Assembly: GCA_002683785.1 (NCBI GenBank)
Contig: NYUB01000088.1
Location: 5,160-61,339, forward strand
Length of the DNA stretch: 56,180 bases
DNA from: Deltaproteobacteria bacterium
GTDB taxonomy: Bacteria > SAR324 > NAC60-12
Reading direction: 5' to 3'
Within the stretch, counting starts at the first letter, position 1. Each line of letters begins with the position of its first letter. Position numbers and translations under genes: made by a program. Under the pieces are notes generated by a model. The model saw only the letters and a list, made by a program, of their open reading frames with translations, had not been told where the DNA came from and made no database searches. Below are positions 1 through 56,180 of this stretch, piece after piece.

Positions 1-107
1 CCACCATCTGCTATGCGTTCATGCAGGCGGTGGGCATGGTCAACGATCACACCACGGACTGCTTCCGATATGCTCAGTTAAAGGATGGAAGAACAACAGA
101 TTCTTGA
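1..107 (+). CDS. tag: DNA-3-methyladenine glycosylase I, C-terminal end (partial)
   Basis: Only the last 34 residues are in the window; the gene starts upstream. The third frame reads TICYAFMQAVGMVNDH and then TTDCFRY, ending at TGA 105-107. The CYAFMQAVGxVNDH...C segment is the conserved C-terminal zinc-binding and fold signature of Tag-type glycosylases, which excise 3-methyladenine from alkylated DNA. No linked partner can be seen. A short ORF with a good ribosome site begins near 136 but ends after 15 codons, so nothing else is called before 348. Identification rests on this short but characteristic tail. Confidence 0.75.
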   Translation, partial: TICYAFMQAVGMVNDHTTDCFRYAQLKDGRTTDS

Positions 108-347
108 AATCCTTCAAAGAGGAGGAAGAATTTCATGATGCAGATTGACCGGAAGAGGAATACTCTTTTCCTGTTTCTTTAACAGTTTCGAGTTTGAATC
201 AAAAAACGGCATTAAACTGTGAAACCAAGTTCTATAGAGATGGAAACGACGGTGGATGAGTTCTGCTTTGATTCTGCTCCCTGAAACATATCGTCCATAT
301 CACCTTAACCGACTGATTTTTTGTGGTTGTCATAACTTCCTCTTTGA

Positions 348-1535
348 ATGACTCAGGAACCTTACCTTTATGAAGACTTTGCCCTGCGCCGGGCATTGAG
401 TTCCAACCTGGTCGGATTCTGCAGGCATCTCCGGAATCAAGGATTGGTCTCCGGGATTGGAGAACAGATGGACGCCCTCCGTGCTTTGGAAAGCATTCCG
501 CTCAGAGAGCAGGAACCTTTCCGCATGGCTCTTCGAACCAGTCTGGCCAAGAGCACCCAGGAGCAGGAAATCTTCGATGAGCATTTCCGTAAATTCTGGT
601 ACGTCTGGGAAAGTTCAGGAGAATTTTATCGCCAACCTCCTGGAGAAGAGGAGGAACGCTCCAAAATCCATGTCATCGATGAACGTCCCAAACCGACGTT
701 TCTCTCGATTCATGACTGGATGAATCAGGATTCGGAATCGGAGGAGGTTCAGGATTCTGCGGGTTATAGCCCCTTTGAAGTCGACACCGAACGAGATTTC
801 AGCCAATTCGGTTCAGAGGAACTGAACGAGGTGATTGCTCTGATCAATGAAATCGGGAAAAGGCTTGCGACACGCTTCAGTCGCAGGATGCGTCATTCCA
901 AAAGACATGGGCCGATGGACCTGCGACGGACGATGCGGCTAAGCCTGAGAAGGGGTGGGGAACTGATCGACCTGATGCACCATCGACGGCGCCGTCAACG
1001 GTTGAAGCTGGTGTTGCTTTGTGACGTCAGTAAATCGATGGATCTCTACAGCCGTTTCCTGATCCAGTTCATCTATGCCTTTCAGACCGTCTACCGACGC
1101 ATTGAAACCTTCGTCTTCAGTACCTCCTTGCACCGGATTACCGATCAACTGAAACAACAGTCGATGGACGAGGCGGTCGCACGGATTTCTGAAAGTGTTC
1201 CAGACTGGTCGGGAGGAACCAAGATCGGGGCTTCTCTGAAACAGTTTGTTGAGGAATATTCATTGATAGTTGTGGATCCTGCAACCGTGGTGCTGGTGAT
1301 CAGCGATGGATGGGACACGGGAGAAGTGGAAATGTTATCCGAAAGCATGTCTCATCTGAAACGCAGTGCACGATCATTGATCTGGCTGAATCCTCTCAAG
1401 GGGAGTCCGGATTATGAGCCGACCACCCGAGGGATGCAGGCGGCTCTTCCGCATCTCGACCTTTTTGCCTCGGCTCATAACCTGAATAGCCTCAGAGACT
1501 TGATGGGTGAATTGATGTTGCTTCAGAGAGGTTGA
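348..1535 (+). CDS. VWA-domain protein of the CoxE-like family
   Basis: A 395-residue protein whose C-terminal half is a von Willebrand A domain. The metal-ion-dependent adhesion motif DVSKS (DxSxS) lies near residue 226, after LKLVLLC, with later MIDAS elements in SGGTKIG and VISDGWDTGE. The N-terminal 200 residues are charged and helical, as in CoxE/YehP-type proteins. These commonly work with a MoxR-type AAA+ ATPase as a metal-insertion or remodelling chaperone; no MoxR gene is in the window, so the target is unknown. The ATG at 348 lacks an obvious Shine-Dalgarno sequence. A small ORF follows 22 bp after the stop. Confidence 0.8.
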   Translation: MTQEPYLYEDFALRRALSSNLVGFCRHLRNQGLVSGIGEQMDALRALESIPLREQEPFRMALRTSLAKSTQEQEIFDEHFRKFWYVWESSGEFYRQPPGEEEERSKIHVIDERPKPTFLSIHDWMNQDSESEEVQDSAGYSPFEVDTERDFSQFGSEELNEVIALINEIGKRLATRFSRRMRHSKRHGPMDLRRTMRLSLRRGGELIDLMHHRRRRQRLKLVLLCDVSKSMDLYSRFLIQFIYAFQTVYRRIETFVFSTSLHRITDQLKQQSMDEAVARISESVPDWSGGTKIGASLKQFVEEYSLIVVDPATVVLVISDGWDTGEVEMLSESMSHLKRSARSLIWLNPLKGSPDYEPTTRGMQAALPHLDLFASAHNLNSLRDLMGELMLLQRG

Positions 1536-1557
1536 TTCAGCTTCATTATTGGAACAA

Positions 1558-1815
1558 ATGAAATTCAATATCCGCCGTGAAGTCTGGAGGATTCAACCTC
1601 ATAAGTTTTTGCAGGCATTCTCCCAACCTGGTAACAGGGAACACCAACTCTGGTCGTTCCTCTGCAGGCTCTCACTGGAACGACAACAGGATCCCCTTCT
1701 CATTTCATCAGAAGAATTAGCCACTTCGTCTGGGCTCGATGAAGCAAACATCCGGCAGATGCTGGAAATCGCTACAAACAACGGAAGTGCAAAATTGGAG
1801 AATCCGGAAGATTGA
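1558..1815 (+). CDS. Small hypothetical protein downstream of the VWA gene
   Basis: An 85-residue reading frame starting at ATG 1558; a TTG at 1549 would add three residues. It lies on the same strand just after the VWA gene and could be co-transcribed with it. The product is soluble, with no membrane segment or cysteine cluster. Residues near ISSEELATSSGLDEANIRQML look like a short helix-turn-helix or winged-helix edge, but I do not recognise a family. Spacing and composition favour a real gene. The function is unknown. Confidence 0.45.
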   Translation: MKFNIRREVWRIQPHKFLQAFSQPGNREHQLWSFLCRLSLERQQDPLLISSEELATSSGLDEANIRQMLEIATNNGSAKLENPED

Positions 1816-1907
1816 AAAACTTCCTGGATGACAGAAGATGAAAAAGTTGGAAATGGAGGTTCTGAAACCGAATCGACTTTTTTTACGGGACTGGAAAAAG
1901 AGGAGAA

Positions 1908-2471
1908 TCAGGCACTCCGGGAGATGACCGGAGATTCTGGATTTTCACGGAGTTCGATAATGCGGTTCAACAACCCACGCAATTCTGCAGGGTTGAGGGA
2001 TGAAATCGATTCCTTGGGTTCTGTAAGGACGTTTTTTACAAAATCCAACTGTTGTTCTTCACTGGTATATCCCAGTTGGTTCAACTGCTGCTGAAGCACA
2101 GACTCGATTCGTTGACGTAGGAAATCGGGTTTAGGTTCTTCCGCTTTGATTTCTTCATAAAAAGGTTTTTCCTCTTCATCCTTTTTTTCAAAATCAATTT
2201 CCGGAGCGGTTTCTGAGAGTTCAGAAAGATGATGTACAGAATTTTCTGGTACGACATTTTTACTTTCGTTGATTTCAGAATGCTCCTGTTCGAAAAAATC
2301 CAAAGATTTTTCGCCCCTTTCTTCCTTGATGATTAAGTTGTCCTCAAATTCGGGAAGATCCGTTTCCGGAATTTCGAGCTTCTTTTCTCCCCTTCGGCTT
2401 AGATCCAAAAAGACGATGAGACTAGTGATCACTAAACTGAAGAGACAGAAACCTAAAAGTACATAATCCAT
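1908..2471 (-). CDS. Single-pass membrane protein with acidic cytoplasmic tail, unknown function
   Basis: A 187-residue protein that begins MDYVLLGFCLFSLVIT, one hydrophobic segment at about residues 3-22, followed by a positive RRGEKK stretch and a long Glu/Asp-rich, low-complexity region. The last 70 residues look helical (ESVLQQQLNQLGY, LRGLLNRIIELRE). The architecture (N-terminal anchor, acidic linker, helical tail) resembles small envelope or flagellum-associated proteins, but no family is recognised. It is transcribed away from flgI, and the two genes share a roughly 270-bp intergenic region. A + strand frame overlapping its 3' half looks like a shadow. Confidence 0.55.
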   Translation of the reverse strand: MDYVLLGFCLFSLVITSLIVFLDLSRRGEKKLEIPETDLPEFEDNLIIKEERGEKSLDFFEQEHSEINESKNVVPENSVHHLSELSETAPEIDFEKKDEEEKPFYEEIKAEEPKPDFLRQRIESVLQQQLNQLGYTSEEQQLDFVKNVLTEPKESISSLNPAELRGLLNRIIELRENPESPVISRSA

Positions 2472-2648
2472 TTTCAGATATCATTAAGTGTTTTGTTTAA
2501 TGTTTTGCACGAAGCAGACCATAAACAAAGTTTTTTTAATGGTAGATCCATCGAGAAAGCACCATTTGGACAAGCATAGGTCCACCCTTTTGAACAGAAT
2601 GGGGTTTTTAATAAATCCCTTTTCACGTCATGGGTTTAAGCCTGTTTT

Positions 2649-2665
2649 CTGGCATTGAAATTGTA
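2649..2665 (+). promoter_or_regulatory. Possible sigma-54-type promoter before flgI
   Basis: The sequence CTGGCATTGAAATTGTA matches the -24/-12 layout: GG at 2651-2652, then exactly 10 nt, then GT at 2663-2664, where consensus has GC. Mid-class flagellar genes are often sigma-54 dependent, which makes the position plausible. The -12 element is imperfect and no enhancer-binding-protein site was identified. If real, transcription would begin near 2676, which argues for a flgI start at or after 2712. Confidence 0.35.
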
Positions 2666-2744
2666 TTAACTAAACGGCGTTATGTTAGAACTGTATAAAT
2701 TGTTTAGACGAATGCACATAAAACTGCGTCATCCTAAGACTTTA

Positions 2745-3848
2745 ATGAAGATGATTTTCAGGCTACAGGTCCTGTTCCTCCTCTGCCTGCTTCCTGCGAC
2801 CCTGTGGGCGGTGAGGGTCAAAGACATTGCATCACTCCGGGGTGCACGTGACAACCAGTTGATCGGCTTCGGCATCGTCGTTGGTCTCGATGGCACCGGA
2901 GATTCTGCAGAAAGCCTGCTTTCAAGAAAACCGGTCATCAATGCCCTCGAGCGGATCGGCATCAGCCTCGAGAGCACGGACATTGCCGGGCGAAGTCTGG
3001 CGGCAGTCTGGCTGACGGCCACTCTTCCACCTTTTGCAAAATCCGGACAACGTCTGGATGTGACGGCAGCCACGATTGGAGATTCGATCTCCCTCAGAGG
3101 CGGTGTTTTGATCATGACCCCGATGCGGGGACCAAACCGGCTTGTCTATGCAGTGGCTCAGGGGCCAATCGCAGGAATTCCAAGAGGCGTCAGTCGGGCA
3201 GATGCTCTGCCTGCAGAAGAATTGGTGAACCTTCCCATTGGTCAGAGAATGGTTGCGTCCGTTGGAACGATTCCTGGAGGAGCCATCGTGGAACGTGAAA
3301 TCAACCTGAATCTGAACAGCCGCGCCAGGATCTACATGAACCTGCGATCACCGGATTTCACGACCGCCTTCCGTTTGGCCAAACTGATCAATCAGACCCT
3401 CGGAATCCGCAGTGCACGTGCCAAGGATGCTGGAACCGTGGAAATATCTGTTCCTGACAGTTATCTCGGTAATACCGTTGAACTTGTTTCCTATATTGAA
3501 AATCTTGAAATCTCTCCTGACAAAACAGCACAGGTGGTGCTCGATGAACGTTCCGGAACCGTGGTCATGGGAGGCAGTGTTCGTATTTCACCAATTGCGA
3601 TTTCCCAAAATGGACTGAGCATGCAAGTCAAACTGCCAACTCCTGAAGCTCAGGAAGGGGTCGAAAACCAGGCTGCTGCAGATGCAAACACCTTACGTTC
3701 CGATGTGTTCCTCCTCAAAGGAGGTGCCGATCTGAAGGAAATAGTGGATGGTTTCAATAAAATAGGGGCTTCAAGCCGAGATTTGATCGAAGTCCTCAAA
3801 GCAGTCAAGGCTGCAGGCGCACTCCATGCCAACCTCGTCATTCGCTAA
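2745..3848 (+). CDS. flgI: Flagellar P-ring protein FlgI
   Basis: FlgI forms the periplasmic P-ring, the bushing around the flagellar rod at the peptidoglycan layer. From ATG 2745 the protein is 367 residues, the usual family length, and begins with a signal peptide (MKMIFRLQVLFLLCLLPATLWA) followed at once by the family start VRVKDIASLRG and NQLIGFGIVVGLDGTGD. The C-terminal half carries the conserved DERSGTVVMGG and KGGADLKEIVDGFNKIGA segments. ATGs at 2682 and 2712 are in frame but would put charged residues before the signal peptide. The gene opens a co-directional flagellar cluster, and the next gene follows after 4 bp. Confidence 0.93.
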   Translation: MKMIFRLQVLFLLCLLPATLWAVRVKDIASLRGARDNQLIGFGIVVGLDGTGDSAESLLSRKPVINALERIGISLESTDIAGRSLAAVWLTATLPPFAKSGQRLDVTAATIGDSISLRGGVLIMTPMRGPNRLVYAVAQGPIAGIPRGVSRADALPAEELVNLPIGQRMVASVGTIPGGAIVEREINLNLNSRARIYMNLRSPDFTTAFRLAKLINQTLGIRSARAKDAGTVEISVPDSYLGNTVELVSYIENLEISPDKTAQVVLDERSGTVVMGGSVRISPIAISQNGLSMQVKLPTPEAQEGVENQAAADANTLRSDVFLLKGGADLKEIVDGFNKIGASSRDLIEVLKAVKAAGALHANLVIR

Positions 3849-3852
3849 ATCA

Positions 3853-4182
3853 ATGAATCCCATTTCTCCCAATTCTCTCAATCTGAGTGATCTGCTCTCC
3901 AAACAACGTCTGGAACGTCTTGAACAGAGAACTCCTGCTAAGAACACGGAGGATGCGAAGCTGCTTGAGGCTGCGAATGAATTCGAAGTGCTCCTGGTGC
4001 AGCAGATGATGAAATCCATGCGTTCTACCAGTTTTGAATCCGGACTTGTGAATAAGTCAGAAGGCGAGAAAGTTTTTCAAAGCATGCTGGATGAACAGTA
4101 TGCACGTCTGAGCACTCAATCCAGTGGAATGGGACTGGGTGAGATGATCTATCAGGAATACCGTTCCCATTTGAAAAAATGA
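3853..4182 (+). CDS. flgJ: Rod-binding protein, FlgJ N-terminal-domain type
   Basis: A 109-residue protein beginning MNPISPNSLNLSDLLSK. The central segment LLEAANEFEVLLVQQMMKSMRST, then KVFQSMLDEQYARLS and GMGLGEMIYQEY, is the rod-binding domain of FlgJ, which acts as a scaffold or cap for rod assembly. The C-terminal muramidase domain of enterobacterial FlgJ is absent, as is usual outside the gamma/beta proteobacteria. ATG 3853 is preferred over 3826, which would overlap flgI by 23 nt. It follows flgI by 4 bp and is surely co-transcribed with it. Confidence 0.88.
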   Translation: MNPISPNSLNLSDLLSKQRLERLEQRTPAKNTEDAKLLEAANEFEVLLVQQMMKSMRSTSFESGLVNKSEGEKVFQSMLDEQYARLSTQSSGMGLGEMIYQEYRSHLKK

Positions 4183-4195
4183 TCGAAAAAAACCT

Positions 4196-4222
4196 TCAAG
4201 TTTTCCCCTGCAATGCCGATAT
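4196..4222 (+). promoter_or_regulatory. Sigma-28 (FliA) promoter for the flgM-flgN-flgK-flgL block
   Basis: TCAAGTTT at 4196-4203, then exactly 11 nt, then GCCGATAT at 4215-4222. The flagellar sigma-28 consensus is TAAAGTTT-N11-GCCGATAA, so 14 of 16 positions match with perfect spacing. The site lies just after flgJ and heads a roughly 290-nt untranslated leader before flgM. This is where a late-class promoter is expected: FlgM inhibits sigma-28 and is itself made from sigma-28 promoters, together with the hook-filament junction proteins. A possible 97-codon frame inside the leader has no family features and is not called. Confidence 0.85.
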
Positions 4223-4509
4223 ATATGTCAGGAACGCTGAATCCCTGAATCCATCAGGACTTTCCAGTCCCGGTGAATCAAGGCCAGCGAACCTCGGATG
4301 GACATGGAAGATCCGTCTGTCGAAGACATTCGCTGCAGTCTCTTGCCTTGGCAAAAGACCAGACGCTGAACTGTTTTCGAAGTCATATAAACCAGGCTTC
4401 CCTGAAGGAGGGTGCTTGCGTAAGGCACGGAGCAGGAGTATGCTGAACCGGATGCCGGAATGCAGACACTGATTCCGGAAACGAAGCCAATCAGCCTAAA
4501 GAGGTGGTT

Positions 4510-4800
4510 ATGAAGGTCACAGGCCAACAACCCGCAGTGCTCCAGGACATTAAAGGAGGACAGCGGAAAGAAGCTGATCAGGCCCATCTCAAAGATGGAC
4601 CACCATCAGCAGATGATTCGGTGAAGACTACGTCTTTCGCCATGGATAAGTTGAAACTCCGCATTTCCGCGGAACCTGAAGTACGCTCTGAGAAGGTCGC
4701 CGAGCTCAAGGCCCAGATCAAGAGTGGTGAATACCAGGTAGATCCCCAGAAGCTGGCAGGCAACATGTTGCTTGACTCTCTTCGGGAGGACACCGTTTGA
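4510..4800 (+). CDS. flgM: Anti-sigma-28 factor FlgM
   Basis: FlgM binds and holds sigma-28 until the hook is complete, then is exported through the flagellar secretion apparatus. The 96-residue product has the family layout: a polar, disordered N-terminal half and a helical C-terminal half (SEKVAELKAQIKSGEYQVD followed by KLAGNMLLDSLRE), the sigma-binding segment. ATG 4510 sits 5 nt after a GAGG ribosome site; a GTG at 4504 is also in frame but overlaps that site. The sigma-28 promoter about 290 bp upstream gives the expected feedback loop. Confidence 0.9.
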   Translation: MKVTGQQPAVLQDIKGGQRKEADQAHLKDGPPSADDSVKTTSFAMDKLKLRISAEPEVRSEKVAELKAQIKSGEYQVDPQKLAGNMLLDSLREDTV

Positions 4801-4890
4801 CAACGGACCTTCTCCGGAATCCTCTTCGGTTTCTCCTGTTTCCGGAGGGATGGAGGATTTCCGGGGGATCTCCCCTCATCAAGAAAGGCC

Positions 4891-5385
4891 ATGAACGCCC
4901 AGCTTGAAGAACTGCTTTCCATCCTGCAGCAGGAAGTGGAGCATCATGAGAAGCTCCTGCAACTGCTTCAGGAGGAAGCGGAGGGATTTGGAATCCTCAG
5001 TGCGTCCGAAATGCTTCGGCTACAAAGCCGCAAGCTGCAGCAGACGCGTCTGATCGCCAAGTTGGAAACCCGGCGGATTGCTGTGGTTGAGGAAATGTCC
5101 GGAGACTTCGAAGAAGCATCCGAGTCCCTTAGCCTAAGCAGTATCATTCGTCAGGTGTCGCAGGAATGGGCCACCCCTCTCCAAGCGTGCTTCAACCGTT
5201 TAAAAGAATTGATTGCTGAAATCCGGGACGCTGCCGAAATCAACGGGGAGCAGTCTGCTTCACGTTTGAAATCGATACAAACGTCTCTGCATTTTTTTTC
5301 AAAACTGCAGGGAAGCCAGCAGCTTTATTCCGGTAACGGCCAGCTTCATTCGGCCGACAGCAAAATTACCCGTGCCTCGGTCTAG
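4891..5385 (+). CDS. flgN: FlgN-type flagellar export chaperone
   Basis: A 164-residue, strongly helical protein (MNAQLEELLSILQQEVEHHE, LLQLLQEEAEGFGILSASE, RLQSRKLQQTRLIAKLE) that fits the FlgN fold. FlgN-type chaperones keep the junction proteins FlgK and FlgL unfolded for export. Sequence conservation in this family is weak, so the call leans on the heptad pattern, the length and the position between flgM and flgK, which is the usual flgM-flgN-flgK-flgL order. The gap to flgM is 90 bp and to flgK 42 bp. Confidence 0.8.
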   Translation: MNAQLEELLSILQQEVEHHEKLLQLLQEEAEGFGILSASEMLRLQSRKLQQTRLIAKLETRRIAVVEEMSGDFEEASESLSLSSIIRQVSQEWATPLQACFNRLKELIAEIRDAAEINGEQSASRLKSIQTSLHFFSKLQGSQQLYSGNGQLHSADSKITRASV

Positions 5386-5427
5386 GTTCGGAAAAACGGT
5401 TGTTGAAATTAAAAACACGCTGTTGAC

Positions 5428-7119
5428 ATGCCGTCACTGAACAGCTCCCTCAATATGGGTCAGCGCGCCCTGTCGATGAACCAGCGCGCGATGCATACGT
5501 CGGGGCATAATATTGCCAATCAGCAGACCGAAGGCTTTTCACGCCAACAGGTCACCACTCAGTCTGCTCCTGCCGATCCTCTGGGGTTGGGACGTGGAGC
5601 GGAAGCCCAGCCTACCACTCGGGTTTTTGATCATTTCGTCCAGAAAAAAATCCTTCAGGAAAATCCACGTACCGGAGTGTTTCACACCCGTGAGGATTAT
5701 CTGAACAAAATTGAAATGCTGCTCAACGAACTAGAAGGCAATGGGTTGAACCAGGCCATGAACGATTATTGGAATGCATGGAGCCAGTTGTCCAGTCAGC
5801 CTGAATCGGACGCCGCAAGAGCCCAGTTGCGTGAAGTAGGAGATGTCCTGGCACGAAGGTTTCGGGAGCTTCATGGGCGTTTTGAAGGACTGCGTCATGA
5901 AATCAATGGACGCCTGCAACAGTCCATCAAGCAGATCAATGAACTGGGACTCAAGATCACTGAATTCAACCGTCAGATCCTGACCTACGAATCTGGACAG
6001 CGTAATGCCAACGATCTGAGGGACGCCAGGGATCACGCGATTGAAGAGCTTTCACGGCTGGTGGATGTCAATTCCTATGAAGACCGTAACGGAAACGTCA
6101 CCGTGATCATCGGTAGGGATTGGACTTTGGCTCAGAGCAGGAATTTTTTCCCTCTTGAAGCAACTATGAAGGGAGGGGAAACGGGGATGCTGAGTATCGA
6201 CGGAGTCTCTTCCCACGACAGCCGGAGGGATCTGACACAGATCTTCCGTGAAGGAGAAATGACAGAGCTGATTCGTCTTCGTGATGAAACCCTCGTGGAC
6301 TACATGCACCAGATTGATGAACTCGCCTTCTCGATTACTGGAGAAGTGAATCGGCTGCATTCCACCGGAACCGGGTTGAATTCTGCAGTGGATATGATGA
6401 AAAGTACTTTTGGTTTGAGGAATCAGGCCATGAATGAACCTCTGCCTTTCATCCGCGACGGAATATTCCAAGTGCATCTGGTGGACCGCGAGAATGAGAT
6501 CCTCGAAACCTATGAGGTGGAAATCCAGGCAGGTGTCGATACCCTTCCCGACATTGTGAGCAGGATCAACCTCACCGTTAATGATCCGGAATTGCTCAAG
6601 GCTTCACTCGAGGAAGACGGATCGATGATCCTTCAGTCAGGAAACAACCGGCGTTTTATTTTTGGTGAAGACCAGACGGGTGTGACCCAGGTTTTAGGTT
6701 TCAACGGTTTTTTTGAAACCCTTAAGGGAGCTGAAGACATCCGGCTTAATGACAAAATCCAGAAACACCCGAATCACATTTCCAGCGGGCGTGACCTGAT
6801 CCCCGGAGACAACCGTGTTGCCTTGGAAATTGCAAAACTTCCTACAATGCCCATCATGCGTGACGGAACGATGACTTTTGGGGAATACTTCAGTTCGATC
6901 ATTACCGACCTTGGTCTCAAGGTACGACGCAACCAGTCGGAAATGAAACAACAGGACAACATGATCCAGCAGTTCAAGGAAATTCGAAGTTCGATCAGTT
7001 CGGTCAACATGGATGAAGAATTGACGAACATGGTTCAGTACCAGAAAGCCTATGAAGCATCAGCACGCTTTCTCGGTACTGTTGATGAGATGATGGAAAC
7101 CGTGATCAACATGAAGTAA
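5428..7119 (+). CDS. flgK: Flagellar hook-associated protein 1 FlgK
   Basis: FlgK is the first hook-filament junction protein. The 563-residue protein starts with the conserved axial D0 helix (SLNSSLNMGQRALSMNQRAM, then HNIANQQTEGFSRQ) and ends with the matching C-terminal helix (MVQYQKAYEASARFLGTVDE followed by MMETVINM), the paired coiled-coil ends typical of rod/hook/junction proteins. Internal D1-like segments such as LNELEGNGLNQAMNDYWNAW are typical of FlgK. Length is within the family range (about 450-650). It is followed by flgL after 3 bp, so the two are translationally linked. Confidence 0.95.
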   Translation: MPSLNSSLNMGQRALSMNQRAMHTSGHNIANQQTEGFSRQQVTTQSAPADPLGLGRGAEAQPTTRVFDHFVQKKILQENPRTGVFHTREDYLNKIEMLLNELEGNGLNQAMNDYWNAWSQLSSQPESDAARAQLREVGDVLARRFRELHGRFEGLRHEINGRLQQSIKQINELGLKITEFNRQILTYESGQRNANDLRDARDHAIEELSRLVDVNSYEDRNGNVTVIIGRDWTLAQSRNFFPLEATMKGGETGMLSIDGVSSHDSRRDLTQIFREGEMTELIRLRDETLVDYMHQIDELAFSITGEVNRLHSTGTGLNSAVDMMKSTFGLRNQAMNEPLPFIRDGIFQVHLVDRENEILETYEVEIQAGVDTLPDIVSRINLTVNDPELLKASLEEDGSMILQSGNNRRFIFGEDQTGVTQVLGFNGFFETLKGAEDIRLNDKIQKHPNHISSGRDLIPGDNRVALEIAKLPTMPIMRDGTMTFGEYFSSIITDLGLKVRRNQSEMKQQDNMIQQFKEIRSSISSVNMDEELTNMVQYQKAYEASARFLGTVDEMMETVINMK

Positions 7120-7122
7120 TCG

Positions 7123-8424
7123 ATGCGAGTCACTGAAGTCAGCAAACGTGAACAGGTCCTGGACAATATCCAGAAAACCTCCTCACGTCTGCAGGATGCA
7201 CAGATGCAAATGGCCACCGGGCAGAGGATCAATAAACCCTCTGACGATCCCGTTGGCACCGCAAAGATGCAGGACATCGTTTCAACCATGTCCGGTCAGG
7301 AGCAGACCGTCCGCAATATTTCCGACAACATCACTGGGTTGCAGTATGCCGAGAAGGAAATCACTCATATGGCAGAGTTGCTTGGACGTGCAAAAACCCT
7401 GGCCATTTCCCAGTCTGGTTCGGATGCCAATGAAGAATCGCGGTTGATGGTTGCCCGTGAATTTGGCGCTCTCCGGGAATCACTCTTTGATGCAGGAAAT
7501 TCCAGAAGTGGGAAGCTCTACCTCTTTTCTGGTCTTAAATCGCTTTCTCCGGCCTTGAAAAAGAATTCGATACTTCAGCCTTCGAAGGTTGAAACCCGGG
7601 GGATCATTCAGAAAGACATCCGAGATCTGATCGACATCGACCAGTACCGTGCCGTTTTTGAAGGTCATTCAAACAACGAATACCGACTGAAAATCACCAA
7701 AGGCGGTCCCTGGGGGCAGGCACGTTGTCAGATTTCGGATGATGGTGGCCGAACCTGGGCCAAAGAACAGGTACTTCGGCCAGTAACCGCTATGTACAAC
7801 CCCGAGGGTAAACCCGATGATCTGGTGAAGCTGAAATTTTCTGATGAACAGGGGCTCCTCGGCAACACCATTCCAGGATATTTTGATTTCACAAAGGAAG
7901 TTTCCGAAGACGTTGATGCTGAATCGCTCGGGCTTGTTTTTCCGGTTGGAATGGAGTTCATAGGAAGGCCGAATCCAGAAATATCCTACATTGGTGCCAA
8001 CGATAAAAAAGAAGTCCTGATCGCTGACGGAATCGCAAGCCCGGTGCAGGTGACAGCAAAGGAATTGATGCTATCGCAGGAGGAAGGAGGGGTGGATATC
8101 TTCTCCATGTTGACCTCCCTGGAGCGCGCCATGCTGGAAAACGATGGCACCGCCCTTGCACTACGTTTAAAAGAGCTGGATCAAGCGCTGGAACAGGTTC
8201 TCAAACGGCAGGCCGATATCGGCAACACCGTGAGAGAGTTTGAAACAGCCCTGGCAAAGATCGAGTCTCTAAAATTTGAACAGGAACGGAGATTGTCAGA
8301 AATCCGCGACAGTGATTTGGCCGAAACGGTCATTGAAGTCAAAACCGCGGAAGCTAATAATCGATTAGCCCTTGATACAGGGAGCAAGTTGATTCAGCCG
8401 ACTCTGAGTGATTTTCTCCGATAA
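7123..8424 (+). CDS. flgL: Flagellar hook-associated protein 3 FlgL
   Basis: FlgL is the second junction protein, between FlgK and the filament. The 433-residue product has the flagellin-like N-terminus (LDNIQKTSSRLQDAQMQMAT, GQRINKPSDDPVGTAKMQDI) and the flagellin-like C-terminus (ESLKFEQERRLSEIRDSDLA, ETVIEVKTAEANNRLALDTG). A central domain rich in beta structure (KGGPWGQARCQISDDGGRTW) makes it longer than the enterobacterial protein of about 317 residues, as seen in other FlgL-like families. It ends 105 bp before csrA, and that gap can form alternative hairpins. Confidence 0.92.
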   Translation: MRVTEVSKREQVLDNIQKTSSRLQDAQMQMATGQRINKPSDDPVGTAKMQDIVSTMSGQEQTVRNISDNITGLQYAEKEITHMAELLGRAKTLAISQSGSDANEESRLMVAREFGALRESLFDAGNSRSGKLYLFSGLKSLSPALKKNSILQPSKVETRGIIQKDIRDLIDIDQYRAVFEGHSNNEYRLKITKGGPWGQARCQISDDGGRTWAKEQVLRPVTAMYNPEGKPDDLVKLKFSDEQGLLGNTIPGYFDFTKEVSEDVDAESLGLVFPVGMEFIGRPNPEISYIGANDKKEVLIADGIASPVQVTAKELMLSQEEGGVDIFSMLTSLERAMLENDGTALALRLKELDQALEQVLKRQADIGNTVREFETALAKIESLKFEQERRLSEIRDSDLAETVIEVKTAEANNRLALDTGSKLIQPTLSDFLR

Positions 8425-8467
8425 GCTACCGGAGTTCGACTGAATCCAGCGGGCCCGGTTCAACGAA

Positions 8468-8525
8468 TCAGGCGCCCGTTTTACATGTGTTCAAAACGGT
8501 CTGCCTGACCATTTGCATCAGGCAG
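8468..8525 (+). promoter_or_regulatory. csrA leader with two mutually exclusive hairpins
   Basis: Hairpin A pairs TCAGGC (8468-8473) with GCCTGA (8503-8508) and CCGTTTT (8476-8482) with AAAACGG (8493-8499). Hairpin B pairs CTGCCTGA (8501-8508) with TCAGGCAG (8518-8525) and ends 4 nt before the csrA ATG at 8530. Both use the same GCCTGA, so only one can form. B would cover the csrA translation-initiation region and A would free it. This is read directly from complementarity; regulation is inferred. A GGA-containing site (ACCGGAG) just after the flgL stop is a possible CsrA-binding motif. Confidence 0.5.
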
Positions 8526-8529
8526 AAGA

Positions 8530-8754
8530 ATGCTGATACTGACAAGGAAGTCGGGTGAGAGCATCACGATTGGAGATGATGTCAAGATCACGGTCATCGA
8601 AGTCAAGGGCAAGCAAGTCCGGATTGGAATCGATGCACCAAGAAACTACATCATTCATCGTGAGGAAGTGTACATTCGTATTCAGGAAGAAAATAAACGA
8701 GCAGCAGAAAAAACCCCAGTCTCTTTGAAGGGATTCAAAGGTCTTTTCGGCTGA
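8530..8754 (+). CDS. csrA: Carbon storage / flagellin translation regulator CsrA
   Basis: A 74-residue RNA-binding protein that starts [20 protein letters not shown] and carries the second binding strand VRIGIDAP and IIHREEVY. These are the beta-1 and beta-5 strands with the conserved Arg residues that contact GGA motifs in mRNA leaders. The C-terminal tail ([20 protein letters not shown]) is longer than the 61-residue E. coli protein. It lies directly upstream of fliW, the arrangement in which FliW binds CsrA and flagellin in a partner switch controlling flagellin translation. No consensus Shine-Dalgarno sequence is present; the start may be masked by hairpin B. Confidence 0.95.
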
Positions 8755-8816
8755 AATTTCAGGAATTGAAACCTTTAAGCACTGCTTAAAATCACAACAC
8801 CTTGTCGAGTAAAACC

Positions 8817-9308
8817 ATGCTGATTCAAACCACACGTTTTGGTGAAGTAGAAATCCAGGACCAGGACATTCTGACATTCCCCTCTGGAATGCTCGGCTTT
8901 TCTGCTGAACGACATTTCGTCATGATAGAAGACGAAATGGGATCCCCCTTTCAGTGGTTGCAATCGGTGGAAAGGCAGGATCTGGCCTTCGTCACCATCA
9001 ATCCTGAAACTGCCGTTTCTGGATTCAGTCTTGATATCACTGTGGACCACATGAATAAACTGGACACGGAAGAAGTTGAAGACTTGAACGTCCGGGTGAT
9101 CGTCACCATGGCTAAAAAGCTGGAGGATGTGACCATCAATCTGCAGGGGCCGTTGCTCTTGAATTTCAATAAAAAACTGGGATTGCAATTCGTGGTGGCA
9201 GATGGACGTTACAACACACGTCATCCCCTTTTTGGAGACCGTCTGAATCTCGGTGCAGTTCAGCAGACCGAAGAAAAAGATCAGCAGGAAATCGCTCAGG
9301 CAGGCTGA
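8817..9308 (+). CDS. fliW: Flagellar assembly factor FliW
   Basis: FliW antagonises CsrA by direct binding and is released when flagellin accumulates, coupling flagellin synthesis to assembly. The 163-residue product begins MLIQTTRFGEVEIQDQDILT and contains the family pattern FPSGMLGFSAERHFVMIED, PFQWLQSVERQDLAFVTINP, and NLQGPLLLN near the end. ATG 8817 is chosen over a TTG at 8802. It is separated from csrA by 62 bp and closes the flagellar block. The next 260 bp hold no gene and no convincing terminator. Confidence 0.93.
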   Translation: MLIQTTRFGEVEIQDQDILTFPSGMLGFSAERHFVMIEDEMGSPFQWLQSVERQDLAFVTINPETAVSGFSLDITVDHMNKLDTEEVEDLNVRVIVTMAKKLEDVTINLQGPLLLNFNKKLGLQFVVADGRYNTRHPLFGDRLNLGAVQQTEEKDQQEIAQAG

Positions 9309-9570
9309 AGCAGTGTTTAGGGTGGGTTTCTGAACAGCCCTTTACAGTCATCATCGTGATCCCTGATAGCCCAAAGCCACTGGGCATTATTCAAAAATAT
9401 TCCTGGTTCGGGGCCTTCCCATTACCATCCAAATTCCACCCTTTAACGGTTCTTTTTGATTCTCATTCGAGAAAAACTTTCATCAGGGATTTTTCCCGTG
9501 ATATCTTGGGTTTTCTCAGCCGTGTTTTTTAAGTCATTCAACGAATTATTTTCAAATAGACAACGGTTTT

Positions 9571-10257
9571 TTGGAAACTGAAGAGCCACTCCTTAATGTT
9601 TCGGATGTCAGGGCAATTCTCGAAGCCCGAGGATTGTCTGTGGCTGAAGGATCCTGGGAAAAAATGGAAAACTGGGTGGAAATCCTGGAAGTCCTGAATC
9701 GTCGTGTCAATTTGGTTTCACGACAGGAAATTCCAAGAATCTGGAGCAGACACCTGCTTCCCTGCCTGTCTCTGTTGAAATTGCGTGATATTCCAAATGG
9801 AATCGAATTCTGTGATTTTGGAAGTGGTGGAGGTTTCCCGGGGATTCCCCTGGCCATCTGTCGGCCAGACCTGCGGATGGTTCTGCTTGATGCACGGCGA
9901 AGGAAGTGCGATGCACTTGAAGAAATGACTGAAGCTCTTGGCCTGGAGAATGTCGAGGTGGTATGGGGGCGTGGCGAGGAACTTGGAAAAACAAAAGCCT
10001 GGCGGAGACGATTTTCTGCCATCAGTGCCAGAGCGGTTGCATCCCTGGAACGGATTGAAGCATGGACTCGGGAAATACGTCAAGCTGATGCAGAAATCCA
10101 TATTTTTAAAGGAGGCGACCTGGAGGAGGAATACAAAGCACTCAAAAAAAACCGGCCAGACGCCAGGTTGAACCAGACCCTCCTGGATTTTGACGAATTT
10201 CCCTTTTTAAGAGAAAACCAAAAATACCTCATCACTTTGACTTTCCCATCCAAATAA
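9571..10257 (+). CDS. rsmG: 16S rRNA (guanine-527-N7) methyltransferase RsmG
   Basis: RsmG (GidB) methylates G527 of 16S rRNA using S-adenosylmethionine. The SAM-binding motif DFGSGGGFPGIPLAI is near residue 85, preceded by NRRVNLVS and followed by LLDARRRKCDALEEMTEALG, all characteristic of the family. The 228-residue length is normal. The start is uncertain: TTG 9571 has no ribosome site, while the first in-frame ATG (9664) would cut into the conserved N-terminal helix, so TTG 9571 is kept. No mnmG or parAB neighbours are present; xth follows after 7 bp. Confidence 0.88.
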   Translation: METEEPLLNVSDVRAILEARGLSVAEGSWEKMENWVEILEVLNRRVNLVSRQEIPRIWSRHLLPCLSLLKLRDIPNGIEFCDFGSGGGFPGIPLAICRPDLRMVLLDARRRKCDALEEMTEALGLENVEVVWGRGEELGKTKAWRRRFSAISARAVASLERIEAWTREIRQADAEIHIFKGGDLEEEYKALKKNRPDARLNQTLLDFDEFPFLRENQKYLITLTFPSK

Positions 10258-10264
10258 AAAAATC

Positions 10265-11038
10265 ATGAAGATCATTTCTGTCAATCTCAATGGCATCCGC
10301 TCCGCCTGGAAAAAAGGCTTCCTTGAATGGCTGTCTAAAGAAGAAGCAGACATCACCTGTCTCCAGGAAATAAGAATTCAGGAGGATCAGTTGACCGATG
10401 AGATGCTGAACCCTGCAGGTTTGAACAGCCATTACCGCTATGCCCTGAAAAAGGGCTATGCCGGAGTAGGGGTCTTTTCCCAAAAAAAACCGGACAGTGT
10501 GATCAGGGAATTCGGCCGGCCTGAAATCGATGACGAGGGACGGTTCTTACAGGCTGATTTCGGCAAGCTGAGCATTGTTTCCCTTTACCTTCCTTCAGGC
10601 AGTAGTGGAGATGTACGTCAACAGTTCAAATACGGTGTGATGGGTTTTTTTGAAAAGTGGCTTGAGGAGCGCCGACAAGATGGAAGGGAATACATCATTT
10701 GCGGAGACTGGAACATTGCCCATAAACAAATCGACATCAAAAACTGGAGAGGCAACCAGAAAAATTCAGGGTTTCTTCCTGAAGAACGTCAATGGATGAC
10801 GAAGGTTTTTGATGATTTGGGTTATGTTGACGTGTTCCGTAAGCTCAACAGCGAAGAGGAACAATATACTTGGTGGTCTAACCGAGGGCAGGCCTGGGCC
10901 AAGAATGTGGGGTGGCGTATCGATTACCAGGTGGCTTCTCCTGGTATTGCCAGCAAAGCCCATAGTACCTCAATCTTCAAGAATCAGCGTTTTTCGGATC
11001 ATGCTCCACTGATTGTGGAGTACAATGAAGAGATTTAA
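10265..11038 (+). CDS. xth: Exodeoxyribonuclease III / AP endonuclease
   Basis: A 257-residue member of the exonuclease III family, cutting DNA at abasic sites in base-excision repair. The catalytic landmarks are all present: NLNGIRSA at the N-terminus, the metal-binding Glu in LQEIRIQ (near residue 36), CGDWNIAH with Asp and Asn (near 155), WRIDYQVAS, and the terminal SDHAPLIVEY with the catalytic Asp-His. It starts 7 bp after rsmG and is probably co-transcribed with it. The gene end converges on the selenoprotein gene, 42 bp away. Confidence 0.95.
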   Translation: MKIISVNLNGIRSAWKKGFLEWLSKEEADITCLQEIRIQEDQLTDEMLNPAGLNSHYRYALKKGYAGVGVFSQKKPDSVIREFGRPEIDDEGRFLQADFGKLSIVSLYLPSGSSGDVRQQFKYGVMGFFEKWLEERRQDGREYIICGDWNIAHKQIDIKNWRGNQKNSGFLPEERQWMTKVFDDLGYVDVFRKLNSEEEQYTWWSNRGQAWAKNVGWRIDYQVASPGIASKAHSTSIFKNQRFSDHAPLIVEYNEEI

Positions 11039-11080
11039 AACTTTTCTTGCAGAGGAGATGGCAATACCAATTGAAATCCC

Positions 11081-11572
11081 CTATCCCCCGAGTTTAAAGA
11101 CACGGGTGAAGACTTTTCGCAGAAAATCCGCATCCTGAACCCCCGTCAGTTTGTGAATCCGGGACCCGTCAGGTTTGAAAAAAAGGAGGGTTACCTTATC
11201 ACTGTTGTTCATTTCTGCAAAGATCCTTCCCTCCTGGGTCGCGAGATTTGCCACCAAAAAAGTGACTCTGTCTTTGAATTCGGTTTCGAGCGAGTTGACC
11301 ACCCGCTTCAGTTCACGACAGGAGCCTCAGCCAGGGTCATGGATTTGAACCACAACGTTTGTTCCCTGACCAATCAATGAAAGGTCATGATTCTCACTGG
11401 AGCTTTCCCAGAAGAGCCAAACTGCAATGACCAAAACCAGGATGCTGGTGATGGTACTGAGCCAGCGAACCTGTTCTCTTCTGCGGATTTTCACACTTTT
11501 TTTTCTTTGATCTTTTGATGTTTTGCTCATCCGAATCCTCTTATTTAGTTCATCCATTAAAGCATGAAGCAT
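11081..11572 (-). CDS. Membrane-anchored thioredoxin-like selenoprotein (UxxC; TGA = Sec)
   Basis: Reading TGA at 11327-11329 as selenocysteine joins two frames into one 163-residue protein with Sec at residue 82. The order is a charged N-terminus, one membrane segment (WLSTITSILVLVIAVWLFW, about residues 37-55), strand VVVQIHDPG, then U-G-S-C, helix RELKRVVNSLETEFKD, a long strand and a thioredoxin-like end. Sec therefore takes the first position of a CxxC redox motif. A SECIS-like hairpin follows the TGA. ATG 11572 is used; TTG 11584 is a possible upstream start. Substrate and partner are unknown. Anchoring implies a periplasmic or membrane-facing redox role, which is inference. Confidence 0.82.
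11289..11307 (-). promoter_or_regulatory. Candidate bacterial SECIS element (thioredoxin-like selenoprotein)
   Basis: On the minus strand a 7-bp stem AGCGGGT/ACTCGCT encloses the loop GGTCA, starting 20 nt after the TGA. The loop closely resembles the GGUCU apical loop of the E. coli fdhF SECIS, and the TGA-to-loop distance (27 nt) is within the range used by SelB. It lies inside the coding region, as expected for bacterial Sec insertion. Confidence 0.75.
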
Positions 11573-11672
11573 TTCATGATTCAAATCCTCACCTTGAGGT
11601 TCTCCCTTGAAGCGGCCCTTTGGAAAAAATATCTGGGTTGGATGATGTGAAACTTCCTGTTAGATTAATCCC

Positions 11673-12137
11673 ATGAAAGAAGAAAATCCTCAGACTGATT
11701 TGAATGAAATCAATACAGAATTCAGAACCATCGACGGTTGGCCAACCTGGTTGGAAATCCGCAGGGGGGTACTGGTGCTTTTGCTGGTGTTGGCTCCCGC
11801 AGTCATTCTGAGTACAAATCTTCCTAGCTGGATTCAAAGCTATCATATCACCGGAGAAGCTCTCTGGGGCCTGAAGCGTAAAGGAATGCCGGATGAAGTG
11901 ATTCAACCGATGCTCAAGATGAGAGGTCCTACCTATTTCTTTAAAAGCAGTCTACTTGAAGAAGTTGAAAAAAACATTCCACCCGAGTTTTTCAAAAAGT
12001 ATCATAAAAATATCAAACACTCATTGACTGCTATTCCCGTAGAAAATTCACGATACTTCTTCCTTCCCGTCCTGATCCTCTTCTATGGGGTCGTCTGGTG
12101 GTTCATCCGGCCCTATGAATCCAGGGGGTGGTTCTAA
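11673..12137 (+). CDS. Two-pass membrane protein of unknown function
   Basis: A 154-residue protein with hydrophobic segments at about residues 31-50 (VLVLLLVLAPAVILSTNLPS) and 129-146 (YFFLPVLILFYGVVWWFI), separated by a polar region of about 80 residues. The topology suggests both ends in the cytoplasm and a periplasmic loop. No family is recognised. Its last 90 nt overlap the 3' end of scpB on the opposite strand, an unusually long convergent overlap. It runs divergently from the selenoprotein gene, and the two share a 100-bp gap, which could hold a two-way promoter. Confidence 0.55.
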   Translation: MKEENPQTDLNEINTEFRTIDGWPTWLEIRRGVLVLLLVLAPAVILSTNLPSWIQSYHITGEALWGLKRKGMPDEVIQPMLKMRGPTYFFKSSLLEEVEKNIPPEFFKKYHKNIKHSLTAIPVENSRYFFLPVLILFYGVVWWFIRPYESRGWF

Positions 12138-12725
12138 TCCAGGAATTTCAGGGCCGTCCTGGTCTTCTTCAAGTGGAATTTCCAACTGTTCTGATGCGGA
12201 TTCTTCCTTTTCCAGTTCTGCAAGAGCAGGCAGATGTTTCAGATGGGTTAATCCAAAGATTTCCAGAAAATACTTGGTTGTCCCAAAAAGGCTTGGGCGT
12301 CCGGGAACCATTTCCCTTCCGACGATCCGGATCAGTTTCTGTTGGATGAGACGTCGAACCGTGTGGGAAGAATCAACTCCACGGATGAACTCGATGCCAG
12401 CCCGAGTCACAGGTTGTTTATAGGCAATGATGGACAGAGTTTCCATGGTCGCCATTGAAAGCTTGATGGTCTTGACGGTTTCCAGCTTTTGAACCCACCT
12501 GCCATATTCCGTCATCGTTCTCATTTGAAATCCGTCTCCTACGGCTTCGATGCGGAATACCCGTCCAGTTTTTTCAAATTCCTTGTTCAGTTTTTTGATG
12601 GCCTCCCGGATATCCTTGCTGGAAAAACGATCTCCACTCAATTCAACGATTTTCCTGGGCGGAAGAGGTTTTGGAGTGGTGAAGAGGATCGTCTCGACGG
12701 CCTGAAGTAGTTCTTTATCGCTCAT
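12048..12725 (-). CDS. scpB: Segregation and condensation protein B (ScpB)
   Basis: ScpB is a subunit of the SMC-ScpAB condensin complex. The 225-residue product has the tandem winged-helix pattern: LLQAVETILFTTPKPLPPRK, IREAIKKLNKEFEKTGRVFR, then the hallmark TIKLSMATMETLSIIAYKQP, VTRAGIEFIRGVDS, and GRPSLFGTTKYFLEIFGL. The last 45 residues are an acidic, Pro-rich tail, encoded in the overlap with the membrane-protein gene on the other strand. No scpA is adjacent. Confidence 0.93.
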   Translation of the reverse strand: MSDKELLQAVETILFTTPKPLPPRKIVELSGDRFSSKDIREAIKKLNKEFEKTGRVFRIEAVGDGFQMRTMTEYGRWVQKLETVKTIKLSMATMETLSIIAYKQPVTRAGIEFIRGVDSSHTVRRLIQQKLIRIVGREMVPGRPSLFGTTKYFLEIFGLTHLKHLPALAELEKEESASEQLEIPLEEDQDGPEIPGLEPPPGFIGPDEPPDDPIEEDQDGKEEVS

Positions 12726-13002
12726 GGAAATATATCAAATCCGAAAACAAATGCAGGTTGCCGCAAACTAACCCGACCTGGAGGATTAATAAAGCCCTTT
12801 GTCCATGTTCCAACATGGAAAACCTGAACTTTTCCAAGACCAGCATCAGTAAAGATCTGGTGAAATGGATCAAGCTGACTTAAGATGTTGGGTTTTAAAA
12901 GAGAAAAATCTATGATTTTTCAATGTTCTTCAGGTTTGCATCCTGTTGAAGTTTAAATTTTGGATCTTCATTCTGAGCAGGAAAACCAGAAACTTTCTTA
13001 GC

Positions 13003-14220
13003 ATGCAAAGATCATTCATGAGGGATCAGGCAGAGAAGACGGACACCAGGATCGTTCATGCAGGCAGGGATTCTGATGCTTATGGAGGCGGTGTTAATCC
13101 ACCGGTTCATCATCTGTCTACGGTCATTTATCCAAGTGTCGAAAAACTGGTAACACGTTATGACAACATCACTCCGGATTCTCGGGTGATGACGTATGGA
13201 ACGAAAGGATCTCCGACCAGTTTTGCCCTTGAAGATGCGGTTGCGGAACTCGAAGGAGGCTTCCGAAGTATTTCCTTTCATTCTGGCCTGGCAGCTGTGG
13301 CAGGGGCTCTGATGGCATTTCTCAAAGCTGGCGACCATCTTCTGATGACCGACAGTGTCTATTTCCCCACCCGGGAGTTCTGTGATTCGATTCTCAAACG
13401 TTTTGGTGTAGAAATAACCTATTACCCTCCCTGTATAGGTTCGGACATTGAAAACATGATCCGGAAAAACACCAGGGTCATCTACACCGAATCACCGGGG
13501 TCACACACCTTTGAAGTGCAGGACATACCAGCCATTTCCAAGGTTGCACATCTGCATCAGATAAAGTTGTTGATGGACAACACCTGGGCTTCACCGGTTT
13601 TTTTCAAACCTTTTGCACATGGAGTGGATGTCTCCATCCAGGCGGCCACCAAATACATCAATGGCCATTCTGATGTCATGCTGGGTCTGGTCACTACCAC
13701 CCGTGAAGACTGGGAACAACTCCGGAATTGTACCTGGCAACTGGGCCAGTGCAGTGGGCCGGATGATCTGTATCTGACTCAACGCGGGCTTCGCACTTTG
13801 GGTGTTCGCATGAAGCAACATCAAAACAACGGGCTCCAGGTGGCCGAATGGCTCAAAAGTCGTCCGGAAGTAAGGAAGGTGCTTCATCCTGCACTTCCCG
13901 ATGACCCGGGGCATGCGCTTTGGAAACGTGATTTTCACGGGGCCGGCGGGCTTTTCGGGATTGAACTTGAACCCTTTGCCCCATCTATGGTGCAGGCCAT
14001 GCTGAATCGTCTTAAACTCTTCGGAATGGGATTTTCCTGGGGGGGCTACGAAAGCCTTATCGTACCATCGGATGTACAAAAAGACCGCCTTTCCGGAAGT
14101 TGGCATTTTGAAGGTCCTCTCTTGCGTTTGAGTGTTGGACTCGAAGATCCGGAAGATTTGATTCAGGACCTGGAACAGGGATTGTGTGAACTTGCCCCTC
14201 AAGCGGGTTCACCTTCCTAA
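13003..14220 (+). CDS. metC: PLP-dependent cystathionine beta-lyase-type enzyme (MetC family)
   Basis: A trans-sulfuration family enzyme of about 405 residues. Family landmarks are DTRIVHAGRD at the N-terminus, YGTKGSPTSFALEDAVAELE, the substrate/PLP segment LMDNTWASPVFFKP, the Schiff-base lysine in AATKYINGHSDVMLG, and the C-terminal RLSVGLEDPEDLIQDLEQGL. The SGLAAVAGAL and WGGYESLIVP segments favour cystathionine beta-lyase over gamma-synthase, giving homocysteine, pyruvate and ammonia. Start choice is unsure: ATG 13003 or 13018, neither with a good ribosome site. It stands alone between scpB (divergent) and the receiver-kinase gene. Confidence 0.85.
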   Translation: MQRSFMRDQAEKTDTRIVHAGRDSDAYGGGVNPPVHHLSTVIYPSVEKLVTRYDNITPDSRVMTYGTKGSPTSFALEDAVAELEGGFRSISFHSGLAAVAGALMAFLKAGDHLLMTDSVYFPTREFCDSILKRFGVEITYYPPCIGSDIENMIRKNTRVIYTESPGSHTFEVQDIPAISKVAHLHQIKLLMDNTWASPVFFKPFAHGVDVSIQAATKYINGHSDVMLGLVTTTREDWEQLRNCTWQLGQCSGPDDLYLTQRGLRTLGVRMKQHQNNGLQVAEWLKSRPEVRKVLHPALPDDPGHALWKRDFHGAGGLFGIELEPFAPSMVQAMLNRLKLFGMGFSWGGYESLIVPSDVQKDRLSGSWHFEGPLLRLSVGLEDPEDLIQDLEQGLCELAPQAGSPS

Positions 14221-14265
14221 CTGTATAGATCAGTCCCTAAAACTCGGGGATGGACGGAGGAAAAC

Positions 14266-15246
14266 TTGAAAAACAAGAATACAGATCCTTCTGAAAAAAT
14301 GGAAATCCTGATTGCGGAGGAAAACCAGGAAGCTTGTTCTGCATTGGCAGAAGTTCTGAAAAGCTGCGGACATCTGTTGAAGGTGGCACAGGACGGAGAA
14401 GAAGCACTGACTGTTTTCAGAGAGACACGTCCTGATCTGCTCTTCAGCGGGTTGACACTCCCGAAACTTGGAGGGATGGAACTTTTGAGGGAAGTGCAGT
14501 CTGATCCACGGGAAATGCTTTTTGTGATGATTTGTCCGATGAGTGATCCTGAAAAGATTCAGCAGGCTCTAAAAAAGGGGGCAGCAGATTTCTTGACCAG
14601 GCCGATTCAGGAACGGGAAGTGTTGCGTACCCTCGACCGGCTTCAAAGTTTAAAGAAAGGATTTGTCTCCTGTCCCTTAGATTCGAGCGATCCGTCGAAT
14701 TCTGAATCGGTCGATTTTTCGATTCATCCCACAGACCCGAAGGCAGGACTGGTCGAGGAATCTAAAACTCTGGAAATCAAAAATGACTTCGAAAGTGTCC
14801 ATTCCCTTGTCAACTACCTGAACCAGGATCTGATGAGATACGGATTGGTGGAAGATGAGGAACTACTAACGATCAATACCCTGCTGGCAGAGGCACTGGA
14901 AAATGCAATTTTTCACGGCAACCTTGAACTGCCGAAAGAGTTGCGTTTGGAAAACCCTCAACTGTTTTACGAGACCGCAAAACAGAAATCAGGAATGGAG
15001 CCGTATCAAAACCGACGTGTTCTGATTCAGCATGCAATCAGTCGGAATTCTTTCAAATACATCATTCGAGATGAAGGCAAGGGTTTTGAACATACTGAAA
15101 TTCCTGACCCCACGGATCCCCAGAATCTTTTCCAGCTTCAAGGTCGGGGACTGCTGATGATTTCCCTTTTTATGGATGAAATGTTCTGGAATGAACGGGG
15201 TAATGAAATCACCATGATCCGTTACAAGAAACGAAAAAGCTGTTGA
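14266..15246 (+). CDS. Degenerate response-regulator receiver fused to anti-sigma-type histidine-kinase ATPase
   Basis: Residues 12-125 form a CheY-like receiver (MEILIAEENQEACSALAEVL), and residues 175-320 an RsbW/HATPase_c_2-type domain with N-box LAEALENAIFHGN and G1-type DEGKGFEHTEI. In the receiver the phosphorylated Asp is missing: the motif reads PDLLFSGLTLPKLGG, with Gly where the DLxxP aspartate should be, and the conserved Lys is Arg (LTRPI). It is thus a pseudo-receiver. Fusions like this usually act as partner-switch anti-sigma kinases. TTG 14266 is preceded by GGAGG at ideal distance. The stop overlaps the next ATG candidate. Confidence 0.75.
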   Translation: MKNKNTDPSEKMEILIAEENQEACSALAEVLKSCGHLLKVAQDGEEALTVFRETRPDLLFSGLTLPKLGGMELLREVQSDPREMLFVMICPMSDPEKIQQALKKGAADFLTRPIQEREVLRTLDRLQSLKKGFVSCPLDSSDPSNSESVDFSIHPTDPKAGLVEESKTLEIKNDFESVHSLVNYLNQDLMRYGLVEDEELLTINTLLAEALENAIFHGNLELPKELRLENPQLFYETAKQKSGMEPYQNRRVLIQHAISRNSFKYIIRDEGKGFEHTEIPDPTDPQNLFQLQGRGLLMISLFMDEMFWNERGNEITMIRYKKRKSC

Positions 15247-15302
15247 TGAAAATAAATCTTTTCTTCCTTGAAGCAAATCCTTTTCCCAGCATCCAAAGGG
15301 CC

Positions 15303-16046
15303 ATGTTCTTTCGACTCATTGTCGGGGTGTTTTTCCCCTTCTTCCTTCAGAGTTGCGGTGATGAGGCCAAGAAGATCAGAGTTCCTGCAGTGGAACTTTA
15401 TCATGAGGCTTTTGTGGCCTACGAGGACGAATATTATCAGGAAGCTGAAAAGAAATTTCAGGTCCTTGTCGAAGAGCATCCGAACACTCAACTTGCCACC
15501 CTGGCTTACCTCAAAATGGGGGATCTCAACTTTAAGCGCAGCAAATGGGAAGATGCGGAGGTCAACTATCGGATGTTTCTAACACTCAATCCACAAAGCC
15601 ATCTGACTCCTTATGTCTTAAACCGGCTCATCGGACTTAATTTTGAAAAAAATTATTATGGTATTTTTTTCCCTTCACGGAATTTCGACCGTAATATGGA
15701 ACCGAACCGGATTATTTTGAAGGAGTACCGTCGGTTTTATCTGCTTTATCCCCAAAGTCCTTACCTTGAAGAAATCCGGGAATACCAGCATAAAGCACGG
15801 GCAGAACTCGCTGAACATGAATTTCTTGTAGGAAATTTCTATTTCCGTGGAAAACTCTTCACATCGGCAGCAGAACGCTACCTTTATCTGCTCCAGCATT
15901 ACCCTGAATTTCCAAGAACGGAGGAAGTCGCACGGAAGCTGATTGAGGCCTACCGGCTCAATGGAGAGCCTATATTGGCTCAAGAAATGGAGGAAGTTTT
16001 GTCATCTTTCCTGGAAAGGCAATCATCAGCCTCTGGAAAATCATGA
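15303..16046 (+). CDS. bamD: BamD-like outer-membrane assembly lipoprotein
   Basis: BamD is the essential TPR lipoprotein of the BAM complex that inserts outer-membrane beta-barrels. From ATG 15303 the protein begins with a lipoprotein signal peptide (MFFRLIVGVFFPFFLQSC) with lipobox LQSC, followed by TPR-like helices (YHEAFVAYEDEYYQEAEKKF, YLKMGDLNFKRSKWEDAEVN, YYLLYP-type repeats near PNRIILKEYRRFYLLYPQSP). Length is 247 residues, normal for the family. An in-frame ATG at 15246, overlapping the preceding stop, would give an over-long signal. It could instead be a generic TPR lipoprotein; the arrangement with a CpoB-like neighbour supports an envelope role. Confidence 0.75.
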   Translation: MFFRLIVGVFFPFFLQSCGDEAKKIRVPAVELYHEAFVAYEDEYYQEAEKKFQVLVEEHPNTQLATLAYLKMGDLNFKRSKWEDAEVNYRMFLTLNPQSHLTPYVLNRLIGLNFEKNYYGIFFPSRNFDRNMEPNRIILKEYRRFYLLYPQSPYLEEIREYQHKARAELAEHEFLVGNFYFRGKLFTSAAERYLYLLQHYPEFPRTEEVARKLIEAYRLNGEPILAQEMEEVLSSFLERQSSASGKS

Positions 16047-16096
16047 TTTTCCGGATGCACGGATCAAGGGAGGTTTTTTTGACTGAAGAACAGGAC

Positions 16097-17290
16097 ATGA
16101 TTTATTCTTTTCAGAAAGGATATTGGCTGAAAGGGGTTCTGGTACTTTTAATCATTGTCCTGGTGAATGGATGTGCTGCCCTCCAGCTTTCGAGGGATCC
16201 CGAGGAAGGGGAATCCACACAACAGACCCAGGAGATCTTGGTTGCAGAAAATCAACAGGAACTGGAACATCTGATCCAGGAAAATGCCAACCTCCGTGAA
16301 AGTCTTGGAAGGCTTGAACAGGATCTGAAAGAACTGAATAAGCGGATCAAACAGCAAAAGCAGGACTTTTCCATGGTCCAGGAACAATGGGAGACCAATT
16401 TCGCTCTGTTGGAACGTTCAGTTGGTTCGACTCTGGAAGAGCTTGAAAAAAAAGCAGCTCAGCGAAGAGAAATGACTCCTGTCGTGATCGGTCAGGATGC
16501 TGGAAATTTAGAGGATCTCTCTGCTGCAGAGGCCGAAAATGTGGAAGAAATTCCTCTTCCTGTGATCGTAACCTATTCCCTGAAACAGGATAATTCAGAG
16601 CGCGAAATCCTAACTCAGGAAGAGGGGCAGAGCCTGAATAATCTGGAACAGATCCGAGATGTCCCGGAAGACGAGGAGCCGGGTTTTGTCGAGTCTGTGG
16701 AGTTGAGACCGGAGGACCTGGAAGATCCGATTCCTTTGGAAGATGCAGCGGAAACCGCAATTCAAGTTGCGGCCAATTTGAGCTCGTCCAAATCCAGGGC
16801 ACAACAGACTCAGGCCAATGTAACAGAACCCCAGGAGCAGGAATTTGAAGACCCGGACCTTTCTGAACCTGAAAATCCTGTCATCCTCATCCGTCACCCC
16901 GGGGTGAAAAAAATCTACAATCAGGGCATGAACGAGGTTATTCAGCGTAAACATGAAAAAGCCATCCGAATCTTTGAAAACTATGTCGAAAGATTCCCAG
17001 AAGACCTGGACAGTGATAATGCCCTCTACTGGATCGGGCATTCGTATTTTCAACTGAAACAGAACCAGAATGCAGAGCGCGCTTTTCGGAAAATTCTGAC
17101 ACGTTATGTGCACCGCCCTACCAGTCAGGGTTACAAGACTCCGGATGCGATCTACATGTTGGGCAAGATTTCAGAAAGACGTAGTGATCTTGTTGCAGCA
17201 GATTACTATTACCGTACGGTCATTGCGCGTTACCCGGGTTCCGTTGCTGCAAAAAACGCAACACGTGATCTTGGACGCCTGTCTCAGTAA
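16097..17290 (+). CDS. CpoB/YbgF-like periplasmic TPR lipoprotein
   Basis: A 397-residue protein with a lipoprotein signal ending VLVNGC (lipobox), an N-terminal coiled coil (residues 45-120, rich in ENANLRESLGRLEQDLKE-type heptads), a long acidic low-complexity linker, and C-terminal TPRs (IRIFENYVERFPEDLDSDNA, LYWIGHSYFQLKQNQNAERA, DAIYMLGKISERRSDLVAAD). This coiled-coil plus TPR layout is that of CpoB/YbgF, which coordinates peptidoglycan synthesis and outer-membrane constriction, although here it is lipid-anchored and longer. It overlaps the 3' end of yggT by 7 bp. The gene follows bamD by 50 bp. Confidence 0.65.
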   Translation: MIYSFQKGYWLKGVLVLLIIVLVNGCAALQLSRDPEEGESTQQTQEILVAENQQELEHLIQENANLRESLGRLEQDLKELNKRIKQQKQDFSMVQEQWETNFALLERSVGSTLEELEKKAAQRREMTPVVIGQDAGNLEDLSAAEAENVEEIPLPVIVTYSLKQDNSEREILTQEEGQSLNNLEQIRDVPEDEEPGFVESVELRPEDLEDPIPLEDAAETAIQVAANLSSSKSRAQQTQANVTEPQEQEFEDPDLSEPENPVILIRHPGVKKIYNQGMNEVIQRKHEKAIRIFENYVERFPEDLDSDNALYWIGHSYFQLKQNQNAERAFRKILTRYVHRPTSQGYKTPDAIYMLGKISERRSDLVAADYYYRTVIARYPGSVAAKNATRDLGRLSQ

Positions 17291-17541
17291 AGCAGGAAAG
17301 ACCTGAGGATCTCGATTCCCATCAAGGCGGCAACAATGGAAATGTCGAATCCTGCAATCGGTGGAAGGACTTTGCGCAGAGGATTCAGCACAGGTTCCAC
17401 CATGCTCTCTAAAAAACGGAACACAGGATGTCTGGGGTCTGCAATGACCCAACTGAGCAGAGCATAGATGACGAGCATCAGGCTGAAAAGCCTGAGCAGT
17501 GTTGCAAGCACATGGACGAGGGAGTCACCGTACGATTCCAT
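17284..17541 (-). CDS. YggT-family membrane protein
   Basis: An 85-residue protein with two hydrophobic stretches, VHVLATLLRLFSLMLVIYAL and IVAALMGIEILRSFLLY, separated by the family hallmark WVIADPRHPVFRFLE and MVEPVLNPLRKVLPP. YggT proteins are small inner-membrane proteins linked to osmotic or ion homeostasis and cell-division loci; the biochemical role is unsettled. It is transcribed convergently with the CpoB-like gene (7-bp overlap) and divergently from the selenocysteine peroxiredoxin. Confidence 0.88.
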   Translation of the reverse strand: MESYGDSLVHVLATLLRLFSLMLVIYALLSWVIADPRHPVFRFLESMVEPVLNPLRKVLPPIAGFDISIVAALMGIEILRSFLLY

Positions 17542-17673
17542 AACTCGTTAGGATGAAATTAAACTGGCAGCAAGAGTTTGTTGAGTCTTCTATAGGACTT
17601 GGAAAGATTTGAAATGGATTCTTTATTTTGACATTATCCCGATAAAAATCAATCACCTCTATTAGGAATACCC

Positions 17674-18111
17674 ATGATTACAGAAGGAAGCTCAGCTCCA
17701 GATTTCAGTCTCCCTGATCAGGATGGCGTTCAAAGGACACTCAAAGACTTTGCAGGGAAATGGCTTCTACTGTTCTTTTATCCCAAAGACGACACCCCTG
17801 GTTGAACGATTGAAGCCAGGGCTTTCGGCGAAAGCCTGCAAAAGTTTGAGGAAATGGGTGCTGTTGTTTTTGGAGTGAGTCAGGACAGTGTAACGAGCCA
17901 CAAGAAATTCAGGGACAAATATGGATTCCCCATAAACCTGTTAGCTGATCCGGAAAGAGAGATGTCTGGAGAATATGAAAGCATTAAAAAACGAAAAAGC
18001 TTCCTCATTGATCCTCAGGGAAACCTCATAAAAATCTACCCCAAAGTAAAACCAGCGGATCATGCCAAGGAGGTGATTGAAGATCTTGTCCGGATTCAAG
18101 CCGAATCCTAG
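17674..18111 (+). CDS. bcp: Selenocysteine peroxiredoxin of the BCP/PrxQ family (TGA = Sec)
   Basis: Reading TGA 17803-17805 as Sec gives a 145-residue peroxiredoxin with Sec44. The segment YPKDDTPG-U-TIEARAF matches the BCP active site (YPKDDTPG-C-TTEAC), so Sec replaces the peroxidatic cysteine. The rest is canonical: GSSAPDFSLPDQDG at the start, VFGVSQDSVTSHKKFRDKYG, FPINLLADPE and KRKSFLIDPQGNLIKIYPKV. The BCP resolving cysteine five residues on is Arg here, so the enzyme lacks that Cys. It should reduce peroxides using an external thiol. Without Sec decoding only a 43-residue stub or a truncated C-terminal piece would be made. A SECIS-like hairpin follows directly. Confidence 0.9.
17817..17838 (+). 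promoter_or_regulatory. Candidate bacterial SECIS element (peroxiredoxin)
   Basis: A tight hairpin runs from CAGG through GCTTTC, loop GGC (17827-17829), to GAAAGCCTG. Seven contiguous pairs lie next to the loop, then one bulged G, then two more pairs. The loop begins 22 nt after the TGA and starts with GG, as in known bacterial SECIS loops; an upstream bulge is also a family trait. Confidence 0.75.
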
Positions 18112-18198
18112 TGAGGGGAAAATTTCTGAACGGTTTTTGGATTGTTGTAAATATCCGACTAATAAACCAAAACTCTCCATGTTGAGCATGAGGCAAAA

Positions 18199-20739
18199 AT
18201 GAAGGGCCGTCTCCTTCTCCTGGTTTATATTCCCACTCTGTTGTTCCTGTCCACGTTGGGAATTCATCTGATTGAATATCAGTTGATGGACAACGAAAAG
18301 TATAGGTACATCTGGGATTGTCTTTACTGGACGATGGTGACGATATCAACAGTAGGATTTGGAGACATCCATCCCATTCATACCCCTGGTAGAATTTTCA
18401 CCTTATTTGTTATCGCTGGAGGTGTTGTTGGATATTCTCTGGTGATATCCCTGATCACTTCCCGTTTTGCCCAGTACCATTCACGCCGTGAACGCGGACT
18501 GGATTCTGCGGACATCAGCGATCATATCCTCATCTGTTCCGATGATCCGAATTGGATGACTGAAATCCTGATCCAGATCCGTGATTTTGAGGACACCGAA
18601 AAGATCGTCCTGATTGCCCCCTTCGAGGAACATCCTCTACTCACCACCCCCTTTAAAAATCTGATCTGGATCTCTGGTGATGCCTACAAAATGGAGCTGC
18701 TTGTAAAGGCTTCAGCAGTTAAAGCGAGGATTGCCTACGTCTACTACCGGGAAAACAGCAATACCTTGATGACCGTGATGCAGTTGGAAACCATGAGCGG
18801 AGGTAGAATCATTACTCTGGCGCAATACATTGGAGAGGAATATCGAAAGTATTTCGAGGACGTTGGCTGTGACCATGCAGTCGATCCCTATGAACTCTAT
18901 GTTCCGCTGATGATGCAGGCCTACCGATCCCAGGGGGGGCCCTCATGGATCAAACGTATTGTTTACCGCCGTTTGGGTAACACACTTCACACACGTAAGC
19001 TTGAGCCGACACTGGTAGGCTTAACCTGGATGGAATATGTGATTAAATTGAAGTCAAGTCGTGGCATCATGCCGATGGCTGTTGTTGTCGATGAAGTGGT
19101 GATGATCAATCCCGATGCCGATTACGAATTGACCTTGGACGACTCGATACTTCGACTTGAACCTCCTCCTAAAAGACCCAAGGGGGATCATGATGAGGAC
19201 GGAGTTCAATTGATTGGCATGGATGAAATCCCGATCGACGGGCACCTGATCATCAGTTCCGACAACCCGGTGTTTATCAAAAGACTGCTTTCAGAAATGT
19301 CACGGACTGAAATCGAGGAACCAATCAAGATCCTTTCTGAAATCAACCCCTTTGATGACAAGCCGGAAAACCTGAACATCGAATGGATTCATGGTCCTTC
19401 GAATGCCGAGGAATCTTTTCGCAAAGCCAATGCCTCCGAAGCGAAAGTGGCATTCATCGATCACCTCCATGACGGGCAAAACCTGATGGCAGTGCTTAGG
19501 CTCGAACAGGAATCGGACGGAGAGGTTTTCAGTATCTCCACTTATCATGAAAAGGATTTTGACCAGCAACTGCGACGAGTGGGATGCGATTTCTGTCTCC
19601 AGGTCGACGACCTGGTTGCCCCACTGCTTTCACAGTCTGCAGAAAACTCAGGTTTAGGCACCATGATCGAACAGATCCTCTCGGAAGAGCCGAATAGCCA
19701 AAGTCTTTTCGTCCGTAAATTGAAATTCGATTGGGTCCCCAAAAGCTGGGTTGAGACTATTTTGGAAATCAAAAAACAGTGCAACCATCTGGCGGTGGGA
19801 CTTATCCGGCATAGGGAGGGCATTCTCCTGGTCAATCCCCATCCTGAGACGATGATCTATTCTGGCGATAAACTGATTTTCATTGCCCTCGAATCTGCTG
19901 AAAAACGGCAGGTACTTTTTGAACCGAATCATGTTCTCAGCATCGTGGATGAACCACTTCTGAACGGAAAAGAGAGTTCCCGTGAAACGAAGACATCAGA
20001 CGATTCGGCAGACAGACTTTTTCAAGAGGCGATGCAGCTGTCACGGAATCCGGATGATGCGATGGCCTCATACCGGCTCTTTCACCAGGCTGCGATCAAA
20101 GGTCATGCTTTGGCACAGTACAATCTGGGGATCATGATTTTCAACGGGCAAGGAGTTCCCAAAAACCGTGAAGAAGCCTATCACTGGTTCAGGGAATCGG
20201 TGCGCTCCGGAAATTCAAAGGCCAAACGCGTTCTACGCTCCATTCGGGTTTTACGTGAAATCGAAATCACCCGTGAAAACGAAGAAAATGATGATTTTCC
20301 TGAATTCAACCCGGAAATGTTGGAAGGTTTGAATGAGGATCAACGTTACTGGTTTGCCAAAACCGTGGTGGCGATGGTGATGGTGGACGAACACATTGAA
20401 ATCCATGAACGTGCTTTCCTCCATTCGGCCCTTCGTTTGTTGACCAACAACCACCGGGTACAAGAACTCGAAGAAGCGATCCTTCTAGGAAGAATCCCTG
20501 ATATTGATCCAATCAAACTTACAGGAGATAATCCCAAACGGATTTTAGAAAGCCTCATCAATGTTGCGACCATTGATCGTGACTTCGACCAACGGGAGGA
20601 GAAACTGTTTCGACATATCGGTGATGCCCTGGAAATCGATGATAAGTTCATCAACAGCACCATCAAGCTGGGACACACCCGGGTTCAGCAGTTCCGCGCC
20701 AACCAGCTCCGTGCCCCTAACGTTCGTGTACGCATCTGA
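18199..20739 (+). CDS. Multidomain K+ channel with two RCK/TrkA modules, Sel1 repeats and TerB-like C-terminus
   Basis: An 846-residue protein. Residues 4-24 and about 68-90 are membrane segments flanking a pore loop with the selectivity filter TISTVGFGD, so it is a two-TM K+ channel. Two cytoplasmic TrkA-N/TrkA-C modules follow: ADISDHILICSDDPNWMTEI to about residue 325, and IDGHLIISSDNPVFIKRLLS to about 580. Then come Sel1/TPR-like repeats (LAQYNLGIMIFNGQGVPKN, EEAYHWFRESVRSG) and an acidic-residue-rich helical end resembling TerB (VAMVMVDEHIEIHERAFLHS; LINVATIDRDFDQREEKLFR). The start ATG has a GAGG site. The two RCK modules may build a gating ring from fewer subunits. The TerB and Sel1 additions are unusual. 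Confidence 0.85.
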   Translation: MKGRLLLLVYIPTLLFLSTLGIHLIEYQLMDNEKYRYIWDCLYWTMVTISTVGFGDIHPIHTPGRIFTLFVIAGGVVGYSLVISLITSRFAQYHSRRERGLDSADISDHILICSDDPNWMTEILIQIRDFEDTEKIVLIAPFEEHPLLTTPFKNLIWISGDAYKMELLVKASAVKARIAYVYYRENSNTLMTVMQLETMSGGRIITLAQYIGEEYRKYFEDVGCDHAVDPYELYVPLMMQAYRSQGGPSWIKRIVYRRLGNTLHTRKLEPTLVGLTWMEYVIKLKSSRGIMPMAVVVDEVVMINPDADYELTLDDSILRLEPPPKRPKGDHDEDGVQLIGMDEIPIDGHLIISSDNPVFIKRLLSEMSRTEIEEPIKILSEINPFDDKPENLNIEWIHGPSNAEESFRKANASEAKVAFIDHLHDGQNLMAVLRLEQESDGEVFSISTYHEKDFDQQLRRVGCDFCLQVDDLVAPLLSQSAENSGLGTMIEQILSEEPNSQSLFVRKLKFDWVPKSWVETILEIKKQCNHLAVGLIRHREGILLVNPHPETMIYSGDKLIFIALESAEKRQVLFEPNHVLSIVDEPLLNGKESSRETKTSDDSADRLFQEAMQLSRNPDDAMASYRLFHQAAIKGHALAQYNLGIMIFNGQGVPKNREEAYHWFRESVRSGNSKAKRVLRSIRVLREIEITRENEENDDFPEFNPEMLEGLNEDQRYWFAKTVVAMVMVDEHIEIHERAFLHSALRLLTNNHRVQELEEAILLGRIPDIDPIKLTGDNPKRILESLINVATIDRDFDQREEKLFRHIGDALEIDDKFINSTIKLGHTRVQQFRANQLRAPNVRVRI

Positions 20740-20752
20740 ACAGATTTGAAAC

Positions 20753-21595
20753 TTAGGCAGCCAGTGGAGAGGCTTCAGCCTGTTTCAATTTACGATGTCG
20801 GAATTCACCCCAGATGGCAGCTCCAGCGGCGCCTGCATAAATCGAGTCAATGTGAGAACGGATCTGGACCTCCAGCTTCTGATCTGAGGCCTGTTCCAAG
20901 AGAGCCCTGCACAATCCTTCATCCTGAGCCAACCCACCTGTCACCAAAACCGTATTTTCCCTGACTTTGATGGCCTTGAGCAGCTTGATAAGACGTCCTG
21001 CCATCGAAAGATGAATCCCTTTGAGGATGTTCTGGGAACTGATGCCGCGAGAAACCATGTTGATCACATCCGTTTCCGCGAGCACCGCGCAGATGGAGCT
21101 CACCGTCTCTGGATCATCGGCCTGCAGGGATAGCGATCCCACTTCATCCTGAGCGACCCCTAGGTAACGAGCAATGTTTTCAAGAAACTGTCCGGTTCCG
21201 GAGGCACACTGGCTGGTCATTTTGTAGGAAAGTACTTTACCGTGTTCATCGATGCTGATGGCCCGGCCATGAAGAGCCCCGATGTCCACCAGTGAACGTG
21301 CTGAAGGTTCCAGAAACGATGCCCCCCGTGCATGGGTTGTCATCGAATAAAAATGACCTGTTCTGAAATCAACATTCTCCCCCTCACCTGTTGTAGCAAC
21401 ATACTCGACTTCTTCAGGATCGATATCGGTTTTTTTCAACAACCAACGGTAATCTTCTTCTGCCAGTTGGTTTGGATCGCGCTTTCGAATACGACTGGTG
21501 TGCTTGGCAAGCCATTCGATGGCCCCCTCTTCAATGCGGAAAAGGACGCTTTTTATGGAATTGGTGCCGATGTCGATCCCTGCAGTAATGGTCAT
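20753..21595 (-). CDS. bcrD: Benzoyl-CoA reductase subunit D (BcrD, ATPase)
   Basis: A 280-residue ASKHA-fold ATPase. It begins [19 protein letters not shown] (phosphate-binding loop) and carries the Fe-S Cys motifs [15 protein letters not shown] and [15 protein letters not shown] plus the second nucleotide motif [14 protein letters not shown]. With BcrA it forms the heterodimeric activase that hydrolyses ATP and passes low-potential electrons through a shared [4Fe-4S] cluster to BcrBC. Length equals that of known BcrD (about 280). It is the last gene of the operon, overlapping bcrA by 4 bp (ATGA), and converges on the K+ channel gene 13 bp away. An HgdC-type dehydratase activator is the alternative; context rules for BcrD. 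Confidence 0.88.
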
Positions 21596-22914
21596 GCGTG
21601 TTCCTCCATTGCTCGATGTGCAAAGGTGGCGGCTCCCAGTGCCCCGGTATAGATCGATCCCGGGTCGATGTTGACCGTCACTTCTCCATAATTTTCTTGA
21701 ATCAATCCCTTTAGTGCCATCACGGCAGCCTCGTTGTTGGCGACTCCTCCTGTGAAAGTGAACTGATCGCTGATTCCTCCTGAACGTGAAAGCAGGGACA
21801 TAGCACGCAGGATGATCGCACGGTGTAATCCTGCAAGAATGTCCTCGCGTTCTTCTCCAAGTGCCAAACGGTCGCGTAGTTCAGCGCCTGCAAACACAGT
21901 ACACGTGGAGTTGATCCTAACTTTCCTGGTGGCCTTCATGGCCATTGGCCCGAGTTCGTGAAGTCCGACATTCATTTCGTCGGCGATGTAGCCCAGGTAG
22001 CGCCCGCAACCTGCAGCACAGCGGTCGTTCATTTGAAAACTGCTGACGATTCCGGATGGATCGACCTGGATTGCCTTGGTGTCCTGTCCTCCAATGTCGA
22101 GCACGGTACGGGTTTCTGGATACATGATGTGCGCACCCAGGCCATGGCAGAGAATTTCTGAACGGATATGGTCTTTCGAAAAAGGAAGTCGGGCACGTCC
22201 ATAACCGGTTCCAACCACATAACTCTCTTCCAGTTCGATGTTGTATGCCTGTTCGACCTTTTCAAGAATGATGTTTTTTTGAGACTCAAGTTCTGGTGTG
22301 ACTTTGAGCATGCGTTGCAAGGCTTGAAGCATCATCATACGGGCATCACCCTCACCAAAATGATTTTCCACTTCAATGATCGAACGGTCATAGACGTTCA
22401 GCAACAAGTCGAAGGAAAGCCCGAGTTCCCTGGCGCTGGCCTCACCAATGGCTAGGTACCGGGAACCGGCAATGTCTCTGAAAAAATCTGATTTCCGGGA
22501 TGCACCGGGCGCAAACAATTCGGGTGCCTCCTCTCGGAGTTGATGGAAGATTTTACGTAGGGCATCTGCGATGATGGTCTTTTCACGGCTGGCAAATCGG
22601 TTTCCGGAAGCATTCGTATGGCAAACCGATTCCAGGTCTGCTAATTGTTCCATGAATTGTTCTAGGCGAAATGTGCGTTCCAGTCCTGAAAGAAATTCTT
22701 CAAGGTTTTCAAACAGTGTTGAGACCGGTTCCAACGACTGCCGAACCAGGTTGATCCTTGTATTGACCAGTGCCTCTTCTTTGGCAACAGACGCTGCAAT
22801 ATCATAGTTGGATCGTGAATTGGTGATGCCTCTTCCCAGAATCTGCTGCTCTTCATCCAGAATCAGTGCTTTAGTGGTGGTAGATCCTAAATCGATCCCG
22901 ACGAAGCACTTCAT
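21592..22914 (-). CDS. bcrA: Benzoyl-CoA reductase subunit A (BcrA, ATPase)
   Basis: A 440-residue paralogue of BcrD with the same ASKHA signature ([20 protein letters not shown]), the Fe-S motif [33 protein letters not shown] and the adenosine motif [19 protein letters not shown] central insertion of about 150 residues distinguishes BcrA/BadF from the shorter BcrD/BadG. It partners BcrD in the ATP-driven electron activase of class I benzoyl-CoA reductase. It overlaps bcrB by 4 bp (ATGA) and bcrD by 4 bp, so translation is coupled. Confidence 0.9.
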
Positions 22915-24215
22915 GCTGCCACTCCTTCGGAAAAACCACCTCCACGTTTTTGGTTGATCATCTGAAAATAACTCTCCAGACGGTTTTTGACGTTGGCTCC
23001 TGAAAAATACCTTGGATCAACCAAGTCGGTTTCAATAAAAGCTCCGGGTTTGCCTGTGCGTTTTTCAACTTCACGCAGGAGCAGTAGTTGGCCTGCAGAG
23101 AAACTGTTGCAGCTTTTGATCGAATTGATCAACAGTCCGTCTGCCTGATAATCCTCAACATAATTGGAAAGCATCTCGGCACGACTTGGCAGGTTGAGGT
23201 TGGTGTAGCAACCGAGGCAGTAGTCTGCCATTGATTCCAGGGGGTGATCTGGATCATGCCGGAATCCAAAATCATAGACTCCTCCGACTTTGGTGTAGGT
23301 ACTCGCCACAACCACGGCTCCTTCTTCGTAGAACATCTTCCAGAACTCGCGGAAGCTGGTCCAGTTTGGCGGTCCCTCCACCACCAGACGGTATTTTTCA
23401 TCCTTCATCTCCCCATCCGGAGTGATCGGTCCCTCTCCCTTTTCAAGGCGTTCTGCAATTTCTGATCGAAGGGTACGGTAGTATTCACTGGCATCCTCTG
23501 TTCCCCGGAAAGCAGTAAAAATGGGACCGATGTAATAAACACCACCGAAATAGGCATCGATCGGCGAAGGCCGGTTTTTGGCAGTTTGAAGAACCCAGAC
23601 CAGGTCTTCTTCAGACTTGGCGGATTCACGCATGTATTCACGGAGACGGTCGATATCGAATTTGACTCCGCTGACCCGTTCCAGAGTCGGGATGACTTCC
23701 TCCCGAAGTTGTTTGACGACATAATCACGCATGTTTTCGTTGATCGTTCCGTCTCCCTGATAGGGAATGTGAAGCATTGATGTTTCGCAGTCATACTGCT
23801 CCCGAACCAGTTCGAACCACTTCATGAAGGTGAAACAACCTGTGTAGGAAAGCAGCAGCAGATCCGGCTTCGGCAGGGTTTCTCCCGTCGGACCGATATT
23901 CCCCTGAGCCATCATTCCAAGGTCCGCCTTGACGTAGGTACAGACGTCTTCAGAATGTCCGGATCGTTCGGCTTCCATGATCATCCGTCCGGTTTTCTTG
24001 CGCATGCCGTTCTGCAGGGCATTGATTTCGGGAAGGTTGCGTGCCATGTCGAAGCACATCAGCAGTTCATTGATGTTGCCGGGAACAAAGGTCGATACGA
24101 CTTTTCTCCCTTGCTGAGGTGCCTGGGCGAGTTCATGGAAATTGGCTGAAATCATTTGCTTCTGCTTTTCCATGGAATCTTCCTTGATTGCATCGGGTGG
24201 AGTCATTTGGCTCAT
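22911..24215 (-). CDS. bcrB: Benzoyl-CoA reductase subunit B (BcrB)
   Basis: A 434-residue member of the HgdB/FldBC fold. Visible landmarks are [52 protein letters not shown]-like [20 protein letters not shown], and [20 protein letters not shown]; the cysteines would ligate the [4Fe-4S] cluster of the substrate-binding BcrBC half. The reaction is two-electron reduction of benzoyl-CoA to cyclohexa-1,5-diene-1-carbonyl-CoA. Length matches BcrB of Thauera-type enzymes. It lies 106 bp downstream of bcrC, the widest gap in the operon. It could be mistaken for a 2-hydroxyacyl-CoA dehydratase subunit, but the flanking dch, oah and had genes specify the benzoyl-CoA pathway. Confidence 0.88.
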
Positions 24216-24321
24216 TGTTGCTCCTTTCTATTGATGAAGTTGAAACTGAACCGGTTGCAGATCCCGGATCGCAAACAGGCTTCAGTCAAATCCCAGAGGT
24301 TTGGTTGCATCATGTTCATGG

Positions 24322-25503
24322 TCAGGCACTCCAGAGCTTGATGGAATCTGCAAAAGTTCCAGCCTGTTCACGAATCGGCTGCATCTGTCCTGAATTTTCA
24401 GCATATTTGAATGCAGTGTAAGGTATGTTTTCTTCTGCCAGACAGTTCTGCAGCATCGGCCGGTCGAGCAAAGCCGGGTCACAAAAACTGGGTGCGGCAA
24501 AGATCACTCCTTCCGCCTGGTTTTTCCGAACGGCTTCCACCAGATATTGTCCCTTGTCAGACGTTACCGGCACATACTTGGCAGAAGTCTCATTGGAGTG
24601 GTTGAGAAAACCGTCCGCCAGGTTTTCCAGAGGATCTCCAGAAGTTGGCACATCCTCGAGAAGCCAGCGTGTGACAAGCATGAAATCATCATCCACGATG
24701 TAGCATCCGGCCATTTCGATGGATCGGATCAAATTCAAAGGAGGCTGTTCACAGAAAACTCCACTGACGACAACCCGGCAGTTATCCCGCATCACCTGTT
24801 CCTCCTTCTCGACGGCTGAAATGTAATCCCGGATCAGTTGGGTATGTTCCTCCACAGGCAACACCATTCCGGCCCGGATGACGAGGTAGACATCCGGGCT
24901 GGGGGTTTTCCAGGGGCGTTTTGCACGATAGTGATAAAGGTCCTGAATCGCTCTTCGGTTTTCATTGTAGACTTCGATCGATTTCCATAAATCATCTGGA
25001 CTGATCTGCTTTCCTGAAAGCTTTTCAAGATCACTCAGCAACTGCTTCAGTTCATTGACGTAGTAACTTCCTCCGATGTCCCTGGCGTAGTTTTGGGGGA
25101 CATCGAAATAGCGCACATACTTGTCTTCGAACATCAGTTGCCACATGCCTGATAGGTTGCGGATCACATCACAGATGCTGGGAAACAGCATGCCGTCCAG
25201 AACGTCGAGCCTTCCTGTCAAACCGAGTTCGATGGTGGATCTTGGAATGCGGCAAATGTAACTCTGGTAGTAGGCATCCCCCTGGATGACTTCCAACTGG
25301 TCTCCTCCGCCGAGGATCCCCACCGGCAGCATTCCTGCTGCATGGATGATTTCTCTCGGGACGTAAACGGGCATATAGCCGATCACCTTTCGTCCCTTTT
25401 CTGCAGCTTTCCATTCTCGTACCTCTGAAAATTCAAGATCATCGAATAGCCGACGGCAGCGATCGACGATGGCCGCGCTACCACCATTTTGAAAGTTGTT
25501 CAT
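24322..25503 (-). CDS. bcrC: Benzoyl-CoA reductase subunit C (BcrC)
   Basis: A 393-residue HgdB-fold subunit. It begins with a helical region (IVDRCRRLFDDLEFSEVREW) and the family segment VIGYMPVYVPREIIHAAGML, then GDAYYQSYICRIPRSTIELG, DGMLFPSICDVIRNLSGMW, and near the C-terminus GVIFAAPSFCDPALLDRPML. The Cys residues in YICR, SICD and SFCDP are the cluster ligands expected for this fold. With BcrB it forms the catalytic half that binds benzoyl-CoA. The start is 2 bp from the dch stop, so it is part of the same transcript. Confidence 0.88.
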   Translation of the reverse strand: MNNFQNGGSAAIVDRCRRLFDDLEFSEVREWKAAEKGRKVIGYMPVYVPREIIHAAGMLPVGILGGGDQLEVIQGDAYYQSYICRIPRSTIELGLTGRLDVLDGMLFPSICDVIRNLSGMWQLMFEDKYVRYFDVPQNYARDIGGSYYVNELKQLLSDLEKLSGKQISPDDLWKSIEVYNENRRAIQDLYHYRAKRPWKTPSPDVYLVIRAGMVLPVEEHTQLIRDYISAVEKEEQVMRDNCRVVVSGVFCEQPPLNLIRSIEMAGCYIVDDDFMLVTRWLLEDVPTSGDPLENLADGFLNHSNETSAKYVPVTSDKGQYLVEAVRKNQAEGVIFAAPSFCDPALLDRPMLQNCLAEENIPYTAFKYAENSGQMQPIREQAGTFADSIKLWSA

Positions 25504-25504
25504 T

Positions 25505-26272
25505 TCAACAGTCCTCCCATTTTGGGGGACGCTTTTCGAGAAAGGATTGCAACCCTTCCACGGCGTCTCCGGTTTTCATCAATTGCTCAAGATACAGTTC
25601 CTCAACGGCCGATAGTTTACGTTTCAGATTTCCAATCACCCCTTTGCGGGCAGCTAGAACTGCATGGCGCAGAGAACTCGCACTTTTTGATGCCAGATGC
25701 TTCTGGAAGTAGACCCGTGCCGCTTTTTCAGGATCCTCATCGACTTGGTTCAGAAGTCCGATCCGCAAGGCTTCATCAGCCCCCACACTGCGTCCTGAAA
25801 AAAGCAGGTCTTCTGCATTCGACTGACCGATACGCCATGGAAGCAGACAAGAAGCTGCCGGAGCGATCACTCCCAGCATGATTTCCGGCTGTCCCATCTG
25901 GGCATCTGGTGCGGCGTACAACTGAGATCCTGCACAGGCCAGTTCGAGCCCTCCGCCAAGACACTGGCCTCGGATGACGACCAGCACCGGGTAGGGAAGA
26001 CCAAGCATCTTCAGCAGCAGTTGGTGGAAATCATGCAGCATGGCCTCACACTGTTCCGGAAGATGTTCCTCAACGCTGGCCCCAAAACTGAAATGCGGAC
26101 CTTCTGCATCCAGCAGGAGGCCACGAAGTTTTGGATTCCCGGAATGTTTTTCGAGTTCTTCTGAAATAGCCCTGATCATTTCGGAATCGAGGATGTTTGC
26201 CTTGGGACGTGCCAGTCTTAGGCGGAGCAATGTCCCATTCTCCTCGATCCAGGAGCCTACAGGATCCGTCAT
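25505..26272 (-). CDS. dch: Cyclohexa-1,5-diene-1-carbonyl-CoA hydratase (Dch)
   Basis: A 255-residue crotonase-fold protein. It has the oxyanion-hole segments GLLLDAEGPHFSFGASVEEH and VLVVIRGQCLGGGLELACAG, then AQMGQPEIMLGVIAP. In the benzoyl-CoA pathway Dch adds water to the dienoyl-CoA formed by the reductase, giving 6-hydroxycyclohex-1-ene-1-carbonyl-CoA. ATG 26272 is chosen because it overlaps the oah stop as ATGA; a longer frame from 26326 would run into oah. The precise assignment within the crotonase family comes from the operon position between oah and bcrC. Confidence 0.87.
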   Translation of the reverse strand: MTDPVGSWIEENGTLLRLRLARPKANILDSEMIRAISEELEKHSGNPKLRGLLLDAEGPHFSFGASVEEHLPEQCEAMLHDFHQLLLKMLGLPYPVLVVIRGQCLGGGLELACAGSQLYAAPDAQMGQPEIMLGVIAPAASCLLPWRIGQSNAEDLLFSGRSVGADEALRIGLLNQVDEDPEKAARVYFQKHLASKSASSLRHAVLAARKGVIGNLKRKLSAVEELYLEQLMKTGDAVEGLQSFLEKRPPKWEDC

Positions 26273-27387
26273 GATGCTTTTCGATCCAGCCCAGGCATCA
26301 GTGCATCGGTGAATTCCTCCGACCAACGCTGTCCCTGGGCAAGTGCACGGCGCAGGGCGACAAAGTCCACTTCCCGTTGGGTTTTTGTTCCTTCATTGAA
26401 AGCCCTGAACCCTGCTCTTGCTTCGGTCATCATGTTGTTCGCAAGCCACGCGCGTGCATCTTCCTTGTTGCGATTCCAGGCTTCGAGTTTAGGCTTTCTC
26501 AGTTCCTCGACAGTTTTGGTCATGCAGTCCGGAAACGTATAGAGCAGTTTGGTACAGAGAGCCTCGACGGCTTCATCCAATAAAGACAGATCCGTCGTTC
26601 CACTTTTCAGCAAAGTCTTGGCCTCGGTCAAGGCCTCTCCAGTTTTGTTCTCACCGTAAGCAAAACTGCCCCATGGATCGAACATCTGCTGTGTCTCCAC
26701 CAGAGGATTTGGCAGCCACTCGCCTTCAACCCTCAGGGCAGGAACGATTCCACTGATCATTCCATTGAGATAAACCTTGTGTGCTGACCAGACTTCGCAG
26801 AGCGTTCCGGATTCCATGGCCTTTTCTCCTGTCATCATCACCGGCAGAAAGTCCGTCGAACCGCCGATGGGAGCTGACCCATGTTTGGGACCTGCCTGGC
26901 CGAATCGGGCCAGATCCTGTGCGATCGAAAAATCACAGGCCATCCCGATTTCCTGGCCCCCTCCGACACGCATTCCATTGACCCTGCATACGACTGGTTT
27001 GTCGCAGGACAGGATGGATGAAACCATATCGTTGAAAAGCCTCATGTATTGTCGATACTCCTGTGGCCTGCCTGCATAATACTCGGCATATTCCTTGGTG
27101 TTTCCTCCGGTGCAAAAGGCTCTGTCCCCACTGCCGGTGAAAACTACGGCAACACTGTCACGTTCATTGGAAGCCTTGCGGAAGGCGAGGATCGCACCCT
27201 TGACCATCTCGGTGGTGTAGGAATTGTACTGTGCGGGATTATCCAGCGTGATCCAGATGTTGAAGAGACCTTTGACGGCCTGGCCATCCGAACCAAGCAC
27301 AGGTTTTTTTTCATACAGAATTCCTGGAAAATCCTGTCCGGAATCAAAATTATGATCTTTGTAGTTGAAATCCGACTCGGTTGTCAT
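26269..27387 (-). CDS. oah: 6-oxocyclohex-1-ene-1-carbonyl-CoA hydrolase (Oah/BamA)
   Basis: This 372-residue crotonase-superfamily enzyme is the ring-cleaving hydrolase of the anaerobic benzoyl-CoA pathway and a widely used marker (bamA). It is much longer than ordinary enoyl-CoA hydratases. Characteristic segments are FNIWITLDNPAQYNSYTTEM, VFTGSGDRAFCTGGNTKEYA, CRVNGMRVGGGQEIGMACDF, and FGQAGPKHGSAPIGGSTDFL. It performs hydration and C-C hydrolysis to 3-hydroxypimelyl-CoA. It lies 18 bp after had, and its stop overlaps dch. Very little doubt about the identity. Confidence 0.94.
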   Translation of the reverse strand: MTTESDFNYKDHNFDSGQDFPGILYEKKPVLGSDGQAVKGLFNIWITLDNPAQYNSYTTEMVKGAILAFRKASNERDSVAVVFTGSGDRAFCTGGNTKEYAEYYAGRPQEYRQYMRLFNDMVSSILSCDKPVVCRVNGMRVGGGQEIGMACDFSIAQDLARFGQAGPKHGSAPIGGSTDFLPVMMTGEKAMESGTLCEVWSAHKVYLNGMISGIVPALRVEGEWLPNPLVETQQMFDPWGSFAYGENKTGEALTEAKTLLKSGTTDLSLLDEAVEALCTKLLYTFPDCMTKTVEELRKPKLEAWNRNKEDARAWLANNMMTEARAGFRAFNEGTKTQREVDFVALRRALAQGQRWSEEFTDALMPGLDRKAS

Positions 27388-27405
27388 TGTTAGTCCTTTG
27401 TGTGT

Positions 27406-28473
27406 TCATGGAACCAGAACAGCACGCTTCGTGAGTTCGTGCCGTTGGGCTGCATTGAAAATATTCTGGATTGAATCCAGAGGGTACTGCTCAACGAAAG
27501 GAGCCACTGCAACGCTTCCGTTCATCACGAGTTCTAGAGCTGCGGGATATAGTTCAGGGGCACATCCCCAGTTTCCCAGGGCACGTGCGTCAAAGGCCAT
27601 CAGGTTTGACAATCGAAGTTCAAACCGATCCATGGTGAATCCAACCACACAAAGTGTCCCCCCATGGGTAAGAAGACCGAATGCGGTTTTTTGACCTGCA
27701 ACGCTTCCGGAACATTCAAAGAGGTACCATTCCTGTGCAGGAAGTCCTTGATTTTCAGCAAATTCGAGAATCCTTTTTTTAAATTCCCGTCCTTCCACCT
27801 CACGTGCGTCAAGGGCCAAGGCCGCACCGTTTTGCCGAACGCTTTCAAGCCTGCTCGCATCAATGTCGATCGCCACCACTGAAGCCCCTAGTGCTGCACA
27901 GATCTGCACGGCATAGCCTCCAATGCCTCCTGCTCCAATAACGACCGCTAAATCACCCTTTCCAATTCCTGAACGAACTGCAGCTTGATAAGGTGTAGTG
28001 ACCGCGTCTGCGATCACCGATACATCGGCTAGAGTCAATCCAGCAGCTTCAAGTTTTGTCTCATCCACTTCGCATAGTCCATATTCTGGGACCCTAACGT
28101 GGGAAGCGAATCCACCCTGAATGTCATTGCCTGGCATTTTCTGGCTACGGCAGATGGTTCCTCGCCCCCTGAGGCAGAGACCGCATTTCCCACAGGGAAT
28201 GACAGCCGGTATGATCACTTTTTTCCCCACCCAGCTTTCTGCACCTTCACCTGCTTCAAGAACCAGTCCGCTGATCTCATGTCCTAAAATTAAAGGAAGA
28301 GGGTGGTTCGGACGGACTCCATCAAAATAATAGCCAAGGTCCGTATGACAGACTCCGCATCCGGACACCTCGACTAAAAGCTCTGCCGACACCGGAGAAG
28401 GTAGATCAAACTCCTTTCTCACCAGGGGTTTCCCTGCTTCCTCCATTTGCCATGCGTAGCCCTTCTGCATCAT
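27406..28473 (-). CDS. had: 6-hydroxycyclohex-1-ene-1-carbonyl-CoA dehydrogenase (Had)
   Basis: A 355-residue zinc-dependent medium-chain dehydrogenase. The catalytic-zinc site [15 protein letters not shown] is near residue 36, the structural-zinc loop reads [15 protein letters not shown], and the NAD-binding motif is [14 protein letters not shown] near residue 175. Had oxidises the hydroxyenoyl-CoA made by Dch to the 6-oxo compound that Oah cleaves. It is the first gene of the - strand operon. Two adjacent ATGs (28473, 28470) follow a GAGGAG ribosome site. A promoter with perfect hexamers lies about 50 bp upstream. Confidence 0.9.
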
Positions 28474-28521
28474 TTCTCCTCTTGATTATGATTAAAGTGG
28501 TATTGTTGTACCTGTTTCGAG

Positions 28522-28547
28522 ATTATACTGAAATCGGTGCCTGTCAA
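28522..28547 (-). promoter_or_regulatory. Promoter of the had-oah-dch-bcrCBAD operon
   Basis: On the minus strand TTGACA (28547-28542) and TATAAT (28527-28522) are both perfect sigma-70 hexamers, but they are only 14 nt apart rather than 17. Such a short spacer normally makes a promoter weak unless a regulator helps, fitting a catabolic operon under control. The inferred start of transcription is near 28515, giving a short leader before had. Confidence 0.6.
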
Positions 28548-28657
28548 GAAAAAAATATAAATAAGTACCAAAATACATCTTTTTACTTGAAAAAATTGAA
28601 TGACGGGCTCAGGATGGAATGAATTCATGAAGATGAACAATTCTTCAGAGGAGGAAC

Positions 28658-29053
28658 ATGGATATTCTTCACCCTTCCGGATGGACACCTCCGAAGGGTT
28701 ATTCAAATGGAGTTGTGGCCGATCCAGGTCGCTTGGTTTTTATCGCGGGTCAGGTTGGCTGGGATGCTCAACAATGTTTCCAAAGCAATGACCTTGTTCC
28801 GCAGTTTGAACAGGCATTGAGTAATGTTTTGGAAGTGTTATCCGTAGCGGGGGGGAACCCGGAACATATCTGCAGGATGACGGCATACTGTACCGAGAAA
28901 GATGTTTATCTCTCTCATCGTCAAGAACTTGGTCGACTCTGGCAGCGGTTGATGGGAAAACATTATCCTGCAATGAGTATGATTTTTGTTTCTGATTTGT
29001 TGGATCACCCTGGGAAGATCGAACTAGAAGCAACCGCGGTGGTTCCTCATTAA
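28658..29053 (+). CDS. RidA/YjgF-family protein
   Basis: A 131-residue RidA-type protein. It has the family N-terminus GWTPPKGYSNGVVADPGRLV, the strand FIAGQVGWD, and the C-terminal IELEATAVVPH. RidA proteins hydrolyse reactive enamine/imine intermediates released by PLP enzymes. The conserved Arg that binds carboxylates in the IRM subgroup is at about residue 90 in HICRMTAYC; the C-terminal Glu is in IELEA. ATG 28658 follows GGAGGAAC. It is divergent from the bcr operon and just upstream of the uptake system. A role in cleaning up amino-acid-derived imines is plausible given the aminomutase/aminotransferase genes nearby. Confidence 0.85.
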   Translation: MDILHPSGWTPPKGYSNGVVADPGRLVFIAGQVGWDAQQCFQSNDLVPQFEQALSNVLEVLSVAGGNPEHICRMTAYCTEKDVYLSHRQELGRLWQRLMGKHYPAMSMIFVSDLLDHPGKIELEATAVVPH

Positions 29054-29214
29054 TGCAAGGATGTTTTTCCTGTGGTTGAGTATGAAGAAGATGAGAGAAA
29101 TCGGAGAGGAAAGCAGATCTACCCTGACCGATAATTCCAGATTCATGAAGCATTCCTTGGAATACAGAAATAGGATTTCTCAGAATGCATAAAAAATGAT
29201 TAAGGTCTTTTTTT

Positions 29215-29241
29215 TTGACATCCCCAAGGAATTCCTTTAAT
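29215..29241 (+). promoter_or_regulatory. Promoter of the ABC uptake operon with palindromic operator
   Basis: TTGACA (29215-29220) and TTTAAT (29236-29241) are spaced 15 nt. The spacer contains a perfect 12-bp palindrome, AAGGAATTCCTT (29226-29237), which overlaps the -10. A dimeric repressor bound there would block the promoter. The start codon of the binding-protein gene is about 70 bp downstream. Confidence 0.5.
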
Positions 29242-29309
29242 TTTGATTTTTTTATCGACGGGTATTGTGCCAGTTGAAAACAAAAATATGCTTTGAAATG
29301 AGGAGATCT

Positions 29310-30473
29310 ATGAATAAGAAAATATTAGGAGTTCTGATCGTATTTGGGCTTATGGGCTCACCGCTTTATGCCGAGAAAGTGAAAGTTGGATTCATGACCA
29401 CTCTCTCGGGACCAGCCGGCATCATCGGTAAACAAATGAAGCATGCTTTCCAATTGGGATTGGATCACATTGGCAATGCCTTTGGTGGAATGGAAAGTTC
29501 TGTCATCTATGGAGATGATCAACGTAAACCCGATGTTGCCAAGCAACTGGCCGACAAGATGGTCAAGAAACATCAAGTGCATTTCGTCACAGGAGTCATC
29601 TGGTCGAATTTGCTGGTCGCGATCCATGGACCAGTCACACGTTCCAATACATTTCTTGTCAGTGCCAACGCAGGTCCCTCGACGGTTGCAGGCAAGCGCT
29701 GTTCTGAGAATTTCTTTAATGTTTCCTGGCAGAATGACCAAACTCCTGAAGCGATGGGTAAATACCTTCAGGATAACGGCATCAATAATGTCTACTTGAT
29801 GGCCCCGAATTATCAGGCGGGAAAGGATATGCTGGCAGGTGTGCAACGTTATTATAAGCGCAAGATTTCCGGAAAGGTTTTCACTAAACTGGGACAGAAG
29901 GATTTCCAGGCTGAAATTTCTACCCTTCGTGCATCAAACCCTGGAGCAGTTTTTGTCTTCCAGCCCGGAGGAATGGGGATCAATTTTGTGAAACAGTACA
30001 ACCAGGCAGGTTTGATGGGTTCAGTTCCACTTTACACGGCATTCACCGTGGATGCGGTTTCCCTTCCGGCCCTCAAAGGTTCAGCAGTGGGAGTGTTGGG
30101 AACCCAAACTTGGAGTCCTGACCTGGATAATCCAGTCAATCGCAGATTTGTACGTGATTTCCGCAAAAAATATGGTTATATCCCATCCTTCTATGCGGCG
30201 CAGTCTTATGACCTGGTCCGTTTCATCGATCACGCCATCCGTGTTGCAGGAGGGATTTCAGATCGGGACGCATTGCGTGATGCAATGCGTTTGGGAGGCT
30301 ACCCTAGCACCCGTGGGAATCTGCGTTTCAACAACAACCACTTCCCAATTCAGAATTTCTACCTGCGTGAAGCGGTCAAAGACTCCGATGGAAGTTATAC
30401 CACCAAGATCATCGACACCGTCTTCACCGATCACGGAGACAATTACGCCAAAGACTGCCGGATGAAATGGTAA
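29310..30473 (+). CDS. ABC transporter substrate-binding protein, branched-chain/aromatic type (LivK family)
   Basis: A 387-residue periplasmic binding protein with a signal peptide (MNKKILGVLIVFGLMGSPLYA). The mature part has the LivK-type start VKVGFMTTLSGPAGIIGKQM and then YGDDQRKPDVAKQLADKMV. The segment VYLMAPNYQAGKDMLAGVQR is typical of the subgroup that binds aromatic acids, so an aromatic or aryl amino-acid ligand is inferred; the ligand is not proven. AGGAGATCT immediately before ATG 29310 fixes the start over an upstream GTG. It heads an operon with two permeases and one ATPase. Confidence 0.88.
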   Translation: MNKKILGVLIVFGLMGSPLYAEKVKVGFMTTLSGPAGIIGKQMKHAFQLGLDHIGNAFGGMESSVIYGDDQRKPDVAKQLADKMVKKHQVHFVTGVIWSNLLVAIHGPVTRSNTFLVSANAGPSTVAGKRCSENFFNVSWQNDQTPEAMGKYLQDNGINNVYLMAPNYQAGKDMLAGVQRYYKRKISGKVFTKLGQKDFQAEISTLRASNPGAVFVFQPGGMGINFVKQYNQAGLMGSVPLYTAFTVDAVSLPALKGSAVGVLGTQTWSPDLDNPVNRRFVRDFRKKYGYIPSFYAAQSYDLVRFIDHAIRVAGGISDRDALRDAMRLGGYPSTRGNLRFNNNHFPIQNFYLREAVKDSDGSYTTKIIDTVFTDHGDNYAKDCRMKW

Positions 30474-30481
30474 GTCCGTTT

Positions 30482-30515
30482 TCACAAGCCTGGCAGAATC
30501 TCCAAAGGCTTGTGA
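30482..30515 (+). promoter_or_regulatory. Intercistronic RNA hairpin after the binding-protein gene
   Basis: TCACAAGCCT (30482-30491) and AGGCTTGTGA (30506-30515) form a perfect 10-bp stem with a 14-nt loop. No T-run follows, so it is not an intrinsic terminator. Hairpins here usually stabilise the upstream message, so that the binding protein is made in excess of the permeases. Confidence 0.6.
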
Positions 30516-30559
30516 GACAAGGGCGTCAACTCACCCAAAGGACTCCGGACTGAAAAGAC

Positions 30560-31480
30560 ATGGGACTGCTGCTAATTGAGCAAGCATTCAACGGTCTTCA
30601 GTTCGGAGTGATGCTGTTCCTGATTGCCGCTGGACTGACCCTGGTCTTCGGCATCATGGACTTGGTCAACCTCTCCCACGGTTCATTGGTGATGGTCGGA
30701 GCTTATCTGGCGACGACCTTGATCGAATGGACCGGATCCTTCCTGCTCGGAATTCTGTTTGCACTGCCTGCTACGTTTCTTGTCGGAGTGGTGGTGGAAG
30801 TTTTGGTGTTGAGGACTCTTTATGAGCGGGATCACCTGGACCAGGTTTTGGCCACCTTCGGGCTGATCCTTTTTTTCAATGAAGTGATTCGCATCGTCTG
30901 GGGGCCTGCCTCGCTCTATTCCGGTCTGCCCGAAGGTTTATCTGGTCATGTCGAAATCCTTCCCGGTGTTCCCTATCCCACTTTTCGCTTGATGATCATA
31001 CTGGCTGGGTTGCTGGTAGCAGTTTTGATTTATGTCATCGTTGCCAAAACGAGGCTTGGCATGCTCATCCGTGCCGGAGCGAGCAATCGTGAAATGGCGG
31101 GTGCACTCGGAGTCAACATCCGTATGCTGTTCACCCTGGTCTTCGGTCTGGGTGCCAGTTTCGCAGGACTCGCCGGGATGATGCTGGGGCCCTTGACGAG
31201 TGTTGAACCTGGCATGGGAGAACCTCTTTTGATTTTGGCCTTTGTTGTGATCATCATTGGTGGGATCGGTTCCATCCGTGGAGCCTTCATTGCCTCTATT
31301 TTAGTCGGCCTTGTGGATACCCTCGGGCGGGTTTTCCTGCCTATGCTGTTGAGAAGCATGGTTGCTGATTCCACTGCCGACGGGGTGGGACCCGCACTCG
31401 CTTCTATGCTGATCTATATCCTGATGGCCGGAATTCTTGTCATTCGTCCGCGAGGGCTCTTTCCCGCTCGAACCGGTTAA
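30560..31480 (+). CDS. Branched-chain-type ABC transporter permease (LivH family)
   Basis: A 306-residue inner-membrane permease with about eight hydrophobic segments. It has the family start LLIEQAFNGLQFGVMLFLIA and FGIMDLVNLSHGSLVMVGAY, then the ATPase-contact (EAA-like) region RAGASNREMAGALGVNIRML and GGIGSIRGAFIASILVGLVD. It pairs with the LivM-type permease that starts 14 bp downstream to form the membrane channel. The transported compound would be that of the binding protein. Confidence 0.88.
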   Translation: MGLLLIEQAFNGLQFGVMLFLIAAGLTLVFGIMDLVNLSHGSLVMVGAYLATTLIEWTGSFLLGILFALPATFLVGVVVEVLVLRTLYERDHLDQVLATFGLILFFNEVIRIVWGPASLYSGLPEGLSGHVEILPGVPYPTFRLMIILAGLLVAVLIYVIVAKTRLGMLIRAGASNREMAGALGVNIRMLFTLVFGLGASFAGLAGMMLGPLTSVEPGMGEPLLILAFVVIIIGGIGSIRGAFIASILVGLVDTLGRVFLPMLLRSMVADSTADGVGPALASMLIYILMAGILVIRPRGLFPARTG

Positions 31481-31494
31481 CCGCTGATTTTTCC

Positions 31495-32466
31495 ATGAGT
31501 GCTGATAAACTCTGGATCACGTGGGCAGGTATGGCCTTGCTGGCGCTCATTCCCATCCTGATCCAGGTGTTCGAACTTCCGGTTTTCTACACGGAGATGT
31601 TTTGTCGGATCATGATCCTTGCCCTCGCCGCAATGAGCCTCGATTTGATTCTCGGTTTTGGAGGAATGGTCAGTTTCGGACATGCGGTTTATCTTGGAAT
31701 CGGATCTTACACCGTGGGGATTTTCAGTTTTTACGAAATCGATAACGGTTTCATCCAATTCCCTGCAACCCTGGTGATTTGTGGAATTTTTGCCCTGCTG
31801 ATTGGAATGATGAGTCTGAGGACGAGTGGCGTTTATTTCATCATGATCACTTTGGCTTTTGCACAGATGGTTTTTTTTCTTGGCATCAGCCTCGAAGAAT
31901 TCGGAGGTGACGACGGAATGCCCGTTTATCGCAGTGAGTTCGGTGGATGGATCGATCTTAATGATCCCCTCAGTTTTTACTACTTCGTTTTTGCCATACT
32001 GCTGCTGTTGCTTTTCCTCTGCCACCGCATCATCCATTCCCGTTTCGGGATGGTTCTTCAAGGCTGCAAATCGAATGAAGCACGGATGCAAGCCCTGGGG
32101 TTTCCAACCTATCGTTACAAGCTTGCAGCATTTGTCATCTCCGGAATGATCTGCGGCATTGCCGGAGCGCTTTTTGCCAACTGGAATGAATTTGTCTCGC
32201 CTGCAATCATGCACTGGACCCGATCCGGAGATTTATTGATCATGGTCATTCTCGGCGGTATGGGGACCCTCTTTGGGCCGGTATTGGGAACGGTGCTGTT
32301 TCTGCTTCTTGAAGAATACCTTCCTGAGTGGATGGATGCCTTGTTATTCCCGGGTGCTGGAGAACACTGGATGGGAGTAATGGGCCCCTTGCTGATTCTG
32401 CTTGTTCTATTCGCCCGTGGAGGGATTCATTCACTGCTCGGCCGCTTGAGAATCAGAAATGGCTGA
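31495..32466 (+). CDS. Branched-chain-type ABC transporter permease (LivM family)
   Basis: A 323-residue permease of the LivM family with 8-10 membrane segments. Visible signatures are MSLDLILGFGGMVSFGHAVY, LRTSGVYFIMITLAFAQMVF, the ATPase-contact stretch GCKSNEARMQALGFPTYRYK, and LGGMGTLFGPVLGTVLFLLL. It overlaps the following ATPase gene by 8 bp, so the two are translationally coupled. No extra nucleotide-binding domain is fused to its C-terminus, which matters because a second ATPase is missing from the operon. Confidence 0.88.
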   Translation: MSADKLWITWAGMALLALIPILIQVFELPVFYTEMFCRIMILALAAMSLDLILGFGGMVSFGHAVYLGIGSYTVGIFSFYEIDNGFIQFPATLVICGIFALLIGMMSLRTSGVYFIMITLAFAQMVFFLGISLEEFGGDDGMPVYRSEFGGWIDLNDPLSFYYFVFAILLLLLFLCHRIIHSRFGMVLQGCKSNEARMQALGFPTYRYKLAAFVISGMICGIAGALFANWNEFVSPAIMHWTRSGDLLIMVILGGMGTLFGPVLGTVLFLLLEEYLPEWMDALLFPGAGEHWMGVMGPLLILLVLFARGGIHSLLGRLRIRNG

Positions 32467-33235
32467 AATATTACTCAAAACCGAGAAGCTGACCAAATCC
32501 TTTGGAGGCCTGGTTGCAATCAGCGAGCTTTCCATGGAGGTTGAAGAAGGAGAGATACACGCCGTAATTGGGCCCAACGGGGCCGGGAAAACCACCTTGA
32601 TCGCCCAACTTTCGGGATCCCTCAGACCGGATTCCGGAAGTATTTTTTTCCAGAATCAGGACATTACCCAACTTCCAGAATACCGCCGAAGTTCCCTGGG
32701 ACTGGCCCGCTCCTTCCAGATCACGAGTGTGCTCCAGAATTTTTCCGCACTGGATAATGTCGCACTTGCCGTTCAGGCCCAGGCTGGTCACTCATTTCGG
32801 TTCTGGAGCAAAGCCCGGAAAGCAACCGATCTGAGAGAGCCTGCCCTCAATGTGCTAGAAAAAATTGGTCTTTCTGAACGGGTGGATGTTCCTGCCTCAA
32901 GTCTCAGCCACGGAGAGCAAAGGCAATTGGAACTGGCGATGGCGCTTGCAACCCGACCGAAAATGCTTTTGCTCGACGAACCCATGGCCGGGATGGGGGT
33001 TGAGGAAAGTCAGCGCATGGTCGAGGTCTTGGCGGAACTAAAGGGAACACACACACTGGTGCTCATCGAACATGATATGGATGCCGTCTTTGCCCTGGCC
33101 GACCGCATCACGGTTCTTGTCTATGGACAGTCCATTGCTTGTGACACCCCCCCAAACATACGTTCCAACCCTGAAGTCCGAAAAGCATACTTGGGTGAAG
33201 GCGAAGAATCCTCTGAAACATTTGTGGATGAATAA
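32459..33235 (+). CDS. ABC transporter ATP-binding protein (LivG family)
   Basis: A 258-residue ATPase. Walker A is GPNGAGKTT (near residue 39), the signature is LSHGEQRQLELAMAL, and Walker B MLLLDEPMAGM, followed by the switch His in VLIEHDMD. The FQITSVLQNFSALDNVALAV segment is LivG-like. Branched-chain systems normally carry two ATPases, LivG and LivF; here the next gene is a dioxygenase, so the ATPase may homodimerise or share a LivF encoded elsewhere. Confidence 0.9.
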   Translation: MAEILLKTEKLTKSFGGLVAISELSMEVEEGEIHAVIGPNGAGKTTLIAQLSGSLRPDSGSIFFQNQDITQLPEYRRSSLGLARSFQITSVLQNFSALDNVALAVQAQAGHSFRFWSKARKATDLREPALNVLEKIGLSERVDVPASSLSHGEQRQLELAMALATRPKMLLLDEPMAGMGVEESQRMVEVLAELKGTHTLVLIEHDMDAVFALADRITVLVYGQSIACDTPPNIRSNPEVRKAYLGEGEESSETFVDE

Positions 33236-33249
33236 CCTGAAACAGTTCT

Positions 33250-34116
33250 ATGCCTGAGTTGCACTTTGAAGCATTGCATCCCGACTTTGGAGCAAAAGTG
33301 ACGGGGTTGTCATTCACAGATAGACTGAGTCAAGAGATCGTTTCAGAAATTCAAAAGGCGATTGATCAGTATTCACTCCTCCATTTTCCGAACCAGAAGA
33401 TGAACGATGAATCCCACATGGTCATTACACGATGTCTGGGTGAACCTGAGGCAGAACACGTGACTTACGGCAAGACCGGAAAGATCGTTTATTTTGGAAC
33501 GGTTGGCAACGTGATGGATGACGACAGTAAAAAGGATGGAACGGATCCGAGCACGCTTTACCAGAAAGGAAATGAACTCTGGCATTCGGATTCTTCATTC
33601 AGAAAAATACCATCATACTTCTCGATCACCCATGCCTATGAAGTTCCAGGTGAAGGAGGTGAGACCGAGTTTGCAAGCATGCGCTCTGCCTATGCCCGGC
33701 TGCCTCGGGAAAAGCAGGAAAAAATCGAAAACCTCAGCTGTATCCATGATTATGTTTTTTCACGCAGCCCTGTTGCACCAGTGAACCCTAAGCACGCGGC
33801 TTCCTTGCCACCGGTGGAGCATAAACTAGTCAGGACCAATCCTGTGAATGGACTGAAAAACTACTTTGTCGGTTCCCATGCCCGTTCTGTGGTAGGCTGG
33901 CATGGGGTCGAAAGCCGGAAACTGCTCGATGATTTGCTGGAATGGTCGACTCAACCAAAGGATGTTTATTCCCACAAGTGGGCAGCAGGTGACACGGTTG
34001 TCTGGGATAACCGTTGCTTACTTCACCGTGGGGCAGGCTATAACGCAGATCGCTGGCGTCGCAGGATGCGTCAAACGCGTGTTGCGGGGAAAGTTTCTAC
34101 ACTTGAGGAACCGTAA
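33250..34116 (+). CDS. TauD/TfdA-family 2-oxoglutarate-dependent dioxygenase
   Basis: A 288-residue Fe(II)/2-oxoglutarate dioxygenase. The facial triad is visible: His-x-Asp in ELWHSDSSF (near residue 111) and the distal His in RCLLHRGAGYN (near 260), followed by RRMRQTRV with the 2-oxoglutarate-binding Arg. The family N-terminus FGAKVTGLSF is present. Substrates in the family include taurine, 2,4-D and other sulfonates or aryloxyacetates; the substrate here is not deducible. It sits 14 bp after the LivG-type ATPase, in the slot normally held by livF, so it is probably part of the uptake operon and may act on the imported compound. Confidence 0.85.
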   Translation: MPELHFEALHPDFGAKVTGLSFTDRLSQEIVSEIQKAIDQYSLLHFPNQKMNDESHMVITRCLGEPEAEHVTYGKTGKIVYFGTVGNVMDDDSKKDGTDPSTLYQKGNELWHSDSSFRKIPSYFSITHAYEVPGEGGETEFASMRSAYARLPREKQEKIENLSCIHDYVFSRSPVAPVNPKHAASLPPVEHKLVRTNPVNGLKNYFVGSHARSVVGWHGVESRKLLDDLLEWSTQPKDVYSHKWAAGDTVVWDNRCLLHRGAGYNADRWRRRMRQTRVAGKVSTLEEP

Positions 34117-34157
34117 CCTCTGCTGCCTGATGTACTGACATTGATCTGAATTTGAGG

Positions 34158-34412
34158 ATGCTGCTGAAAATCATGCTGGTATTGTCTGTTCTGCTTGGAA
34201 CAAGCGGAATGATTTTTCTTCAATTCTATGCAGAAGCTCAGGAAGCATGTGAAAGGATCAGTGATCAATGTGTAGATGCAGGATTTGCCTGGGAGGCATC
34301 CGGGAAACTGATGCTTCTAACGGCGATCTTCACGGTCATTACGGGGCTCATGAACCTGTTTGTCCATCATTTGAAGGAGAGGATGTCAGAAACAGAAAGA
34401 AAACGAGGCTGA
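34158..34412 (+). CDS. Small two-pass membrane protein, unknown
   Basis: An 84-residue protein starting at ATG 34158. It has two hydrophobic segments (residues 3-24, MIFLQFYAE end; and 50-70, LMLLTAIFTVITGLMNLFVH) separated by a loop with two cysteines (EACERISDQCVDAGFAW) that could form a disulfide in the periplasm. The end is charged (KERMSETERKRG). No family is recognised. It lies 41 bp after the TauD-like gene and could be its co-transcribed partner; it converges on the PhyH-like gene. Confidence 0.5.
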   Translation: MLLKIMLVLSVLLGTSGMIFLQFYAEAQEACERISDQCVDAGFAWEASGKLMLLTAIFTVITGLMNLFVHHLKERMSETERKRG

Positions 34413-34428
34413 CTCGGCAGAAGGTTTT

Positions 34429-35262
34429 TTAGAGTTTTCTCGTATTTTTTTCTGCTCCGGCGTAGAGGACACTCCTCAAAGCCTGGGTGGCCTTCTCATG
34501 GAATTGGACGGCATCAGGGTCAAAGTCGTTTCTGGGGACAGGAGTCGGTTCGAAATGCTTGAAATCATCCTGACCGCGGACCAGTGCGGCACTGTCCCAA
34601 TTGCCCACAATCTGTTTTGTATCTGGAGGCATGTAGTGCATCGAAATTCCTATCCGGCGGTCATCCGAATCATTGGGACCTGATGCATGGGCAATGCGAT
34701 AATTATGGATCGACATTTGCCCCGCTTCAAGAGGCATCAACACGGATTCTGATTCATCAACGCCTTCCGAGATTTCCTGACCGCGTGTCAGCATGTTATC
34801 ATGATGATAGCGATCATCATGGGGCAACACCTCCCCCCGGTGTGTCCCGGGCATCACCCTCATGCATCCGCTTTTCTGGGATGCTGGTGATAGAGCAAGC
34901 CAGGCAGTCAAAACATTTTTACTGGATAAACCCCAGTATCGGGTATCCTGATGCCATGAAACAAAACTTTGGGAATGGGCTTCCTTGATCCAGAAGATGG
35001 TGTTCCAGCAGAGGATATCAGAACCGATCAGGTCTTCAACAGGATCCAGAATACGTGGATCACGGATCAGATCATCCAGCCATTTGAAGAGCAGGTGTGA
35101 TTTGTTCCGCTGAGACGCCTCCAGTTTACCATCTTGGGTCGCTTCAAAGGACTCCAGTTTTTCACGACACGTTTTCAATTCTGAGTCGGAAAGCACCTCA
35201 ACCGGAAACACATAGCCGAATTTCTCAAAATCCTCGATTTCGTTCTGATTGAATGGGCTCAT
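34429..35262 (-). CDS. Phytanoyl-CoA dioxygenase (PhyH)-family protein
   Basis: A 277-residue non-heme iron/2-oxoglutarate oxygenase. The His-x-Asp motif is in VSWHQDTRYWG (near residue 104), with the distal His in NYRIAHASGPN and the 2-oxoglutarate Arg in DDRRIGISMHYMP. The region before it (FEKFGYVFPVEVLSDSEL) matches the PhyH N-terminus. Family members hydroxylate CoA thioesters or free small molecules; the substrate is unknown. The ATG is preceded by AAAGGATC. It is an oxygen-using enzyme in a neighbourhood that otherwise encodes the oxygen-sensitive reductase pathway. Confidence 0.85.
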   Translation of the reverse strand: MSPFNQNEIEDFEKFGYVFPVEVLSDSELKTCREKLESFEATQDGKLEASQRNKSHLLFKWLDDLIRDPRILDPVEDLIGSDILCWNTIFWIKEAHSQSFVSWHQDTRYWGLSSKNVLTAWLALSPASQKSGCMRVMPGTHRGEVLPHDDRYHHDNMLTRGQEISEGVDESESVLMPLEAGQMSIHNYRIAHASGPNDSDDRRIGISMHYMPPDTKQIVGNWDSAALVRGQDDFKHFEPTPVPRNDFDPDAVQFHEKATQALRSVLYAGAEKNTRKL

Positions 35263-35471
35263 GGGGATCCTTTCTTATCCGGATTAAATCAATGCCAAAC
35301 TCTCAACCACTGGCTAAGATAATCCATCAGTCCCTGGCATTCAATGCCTTAAATCTTGATGGGAGTTGTGAAAGGATCATTCAAATTCGCTCTGTTGAAT
35401 GGATTCTTAACTAACAGAAAATAATTTATATCCGTGAGTCATGGGAGCAGAGATCTGCTCCCACCTTGGTA

Positions 35472-36662
35472 TTATCCCATTTTCAGTACGATGGCTGCTG
35501 CAGTATCCCCAGCTGCACAGCCCGCAACCAGCAGATAACCACCACCCAGCAAGGCCAATTCTTCGATGCCTTCGATGATCAAACGTCCGACGGTCGGCCC
35601 CTGGGGATGTCCGAAAATGAGGGAGCAACCGTAATTGTTCATCATCTCTGCATCCAGTCCAAGCGTTTGGGCCAGATAAAGATCGTTGGCAGCAAAGGGG
35701 TTGTGGGTTTTGATGACCTTCAAATCTCCGGGTGTGAGATCGGCACCTTCAAGCGCCATCTGTGATGCAGGAGTGACTGCCATCGCCATGTGCGCTTTTT
35801 TGGCACGGGCGTATCCGTATGACAGAATCCGGATAATCCGGTTTGGGTCTTCACTCAATTCCATGGCCTTGTCCCGGGTGGTCAGTGTCAGCGCACATTG
35901 TCCATCCGCAGGATGCGTCTGGGTTCCAAAAGTGTGAACGCCGTCGGGGATGACGGGACGAAGTTTAGCCAGACCTTCAGCGGTGCTTTCCATCACCCCT
36001 TCATCGGCGTCCACCGTGAGGGTTTGCTTTCTGGAAATTTTGAGTTCCACCGGAAACATATAGCCTTTCTGAAAAGTACGGTCCTGTTCGAGTGCTTGCT
36101 GATACTGCTGAAAACGTCGCACCGTGAGTTCATCACACTGTTCACGGCTGATTCCTGAGGCCCCAGCCACGTTTTCTGCAGTCTGGATCATCGCTCCACC
36201 TGCCCAGGGATCGAGGTTGAAATTGTCCATCACCCAGTCTTCCGAAACCACCTGCCCGCCCGGTCCTTTGGGATTGGGCCAGATGCTGTGCGGACCGTTC
36301 GAACAGCGGTCGCTCATCAGGCAGTATGCGGTATCGTACATGCCGGTTTCAACACCCATCCCCGCCTGATAAACAGAAATGGTGGAGGTGGAGCAGGCCT
36401 GGTTGATCATCACTCCCGGAACCGAATCGGCTCCGATCAGCGCGGAGGCCCAAGGACCTCCGTAAAATCCCCGGGGCTGGTGCACCGTGGAACCGAGAAA
36501 CAGATAATCGATGATTTTCGGATCCCATTGTTTCTTTTCAAGCCAGCGACGGGATGTTTCCGCTCCCAGGGTGATTGCGTTTTCCTGGGCAAAGCTCCCC
36601 TGCCAGCGGGCAAAAGGAGAGCTGTAATAACCGCGGTAGGGAATGAAGGCATGGTTTAGCAT
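35472..36662 (-). CDS. Thiolase (acetyl-CoA acyltransferase family)
   Basis: A 396-residue thiolase. The nucleophilic Cys90 is in MINQACSTST, the basic His in the GHPQGP motif (near residue 352; family GHPxG), and the second Cys in VAGCAAGDTAAAI (near 382). Also typical are KTHNPFAANDLYLAQ and the Ala/Gly-rich C-terminus. It is the only CoA-cleaving condensing enzyme in this block. It would cleave a 3-oxoacyl-CoA; by context the substrate is proposed to be 3-oxo-3-phenylpropionyl-CoA, giving benzoyl-CoA and acetyl-CoA. It lies downstream of the aminomutase and aminotransferase genes on the same strand. The substrate is inference; the fold is clear. Confidence 0.85.
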   Translation of the reverse strand: MLNHAFIPYRGYYSSPFARWQGSFAQENAITLGAETSRRWLEKKQWDPKIIDYLFLGSTVHQPRGFYGGPWASALIGADSVPGVMINQACSTSTISVYQAGMGVETGMYDTAYCLMSDRCSNGPHSIWPNPKGPGGQVVSEDWVMDNFNLDPWAGGAMIQTAENVAGASGISREQCDELTVRRFQQYQQALEQDRTFQKGYMFPVELKISRKQTLTVDADEGVMESTAEGLAKLRPVIPDGVHTFGTQTHPADGQCALTLTTRDKAMELSEDPNRIIRILSYGYARAKKAHMAMAVTPASQMALEGADLTPGDLKVIKTHNPFAANDLYLAQTLGLDAEMMNNYGCSLIFGHPQGPTVGRLIIEGIEELALLGGGYLLVAGCAAGDTAAAIVLKMG

Positions 36663-36761
36663 CTTGAATGACTCCGTAATCAGGTTATCTTGAAATATTA
36701 CGCATGGAAGACTTCATTCTGGACGGAGGTATATGCCGTCTTTCAGAAAAAGAATAAATCT

Positions 36762-38342
36762 TCACCATTCCATGGCAGGAGAGTCTTTGTCCAGCAGTTC
36801 GAGCATTGTTCCGGATTGGATGAGGTCTGCCACAACCTCGAGCGGATCAGTCAATGGGAGATCCCGATCCAGATAGGGGATTTTTTCACGAACCAGTTGC
36901 AGGACCTCCAAGGTCTTGGAACTGAGCTGGTCACTTCCACGAATATCCGCCGCCTGACAGGCACAGATCAGTTCGAAAGCTGTGATGAGACGTGTATTGC
37001 GCAATATGTCCCGTGCCCTTCTTGCCCCAATCAGACCCATTGAAACATGATCCTGAAAATCACCGGTGGAGGTCAACGTCTGAATCGAAACGGGCGTGCA
37101 GAGCGAACGGTTTTCGGCAGTCAGGGAGGTGGCCGCAAACTGTCCTCCCATCAGCCCCAGTCGCAGCCCTGGATTCTCCCTGCAGAGAAAGGGCGGAAGC
37201 CCTACGTTGTGGTCAGGGTCGAGAAAACGGTCGGTCCGCCGGTCCGAGAGGTTGCAGAGGTTCGTCAAGACGATGGAAAGCTGGTCCATGGCATTGGCGA
37301 TGTACTGCCCGTGAAAGTTGGCATTATGAAACGCCTCCCCGTGTTCCACCAAAATCAGCGGATTGTCATTGGTCGAATTGAGTTCGGTCTTTACTGTCTG
37401 CTCGATGAAGAGGGTGGTATCGAGCACCGGACCCAGAATCTGTGGGGTGGCACGGATCGAATAAGGGTCTTCGATCTGTTGTTCCAGCCCTTCCGGTTCT
37501 TCGCTCCGCAGTTCTCGCAGCCAGCGTTCGACCTCCTCATCCTGGACCACCATTTTGCTGTCAGAAAGGATGTCGAAGATGGATGCTGCCACCCGGATTT
37601 GTCCCGGATGCGGTTTATTTTCATGTGCGGCCGGATGGAAGGGCATGATCTTGCCCTTCAGCACCTCAATGCTGAGGCTGGAAATAAGCAGGTAGTTCTT
37701 GATCAGGGTTTTTGCATCTGAGGTCAGACAGGCTGCGATGCCGGTCATCGTCGAGGTGCCGTTGATCAACGCCAGGCCTTCCTTGTAGCCCAGTACCATC
37801 GGTTTGATTCCGGCCCGTTCCAGGGCTTCGCTGCCGGAGACGATTTCCCCCTCGAAGGAGGCACGCCAATACCCGCATCCAACCATTGCCACACAGGCCA
37901 GCGGTCCCAGGTCTCCGCTTGCTCCCAGGGATCCCTGTTCGGGAATGCAGGGCAGGATGCCGGCGTTGTAAAGATCGACGTATTTTTTATAGTTCTCGAA
38001 GCTGATCGCGGAAGCACCGCGGCCCAGGGAATTGAGACGGGCGAGCATTGTCGCCCGTACATATTCATCATCCAGGAGACGGCCGACGTTGGAGGCTACG
38101 CCGCGAAGGATGTTGTTCTGCAAAGCCTCGGCGTAGGCGGGCGGAACCAGCCAGTTGACAAAACCTCCGACTCCTGTGGTGACGCCATAGATCACCCGGC
38201 CTGAATCGACAAACTGATCCAGAAGCTTCCTGGAAGCCCGAACGCGTTCCTCGATTTCAGGGGATATTTCCACCCAGAACTCCGGGTGCCGTGCCATTTC
38301 GGTGATTTGTTCGACGCTAAGGGTGCTTCCATCGAGAATCAT
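36762..38342 (-). CDS. MIO aromatic amino acid lyase/aminomutase, copy 1 (PAM/PAL-like)
   Basis: A 526-residue member of the histidine/phenylalanine ammonia-lyase family. The self-cyclising ASG triad that makes the MIO electrophile is at residues 141-143 (GSLGASGDLGPLA); the catalytic Tyr52 is in IYGVTTG. GGFVNWLVPP, LNSTNDNPL, HNANFHGQY and the late STGDFQDHVSMG resemble the Pantoea AdmH-type phenylalanine aminomutase more than histidase. The aryl-pocket stretch is NILRGVASN, with Val82 at the AdmH Val108 position. It should eliminate or migrate the alpha-amino group of an aromatic amino acid. ATG 38342 has an AAGGAGGG site; a longer frame to 38381 is not needed. Confidence 0.88.
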   Translation of the reverse strand: MILDGSTLSVEQITEMARHPEFWVEISPEIEERVRASRKLLDQFVDSGRVIYGVTTGVGGFVNWLVPPAYAEALQNNILRGVASNVGRLLDDEYVRATMLARLNSLGRGASAISFENYKKYVDLYNAGILPCIPEQGSLGASGDLGPLACVAMVGCGYWRASFEGEIVSGSEALERAGIKPMVLGYKEGLALINGTSTMTGIAACLTSDAKTLIKNYLLISSLSIEVLKGKIMPFHPAAHENKPHPGQIRVAASIFDILSDSKMVVQDEEVERWLRELRSEEPEGLEQQIEDPYSIRATPQILGPVLDTTLFIEQTVKTELNSTNDNPLILVEHGEAFHNANFHGQYIANAMDQLSIVLTNLCNLSDRRTDRFLDPDHNVGLPPFLCRENPGLRLGLMGGQFAATSLTAENRSLCTPVSIQTLTSTGDFQDHVSMGLIGARRARDILRNTRLITAFELICACQAADIRGSDQLSSKTLEVLQLVREKIPYLDRDLPLTDPLEVVADLIQSGTMLELLDKDSPAMEW

Positions 38343-38475
38343 TTTTCCCTCCTTGTTAAATTTTAATTGGCCGTTGGTCAAAGTCAGGAATCCTTGATCC
38401 TTCTTATCAGCTTTGCCTTGGATTCATATTTGGGAAGCGTTCCCTGATCAATCAGTTCCACTTCTGTCCGAAAAA

Positions 38476-38691
38476 TCAGTTTTTTCGCAGTAGTTCCAGT
38501 TCCTCAAAATATGGCACATCATCACGCTTCAGCCCGGTACCATTGAATTGTGCCTGGGAAAAAGATGAATGACCCAGATATGATCGATTCCATTCTAAAA
38601 AGCCTCCTGCGGAACTTTTAAGAAGGGTTCCTCCGGCAGGGTTTCCATCGATTTGTTCCAGCATCCTGTATCGCTCATTTTTCCTCCTCAA
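38476..38691 (-). CDS. Small ORF between aminotransferase and MIO copy 1, uncertain
   Basis: A 71-codon frame whose ATG overlaps the aminotransferase stop (38688-38691), consistent with translational coupling. The product is soluble and rather hydrophilic (FNGTGLKRDDVPYFEELELL near the end). No family is recognised, and composition alone does not separate it from chance. If it is not a gene, 38343-38687 is a 345-bp spacer in the middle of the operon, which would be unusual. Confidence 0.3.
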   Translation of the reverse strand: MRRKNERYRMLEQIDGNPAGGTLLKSSAGGFLEWNRSYLGHSSFSQAQFNGTGLKRDDVPYFEELELLRKN

Positions 38692-40070
38692 CAGGTGTAA
38701 AGGTGAGGATTACAGTCCTGAACGAAGGGCTGAAGGGTCTCCAGTGTTTCATCAAAGGTTGTCAGTACCTGTTCAACCTCGGCTTCTGCCATCGGTGTCG
38801 AGAGGATCAGGAGTCCACGGCTGCTGGAAAATATTCCGCGGTTTATCAGTTCAAGATGCAGCAGTTTTGGCAGTTGTCCACACTGCTCCTGAGCACGAAC
38901 GACGTCCCCGGCATTCATGATTTCATCCTCCGTCCAGTGAAGTCCGATGACCGAACCAATGCCTGTGGCCTGGGCCCGGAAACCCTTGCGGCTGAATGCC
39001 TCAGAGATGCCGTCGCGTATCTTTTTTCCCATGCCGTTGAGACGTTCAATTTCGTCAGGGTCATAGAGTTCCAGGGTTGTCAGCCCTGCGGCCATGGTCA
39101 GGTGGTTGCCGTTGAAGGTTCCTGAATGGGAGATGGATTCGGGCTGATCTGGATCGAAAAGCTTCATGATCTCTTGACGTCCACCAAAAGCCCCGACCGC
39201 GAGACCTCCTCCAATGATCTTACCGAAAGCCGTCAGGTCTGGACGGAGTCCTTCCATTTCCTGCATTCCACCGTGATGCATGCGGAAACTGATCACCTCG
39301 TCAAAAATCAGCAACACGCCGTAATGTTGCGTCAGTTCGCGAAGCCCCTTGAGATAACCCCTTGCGGGTGTCACTACCCCTCCGGCACCAAGCATGGGTT
39401 CCACGATCAAGGCTGCAGTTTGTTCTTGATTTCGTTTCAGTATTTCTTCCACGGCATCGAGGGAGTTAAAAGGCACCACATCGACTTCGGAAAGGACGGA
39501 CCGGGGCACCCCACGGCTGTTCAGACGGGGTTGATGCATTCGCTCCGGATCAGCAGAGGCATGAACGCTGACTTCCACATAATCATGGGTCCCGTGGTAA
39601 CCCCCGTCGATCTTGATCACACGCTCCCGGCCGCTGAATGCCCGTGCTGCACGGAGGGCGAACATCGTGGCTTCCGTCCCTGAATTGCAATAACGCAGTT
39701 GATCCAACGTGGACACACGGCTGCACAGATGTTCTGCATGGAGGATCTGCATTTCAGATGGGGCACCGAAGACGGTACCGCGTTCCAGTTCCTGCCGGGT
39801 GCTCTCCATCACACGTGGATGGGCATGGCCATGGACCAGCGAGGAATAGTTGTTGAGCAGGTCCAGATAGTGATTGCCATCCAGATCGGTAAGCCTGCAG
39901 CCCCTGCCGCGCTGCATGTATAGCGGATAGGGGGAAAAGTGGGTCGCCGAACGAGTGTCCCCGCCGGGCAGACGGTTTCCGGCCCGCTGATGTTGTACCA
40001 GGGATTGAGCGCTTTTTTCCCGGTAGCGCTGAAGGATGGATTGGAAAACCGGATGAGTTTCTTCTTTCAT
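38688..40070 (-). CDS. Class III aminotransferase, beta-phenylalanine aminotransferase-like
   Basis: A 460-residue fold-type I PLP enzyme. Asp257 (LLIFDEVI) and Schiff-base Lys284 (TAFGKIIGGG) are in place; NSGTEATMFALRAAR and HSGTFNGN are conserved. TRS at residues 39-41 places Arg40 at the position of Arg41 that binds the carboxylate in Variovorax beta-phenylalanine aminotransferase, and EPMLGAGG and GAFGGR are shared with it. Glutamate-1-semialdehyde aminomutase is the generic alternative, but a hemL role is unlikely between two MIO genes. Expected reaction: beta-phenylalanine plus 2-oxoacid to 3-oxo-3-phenylpropanoate. The specific substrate is inferred. Confidence 0.8.
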   Translation of the reverse strand: MKEETHPVFQSILQRYREKSAQSLVQHQRAGNRLPGGDTRSATHFSPYPLYMQRGRGCRLTDLDGNHYLDLLNNYSSLVHGHAHPRVMESTRQELERGTVFGAPSEMQILHAEHLCSRVSTLDQLRYCNSGTEATMFALRAARAFSGRERVIKIDGGYHGTHDYVEVSVHASADPERMHQPRLNSRGVPRSVLSEVDVVPFNSLDAVEEILKRNQEQTAALIVEPMLGAGGVVTPARGYLKGLRELTQHYGVLLIFDEVISFRMHHGGMQEMEGLRPDLTAFGKIIGGGLAVGAFGGRQEIMKLFDPDQPESISHSGTFNGNHLTMAAGLTTLELYDPDEIERLNGMGKKIRDGISEAFSRKGFRAQATGIGSVIGLHWTEDEIMNAGDVVRAQEQCGQLPKLLHLELINRGIFSSSRGLLILSTPMAEAEVEQVLTTFDETLETLQPFVQDCNPHLYTC

Positions 40071-40155
40071 AAAAATCTCCCAATGGATGAATCATGAAAC
40101 ATGGTTTTCAGTGTTTCACGGATCCGGAATCATGTCGTCATAAATCCAGTTTCCT

Positions 40156-41736
40156 TCAGGATTTAAATACATCAAGCTCTGAGGGAATGGCTTCGAGAAT
40201 GCTTCCCTCACGCAACAGTCTCGCCGCGGTTTCGATAGGCAACGTCAGCGATTCATCATGGTCAAGATAGGGTACCTCCTCACGGACCCGCTGATAGACC
40301 TTTGCAGTCACGGAACCCAGATCCTGCGGATCCCGGCAGTCGGCGGCCTGACAGCCGCAGAGCAGTTCATACCCCAAAATGTAATACGCATTTCCAAGAA
40401 TTTCCCGGGCCCGGAGGGCGGCCACCAGGCCGAAGGATACATGATCCTGGAAATCTCCCGTTGATGGCAGCGTCTGAATCGATACAGGAACGCAGAGTGA
40501 ACGGTTTTCCGCCGTCAGGGAGGTGGCCGCATACTGTCCGCCCATCATACCGTGCCTCAATCCCGGATTTTCACGGCAGAGAAAAGGCGGCAGCCCATGA
40601 TTGTGACCAGGATCGAGGAAGCGGTCGGTACGCCGGTCTGAGAGGTTGCTCATGGTCGTGAGAACGATGGAAAGCTGATCCATGGCGTTGGCAATATACT
40701 GTCCATGGAAGTTGGCATTGTGATAGGCTTCCCCCCGTTCTACGACAATCAGAGGGTTGTCATTCGTCGAGTTGAGTTCGGTTTCTACCGTCCCTCGAAC
40801 ACTGCTCAAGGTATCCACCACCGGCCCCAGAATCTGGGGTGTTGCTCTGATGGTATAAGGATCCTCTATCTGTTGATCCATTCCCTGGGGCTGCTCACTC
40901 TTGAGTTGCTGAAGCCAACGTTCCACCTCCTCATCCTGGACCACCATTTTGCTGTCAGAAAGGATGTCGAAGATGGCTGCGGCCACCCGGATTTGTCCCG
41001 GATGAGGCTTGTTTTCATGTGCCGCAGGGTGAAAGGGCATGATCTTGCCTTTGAGCGTTTCAATGCTCAGGGCGGAAACCAGCAAATAACTGTTGACCAG
41101 CTTTTGGGCTTCTTCCGTGATGCATGCTGCCACCCCGGTCATGGCCGAAGTCCCGTTGATCAGCGCTAAACCCTCCTTGTAATTCAGCCGCATGGGTTCA
41201 AGTCCTGCTTTTTCCAGTGCTTTTCCTCCTTCAATGATCTCTCCCCCGCAGCGTGCCAGCCAGTGGCCGGTTCCAACCAGGGCAATATAAGCCAAAGGCC
41301 CAAGATCTCCGCTGGCACCCAGAGAACCCTTCTCAGGAATGCAGGGGACAATACCCGCGTTGTATAGCTCGACATACTTGCGATAATTTTCGAAGGAAAT
41401 GCCGGAAACCCCGCGGCCCAGTGAATTCAACCGGGCCAGCATCGCAGCACGGACATAGGTGTCATCAAGGTAGGGGCCCACATTGGAAGTAACCCCGCGC
41501 AGGATGTTGTTCTGAAGTTGTTCAGCAAGGTGAGGTGGAACAAGCCAGTTGACAAAACCGCCCACTCCGGTGGTGACTCCGTAGATAATTCTTCCTGATT
41601 CCACAAAACGGTCCAGAAGTTCGCGTGATTCACGAACCCGTTTCTCGATCTCCGTGGAGATTTCAATCCGAATCTTTGGATTTCCTGAAATCTCTGAAAT
41701 GCCTCTGACGCTGAGGGTCGCTCCGTCCAGTATCAT
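40156..41736 (-). CDS. MIO aromatic amino acid lyase/aminomutase, copy 2 (PAM/PAL-like)
   Basis: Exactly the same length (526 residues) as copy 1 and clearly its paralogue, with ASG at 141-143, Tyr52, GGFVNWLVPP, LNSTNDNPL and GDFQDHVSFG. It differs in the pocket neighbourhood (ILRGVTSN and HVSFG, against ILRGVASN and HVSMG), so the two may have different substrates or different lyase/mutase balance. GGAGGAAG precedes ATG 41736. It is the first gene of the - strand run, divergent from the Lrp-type regulator. AdmH-type aminomutase or EncP-type lyase activity is the best guess; only assays can tell. Confidence 0.88.
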   Translation of the reverse strand: MILDGATLSVRGISEISGNPKIRIEISTEIEKRVRESRELLDRFVESGRIIYGVTTGVGGFVNWLVPPHLAEQLQNNILRGVTSNVGPYLDDTYVRAAMLARLNSLGRGVSGISFENYRKYVELYNAGIVPCIPEKGSLGASGDLGPLAYIALVGTGHWLARCGGEIIEGGKALEKAGLEPMRLNYKEGLALINGTSAMTGVAACITEEAQKLVNSYLLVSALSIETLKGKIMPFHPAAHENKPHPGQIRVAAAIFDILSDSKMVVQDEEVERWLQQLKSEQPQGMDQQIEDPYTIRATPQILGPVVDTLSSVRGTVETELNSTNDNPLIVVERGEAYHNANFHGQYIANAMDQLSIVLTTMSNLSDRRTDRFLDPGHNHGLPPFLCRENPGLRHGMMGGQYAATSLTAENRSLCVPVSIQTLPSTGDFQDHVSFGLVAALRAREILGNAYYILGYELLCGCQAADCRDPQDLGSVTAKVYQRVREEVPYLDHDESLTLPIETAARLLREGSILEAIPSELDVFKS

Positions 41737-41833
41737 GAATTCTTCCTCCATCCGGGGGTATTTGAAAAACCTTTCATTCGATGGTATCAGAGATTTAGAG
41801 ATGTTATCTTGCAAAGATTCCAGTAAAATTTTA

Positions 41834-41876
41834 TTTGATGAAATAATTAATCATAAATTATTAGTTTGATGAAATA
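41834..41876. promoter_or_regulatory. Paired 12-bp direct repeats, probable Lrp-type operator
   Basis: TTTGATGAAATA occurs at 41834-41845 and again at 41865-41876, exactly 31 bp apart, about three helical turns. Between them is an AT-rich inverted repeat, AATAATT (41842-41848) and AATTATT (41856-41862). The second copy ends 2 bp before the lrp start codon. Direct repeats on one helix face in an AT-rich divergent region are the layout expected for binding by an Lrp-type octamer, implying autoregulation and control of the MIO operon. Confidence 0.65.
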
Positions 41877-41878
41877 TT

Positions 41879-42367
41879 ATGTCAATACGGCTGGATAATT
41901 ATGATTTAAACATTCTGGATGAACTTCAAAACCGTGGACGTCAAAGCAATGCGGACCTGGCCGAAAAAGTTCACCTCTCTGCTTCGCAATGCCTGCGTCG
42001 AGTACGACGTCTCGAGGAACAGGAAGTGATTCGATCTTATGCCGCATTGCTGAATCCGGAAGCTTTGGGCCTGGGCATTCAGGCATTCATCCACATCACT
42101 TTGGAGAAACACGATGAAGATCCAGCGAAGGTGTTTTCAGAAGAAATCAAGGATTGGGAAGAGGTCTTGGCATGTTGGGCAATAACGGGCGATACTGATT
42201 ACCTGATGCATGTTGTTGCACCTAACCTGAAAATTTTTTCGGAACTTGTGCTGAAAAGGCTGCTGGCTCAGCCGATGGTGGCCTCAGTCAAATCCAGCAT
42301 CCTGCTTGAGGAACTGAAAGCCACGAATGTATTGCCTTCAACTCATCTGGTAGGAAATACTGAATAA
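41879..42367 (+). CDS. Lrp/AsnC-family transcriptional regulator
   Basis: A 162-residue protein. The N-terminal winged helix is LDNYDLNILDELQNRGRQSN then ADLAEKVHLSASQCLRRVRR (helix-turn-helix about residues 22-45), and the C-terminal RAM ligand domain runs from IQAFIHITLEKHD through VLACWAITGDTDYLMHVVAP. Lrp-family members sense amino acids and form octamers on DNA. It is divergent from MIO copy 2, and the shared 142-bp gap carries paired repeats. Likely ligand: an aromatic or beta-amino acid of this pathway (inference). ATG 41879 has no Shine-Dalgarno sequence. It converges on the flavoprotein gene 5 bp away. Confidence 0.92.
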   Translation: MSIRLDNYDLNILDELQNRGRQSNADLAEKVHLSASQCLRRVRRLEEQEVIRSYAALLNPEALGLGIQAFIHITLEKHDEDPAKVFSEEIKDWEEVLACWAITGDTDYLMHVVAPNLKIFSELVLKRLLAQPMVASVKSSILLEELKATNVLPSTHLVGNTE

Positions 42368-42372
42368 ACGGG

Positions 42373-43764
42373 TTAAAGTTGATCCCTAGCGCTGCGGAGG
42401 GCGGTGCGCAGACCTTCTTCGATGACGGGATGGTAGAAGGGCATGGAGAGCATCTGGGGGAGGGTCATTTGTTGCTGATGGGACCAAGCCAACAGGTGGG
42501 CCAGGTGTTCGACACTTGGGCCAACGGCTTCCATGCCGAGCAGGCGTCCACTGCCCCGTTCGGCATAGAGATGAAGGCATCCCCGGTTTTGGAGCATCAC
42601 CCTGCTTCGCCCCTGACCTTCGAAGGACACACGTCCTGTGACAAAATCCCTGTCCTGGAGTTCCCTCCAGCTTTGGCCGACCACTGCTAGTTGTGGGTCG
42701 GTGAAGACGATGGTCATAGGGCTTCTTCGTTGGCCTTCACGGATTTTCGGATAACGTCCCGCATTGTCTCCGGCAAGCTTTCCTTCGTCGGCGGCTTCGT
42801 GCAACACGGTCAGGGTGTTGTTGACGTCTCCTGCTATGAATACTGGAGAATTACCGCACTGCATGGTCAATGGATTGAAAATAGGTATCCCGTGGTGATC
42901 CAGTTCAACAGAGGTTTTTCCCAGTTCGAGTTCTGTGAGATTGGGGGTTCTTCCAGTGGCCGCCAGAATCTGTTCAAACTCTTCTTCCTCTGGAGCTGAA
43001 TTAGCATCTTTCCGAAAACAGACCTTGACTCCGTTTTCGGTTGCTTCGACATTTTCTACCATTACTGGAGCACAAAACGGGAAGTCGGTGGAAAAAACCT
43101 GCTCTGCATTTTGCAGAACCGCAGGATCCGTGATTGGTCCCGTTCTCAAACTGCGTCCAAAAAGACGAACTCGCACTCCGAGCCGATGCAGGGCTTGTCC
43201 GAGTTCCAGAGCGATCACTCCCGCACCAAAGACTGCTACTGACTGGGGCAATGTTTTCCATTCGAAAACATCATCATTGACCACGACACGATCTCTCACT
43301 CCCTTGAGAAAATCGGGAATCAATGGAGAAGTTCCTGAAGCAATCACCACCCGCTGAACGTGAATCTGTGCGCTTTCTATTTCAAGCACAGAATCCTCAA
43401 GGAATCTTGCCTGTCCCGAAACACGGTGTTTAGGGTCGATCTGCTCCACTCCATCGAGGACAAATCCGACAAACCGGTCTCGTTCTCTGCGCACCCGTTC
43501 CATCACGGCTTCCCCATCAATCCTGACCGTTCCTGGATGGACACCAAAGCCGGGAGCTTTTTGCATCCCATGGGCAGCTTCGGCAGCAGCGATCAGCAGC
43601 TTGCTTGGCATGCATCCAACCCGGGCACAGGTGGTGCCGTGGGGACCGCGTTCGATGAGTGCAATGCGGTCGGTATGCTCACGTGCTGCACGGAAGGCGG
43701 GGAGACCCGCAGAACCAGCACCAATGATGGCTACATCGAGTTCAGAAGGAATGGTATTCAGCAT
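42373..43764 (-). CDS. Dihydrolipoamide dehydrogenase-like flavin disulfide oxidoreductase
   Basis: A 463-residue class I pyridine-nucleotide disulfide oxidoreductase. FAD motif VAIIGAGSAGLPAFRAA is at the N-terminus; the redox disulfide lies in GTTCARVGCMPSK (CxxxxC); the NAD motif is VAVFGAGVIALELGQAL; FIAGDVNNTLTVLHEA is the second FAD site; and the active-site His-Glu pair is in MPFYHPVIEEGLR. It could be an Lpd component, a soluble transhydrogenase-like or a metal/thiol reductase. No 2-oxoacid dehydrogenase genes are adjacent. ATG 43764 starts next to the FAD motif; an upstream frame adds 23 residues with no known feature. Confidence 0.8.
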   Translation of the reverse strand: MLNTIPSELDVAIIGAGSAGLPAFRAAREHTDRIALIERGPHGTTCARVGCMPSKLLIAAAEAAHGMQKAPGFGVHPGTVRIDGEAVMERVRRERDRFVGFVLDGVEQIDPKHRVSGQARFLEDSVLEIESAQIHVQRVVIASGTSPLIPDFLKGVRDRVVVNDDVFEWKTLPQSVAVFGAGVIALELGQALHRLGVRVRLFGRSLRTGPITDPAVLQNAEQVFSTDFPFCAPVMVENVEATENGVKVCFRKDANSAPEEEEFEQILAATGRTPNLTELELGKTSVELDHHGIPIFNPLTMQCGNSPVFIAGDVNNTLTVLHEAADEGKLAGDNAGRYPKIREGQRRSPMTIVFTDPQLAVVGQSWRELQDRDFVTGRVSFEGQGRSRVMLQNRGCLHLYAERGSGRLLGMEAVGPSVEHLAHLLAWSHQQQMTLPQMLSMPFYHPVIEEGLRTALRSARDQL

Positions 43765-43872
43765 GAGGGGGCTCTTTCCTAAGTCATTCACGATTCTGGA
43801 GTGAACTGTTTCAGCCACTCCAACGAATGACACCAGCTTAATCAGTGGAAGGCATTCACAACAAGTTATTCT

Positions 43873-45717
43873 TCAGAGGTATCCTGAAGCCTGGAGGCTG
43901 AACAGTTCGGCATATTGACCTCCTTGTTTCAGCAGTTCTTCGTGCGGGCCATCTTCCAGCAAGGTACCTTCATGGAGTACGAGGATGCGGTCCGCCATCC
44001 TTACGGTCGAGAAGCGGTGGGAGATGAGTACCGCGCATTTGCCTTCGGTCAGTTCCACAAAACGGTTGAAGATCTGGTGTTCGGCACGTGCATCCAAAGC
44101 AGCAGTGGGTTCGTCGAGGATCAACAACTCGGCGTCTCGCATGTAGGCCCTTGCCAGTGCGATTTTCTGCCACTCACCTCCAGAAAGGTTGGTGCCTTTA
44201 CGGAACCAGCGTCCGATTCGCTGCTCGTAACCTTCAGGCAGGCGTTCGATAACCCGATCAGCAAGACTGCGTCTTGCAGACTCGGCAATCCGTTCATGGT
44301 CATCCATGGCTTCGATCCGGCCAACGGCAATATTCTCGGACGCAGTCAGATGGTATCGAACGAAATCCTGAAAAATAACTCCCACTGCATGGCGCAATTC
44401 TTTGAGATCATAATCACGAAGATCCCTGCCGTCGAGCAGGATTCGCCCTTTGCTTGGATCATGCAGGCGTGTGAGCAGTTTGACCAGAGTGGTTTTGCCC
44501 GCACCGTTTTCTCCAACCAACGCCAGTTTTTCCTGGGGACCCAACCTGAAGGAAACATTCCTAAGTACTGATTGATCACTGTTTGGATAATGAAAACTGA
44601 CGTTTTCGAAGACAAATCCCTCACGGACAGGTTTTGGAAAGGGAAGTGCTCCAGACTTTGAACGGATATCCGGTTGGAGGCTGAAAAAATCAAAAAGGTC
44701 CCTGAGATGAAGAGCACTTTCAGCTATAGAAGAAAAACGGTTGAGCACACTTTCCATCAGAGTACGCATACGCAGGAAGGAACCCGAGAGGAATGTCAGA
44801 TCGCCCAAACTCAATTGCCCATGTACCGTCTGGAAGATGATGACGGCAAACGCCGTGTAGTATCCGATGCTGCCCAGCAGGGAAAGCCCTCCGCCCCAGG
44901 CGGCCCGCCTTAGGGTAAGGGAGCGATTGGCTGAGTAATAATCCCAGGCCAGTTTGCGGTAACGGTCCTTGAGGAAATCTGCGAGTCCAAAGATCTTCAC
45001 CTCCTTTGCGGTTTCGTCACTGGCTCCGGCATAACGCAGGTAATCCAACTCGCGGCGTTCCTCCGTCCATCCATACATCAGGGAATAGCTCTGTCCGGTG
45101 AAATGCGTCTCTCCCAGAAACGCTGGGATTAACGCCACCGCAAGCAGCATCAGAAGCCATGGATTGAATGCAATCAGTGCCAGAGATAAGGTGACCACCG
45201 TCATCAGATCCTGGATCTGATTTAGGCTTTGAGACATGAGCAAAATACGGTTGGAAGCTTGACGGCGGGCACGTTCCAGCTTGTCGTAGAATTCAGCATC
45301 CTCAAAATGAGCGATGTCCAGCTTGGTTGCATGGTCCATCAGACGTAGAGAGATGTCGTGGGAAACCAAGTCGCCCAGCAGGCTGTCTGCCACGGCGATC
45401 CCGCGCCCGATGAGGTCTGTCGATGCGGCCAGACCCAGCTCGATCAGAACCAGTATTCCGACTCGTTCGAAATCTGGCTCGCTGGCCGAGGTCAGAAAGA
45501 CGACTTCATCGATGATCAGCTTGCCTAGGTAAAGCATGCCCAAGGGAAGTAATGCCCGAAGGCTCCGTAAACCTGCGTTCATGGCACTGAGAACAGGACT
45601 GCATTCCCAGATCAGATGGAAAAAACTAGGCAGATTTCGAAGCGCCTGAAGGCGTTCAGAAAGGCTTAACTGCTGTGGTTCAGAATGGACTCCACCTTGT
45701 TTTTTGCTGACAGCCAC
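43873..45717 (-). CDS. ABC exporter, fused permease-ATPase (MsbA-like half transporter)
   Basis: A 614-residue half-transporter. The first 330 residues form a six-helix exporter domain (LRALLPLGMLYLGKLIIDEV; LMTVVTLSLALIAFNPWLLM and LLAVALIPAF). The ATPase domain has Walker A LVGENGAGKTTLVK (near residue 390), Q-loop VIFQDFVRYH, signature NLSGGEWQKIALAR, Walker B ELLILDEPTAALD and switch His ISHRFS. It would work as a homodimer exporting lipids, drugs or peptides; nothing in context gives the substrate. It lies 108 bp beyond the flavoprotein start. Confidence 0.88.
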   Translation of the reverse strand: MAVSKKQGGVHSEPQQLSLSERLQALRNLPSFFHLIWECSPVLSAMNAGLRSLRALLPLGMLYLGKLIIDEVVFLTSASEPDFERVGILVLIELGLAASTDLIGRGIAVADSLLGDLVSHDISLRLMDHATKLDIAHFEDAEFYDKLERARRQASNRILLMSQSLNQIQDLMTVVTLSLALIAFNPWLLMLLAVALIPAFLGETHFTGQSYSLMYGWTEERRELDYLRYAGASDETAKEVKIFGLADFLKDRYRKLAWDYYSANRSLTLRRAAWGGGLSLLGSIGYYTAFAVIIFQTVHGQLSLGDLTFLSGSFLRMRTLMESVLNRFSSIAESALHLRDLFDFFSLQPDIRSKSGALPFPKPVREGFVFENVSFHYPNSDQSVLRNVSFRLGPQEKLALVGENGAGKTTLVKLLTRLHDPSKGRILLDGRDLRDYDLKELRHAVGVIFQDFVRYHLTASENIAVGRIEAMDDHERIAESARRSLADRVIERLPEGYEQRIGRWFRKGTNLSGGEWQKIALARAYMRDAELLILDEPTAALDARAEHQIFNRFVELTEGKCAVLISHRFSTVRMADRILVLHEGTLLEDGPHEELLKQGGQYAELFSLQASGYL

Positions 45718-45813
45718 GGATAAGAAAATAGAAGGGGTTCTCTTGAAGTGAATCAGTCTTTCACAAGAAAACCAGTCATTATATAAGCGATTAAAACATC
45801 ATATAATCATAGC

Positions 45814-45968
45814 AGAGGATCTTCGTGCTTGCTGAAGAAATGCCCCAGGGTTGACGATACCCTTGACGCAGGAACTGCGAAGTCCTATGATGTTCTTGTG
45901 GTGCCAAACCGACCATGATGTTGAAAAAAGGCTGTTCTGAGTGATGCTTCAGGACAGCCTTTTTTTTT
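45814..45968 (+). ncRNA. Candidate small structured RNA or leader upstream of the EamA gene
   Basis: Between the divergent ABC exporter and EamA genes (309-bp gap) there is no ORF, yet a complete transcription unit is visible: TATAAT at 45802-45807 with a weak -35 (TTATAT, 17-nt spacing), then about 155 nt ending in a strong intrinsic terminator. Internal hairpins include AGGGT/ACCCT (around 45848-45862) and a stem with a GCGA tetraloop (around 45871-45885). It could be a free small RNA or a terminator-controlled leader (riboswitch-like) for the EamA transporter, which starts about 60 bp after the T-run. No known riboswitch consensus was recognised. Confidence 0.4.
45927..45968 (+). terminator. 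Strong intrinsic terminator
   Basis: A 14-bp stem (45927-45940 with 45949-45962, one G-T pair) with an 8-nt loop is followed by a run of T to 45968. It lies on the + strand where no protein gene ends, so it must serve an RNA or attenuate transcription into the downstream transporter gene. Confidence 0.85.
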
Positions 45969-46026
45969 AGGTTTTTTCATCAGGTATTTCGGTCCTCCGG
46001 ATTATTTACTGAATCACACATTTCCT

Positions 46027-46938
46027 TTGCACTTTCCCCCTTACCTCCTGGTTCCTCTGTTCATCATCGGGGGAGGATTGTATGCCATTCCATACCAGAT
46101 CAGTCTTAAGACGATGGATCTGATGAGTGCTGTCTGTGGCGTCTTTCTTTTTGCACTCATTTTTTCAGTTCCCGGAGCCTGGATTCATCGTGCAAACATA
46201 GTCTTGGGCAAAAAAACCCTACTAGGTATTGTTGCGGTGGCCCTGTTTGGAATTGCAGGAAACTATGCCCTATGCCGTGCGCTGGAAGAAAGCTCGGCTA
46301 CCCTTTTTATGGTGATTGCCCGTACTGAAATCGTGATGGCCATGATCCTTGGGTGGTTGTTTTTACACGAAAGGGTATCCCTTCGTTTATGGATCGGAGT
46401 GATGCTGGTGATGGTTGGGGTGACGGTAATGAAATCGGAAGGGTTGAGCATTCCCACCGATAGCTTGTTTCCAGTCCTCTGGGCTTTTGGATGTGCACTA
46501 GCCTTTGCCCTGATCCAGGTGATTTCCAAGGCCATCATCCATTTGGTGGATCCCCAGGTACTCAATGTGAGTCGACTGGTTATTGCGACTTTCCTCCTTT
46601 TGCTTTCAACGGAGATTCGGAATGACCTCGAAGGGCTTACATTTTCAGAATGGAGCATGCTTGGGATGGCGGCTTTTTTTGGCCCTTTCATGGGCCGTGT
46701 TGCCTACACCTATGCGCTGAAACACATAACCATCGCCAAAGCCATGCTGCTCGGAATGTTTTCCCCATTGCTGACCCTGATGCTCGAATACCTGATATAC
46801 GGAACAATGATCAGTCCATCAGAAATGGGAGGATCGGCAATAATCATCCTTGGCATTCTTTGGTCTTTCCTGCCTTCACTGGTGAATAATTCCTACAGAT
46901 CGGTACCCCCCACTCCTGAAGATAGAAGGCCCGATTGA
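46027..46938 (+). CDS. EamA/DMT-family transporter
   Basis: A 303-residue protein with ten predicted hydrophobic segments arranged as two EamA repeats. The first repeat has FGIAGNYALCRALEESSATL followed by FMVIARTEIVMAMILGWLFL and HERVSLRLWIGVMLVMVGV; the second has GRVAYTYALKHITIAKAMLL and PLLTLMLEYLIYG. These drug/metabolite-transporter proteins export metabolites such as amino acids. TTG 46027 is used because the first membrane helix begins there; no ATG lies before it. A terminator-bearing leader precedes it. Substrate unknown; amino-acid efflux would fit the neighbourhood. Confidence 0.8.
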   Translation: MHFPPYLLVPLFIIGGGLYAIPYQISLKTMDLMSAVCGVFLFALIFSVPGAWIHRANIVLGKKTLLGIVAVALFGIAGNYALCRALEESSATLFMVIARTEIVMAMILGWLFLHERVSLRLWIGVMLVMVGVTVMKSEGLSIPTDSLFPVLWAFGCALAFALIQVISKAIIHLVDPQVLNVSRLVIATFLLLLSTEIRNDLEGLTFSEWSMLGMAAFFGPFMGRVAYTYALKHITIAKAMLLGMFSPLLTLMLEYLIYGTMISPSEMGGSAIIILGILWSFLPSLVNNSYRSVPPTPEDRRPD

Positions 46939-47082
46939 ACCTTATAAATAATGGAGGTTTTATCCAGGGTCCTTTCGGGCTAGGCTTTGGGCATGTTCTC
47001 AGAAAAATTGAACGATGATAGAGAAGTCAGTCCGTCAGCGCTGTTTTTCGATTTCGTGTTCAAGCAGATGACCCGGCAGTTT

Positions 47083-48936
47083 TCAATTCTCAGCATCTAC
47101 GACGATGACTCCGGGAGGGATTGAGAAAGCATAAAGGCTTTCGACGATCCCTGCCCTGTGGTTGAGAACCGCCAGTTGGTTAATGTACCCCTTGTCCGTT
47201 GTTTCGTTACGGTCAATGCGTGGTGGCTCCTGCAGCAGAGAAAAACGTTCGAAGCGTGCGCTGCTTCCCTGGTGCTTGGAATTGTGTTTCTGAAAAACTT
47301 TGTGAAAAAAACCGACGACTTCAGGACATTGCAAAAAATCTGGATCATTCGGGTGTGCTTCCGAAACCTGAGGGAATTCCCCTCGTAGCCCAGGCAGGTT
47401 GGGAAAGACCATGGCCGTCAGGTAGTCGCGGTCCGGAGCGGCTACGACCACTTCCAGCAGGTAAGGCTGGCCGAGAGCGTTGATGCTGGACCGCAGACCG
47501 CTGTTATGAACCCAGGTCCCGCTGGCAAGTTTGAAATTCTCTGAAGTACGCCCGTCGAAAACAAGCCCGGCTTCAGGCTGATCCGGGTCCAAAAACCTAC
47601 CTCCGTCCTGGGTGAGGTAAAATCCCTCTTCGTCAAATGCCGCTGCGGTTGCCTCGGGCTGGTTGAAATAACCCGGTGTGATATTGGGGCCCTTCACCCG
47701 CAGTTCCGTCTTGCCTGAAGGATCTGGGGTCAGTTTAACTTCTACCCCTGGTATCGGCAATCCAATGACCCGGGCTTCATCGACCTTCCAATAAACCAAG
47801 GTTGCATCCGGCGATGTTTCCGTCGTTCCCCAACCGCTGAAAAAAGGTAATGGGTTTCCCAGAACTTCCTTACTCATTTGCTGCATGCCCTTGTAGGTTG
47901 ACTGGTCCAGTGCCGCTGCTGCGGTAAAAATAAATTTCAAGTTTTTGAAAAAAGCTTTTTTCAGCTGCTCATCGACTTTCATCTTCGCGTAAAGTGCTGT
48001 GTAGCTTCGGGGGACCCCAAAATAAATGGATGGAGAAATATCCCTGATATTTTCAATGGTTTTGTTCAAGCCGATTGGTGTCGGATTACCGTGGTCAATG
48101 TAAAAAGTTCCACCATGCTTGAGCATCATGTTGAAGACAAAATTTCCGCCAAAGGTGTGGTTCCAGGGGAGCCAGTCAATGATCACCTCGTTACGGTCCA
48201 TAAAGGGCCACATCTGGTGAATGCCTACCTGGTTTGTAACCATCATCCCATGGGTCACAATGACCCCCTTGGGGAGGTTGGTGGATCCTGAGGTGAACTG
48301 AATTTTTGCTACCGTATCCGGGGTGACTGCGTCAAATTGGGTCTGAGCCTCCATCGTGAGTTCGGTATCGTCCTCCAGCAGGGATTCGAAATCCATTACA
48401 TTTGAATGCTGTTCACTGTTGGAAAAAGCAAACATTTGCAGCTTGCCCAGTTCCCACTGGTTGAGTTTGTTCATGTGCAGGTCTGCATCGGACATGATCA
48501 ACAGGGGCGAGCCGGTTACATCCAGTATGTGCTTGATGTGTGAACCGGTTTTTGAAATAGCGGAATAGGCATAGCTAATCGGTGTCACTGAAAAACCCAC
48601 CTGCATACAAGCCAGCTTAAACAAAGCCATGTTGATGCAGTTTTCTGAAAGTAGGGCCAAAGGGCGTTCCGGGTCCAGTGCCCGTGCAACTAAGCCGTTG
48701 CTGAGACGGTTCACCTGGTGCCTGGCCTCCCCATAGCTCAATCCCTGCCATTCCCCATCCGGGTTTCTTTGCATCAGGAAAGGCTTCTGTGGAAATTCTT
48801 CTGCATTCCGATGCAGCCACGAGCAGAGGTTATCCGGGCAGGGTGCCAAGGGGACTTTGTTGCGGATGATCCTGCTTCCATCTTCCCGTTTTTCCAGTTC
48901 TACTTCCACGCTGCTCAACTTCATCGTCCCTGTCAT
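47083..48936 (-). CDS. AMP-forming acyl-CoA ligase, feruloyl-CoA synthase type
   Basis: A 617-residue ANL-superfamily ligase. The ATP loop is FTSGSTNLPKGVIVTH (near residue 215), the A5-like motif SGWGTTETSPD, and the late DGRTSENFKLASGTWV is characteristic of feruloyl-CoA synthase-type enzymes, as is IDWLPWNHTFGGNFVFNMML. Such enzymes make CoA thioesters of hydroxycinnamates through an acyl-adenylate. In this locus it could activate cinnamate or a 3-aryl-3-oxopropanoate from the MIO/aminotransferase genes. ATG 48936 has an AGAGGAAA site. The C-terminal end (NRNETTDKGYINQLAVLNHR) matches the longer feruloyl subgroup. Substrate is inferred. Confidence 0.85.
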   Translation of the reverse strand: MTGTMKLSSVEVELEKREDGSRIIRNKVPLAPCPDNLCSWLHRNAEEFPQKPFLMQRNPDGEWQGLSYGEARHQVNRLSNGLVARALDPERPLALLSENCINMALFKLACMQVGFSVTPISYAYSAISKTGSHIKHILDVTGSPLLIMSDADLHMNKLNQWELGKLQMFAFSNSEQHSNVMDFESLLEDDTELTMEAQTQFDAVTPDTVAKIQFTSGSTNLPKGVIVTHGMMVTNQVGIHQMWPFMDRNEVIIDWLPWNHTFGGNFVFNMMLKHGGTFYIDHGNPTPIGLNKTIENIRDISPSIYFGVPRSYTALYAKMKVDEQLKKAFFKNLKFIFTAAAALDQSTYKGMQQMSKEVLGNPLPFFSGWGTTETSPDATLVYWKVDEARVIGLPIPGVEVKLTPDPSGKTELRVKGPNITPGYFNQPEATAAAFDEEGFYLTQDGGRFLDPDQPEAGLVFDGRTSENFKLASGTWVHNSGLRSSINALGQPYLLEVVVAAPDRDYLTAMVFPNLPGLRGEFPQVSEAHPNDPDFLQCPEVVGFFHKVFQKHNSKHQGSSARFERFSLLQEPPRIDRNETTDKGYINQLAVLNHRAGIVESLYAFSIPPGVIVVDAEN

Positions 48937-49360
48937 GGTTTTCCTCTTTAATTACATATGGTTGAACCGTTAAGTCTGATATCTAACGTCCTTTAGGATC
49001 GTTGGATGATGAATCCAGATCCATGTTTTGTATTCAGACCTTTGTTCGATCCAAAATACGTTTTCATGTTGGGGAACTCAATCCTTTGGTTTTAAAAAGT
49101 CTAAACCTTCCATTTCCATGAAAGGCAAATTTGAGAATAATGCAACCAGCTTTGGGCTTCAGGAGAGGATACCCAAGGGAGAAAAAAGGATATGCTTCTG
49201 AATGGATCAGCAGGTTCTTGCCCATCAATGTCCACGCGATAACAGGCTTGATTCAAAAACCTTTTCATGTTTGAGTGGCATCATTTATTTGAAAACTATG
49301 TCAAACAGATCAGGACATTGCTGATTTGAGTTTTCACTTCAAGGAAGGAGGACGAGGAAA
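48937..49360. other. Intergenic region between ligase and MaoC genes, no gene seen
   Basis: A 424-bp divergent spacer. No convincing ORF, tRNA or terminator was found. It must hold the promoters of the ligase (leftward) and MaoC (rightward) genes, but no hexamer pair with good spacing stands out. The only clear signal is the strong ribosome site AAGGAAGGAGG at its right end. Confidence 0.6.
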
Positions 49361-49819
49361 ATGCCGATTCTTTATGCTGAAGATTACAAGGCTGGTGATG
49401 TGTTCGAACTTGGGACCTATGAATTGAAGCAAGAGGAAATCATCGAATTTTCACGAAAGTATGATCCTTTTCCGTTTCATGTTGATGAACAGGCAGCACA
49501 AGAAACGGTGTTTGGAGGCATCATATCGAGTGGATGGTTGACCGCCCTGGTTTGGCTGCGCATGATGCACGAATCATTTCTTTGCCATGAAACCACCATG
49601 GGTTCACCGGGTCATGAAGAAATGCTCTGGCCGAAACCGGTGCGACCTGGAGATCGTCTGAGTGGACAGGTGGAAATCAAGGAAAGTCGGGTGTCGGTCA
49701 GTAAACCCGATTTAGGTTTTGTCCGCTACACCAGCACATTGAAGAACCAAAACGGAGAGGACGTTTTCATCACGACCAGTACAATGATCGTGAAACCCCG
49801 TCCTGCAAAGAACGAATAA
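49361..49819 (+). CDS. MaoC-like (R)-specific enoyl-CoA hydratase/dehydratase
   Basis: A 152-residue hot-dog-fold protein. The hydratase motif is visible: SRKYDPFPFHVDEQAAQETV and FGGIISSGWLT, with Asp and His in the D-x-x-P-x-H arrangement near residues 35-40. Family members hydrate trans-2-enoyl-CoAs. Next to a feruloyl-CoA-synthase-type ligase it may hydrate an aryl-acrylyl-CoA such as cinnamoyl-CoA, giving the 3-hydroxy compound needed for a beta-oxidation route to benzoyl-CoA. That is inference; other MaoC-like proteins act on short acyl-CoAs. It is followed by a structured inverted repeat. Confidence 0.82.
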   Translation: MPILYAEDYKAGDVFELGTYELKQEEIIEFSRKYDPFPFHVDEQAAQETVFGGIISSGWLTALVWLRMMHESFLCHETTMGSPGHEEMLWPKPVRPGDRLSGQVEIKESRVSVSKPDLGFVRYTSTLKNQNGEDVFITTSTMIVKPRPAKNE

Positions 49820-49882
49820 AGCATTCCAATCTTTAGAGGGGTGCCTCTGCCCACACAACCCTTAAAGTTGTCATGGAATGCT
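49820..49882 (+). other. Three-way-junction-like RNA fold after the MaoC gene
   Basis: An outer 9-bp stem, AGCATTCCA (49820-49828) with TGGAATGCT (49874-49882), encloses two small hairpins: AGAGG/CCTCT (49835-49839, 49844-49848) and ACAAC/GTTGT (49855-49859, 49867-49871). It has no T-run, so it is not a plain terminator. It lies in the 3' region of maoC between convergent genes. It may be a 3' stabiliser or a small RNA fold. Confidence 0.45.
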
Positions 49883-49934
49883 AGAGTACCCGCCATGACT
49901 CGAACTCAGAACTGATACATTAGAGCTTTATTTT

Positions 49935-50228
49935 TTAAGCTCCTTCTATAACAAACAGAAAACGGTCCGCGCCTCCATCGAGTTTTTTCAGGGCTGCTTG
50001 ATAATCCTCACTATGGTAGGCTTTCTGAGCTGCCTCAACGTTTTCAAATTCTAATATAACCGCTCTTTCAGGTGGAATTCCTTCGATTCTGGTAATATTT
50101 GCGCCTCTTGCTAATACTTTCTTTCCACCGTTAGCCATCATTGCTGGGAGAGCATCTGCACCATAATTTTGCATTTTTTCTGGGTCAATAATTTTATTGT
50201 AAACCGCAACGAGATAAGCGTTTGCCAT
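49935..50228 (-). CDS. DUF1330-family protein
   Basis: A 97-residue ferredoxin-like-fold protein. It starts ANAYLVAVYNKIIDPEKMQN and has ALPAMMANGGKKVLARGANI, then PPERAVILEFENVEAAQKAY and HSEDYQAALKKL, the typical DUF1330 (dimeric alpha/beta barrel) pattern. Function in the family is unknown; some members bind small aromatics or act in stress responses. The ATG at 50228 has a run of AGGGGAAC before it. A second, frameshifted DUF1330 gene lies at 53.1-53.4 kb. Confidence 0.88.
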   Translation of the reverse strand: MANAYLVAVYNKIIDPEKMQNYGADALPAMMANGGKKVLARGANITRIEGIPPERAVILEFENVEAAQKAYHSEDYQAALKKLDGGADRFLFVIEGA

Positions 50229-50685
50229 AATGTGTTCCCCTTTTTTGTTTTGAAAAAAAGTTATTATAGATTTTGATGCCTATTCCTCCCAAGGCAAAAA
50301 TCTTCAGCCTTTTGTTTGGCAGGGAACCTTCGGAAAGCAACGTCATAGCCTACATGTTTCCCCATCACTTCCCGCATCCCAGGTGCAGTAAAGGGCGATA
50401 AGCCCCCTGAATGAGTTTCGACTTGGAAATCCCTCCATTTCGGTCTGACTTATGCATCTCAGAACATGAACCGTCCGTGGGTGAACGATAAGTTCTCTGA
50501 TACGCAAAAAATGACCAATCGAGAAGAACATTATCTGCTTGCGGGCGGTGCACCTCTTTAGGACCACCTATCCATGACACCCCCCGTGTCGATTTGAAAG
50601 AATCTGTGGGATCATCTTTCAGAATGTACCCGATTCTGAAGACTCCGATCAGAACTTTATCAAAAAAAGTAAAAAGCTTGAGCAT
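50229..50685. other. 457-bp region between DUF1330 and methyltransferase genes, no recognised gene
   Basis: A minus-strand frame of 106 codons runs through 50365-50685, starting at an ATG adjacent to the methyltransferase stop, but its product (TRGVSWIGGPKEVHRPQA and following) shows no family features and has an erratic composition. The region could be a decayed gene, or the frame could be chance. No repeat ends or transposase motifs were seen. I do not assign a function. Confidence 0.4.
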
Positions 50686-51738
50686 CTAGATGCCGACTCG
50701 ATAGAAAAGACTCACGGGACTTTTTATCTTAAGGATTTCAAATTGACTGAATCCTGATTCCTTGATCAAATCTTCCATTTTTTGGGGCCCCATACAAGTA
50801 CCAAGGCCAGGGCCACCTGCAGCAATGGACTGAGTCATGCAGTGAAAGAGGCTCATTCCATAATACATACCTGCAATTGGGTTAATATTTTCTTCAAGTT
50901 TGTCTGCTGCCTTTGGTTCTACGATAAAGATTGATCCTCCTTGACGCAGCATCTTTTTTAGAGATTTCAGGATTCCCACTGGATCCACAAGATCATGGAT
51001 ACAGTCAAGTATTGTAATTAGGTCAAATTGTTGATCTTCAAGGGTTTCAATATTTCCATGGATGAAAGATATCTTGTCCTTGAATCCTGCATTTTGTGCA
51101 GACTGTTCTGCTTTTTGTATTGAAGTCAAATCCAAATCAATTCCATAACACGTGGTTCTTGGAAAAGCTTCGGCGAGGGTCATTGAAACATTTCCGGTAC
51201 CACACCCAAAATCGAGTGTTGTGCATCCTTCAGTCAATTTTTGGAAAATATCCGGTATGGATTTCATCCAATAACTCGCTAAACGTTGGCGGTAAGTTCC
51301 TTCGTTCATCAGACTGATTGCATCAACCCCTTCTTCTCCAAATTCGTTAAAGTGGACTCCACCTCCATTTCTGAATGCATCAGCAACTTTAGGTGCAACT
51401 CCAACCATCATAGGAACTGCAGAGAAAAGTCCTCCCATGAAATGATCCGTTCCATCTGAGGCCAGTAAAAAAGCATGTTCCTCAGGGAGTTCGAAGGTTT
51501 TTCTTTCTGGATGGTACTTGAGGTAACCCGTGCATACCATGCCTTTAAGCCACTCCTCGAGGTATCGGTTATTGAGCCCTGTTTTTTCCACAATCAATTC
51601 CAAAGTCATTTCGCCCTGATCTTTCATGATCTTAAAAATCCCATTTTTAACTCCCACATACGCCATCGCCGATCCCATGCTGCCAGCCAAGTCATGAAAA
51701 ATCTTTTGGGAAAATTCTCTTATTGTATTTTCATCCAT
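50686..51738 (-). CDS. SAM-dependent methyltransferase (O-methyltransferase-like)
   Basis: A 350-residue class I methyltransferase with the N-terminal winged-helix dimerisation domain of small-molecule O-methyltransferases (MAYVGVKNGIFKIMKDQGEM, EKTGLNNRYLEEWLKGMVCT, YLKYHPERKTFELPEEHAFL). The SAM loop is LDFGCGTGNVSMTLAEAFP (near residue 175), then FIHGNIETL and ITILDCIHDLVDP, GGSIFIVEPKA. Members of this group methylate phenols, carboxylates and other small molecules. The substrate is unknown. The ORF stands alone on the minus strand. Confidence 0.82.
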   Translation of the reverse strand: MDENTIREFSQKIFHDLAGSMGSAMAYVGVKNGIFKIMKDQGEMTLELIVEKTGLNNRYLEEWLKGMVCTGYLKYHPERKTFELPEEHAFLLASDGTDHFMGGLFSAVPMMVGVAPKVADAFRNGGGVHFNEFGEEGVDAISLMNEGTYRQRLASYWMKSIPDIFQKLTEGCTTLDFGCGTGNVSMTLAEAFPRTTCYGIDLDLTSIQKAEQSAQNAGFKDKISFIHGNIETLEDQQFDLITILDCIHDLVDPVGILKSLKKMLRQGGSIFIVEPKAADKLEENINPIAGMYYGMSLFHCMTQSIAAGGPGLGTCMGPQKMEDLIKESGFSQFEILKIKSPVSLFYRVGI

Positions 51739-51841
51739 TTTCTCCTCTTTTCCTTCAATGAACCTAAAAGCCCAAAGTCGTTAGTTGATCTTGATCAGGA
51801 AGTTTTGCTACTCCGGATTCAGTTCAAATGGTGTCAGTTCC

Positions 51842-52177
51842 CTAGTTTACTTCAAATGCACGATTGACTCTCCATGAACCTATTTTCCCATAACCTTTCA
51901 CTTCAGCAAAAAACATCACCTGTGATGAAGGCTTTCCGGGTTCAGAAACGCTGTGCAGACCAACCAAGATCTCCTCGCTTTCAAAAAGGGTTTTACAATC
52001 TGAAATTCTTATATCTGTATCTGCTGCCCATTCAAGGGTTTCGTCTTTTGTCATTCTTTTATCATAGGTATTCGTGAAGACGAAATCATCGGAGAGAATT
52101 GCTGCGAGTGGACTGGAATCTCCATTCTCAAAGGACTCCTGGAATGCTCTCAGAGCCTGTTCTGCTGAAATTTTCAT
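51842..52177 (-). CDS. NTF2/SnoaL-like protein
   Basis: A 111-residue protein from ATG 52177 (an upstream extension adds a hydrophobic stretch without a good start). It begins KISAEQALRAFQESFENGDS, then LAAILSDDFVFTNTYDKRMT, EETLEWAAD-like sequence and a strand pair ending in GSWRVNRAFEVN. The cone-shaped NTF2-like fold is common to small isomerases, hydratases and binding proteins. No catalytic residues can be assigned. It lies 103 bp upstream of, and on the same strand as, the methyltransferase gene. Confidence 0.65.
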   Translation of the reverse strand: MKISAEQALRAFQESFENGDSSPLAAILSDDFVFTNTYDKRMTKDETLEWAADTDIRISDCKTLFESEEILVGLHSVSEPGKPSSQVMFFAEVKGYGKIGSWRVNRAFEVN

Positions 52178-52651
52178 ATGACCTCTAATAATTAGGATGA
52201 ACGTGATGATAAGCAACAGTACATTTTCGTGCCGACCTTCCAAGACTAAAATTCGAATTAGGTATTTCGAAAGGAACCATCGATTGTCTCCCCAACCCTC
52301 CTACGGACATTAGGGCGAAGCATGTGCTCCCGCCGCGACTCGAATGCAGTTCATAGGGATCAGAAATTTCCAGCAAACGGACAGTTTTCAAAGTTCTTTC
52401 AATTTTGATGTCCTTTTGGTGGTCCTTTTGTTGAGTCTATCTGAGGATCCCGGGAATCCTTGATTTTCCATTAGAATAAATAAAGGGTTGACCTATTTAA
52501 GTTCCTGATGTGAGATGATTAAATCGATTGCGAAAATCGATTAGGTCTCCGCTCGTCCAAGTTAGGACTCGGTGCTGTGCAGTCTACCTTCTAGCAACCG
52601 TTCGGGCTGGAGAAAAAATCTCTGCCATTACTAAAAAAATCGGGAGGAACT
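52178..52651. other. 474-bp spacer before the dodecin gene
   Basis: No gene of reliable coding character is seen. An inverted repeat AATCGATT-GCGAA-AATCGATT lies near 52522-52542. Downstream of TTGACC (near 52488) no good -10 is present, so the dodecin promoter is uncertain. The right end has the ribosome site GGGAGGAAC before dodecin. Confidence 0.5.
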
Positions 52652-52861
52652 ATGACTGAAAGTGTGTATAAAGTTATCGAACTGGTCGGAACCAGTACAG
52701 AGTCCTGGGAGAAGGCTGCTACAGCCGCAGTGGAAAAAGCTTCCAAATCGGTACGTAACCTCCGAATCGCTGAAGTTATTCAATTGGACATGCAGATTGA
52801 GGAAGGCAAAATGCTCGCTTTCCGTGCGAAGGTGAAAGTCTCTTTCAAGTTCGAAGACTAG
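52652..52861 (+). CDS. Dodecin, flavin-storage protein
   Basis: A 69-residue protein with the unmistakable dodecin pattern: VYKVIELVGTSTESWEKAAT, AAVEKASKSVRNLRIAEVIQ, LDMQIEEGKMLAFRAKVKVS, ending FKFED. Dodecins form a hollow dodecamer that binds and stores flavins (and in some archaea CoA) in dimeric aromatic pockets. The start ATG follows GGGAGGAAC. The first part of the gene matches residues that stack flavin (Trp in ESWEKA). It is monocistronic. Confidence 0.93.
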   Translation: MTESVYKVIELVGTSTESWEKAATAAVEKASKSVRNLRIAEVIQLDMQIEEGKMLAFRAKVKVSFKFED

Positions 52862-53112
52862 GCTCCTTTCCAAGGGTACGACCCTGATATCTGGAAAGCT
52901 AAAATGCTGAAGGACAGGGATGAGACTCTTGTTGGAGGAATATACTCATACAAAGAGTAGGGTAATTCCAATTCGGTAGGGGTCATAGCTTCGCGGGTGC
53001 AACCGCGACTACCTTGCCAGTTTAATCACACAAAATTCCTCTGCTTGTTCCCTGGTGCGGAACCAACGCCAGGAAACTTCAGAAGCCCCGTAATTTGATG
53101 TGTGATGAACAA
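52862..53112. other. Intergenic region with several hairpins
   Basis: No gene seen. Two notable inverted repeats: TCGCGG/CCGCGA (52991-52996 with 53003-53008, loop GTGCAA) and CCTGG/CCAGG (53051-53055 with 53069-53073). Neither is followed by a T-run. They may be transcript-end folds shared by the converging dodecin and DUF1330 genes. Confidence 0.35.
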
Positions 53113-53431
53113 CTACACTCCCTCAACAATTGAAGCATTTCTTATGACAGTCTCTTCTGGATTCTCTCTCAATTCTTTTAAAGCATCTTGGTATCTTGGA
53201 TCTTTCAATCCATCAAGAGCCTCTTGATGACTGTTAAATTCAACCACTACTGCAAACAAAAGCTTTTCACCCTGATTCATTGTCGGTTGACCAGCACCAA
53301 TTAATTTATAATTACCTGAATTCTTTTTTGCTTCCTCCTCGGGAATCAGACTCCATTTATTCAAATAATTATTCCATGTTCTCAGGGTTTTTTACTTCAA
53401 TCACATGATTAAGCAGTATCCTTTTTTTCAT
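53113..53431 (-). pseudogene. DUF1330-family gene with a frameshift near its start
   Basis: The last 83 codons (from about 53364 down) encode a clear DUF1330 C-terminal part: SLIPEEEAKKNSGNYKLIGA, LFAVVVEFNSHQEALDGLKD, PRYQDALKELRE. The missing N-terminal strand is found one base out of frame just upstream, from ATG 53431: MKKRILLNHVIEVKNPEN. A one-base (or two-base) change between AAC and TGG near 53374 would join them as HVIEVKNPEN-WNNYLNKWSL, aligning with the intact paralogue. This is either a pseudogene, a sequencing error, or less likely a programmed frameshift. No run of identical bases lies at the junction; an A6 run is 10 nt before it. Confidence 0.7.
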
Positions 53432-53476
53432 CTCGATATTCCTTTTCCACTTTGGGTTCAAAAAAAATCATTAATT

Positions 53477-53671
53477 ATGGATCAATCAGAACACTTCAAA
53501 AGAGCCGAGCTAGCCTGTATCCACTCAGGACTTTGCAGGATGGCCCCTGACTTCATGGAAGTGCTTGAGAATACACGCAGACTCTATGGCAAGGAAGCGA
53601 GTCGAGTCCCTGAAAGTTTTGGAAACCGAATCACGCTTCCTGAAAGAGGATATCATAAAAAAATTTTATGA
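53477..53671 (+). CDS. Small hypothetical protein upstream of phasin
   Basis: A 64-residue frame from ATG 53477 (MDQSEHFKRAELACIHSGLC and on), ending at TGA 53669-53671. It contains two Cys residues and a helical central part (DFMEVLENTRRLYG). No family is recognised and there is no clear ribosome site, so coding status is unsure. It ends just before the phasin promoter and is not co-transcribed with it if that promoter is used. Confidence 0.35.
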   Translation: MDQSEHFKRAELACIHSGLCRMAPDFMEVLENTRRLYGKEASRVPESFGNRITLPERGYHKKIL

Positions 53672-53697
53672 TTATTATCAGTGAGATGCATTATTAT

Positions 53698-53749
53698 TTG
53701 TGCAATCGCAAAACAATTCCTTGACTTAATAGTGCGTTTGCACAATAAT
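53698..53749 (+). promoter_or_regulatory. Phasin promoter with paired operator half-sites
   Basis: TTGACT (53721-53726), 17 nt, AATAAT (53744-53749) is a near-consensus sigma-70 promoter. TTGTGCAA (53698-53705) and TTGCACAA (53738-53745) are inverted copies; the right one overlaps the -10. Longer arms (CATTATTATTTGTGCAA and TTGCACAATAATG) also mirror each other. A dimeric repressor could bind both and block the promoter, as PhaR-type repressors do for phasin genes, though this motif was not matched to a known PhaR site. Confidence 0.7.
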
Positions 53750-53811
53750 GATTTTCATACAGATTATGTATTTCCTAAAATCGAATTTAACCTCATTGAT
53801 GAAAGGCAGCG

Positions 53812-54345
53812 ATGATTAATTTTACCGATTACAACAATAACGCCCAGAAGGCGGCCAACCAAGGGATGGAAACCTTCCTCAACTGGCAGAAGCAGGCCCT
53901 GGAAAACACCCTCTCGATGGTCGAAGAGGGACTTGCTGTGCAGGTGAAAAACCTGAACGAAACCCGCCAGCAATATCAGAACTGGGAACAGAACATGAAC
54001 CGGGAATTGGACAGCCAAAAGAACCAGTACAAGTCGATGGTCCTTAAATTCACTGAAACTTACTGGCCCGAGTCGAAAAACCAGTTTGAGCAGGCTGAAA
54101 AACTTTATGAGCAAAACATCGGCGGTATGATCGATAAAACCCGGGATATGGTTGGAAGCACTATCGAACGCAACATCGAAACCACTCTGACCTTCGAAAA
54201 GGAGTGGCTCAACAAACTCCGTGAAAATTACACCAGTGGAGCAGACAACCTTCGCAAGCAGTACGACATGATGACGTCCCTGCAGTCGGAGAAAAAGGAG
54301 GCCTCCGCAAAAAAGCCCGTTGCCAAACCCGAAACGACCAAATGA
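53812..54345 (+). CDS. Phasin-like granule-associated protein
   Basis: A 177-residue helical protein, MINFTDYNNNAQKAANQGME to a Lys/Ala/Pro-rich tail (KKEASAKKPVAKPETTK). Residues 15-160 are amphipathic helix or coiled coil with Gln/Asn-rich heptads (NWEQNMNRELDSQKNQYKSM). Composition and tail are those of phasins, which coat polyhydroxyalkanoate granules. There is no PHA synthase in the window. The start follows the strong promoter by about 62 bp. It ends with an ATGA overlap to the next gene. Confidence 0.65.
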   Translation: MINFTDYNNNAQKAANQGMETFLNWQKQALENTLSMVEEGLAVQVKNLNETRQQYQNWEQNMNRELDSQKNQYKSMVLKFTETYWPESKNQFEQAEKLYEQNIGGMIDKTRDMVGSTIERNIETTLTFEKEWLNKLRENYTSGADNLRKQYDMMTSLQSEKKEASAKKPVAKPETTK

Positions 54346-54581
54346 GCCGAAGCAGGATCATGAACCGTTCAACAAAAAACACCCCTTCAAGGGAGGATAT
54401 CAATCTGGCTGTCAGCCGTTTTCTGGAAAAAGGCGGTCAGATCGAACATCAGAGAACAGTTAAGCAAGGACTTGTGTCACAAATGCTCGAAGAACACGGC
54501 TGGAACAATGATTCCAGTAGTGAATCAGACGAAAAGCTGATGCATAACTTCACAGGAATCCTCGGAGTCGAAGACCTCTGA
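54342..54581 (+). CDS. Small hypothetical protein coupled to phasin
   Basis: A 79-residue frame whose ATG overlaps the phasin stop (ATGA 54342-54345); an internal ATG at 54360 is an alternative. The middle part SREDINLAVSRFLEKGGQIE resembles a small helix-turn-helix-like or regulator edge, but I recognise no family. The overlap implies translational coupling with phasin. Confidence 0.5.
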   Translation: MSRSRIMNRSTKNTPSREDINLAVSRFLEKGGQIEHQRTVKQGLVSQMLEEHGWNNDSSSESDEKLMHNFTGILGVEDL

Positions 54582-54662
54582 TTCTCCTCAACCGGAAAGG
54601 AGTGATCCTTTCCGGTCCTTCCACGGTATACAAGACTACAACTTCACATCAAACAATTGGAA

Positions 54663-55193
54663 ATGGACTTCACCAAATCCGTCAAATGCCATGCGATTAT
54701 GGCACTGATGGTCCTTCTTGGAACCCATCAGCCGTTAGCAGAAGTAAAGGTATTGGATTACAAACCGTTGGATTTTGGTCTCGAGATTCAAGGGATCAGG
54801 AAAACCGAAATCGAATGCCTGACACGCAACATCTATTTCGAAGCCGCCACCGAAGATGCTTCCGGCAAGCTTGCTGTGGCGATGGCAACCCTCAACCGGG
54901 TCAATCATTCAAAATTTCCCAACACCATCTGTGGCGTCGTCTACCAGGGTCCGAGGATCAAGCACAAAACCTGGGCCTGCCAATTCTCCTGGTTCTGTGA
55001 CGGTAAAAGCGACCGTATGAGAAACCGTAGGCTGCGGCATGAATCGAGAAGGATTGCGGCTCTTGCCCTGTTATTTCCAGAACATGACATCACTGGCGGT
55101 GCGACCCACTACCACGCAAGCTATGTTCAACCCTTCTGGGCCAAAAAACTGACCCTTACCAGAAAATTTGGTAAGCACATCTTCTACCGCTGA
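54663..55193 (+). CDS. SleB/CwlJ-type cell-wall hydrolase
   Basis: A 176-residue protein with a signal-like N-terminus (AIMALMVLLGTHQPLA) followed by the hydrolase_2 domain: EIECLTRNIYFEAATEDASG, KLAVAMATLNRVNHSKFPNT, ICGVVYQG, CQFSWFCDGKSDRM, then AAL-type helix and GGATHYHASYVQPFW. The Glu in YFEAATED is the catalytic residue. Family members cleave peptidoglycan (lytic transglycosylase-like); in non-sporing bacteria they serve wall turnover. ATG 54663 is used; TTG 54657 is in frame. A poly-gamma-glutamate hydrolase follows. Confidence 0.85.
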   Translation: MDFTKSVKCHAIMALMVLLGTHQPLAEVKVLDYKPLDFGLEIQGIRKTEIECLTRNIYFEAATEDASGKLAVAMATLNRVNHSKFPNTICGVVYQGPRIKHKTWACQFSWFCDGKSDRMRNRRLRHESRRIAALALLFPEHDITGGATHYHASYVQPFWAKKLTLTRKFGKHIFYR

Positions 55194-55356
55194 TTCTCGT
55201 CTTATACAGTCTCCCTCAACACAGAAGGCTTGAACCCTTTTTTCCTGAATAAAATAAAGGACTCCGCTCGATTTTGTCGCGGTTTATGCCCTCCTTGAAA
55301 GGCGGGACCAAGTGTCTTAATCGTATGCGGCCAAACAGGAAAAAAAAGATCAAAGG

Positions 55357-55938
55357 ATGGCCGACCGCTACCAGAATTTCGAGGAACTGAGCCGCTCCGA
55401 AGATGCATTTCGGATCGAACATAGGCTGGTGCCCAACTCGACATGGCTGGTTGCAGCACCCCACGGCGGCAACATCGAAAGCAGAACCACGGAAATCGCG
55501 CGGGCCATCAGCCTTGCCGCGGACGTGAGTTTCTATTCGTTCAGAGGAACGAAAGAGCCTGATGGAGGAGACCTGCACCTGACCAGCCATCGATTCGACG
55601 AACCCCTCGCCCTTCAGTTGGCAGCTTCACACCCGAGACTGCTCTGCGTCCATGGAGTGCTTGCAGAAAACGGAGACGGAGCCTGGCTCATCCCGGGAGG
55701 TGCATACCAGCAAGGACTGGATCGCCTCAAACAAAAACTCACTGGACTGGTCAACCTCCGTGACCAAACCCCCCAAGGCAAACGCTATCCTGGACTCCGC
55801 CCCGACAACCTCTGTAACCGCGGAAGTTCTGGTGGCGGCCTCCAGCTCGAGCTCTCCAGCGGATTGCGGAAACAACTGCTCTCCAACCCAATATTACTCA
55901 ACTCCTTCTCCCAGGCCATCGCAGGAGCCATACACTAA
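55357..55938 (+). CDS. Poly-gamma-glutamate hydrolase family protein
   Basis: A 193-residue zinc-peptidase-like protein. Landmarks of the PghP/YmaC family are APHGGNIESRTTEIARAIS (near residue 34), LLCVHGV with the second His (near 98), and GLRPDNLCNRGSSGGGLQLE near the end, followed by LSSGLRKQLL. The family cleaves gamma-glutamyl polymers, best known from phages that degrade capsules of poly-gamma-glutamate. The start ATG 55357 has AAAGG. It lies just before a tRNA/tmRNA-3'-end-like sequence and an integrase-like gene, so it may be phage-derived. Confidence 0.85.
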   Translation: MADRYQNFEELSRSEDAFRIEHRLVPNSTWLVAAPHGGNIESRTTEIARAISLAADVSFYSFRGTKEPDGGDLHLTSHRFDEPLALQLAASHPRLLCVHGVLAENGDGAWLIPGGAYQQGLDRLKQKLTGLVNLRDQTPQGKRYPGLRPDNLCNRGSSGGGLQLELSSGLRKQLLSNPILLNSFSQAIAGAIH

Positions 55939-55980
55939 TACTCTGCTTGTATCTGGATAGACCTCATCCTTTGAGGATCT

Positions 55981-56018
55981 GTTTGTTGATCGAGGTTCGA
56001 TCCCCCTCGTCTCCACCA
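55981..56018 (+). ncRNA. tmRNA/tRNA 3'-end-like segment (probable attachment site)
   Basis: A T-arm-like sequence GAGGTTCGATC, then CCCCCTCGTCTCCACCA ending in CCA at 56018, looks like the 3' end of a tmRNA or tRNA (CGTCTCCACCA is a common tmRNA 3' end). The T-stem pairs poorly and no 5' partner in a plausible position belongs to a non-coding gene, so this is a 3' fragment or degraded copy rather than a full RNA gene. Such ends are common integration sites. TCTCCACCA recurs at 56064-56072. Confidence 0.5.
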
Positions 56019-56028
56019 TAATGATTCC

Positions 56029-56064
56029 ATGATACTAATATTATTCATTTTTTTTAAGTATCAT
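56029..56064. repeat. Inverted repeat between tmRNA-like end and integrase
   Basis: ATGATACT (56029-56036) and AGTATCAT (56057-56064) form a perfect 8-bp inverted repeat around an AT-rich loop. With the TCTCCACCA direct repeat (56010-56018 and 56064-56072) it marks a likely recombinase binding or crossover region. Confidence 0.5.
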
Positions 56065-56127
56065 CTCCACCAATTCAGAAGACAACTCGCTTGACTAACA
56101 CAAAACACTCACAAAGTGAGGTTTGTT

Positions 56128-56180
56128 ATGTCATGCAAGCATCTCGTCAAACGTAAAAACTCCTCTGTATATCATTATCG
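56128..56180 (+). CDS. N-terminus of a phage-type tyrosine recombinase (partial)
   Basis: The frame from ATG 56128 continues past the window end: MSCKHLVKRKNSSVYHY. The HLVKR-x-S-x-Y-x-(F/Y)R pattern is the usual start of integrases of this phage/island type. GAGG at 56118-56121 is the ribosome site, within a CTCAC-AAA-GTGAG hairpin. Only 17 complete codons are visible, so this is tentative; position next to a tRNA/tmRNA-like end supports it. Confidence 0.5.
   Translation, partial: MSCKHLVKRKNSSVYHY

Follow-up and report, generated by a model that had tools for sequence, protein, structure and literature searches.

A candidate small-RNA gene conserved between two species of a SAR324 genus, located between divergent transporter genes

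The window analysed in this study, a stretch of 56,180 nt from the SAR324 clade (its own genome 87% complete), contains an intergenic segment between two divergent transporter genes. The earlier note had proposed for this segment an orphan promoter-terminator unit of about 155 nt, which would give either a small RNA or a riboswitch-like leader. Which of these the segment encodes, and where the transcript begins and ends, was addressed mainly by comparison with the sole congener compared, the MAG 'SAR324 cluster bacterium lautmerah10' (LNZD02000054.1; G001). The features discussed are collected in Table 1.

The gene upstream of the segment, coding for an MsbA-like ABC exporter, was on the opposite strand, confirming that no co-directional gene precedes the proposed unit. 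Downstream was eamA, which codes for a transporter of the EamA family. Both flanking genes and their order were kept in lautmerah10 (the ABC exporter at 87% identity and eamA at 73%), and several kb around the element were syntenic between the two genomes. The segment contained no long ORF, as had been claimed; the only possible one was very short. The TTG start of eamA apparently lacked a Shine-Dalgarno sequence, and several other genes of the window also lacked a clear one.

Table 1. Features of the locus, in window coordinates.
Feature	Position	Strand	Basis or remark
TATAAT of the earlier note	45802–45807	+	Not conserved; not taken as the promoter of the unit
−35 hexamer TTGACG (TTGACC in lautmerah10)	45863–45868	+	Motif match and conservation, 5/6 identical
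−10 hexamer TATGAT	45886–45891	+	6/6 identical in lautmerah10
Candidate small RNA, about 71 nt	45898–45968	+	69/71 identical in lautmerah10; fold z −5.4 and −5.7
5' hairpin GUGGU-GCCAAACCG-ACCAU (ACCAC in the relative)	45898–45916	+	Same predicted fold in both species; also a DNA dyad
Linker GAUGUU, ahead of the A-run forming the terminator base	45917–45922	+	6/6 identical
Rho-independent terminator, 19 pairs, 6-nt loop, T9	45923–45968	+	Stem and T9 shared by both species
Possible very short ORF MMLKKGCSE*	45915–45944	+	Starts one codon later in the relative, MLKKGCSE*
eamA, EamA-family (DMT) transporter gene	46027–46938	+	PF00892, E 3e-35; TTG start
ABC exporter, MsbA-like fused permease/ATPase, divergent	43873–45717	−	PF00005; best NCBIfam TIGR02203, below cut-off

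The TATAAT taken by the earlier note as the start signal was present; the + strand of the 56 kb has only one other. The sequence around it (45795–45813) was 37% identical in lautmerah10, which did not support its role as the promoter of the unit. The 5' half of the claimed unit (45814–45862) was not conserved either (47%), both values being those of ordinary intergenic drift. The whole segment gave a fold z of −3.7, and this signal came from the terminator. With the terminator removed, 45813–45922 folded no better than its shuffles (z = −0.46), so that a structured transcript of some 155 nt was not borne out.

The strong terminator with its T-run was confirmed on the + strand, with about 14 pairs in the core and 19 when the A-U pairs were counted. 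The terminator sequence was nearly palindromic and had a T6 run on the − strand; it could terminate transcription in both directions.

Between 45898 and the last T of the terminator, the two species were 97% identical, and identity dropped to 36% past the T-run. Identity was 98–100% in the linker and in both the stem and the 6-nt loop of the terminator. For comparison, the surrounding coding sequence was about 75% identical, and the aligned genomes 75–81%. Among all the 71-nt intervals in the roughly 30 kb over which the two genomes were aligned, 45898–45968 tied for second. The equally conserved intervals outside the large ORFs (4504–4735 and 8515–8700) fell in or over flgM-like and csrA genes. 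Since these rivals sit in or over small genes, 45898–45968 was the most conserved truly intergenic stretch in the aligned sequence. The FlgM-like ORF (4504–4800) and the CsrA gene (8530–8754) appeared to belong to a flagellar gene cluster, and both showed unusually high conservation between the congeners.

Upstream of the conserved stretch, a promoter of the form TTGACG-17-TATGAT (45863–45891) was predicted, matching the consensus at 10 of the 12 positions of the two hexamers. The spacing was 17 nt in both species, whereas the spacer itself was only 41% identical. In the discriminator after the −10 hexamer, two of six positions were identical. The promoter scan by itself was not above chance (2 sites found against 2.5 expected). 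The hexamers, kept exactly 17 nt apart while the sequence between them was not conserved, gave the appearance of a working promoter, and the conservation ending sharply at the last T gave that of a terminated transcript. We interpreted these to delimit a unit of about 45863–45968, with a predicted RNA of about 45898–45968. The start was placed by promoter spacing (7 nt after the −10 hexamer) and the end at the last T of the T-run. This start lies 84 bases later than claimed. Within these boundaries, the conserved promoter, RNA and terminator together would form a discrete unit, and the candidate small RNA of the earlier note stood.

The predicted fold of the RNA was the same in both species: a hairpin of 5 bp closing a 9-nt loop, then a 6-nt linker, then the 19-pair terminator. 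The fold z-scores of both species came mostly from the terminator. The RNAs differed at only two positions, U to C at 45916 (G-U to G-C) and A to G at 45956 (U-A to U-G). Both changes preserve the pairs and are consistent with the predicted structure, two sequences being no proof of covariation.

The 5' hairpin may also be read at the level of DNA, as a dyad GTGGT-N9-ACCAC at +1 to +19, which in the relative is a perfect 5+5 inverted repeat from the inferred +1. A repressor might bind this dyad as an operator, with the hairpin downstream being just a terminator and the RNA having no function. We regard such an operator as improbable, because it would leave unexplained why the linker and the stem and 6-nt loop of the terminator are conserved.

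It is very unlikely, too, that the promoter and terminator are kept with no functional product, whether as a decoy start from which eamA is insulated or with the hairpin retained only as a terminator. Terminators are common, and a search of both genomes for sequences nearly matching the complement of the loop region gave no excess over a control pattern and indicated no target. On the other hand, the high identity of the RNA, loops and linker included, against 36–47% in the flanks implies constraint beyond the terminator. The conservation in sequence of the loop, the linker and the terminator loop suggested a contact made by sequence.

With moderate confidence, we favor a short, self-contained gene for a small RNA, restricted to this SAR324 genus. 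As looked for in intergenic small RNAs, the candidate has a predicted promoter of its own, an intrinsic terminator at the 3' end and an RNA sequence conserved above its flanks. Transcription would start near G45898 from a sigma-70-type promoter, and RNA polymerase would synthesize a 71-nt RNA, comprising the 5' hairpin, the short linker and the strong intrinsic terminator, before stopping at the T-run. The finished RNA would be the product. The conserved loop and linker are probably its functional contact, through base pairing or with a protein, in a presumed trans-acting role. By its position, the terminator would insulate eamA, which would receive only read-through from upstream.

The usual partners of trans-acting small RNAs are Hfq and ProQ. 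Hfq (PF17209) was not detected in 11 genomes (the own genome of the window, lautmerah10 and nine others of the family and order), and ProQ (PF04352) was not detected in seven; the positive controls were detected in both cases. These genomes appear to lack both chaperones, the own genome being only 87% complete. CsrA was encoded in the window, while Hfq and ProQ were undetected, and control after transcription in this clade may depend on other proteins.

The terminator was placed by the earlier note about 60 bp ahead of eamA, and the distance measured from the T-run to the start codon was 59 bp. The unit and eamA are on the same strand, and eamA lies close downstream in lautmerah10 as well. The promoter scan found no promoter-like site between the terminator and the eamA start codon, and transcription of the + strand from upstream must therefore cross the terminator. 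This arrangement is also that of an attenuator leader, in which the conserved promoter would be the promoter of eamA, and the terminator would stop most transcripts until a signal permitted read-through. The signal might be a ribosome translating the short ORF (8–9 codons), a protein or a small pseudoknot, making the attenuator pyrBI-type or protein-controlled. The short ORF was intact in both species, overlapped the 5' arm of the terminator, and had its stop codon within the terminator loop. Both differences between the RNAs fell outside the shared MLKKGCSE* frame, one just before the shared start and the other past the stop.

However, none of the RNA prefixes gave a fold able to compete with the terminator; until its stem closes, their energies are about −5 to −10 kcal/mol. 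The short ORF could be there by chance. No Shine-Dalgarno sequence was seen ahead of it, a weak point, few genes of the window showing a clear one. With several kb syntenic, the kept order of the genes carried no independent weight. The eamA orthologs of other genera lacked the element. An attenuator is the main rival of the small-RNA reading, and we consider it possible but rather unlikely; the small-RNA unit may in addition attenuate eamA.

A riboswitch leader had been suggested by the earlier note from the association of EamA exporters with riboswitches. The association itself has a basis, EamA-annotated genes being under the control of ykkC subtype 2d RNAs (PMC7266159), but no match to ykkC or another class was found here. 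A search of Rfam over the window gave no match at the gathering thresholds, and up to E = 10 the matches of the region were attributable to chance; most covered the terminator and none was to a riboswitch. The would-be aptamer (45814–45890) was mostly unconserved, with nothing conserved in 45814–45885 apart from the promoter hexamers. Only about 25 nt lie between the conserved start and the terminator, and no antiterminator fold was found. By inspection only, and from two invariant sequences, the loop GCC could pair with the GGC after the A-run at the terminator base, as in preQ1-I pseudoknots. A riboswitch leader for the exporter, whether ykkC-2d-like or a small H-type pseudoknot aptamer of this kind, is very unlikely.

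The same parts could make up a minimal class of regulatory RNA, in which the 19-nt hairpin and linker, through a pseudoknot or a ribosome on the short ORF, would control the eamA terminator. We think this quite unlikely. If true, it would mean a 71-nt leader regulating an EamA exporter in a clade with no detectable Hfq or ProQ.

How far the candidate small-RNA gene extends among relatives was examined at several levels. The conservation expected by the earlier note was found within the genus (in lautmerah10), and none was found beyond it. In other SAR324 genomes the core was not found by BLAST, by a pattern search with 3 mismatches, or with a covariance model. Weak BLAST matches in other members of the family lay in contexts unlike that of the element and were set aside. 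Across 52 genomes of the class, the sole full-length match of the covariance model outside the genus (G043, 32.8 bits) was a terminator without the 5' loop, just downstream of a gene resembling that of elongation factor G. A weaker match (G011) covered the terminator only.

An exact search of GTDB genomes for the core returned only lautmerah10 and one contig of an Aquabacterium MAG, about one chance match being expected by our estimate. The latter (L057, 6287–6312) was near-exact to the 5' hairpin and linker over about 24 nt, had no terminator, and looked like a chance match. None was found in IMG/VR.

Orthologs in other genera were 31–49% identical for eamA and mostly 65–75% for the ABC exporter, and they had different neighbors. 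The element was absent from the inspected regions upstream of these orthologs, in which the covariance model gave nothing above noise. The arrangement ABC-RNA-eamA looks specific to the genus, and the element appears, as far as these data go, to be restricted to it. In another genus of the family (L083–L095), the divergent neighbor of the ABC exporter was a different gene, not eamA.

Judged from its sequence, the object is of an ordinary kind, a small RNA or an attenuator, and is real, bounded and conserved, in a little-studied clade. A limited search of the literature turned up no report of small RNAs in SAR324. A well-bounded, conserved candidate RNA with its promoter offers a concrete entry to RNA-based regulation in SAR324, and the corrected boundaries point reads or reporters at the right 71 nt.

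Among known systems, the orphan ykkC subtype 2d shares with the element the position upstream of an EamA-annotated gene, but the element has no ykkC match and its RNA is far too short. The pyrBI leader is a translation-coupled attenuator. Attenuators of this type likewise have a terminator between promoter and gene and a short ORF overlapping the 5' arm of the terminator; the ORF here, unlike that of pyrBI, has only 8–9 codons and no Shine-Dalgarno sequence. The best match in Rfam by E-value, STnc390 (RF02056), reached 20 bits against a gathering threshold of 50 and covered essentially the terminator only. 6S RNA (RF00013) is also a stand-alone small RNA, but it was found elsewhere in the own genome (C143, 97 bits).

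The closest likeness of the candidate is to the intergenic small RNAs with an intrinsic terminator. It differs from these in general by having no Rfam family, and by the clade in which it occurs, where Hfq and ProQ were undetected. It shares with them a sigma-70-like promoter, a 5' hairpin, a short linker and a terminator with a long U-tail, in a block of about 71 nt conserved between divergent flanks.
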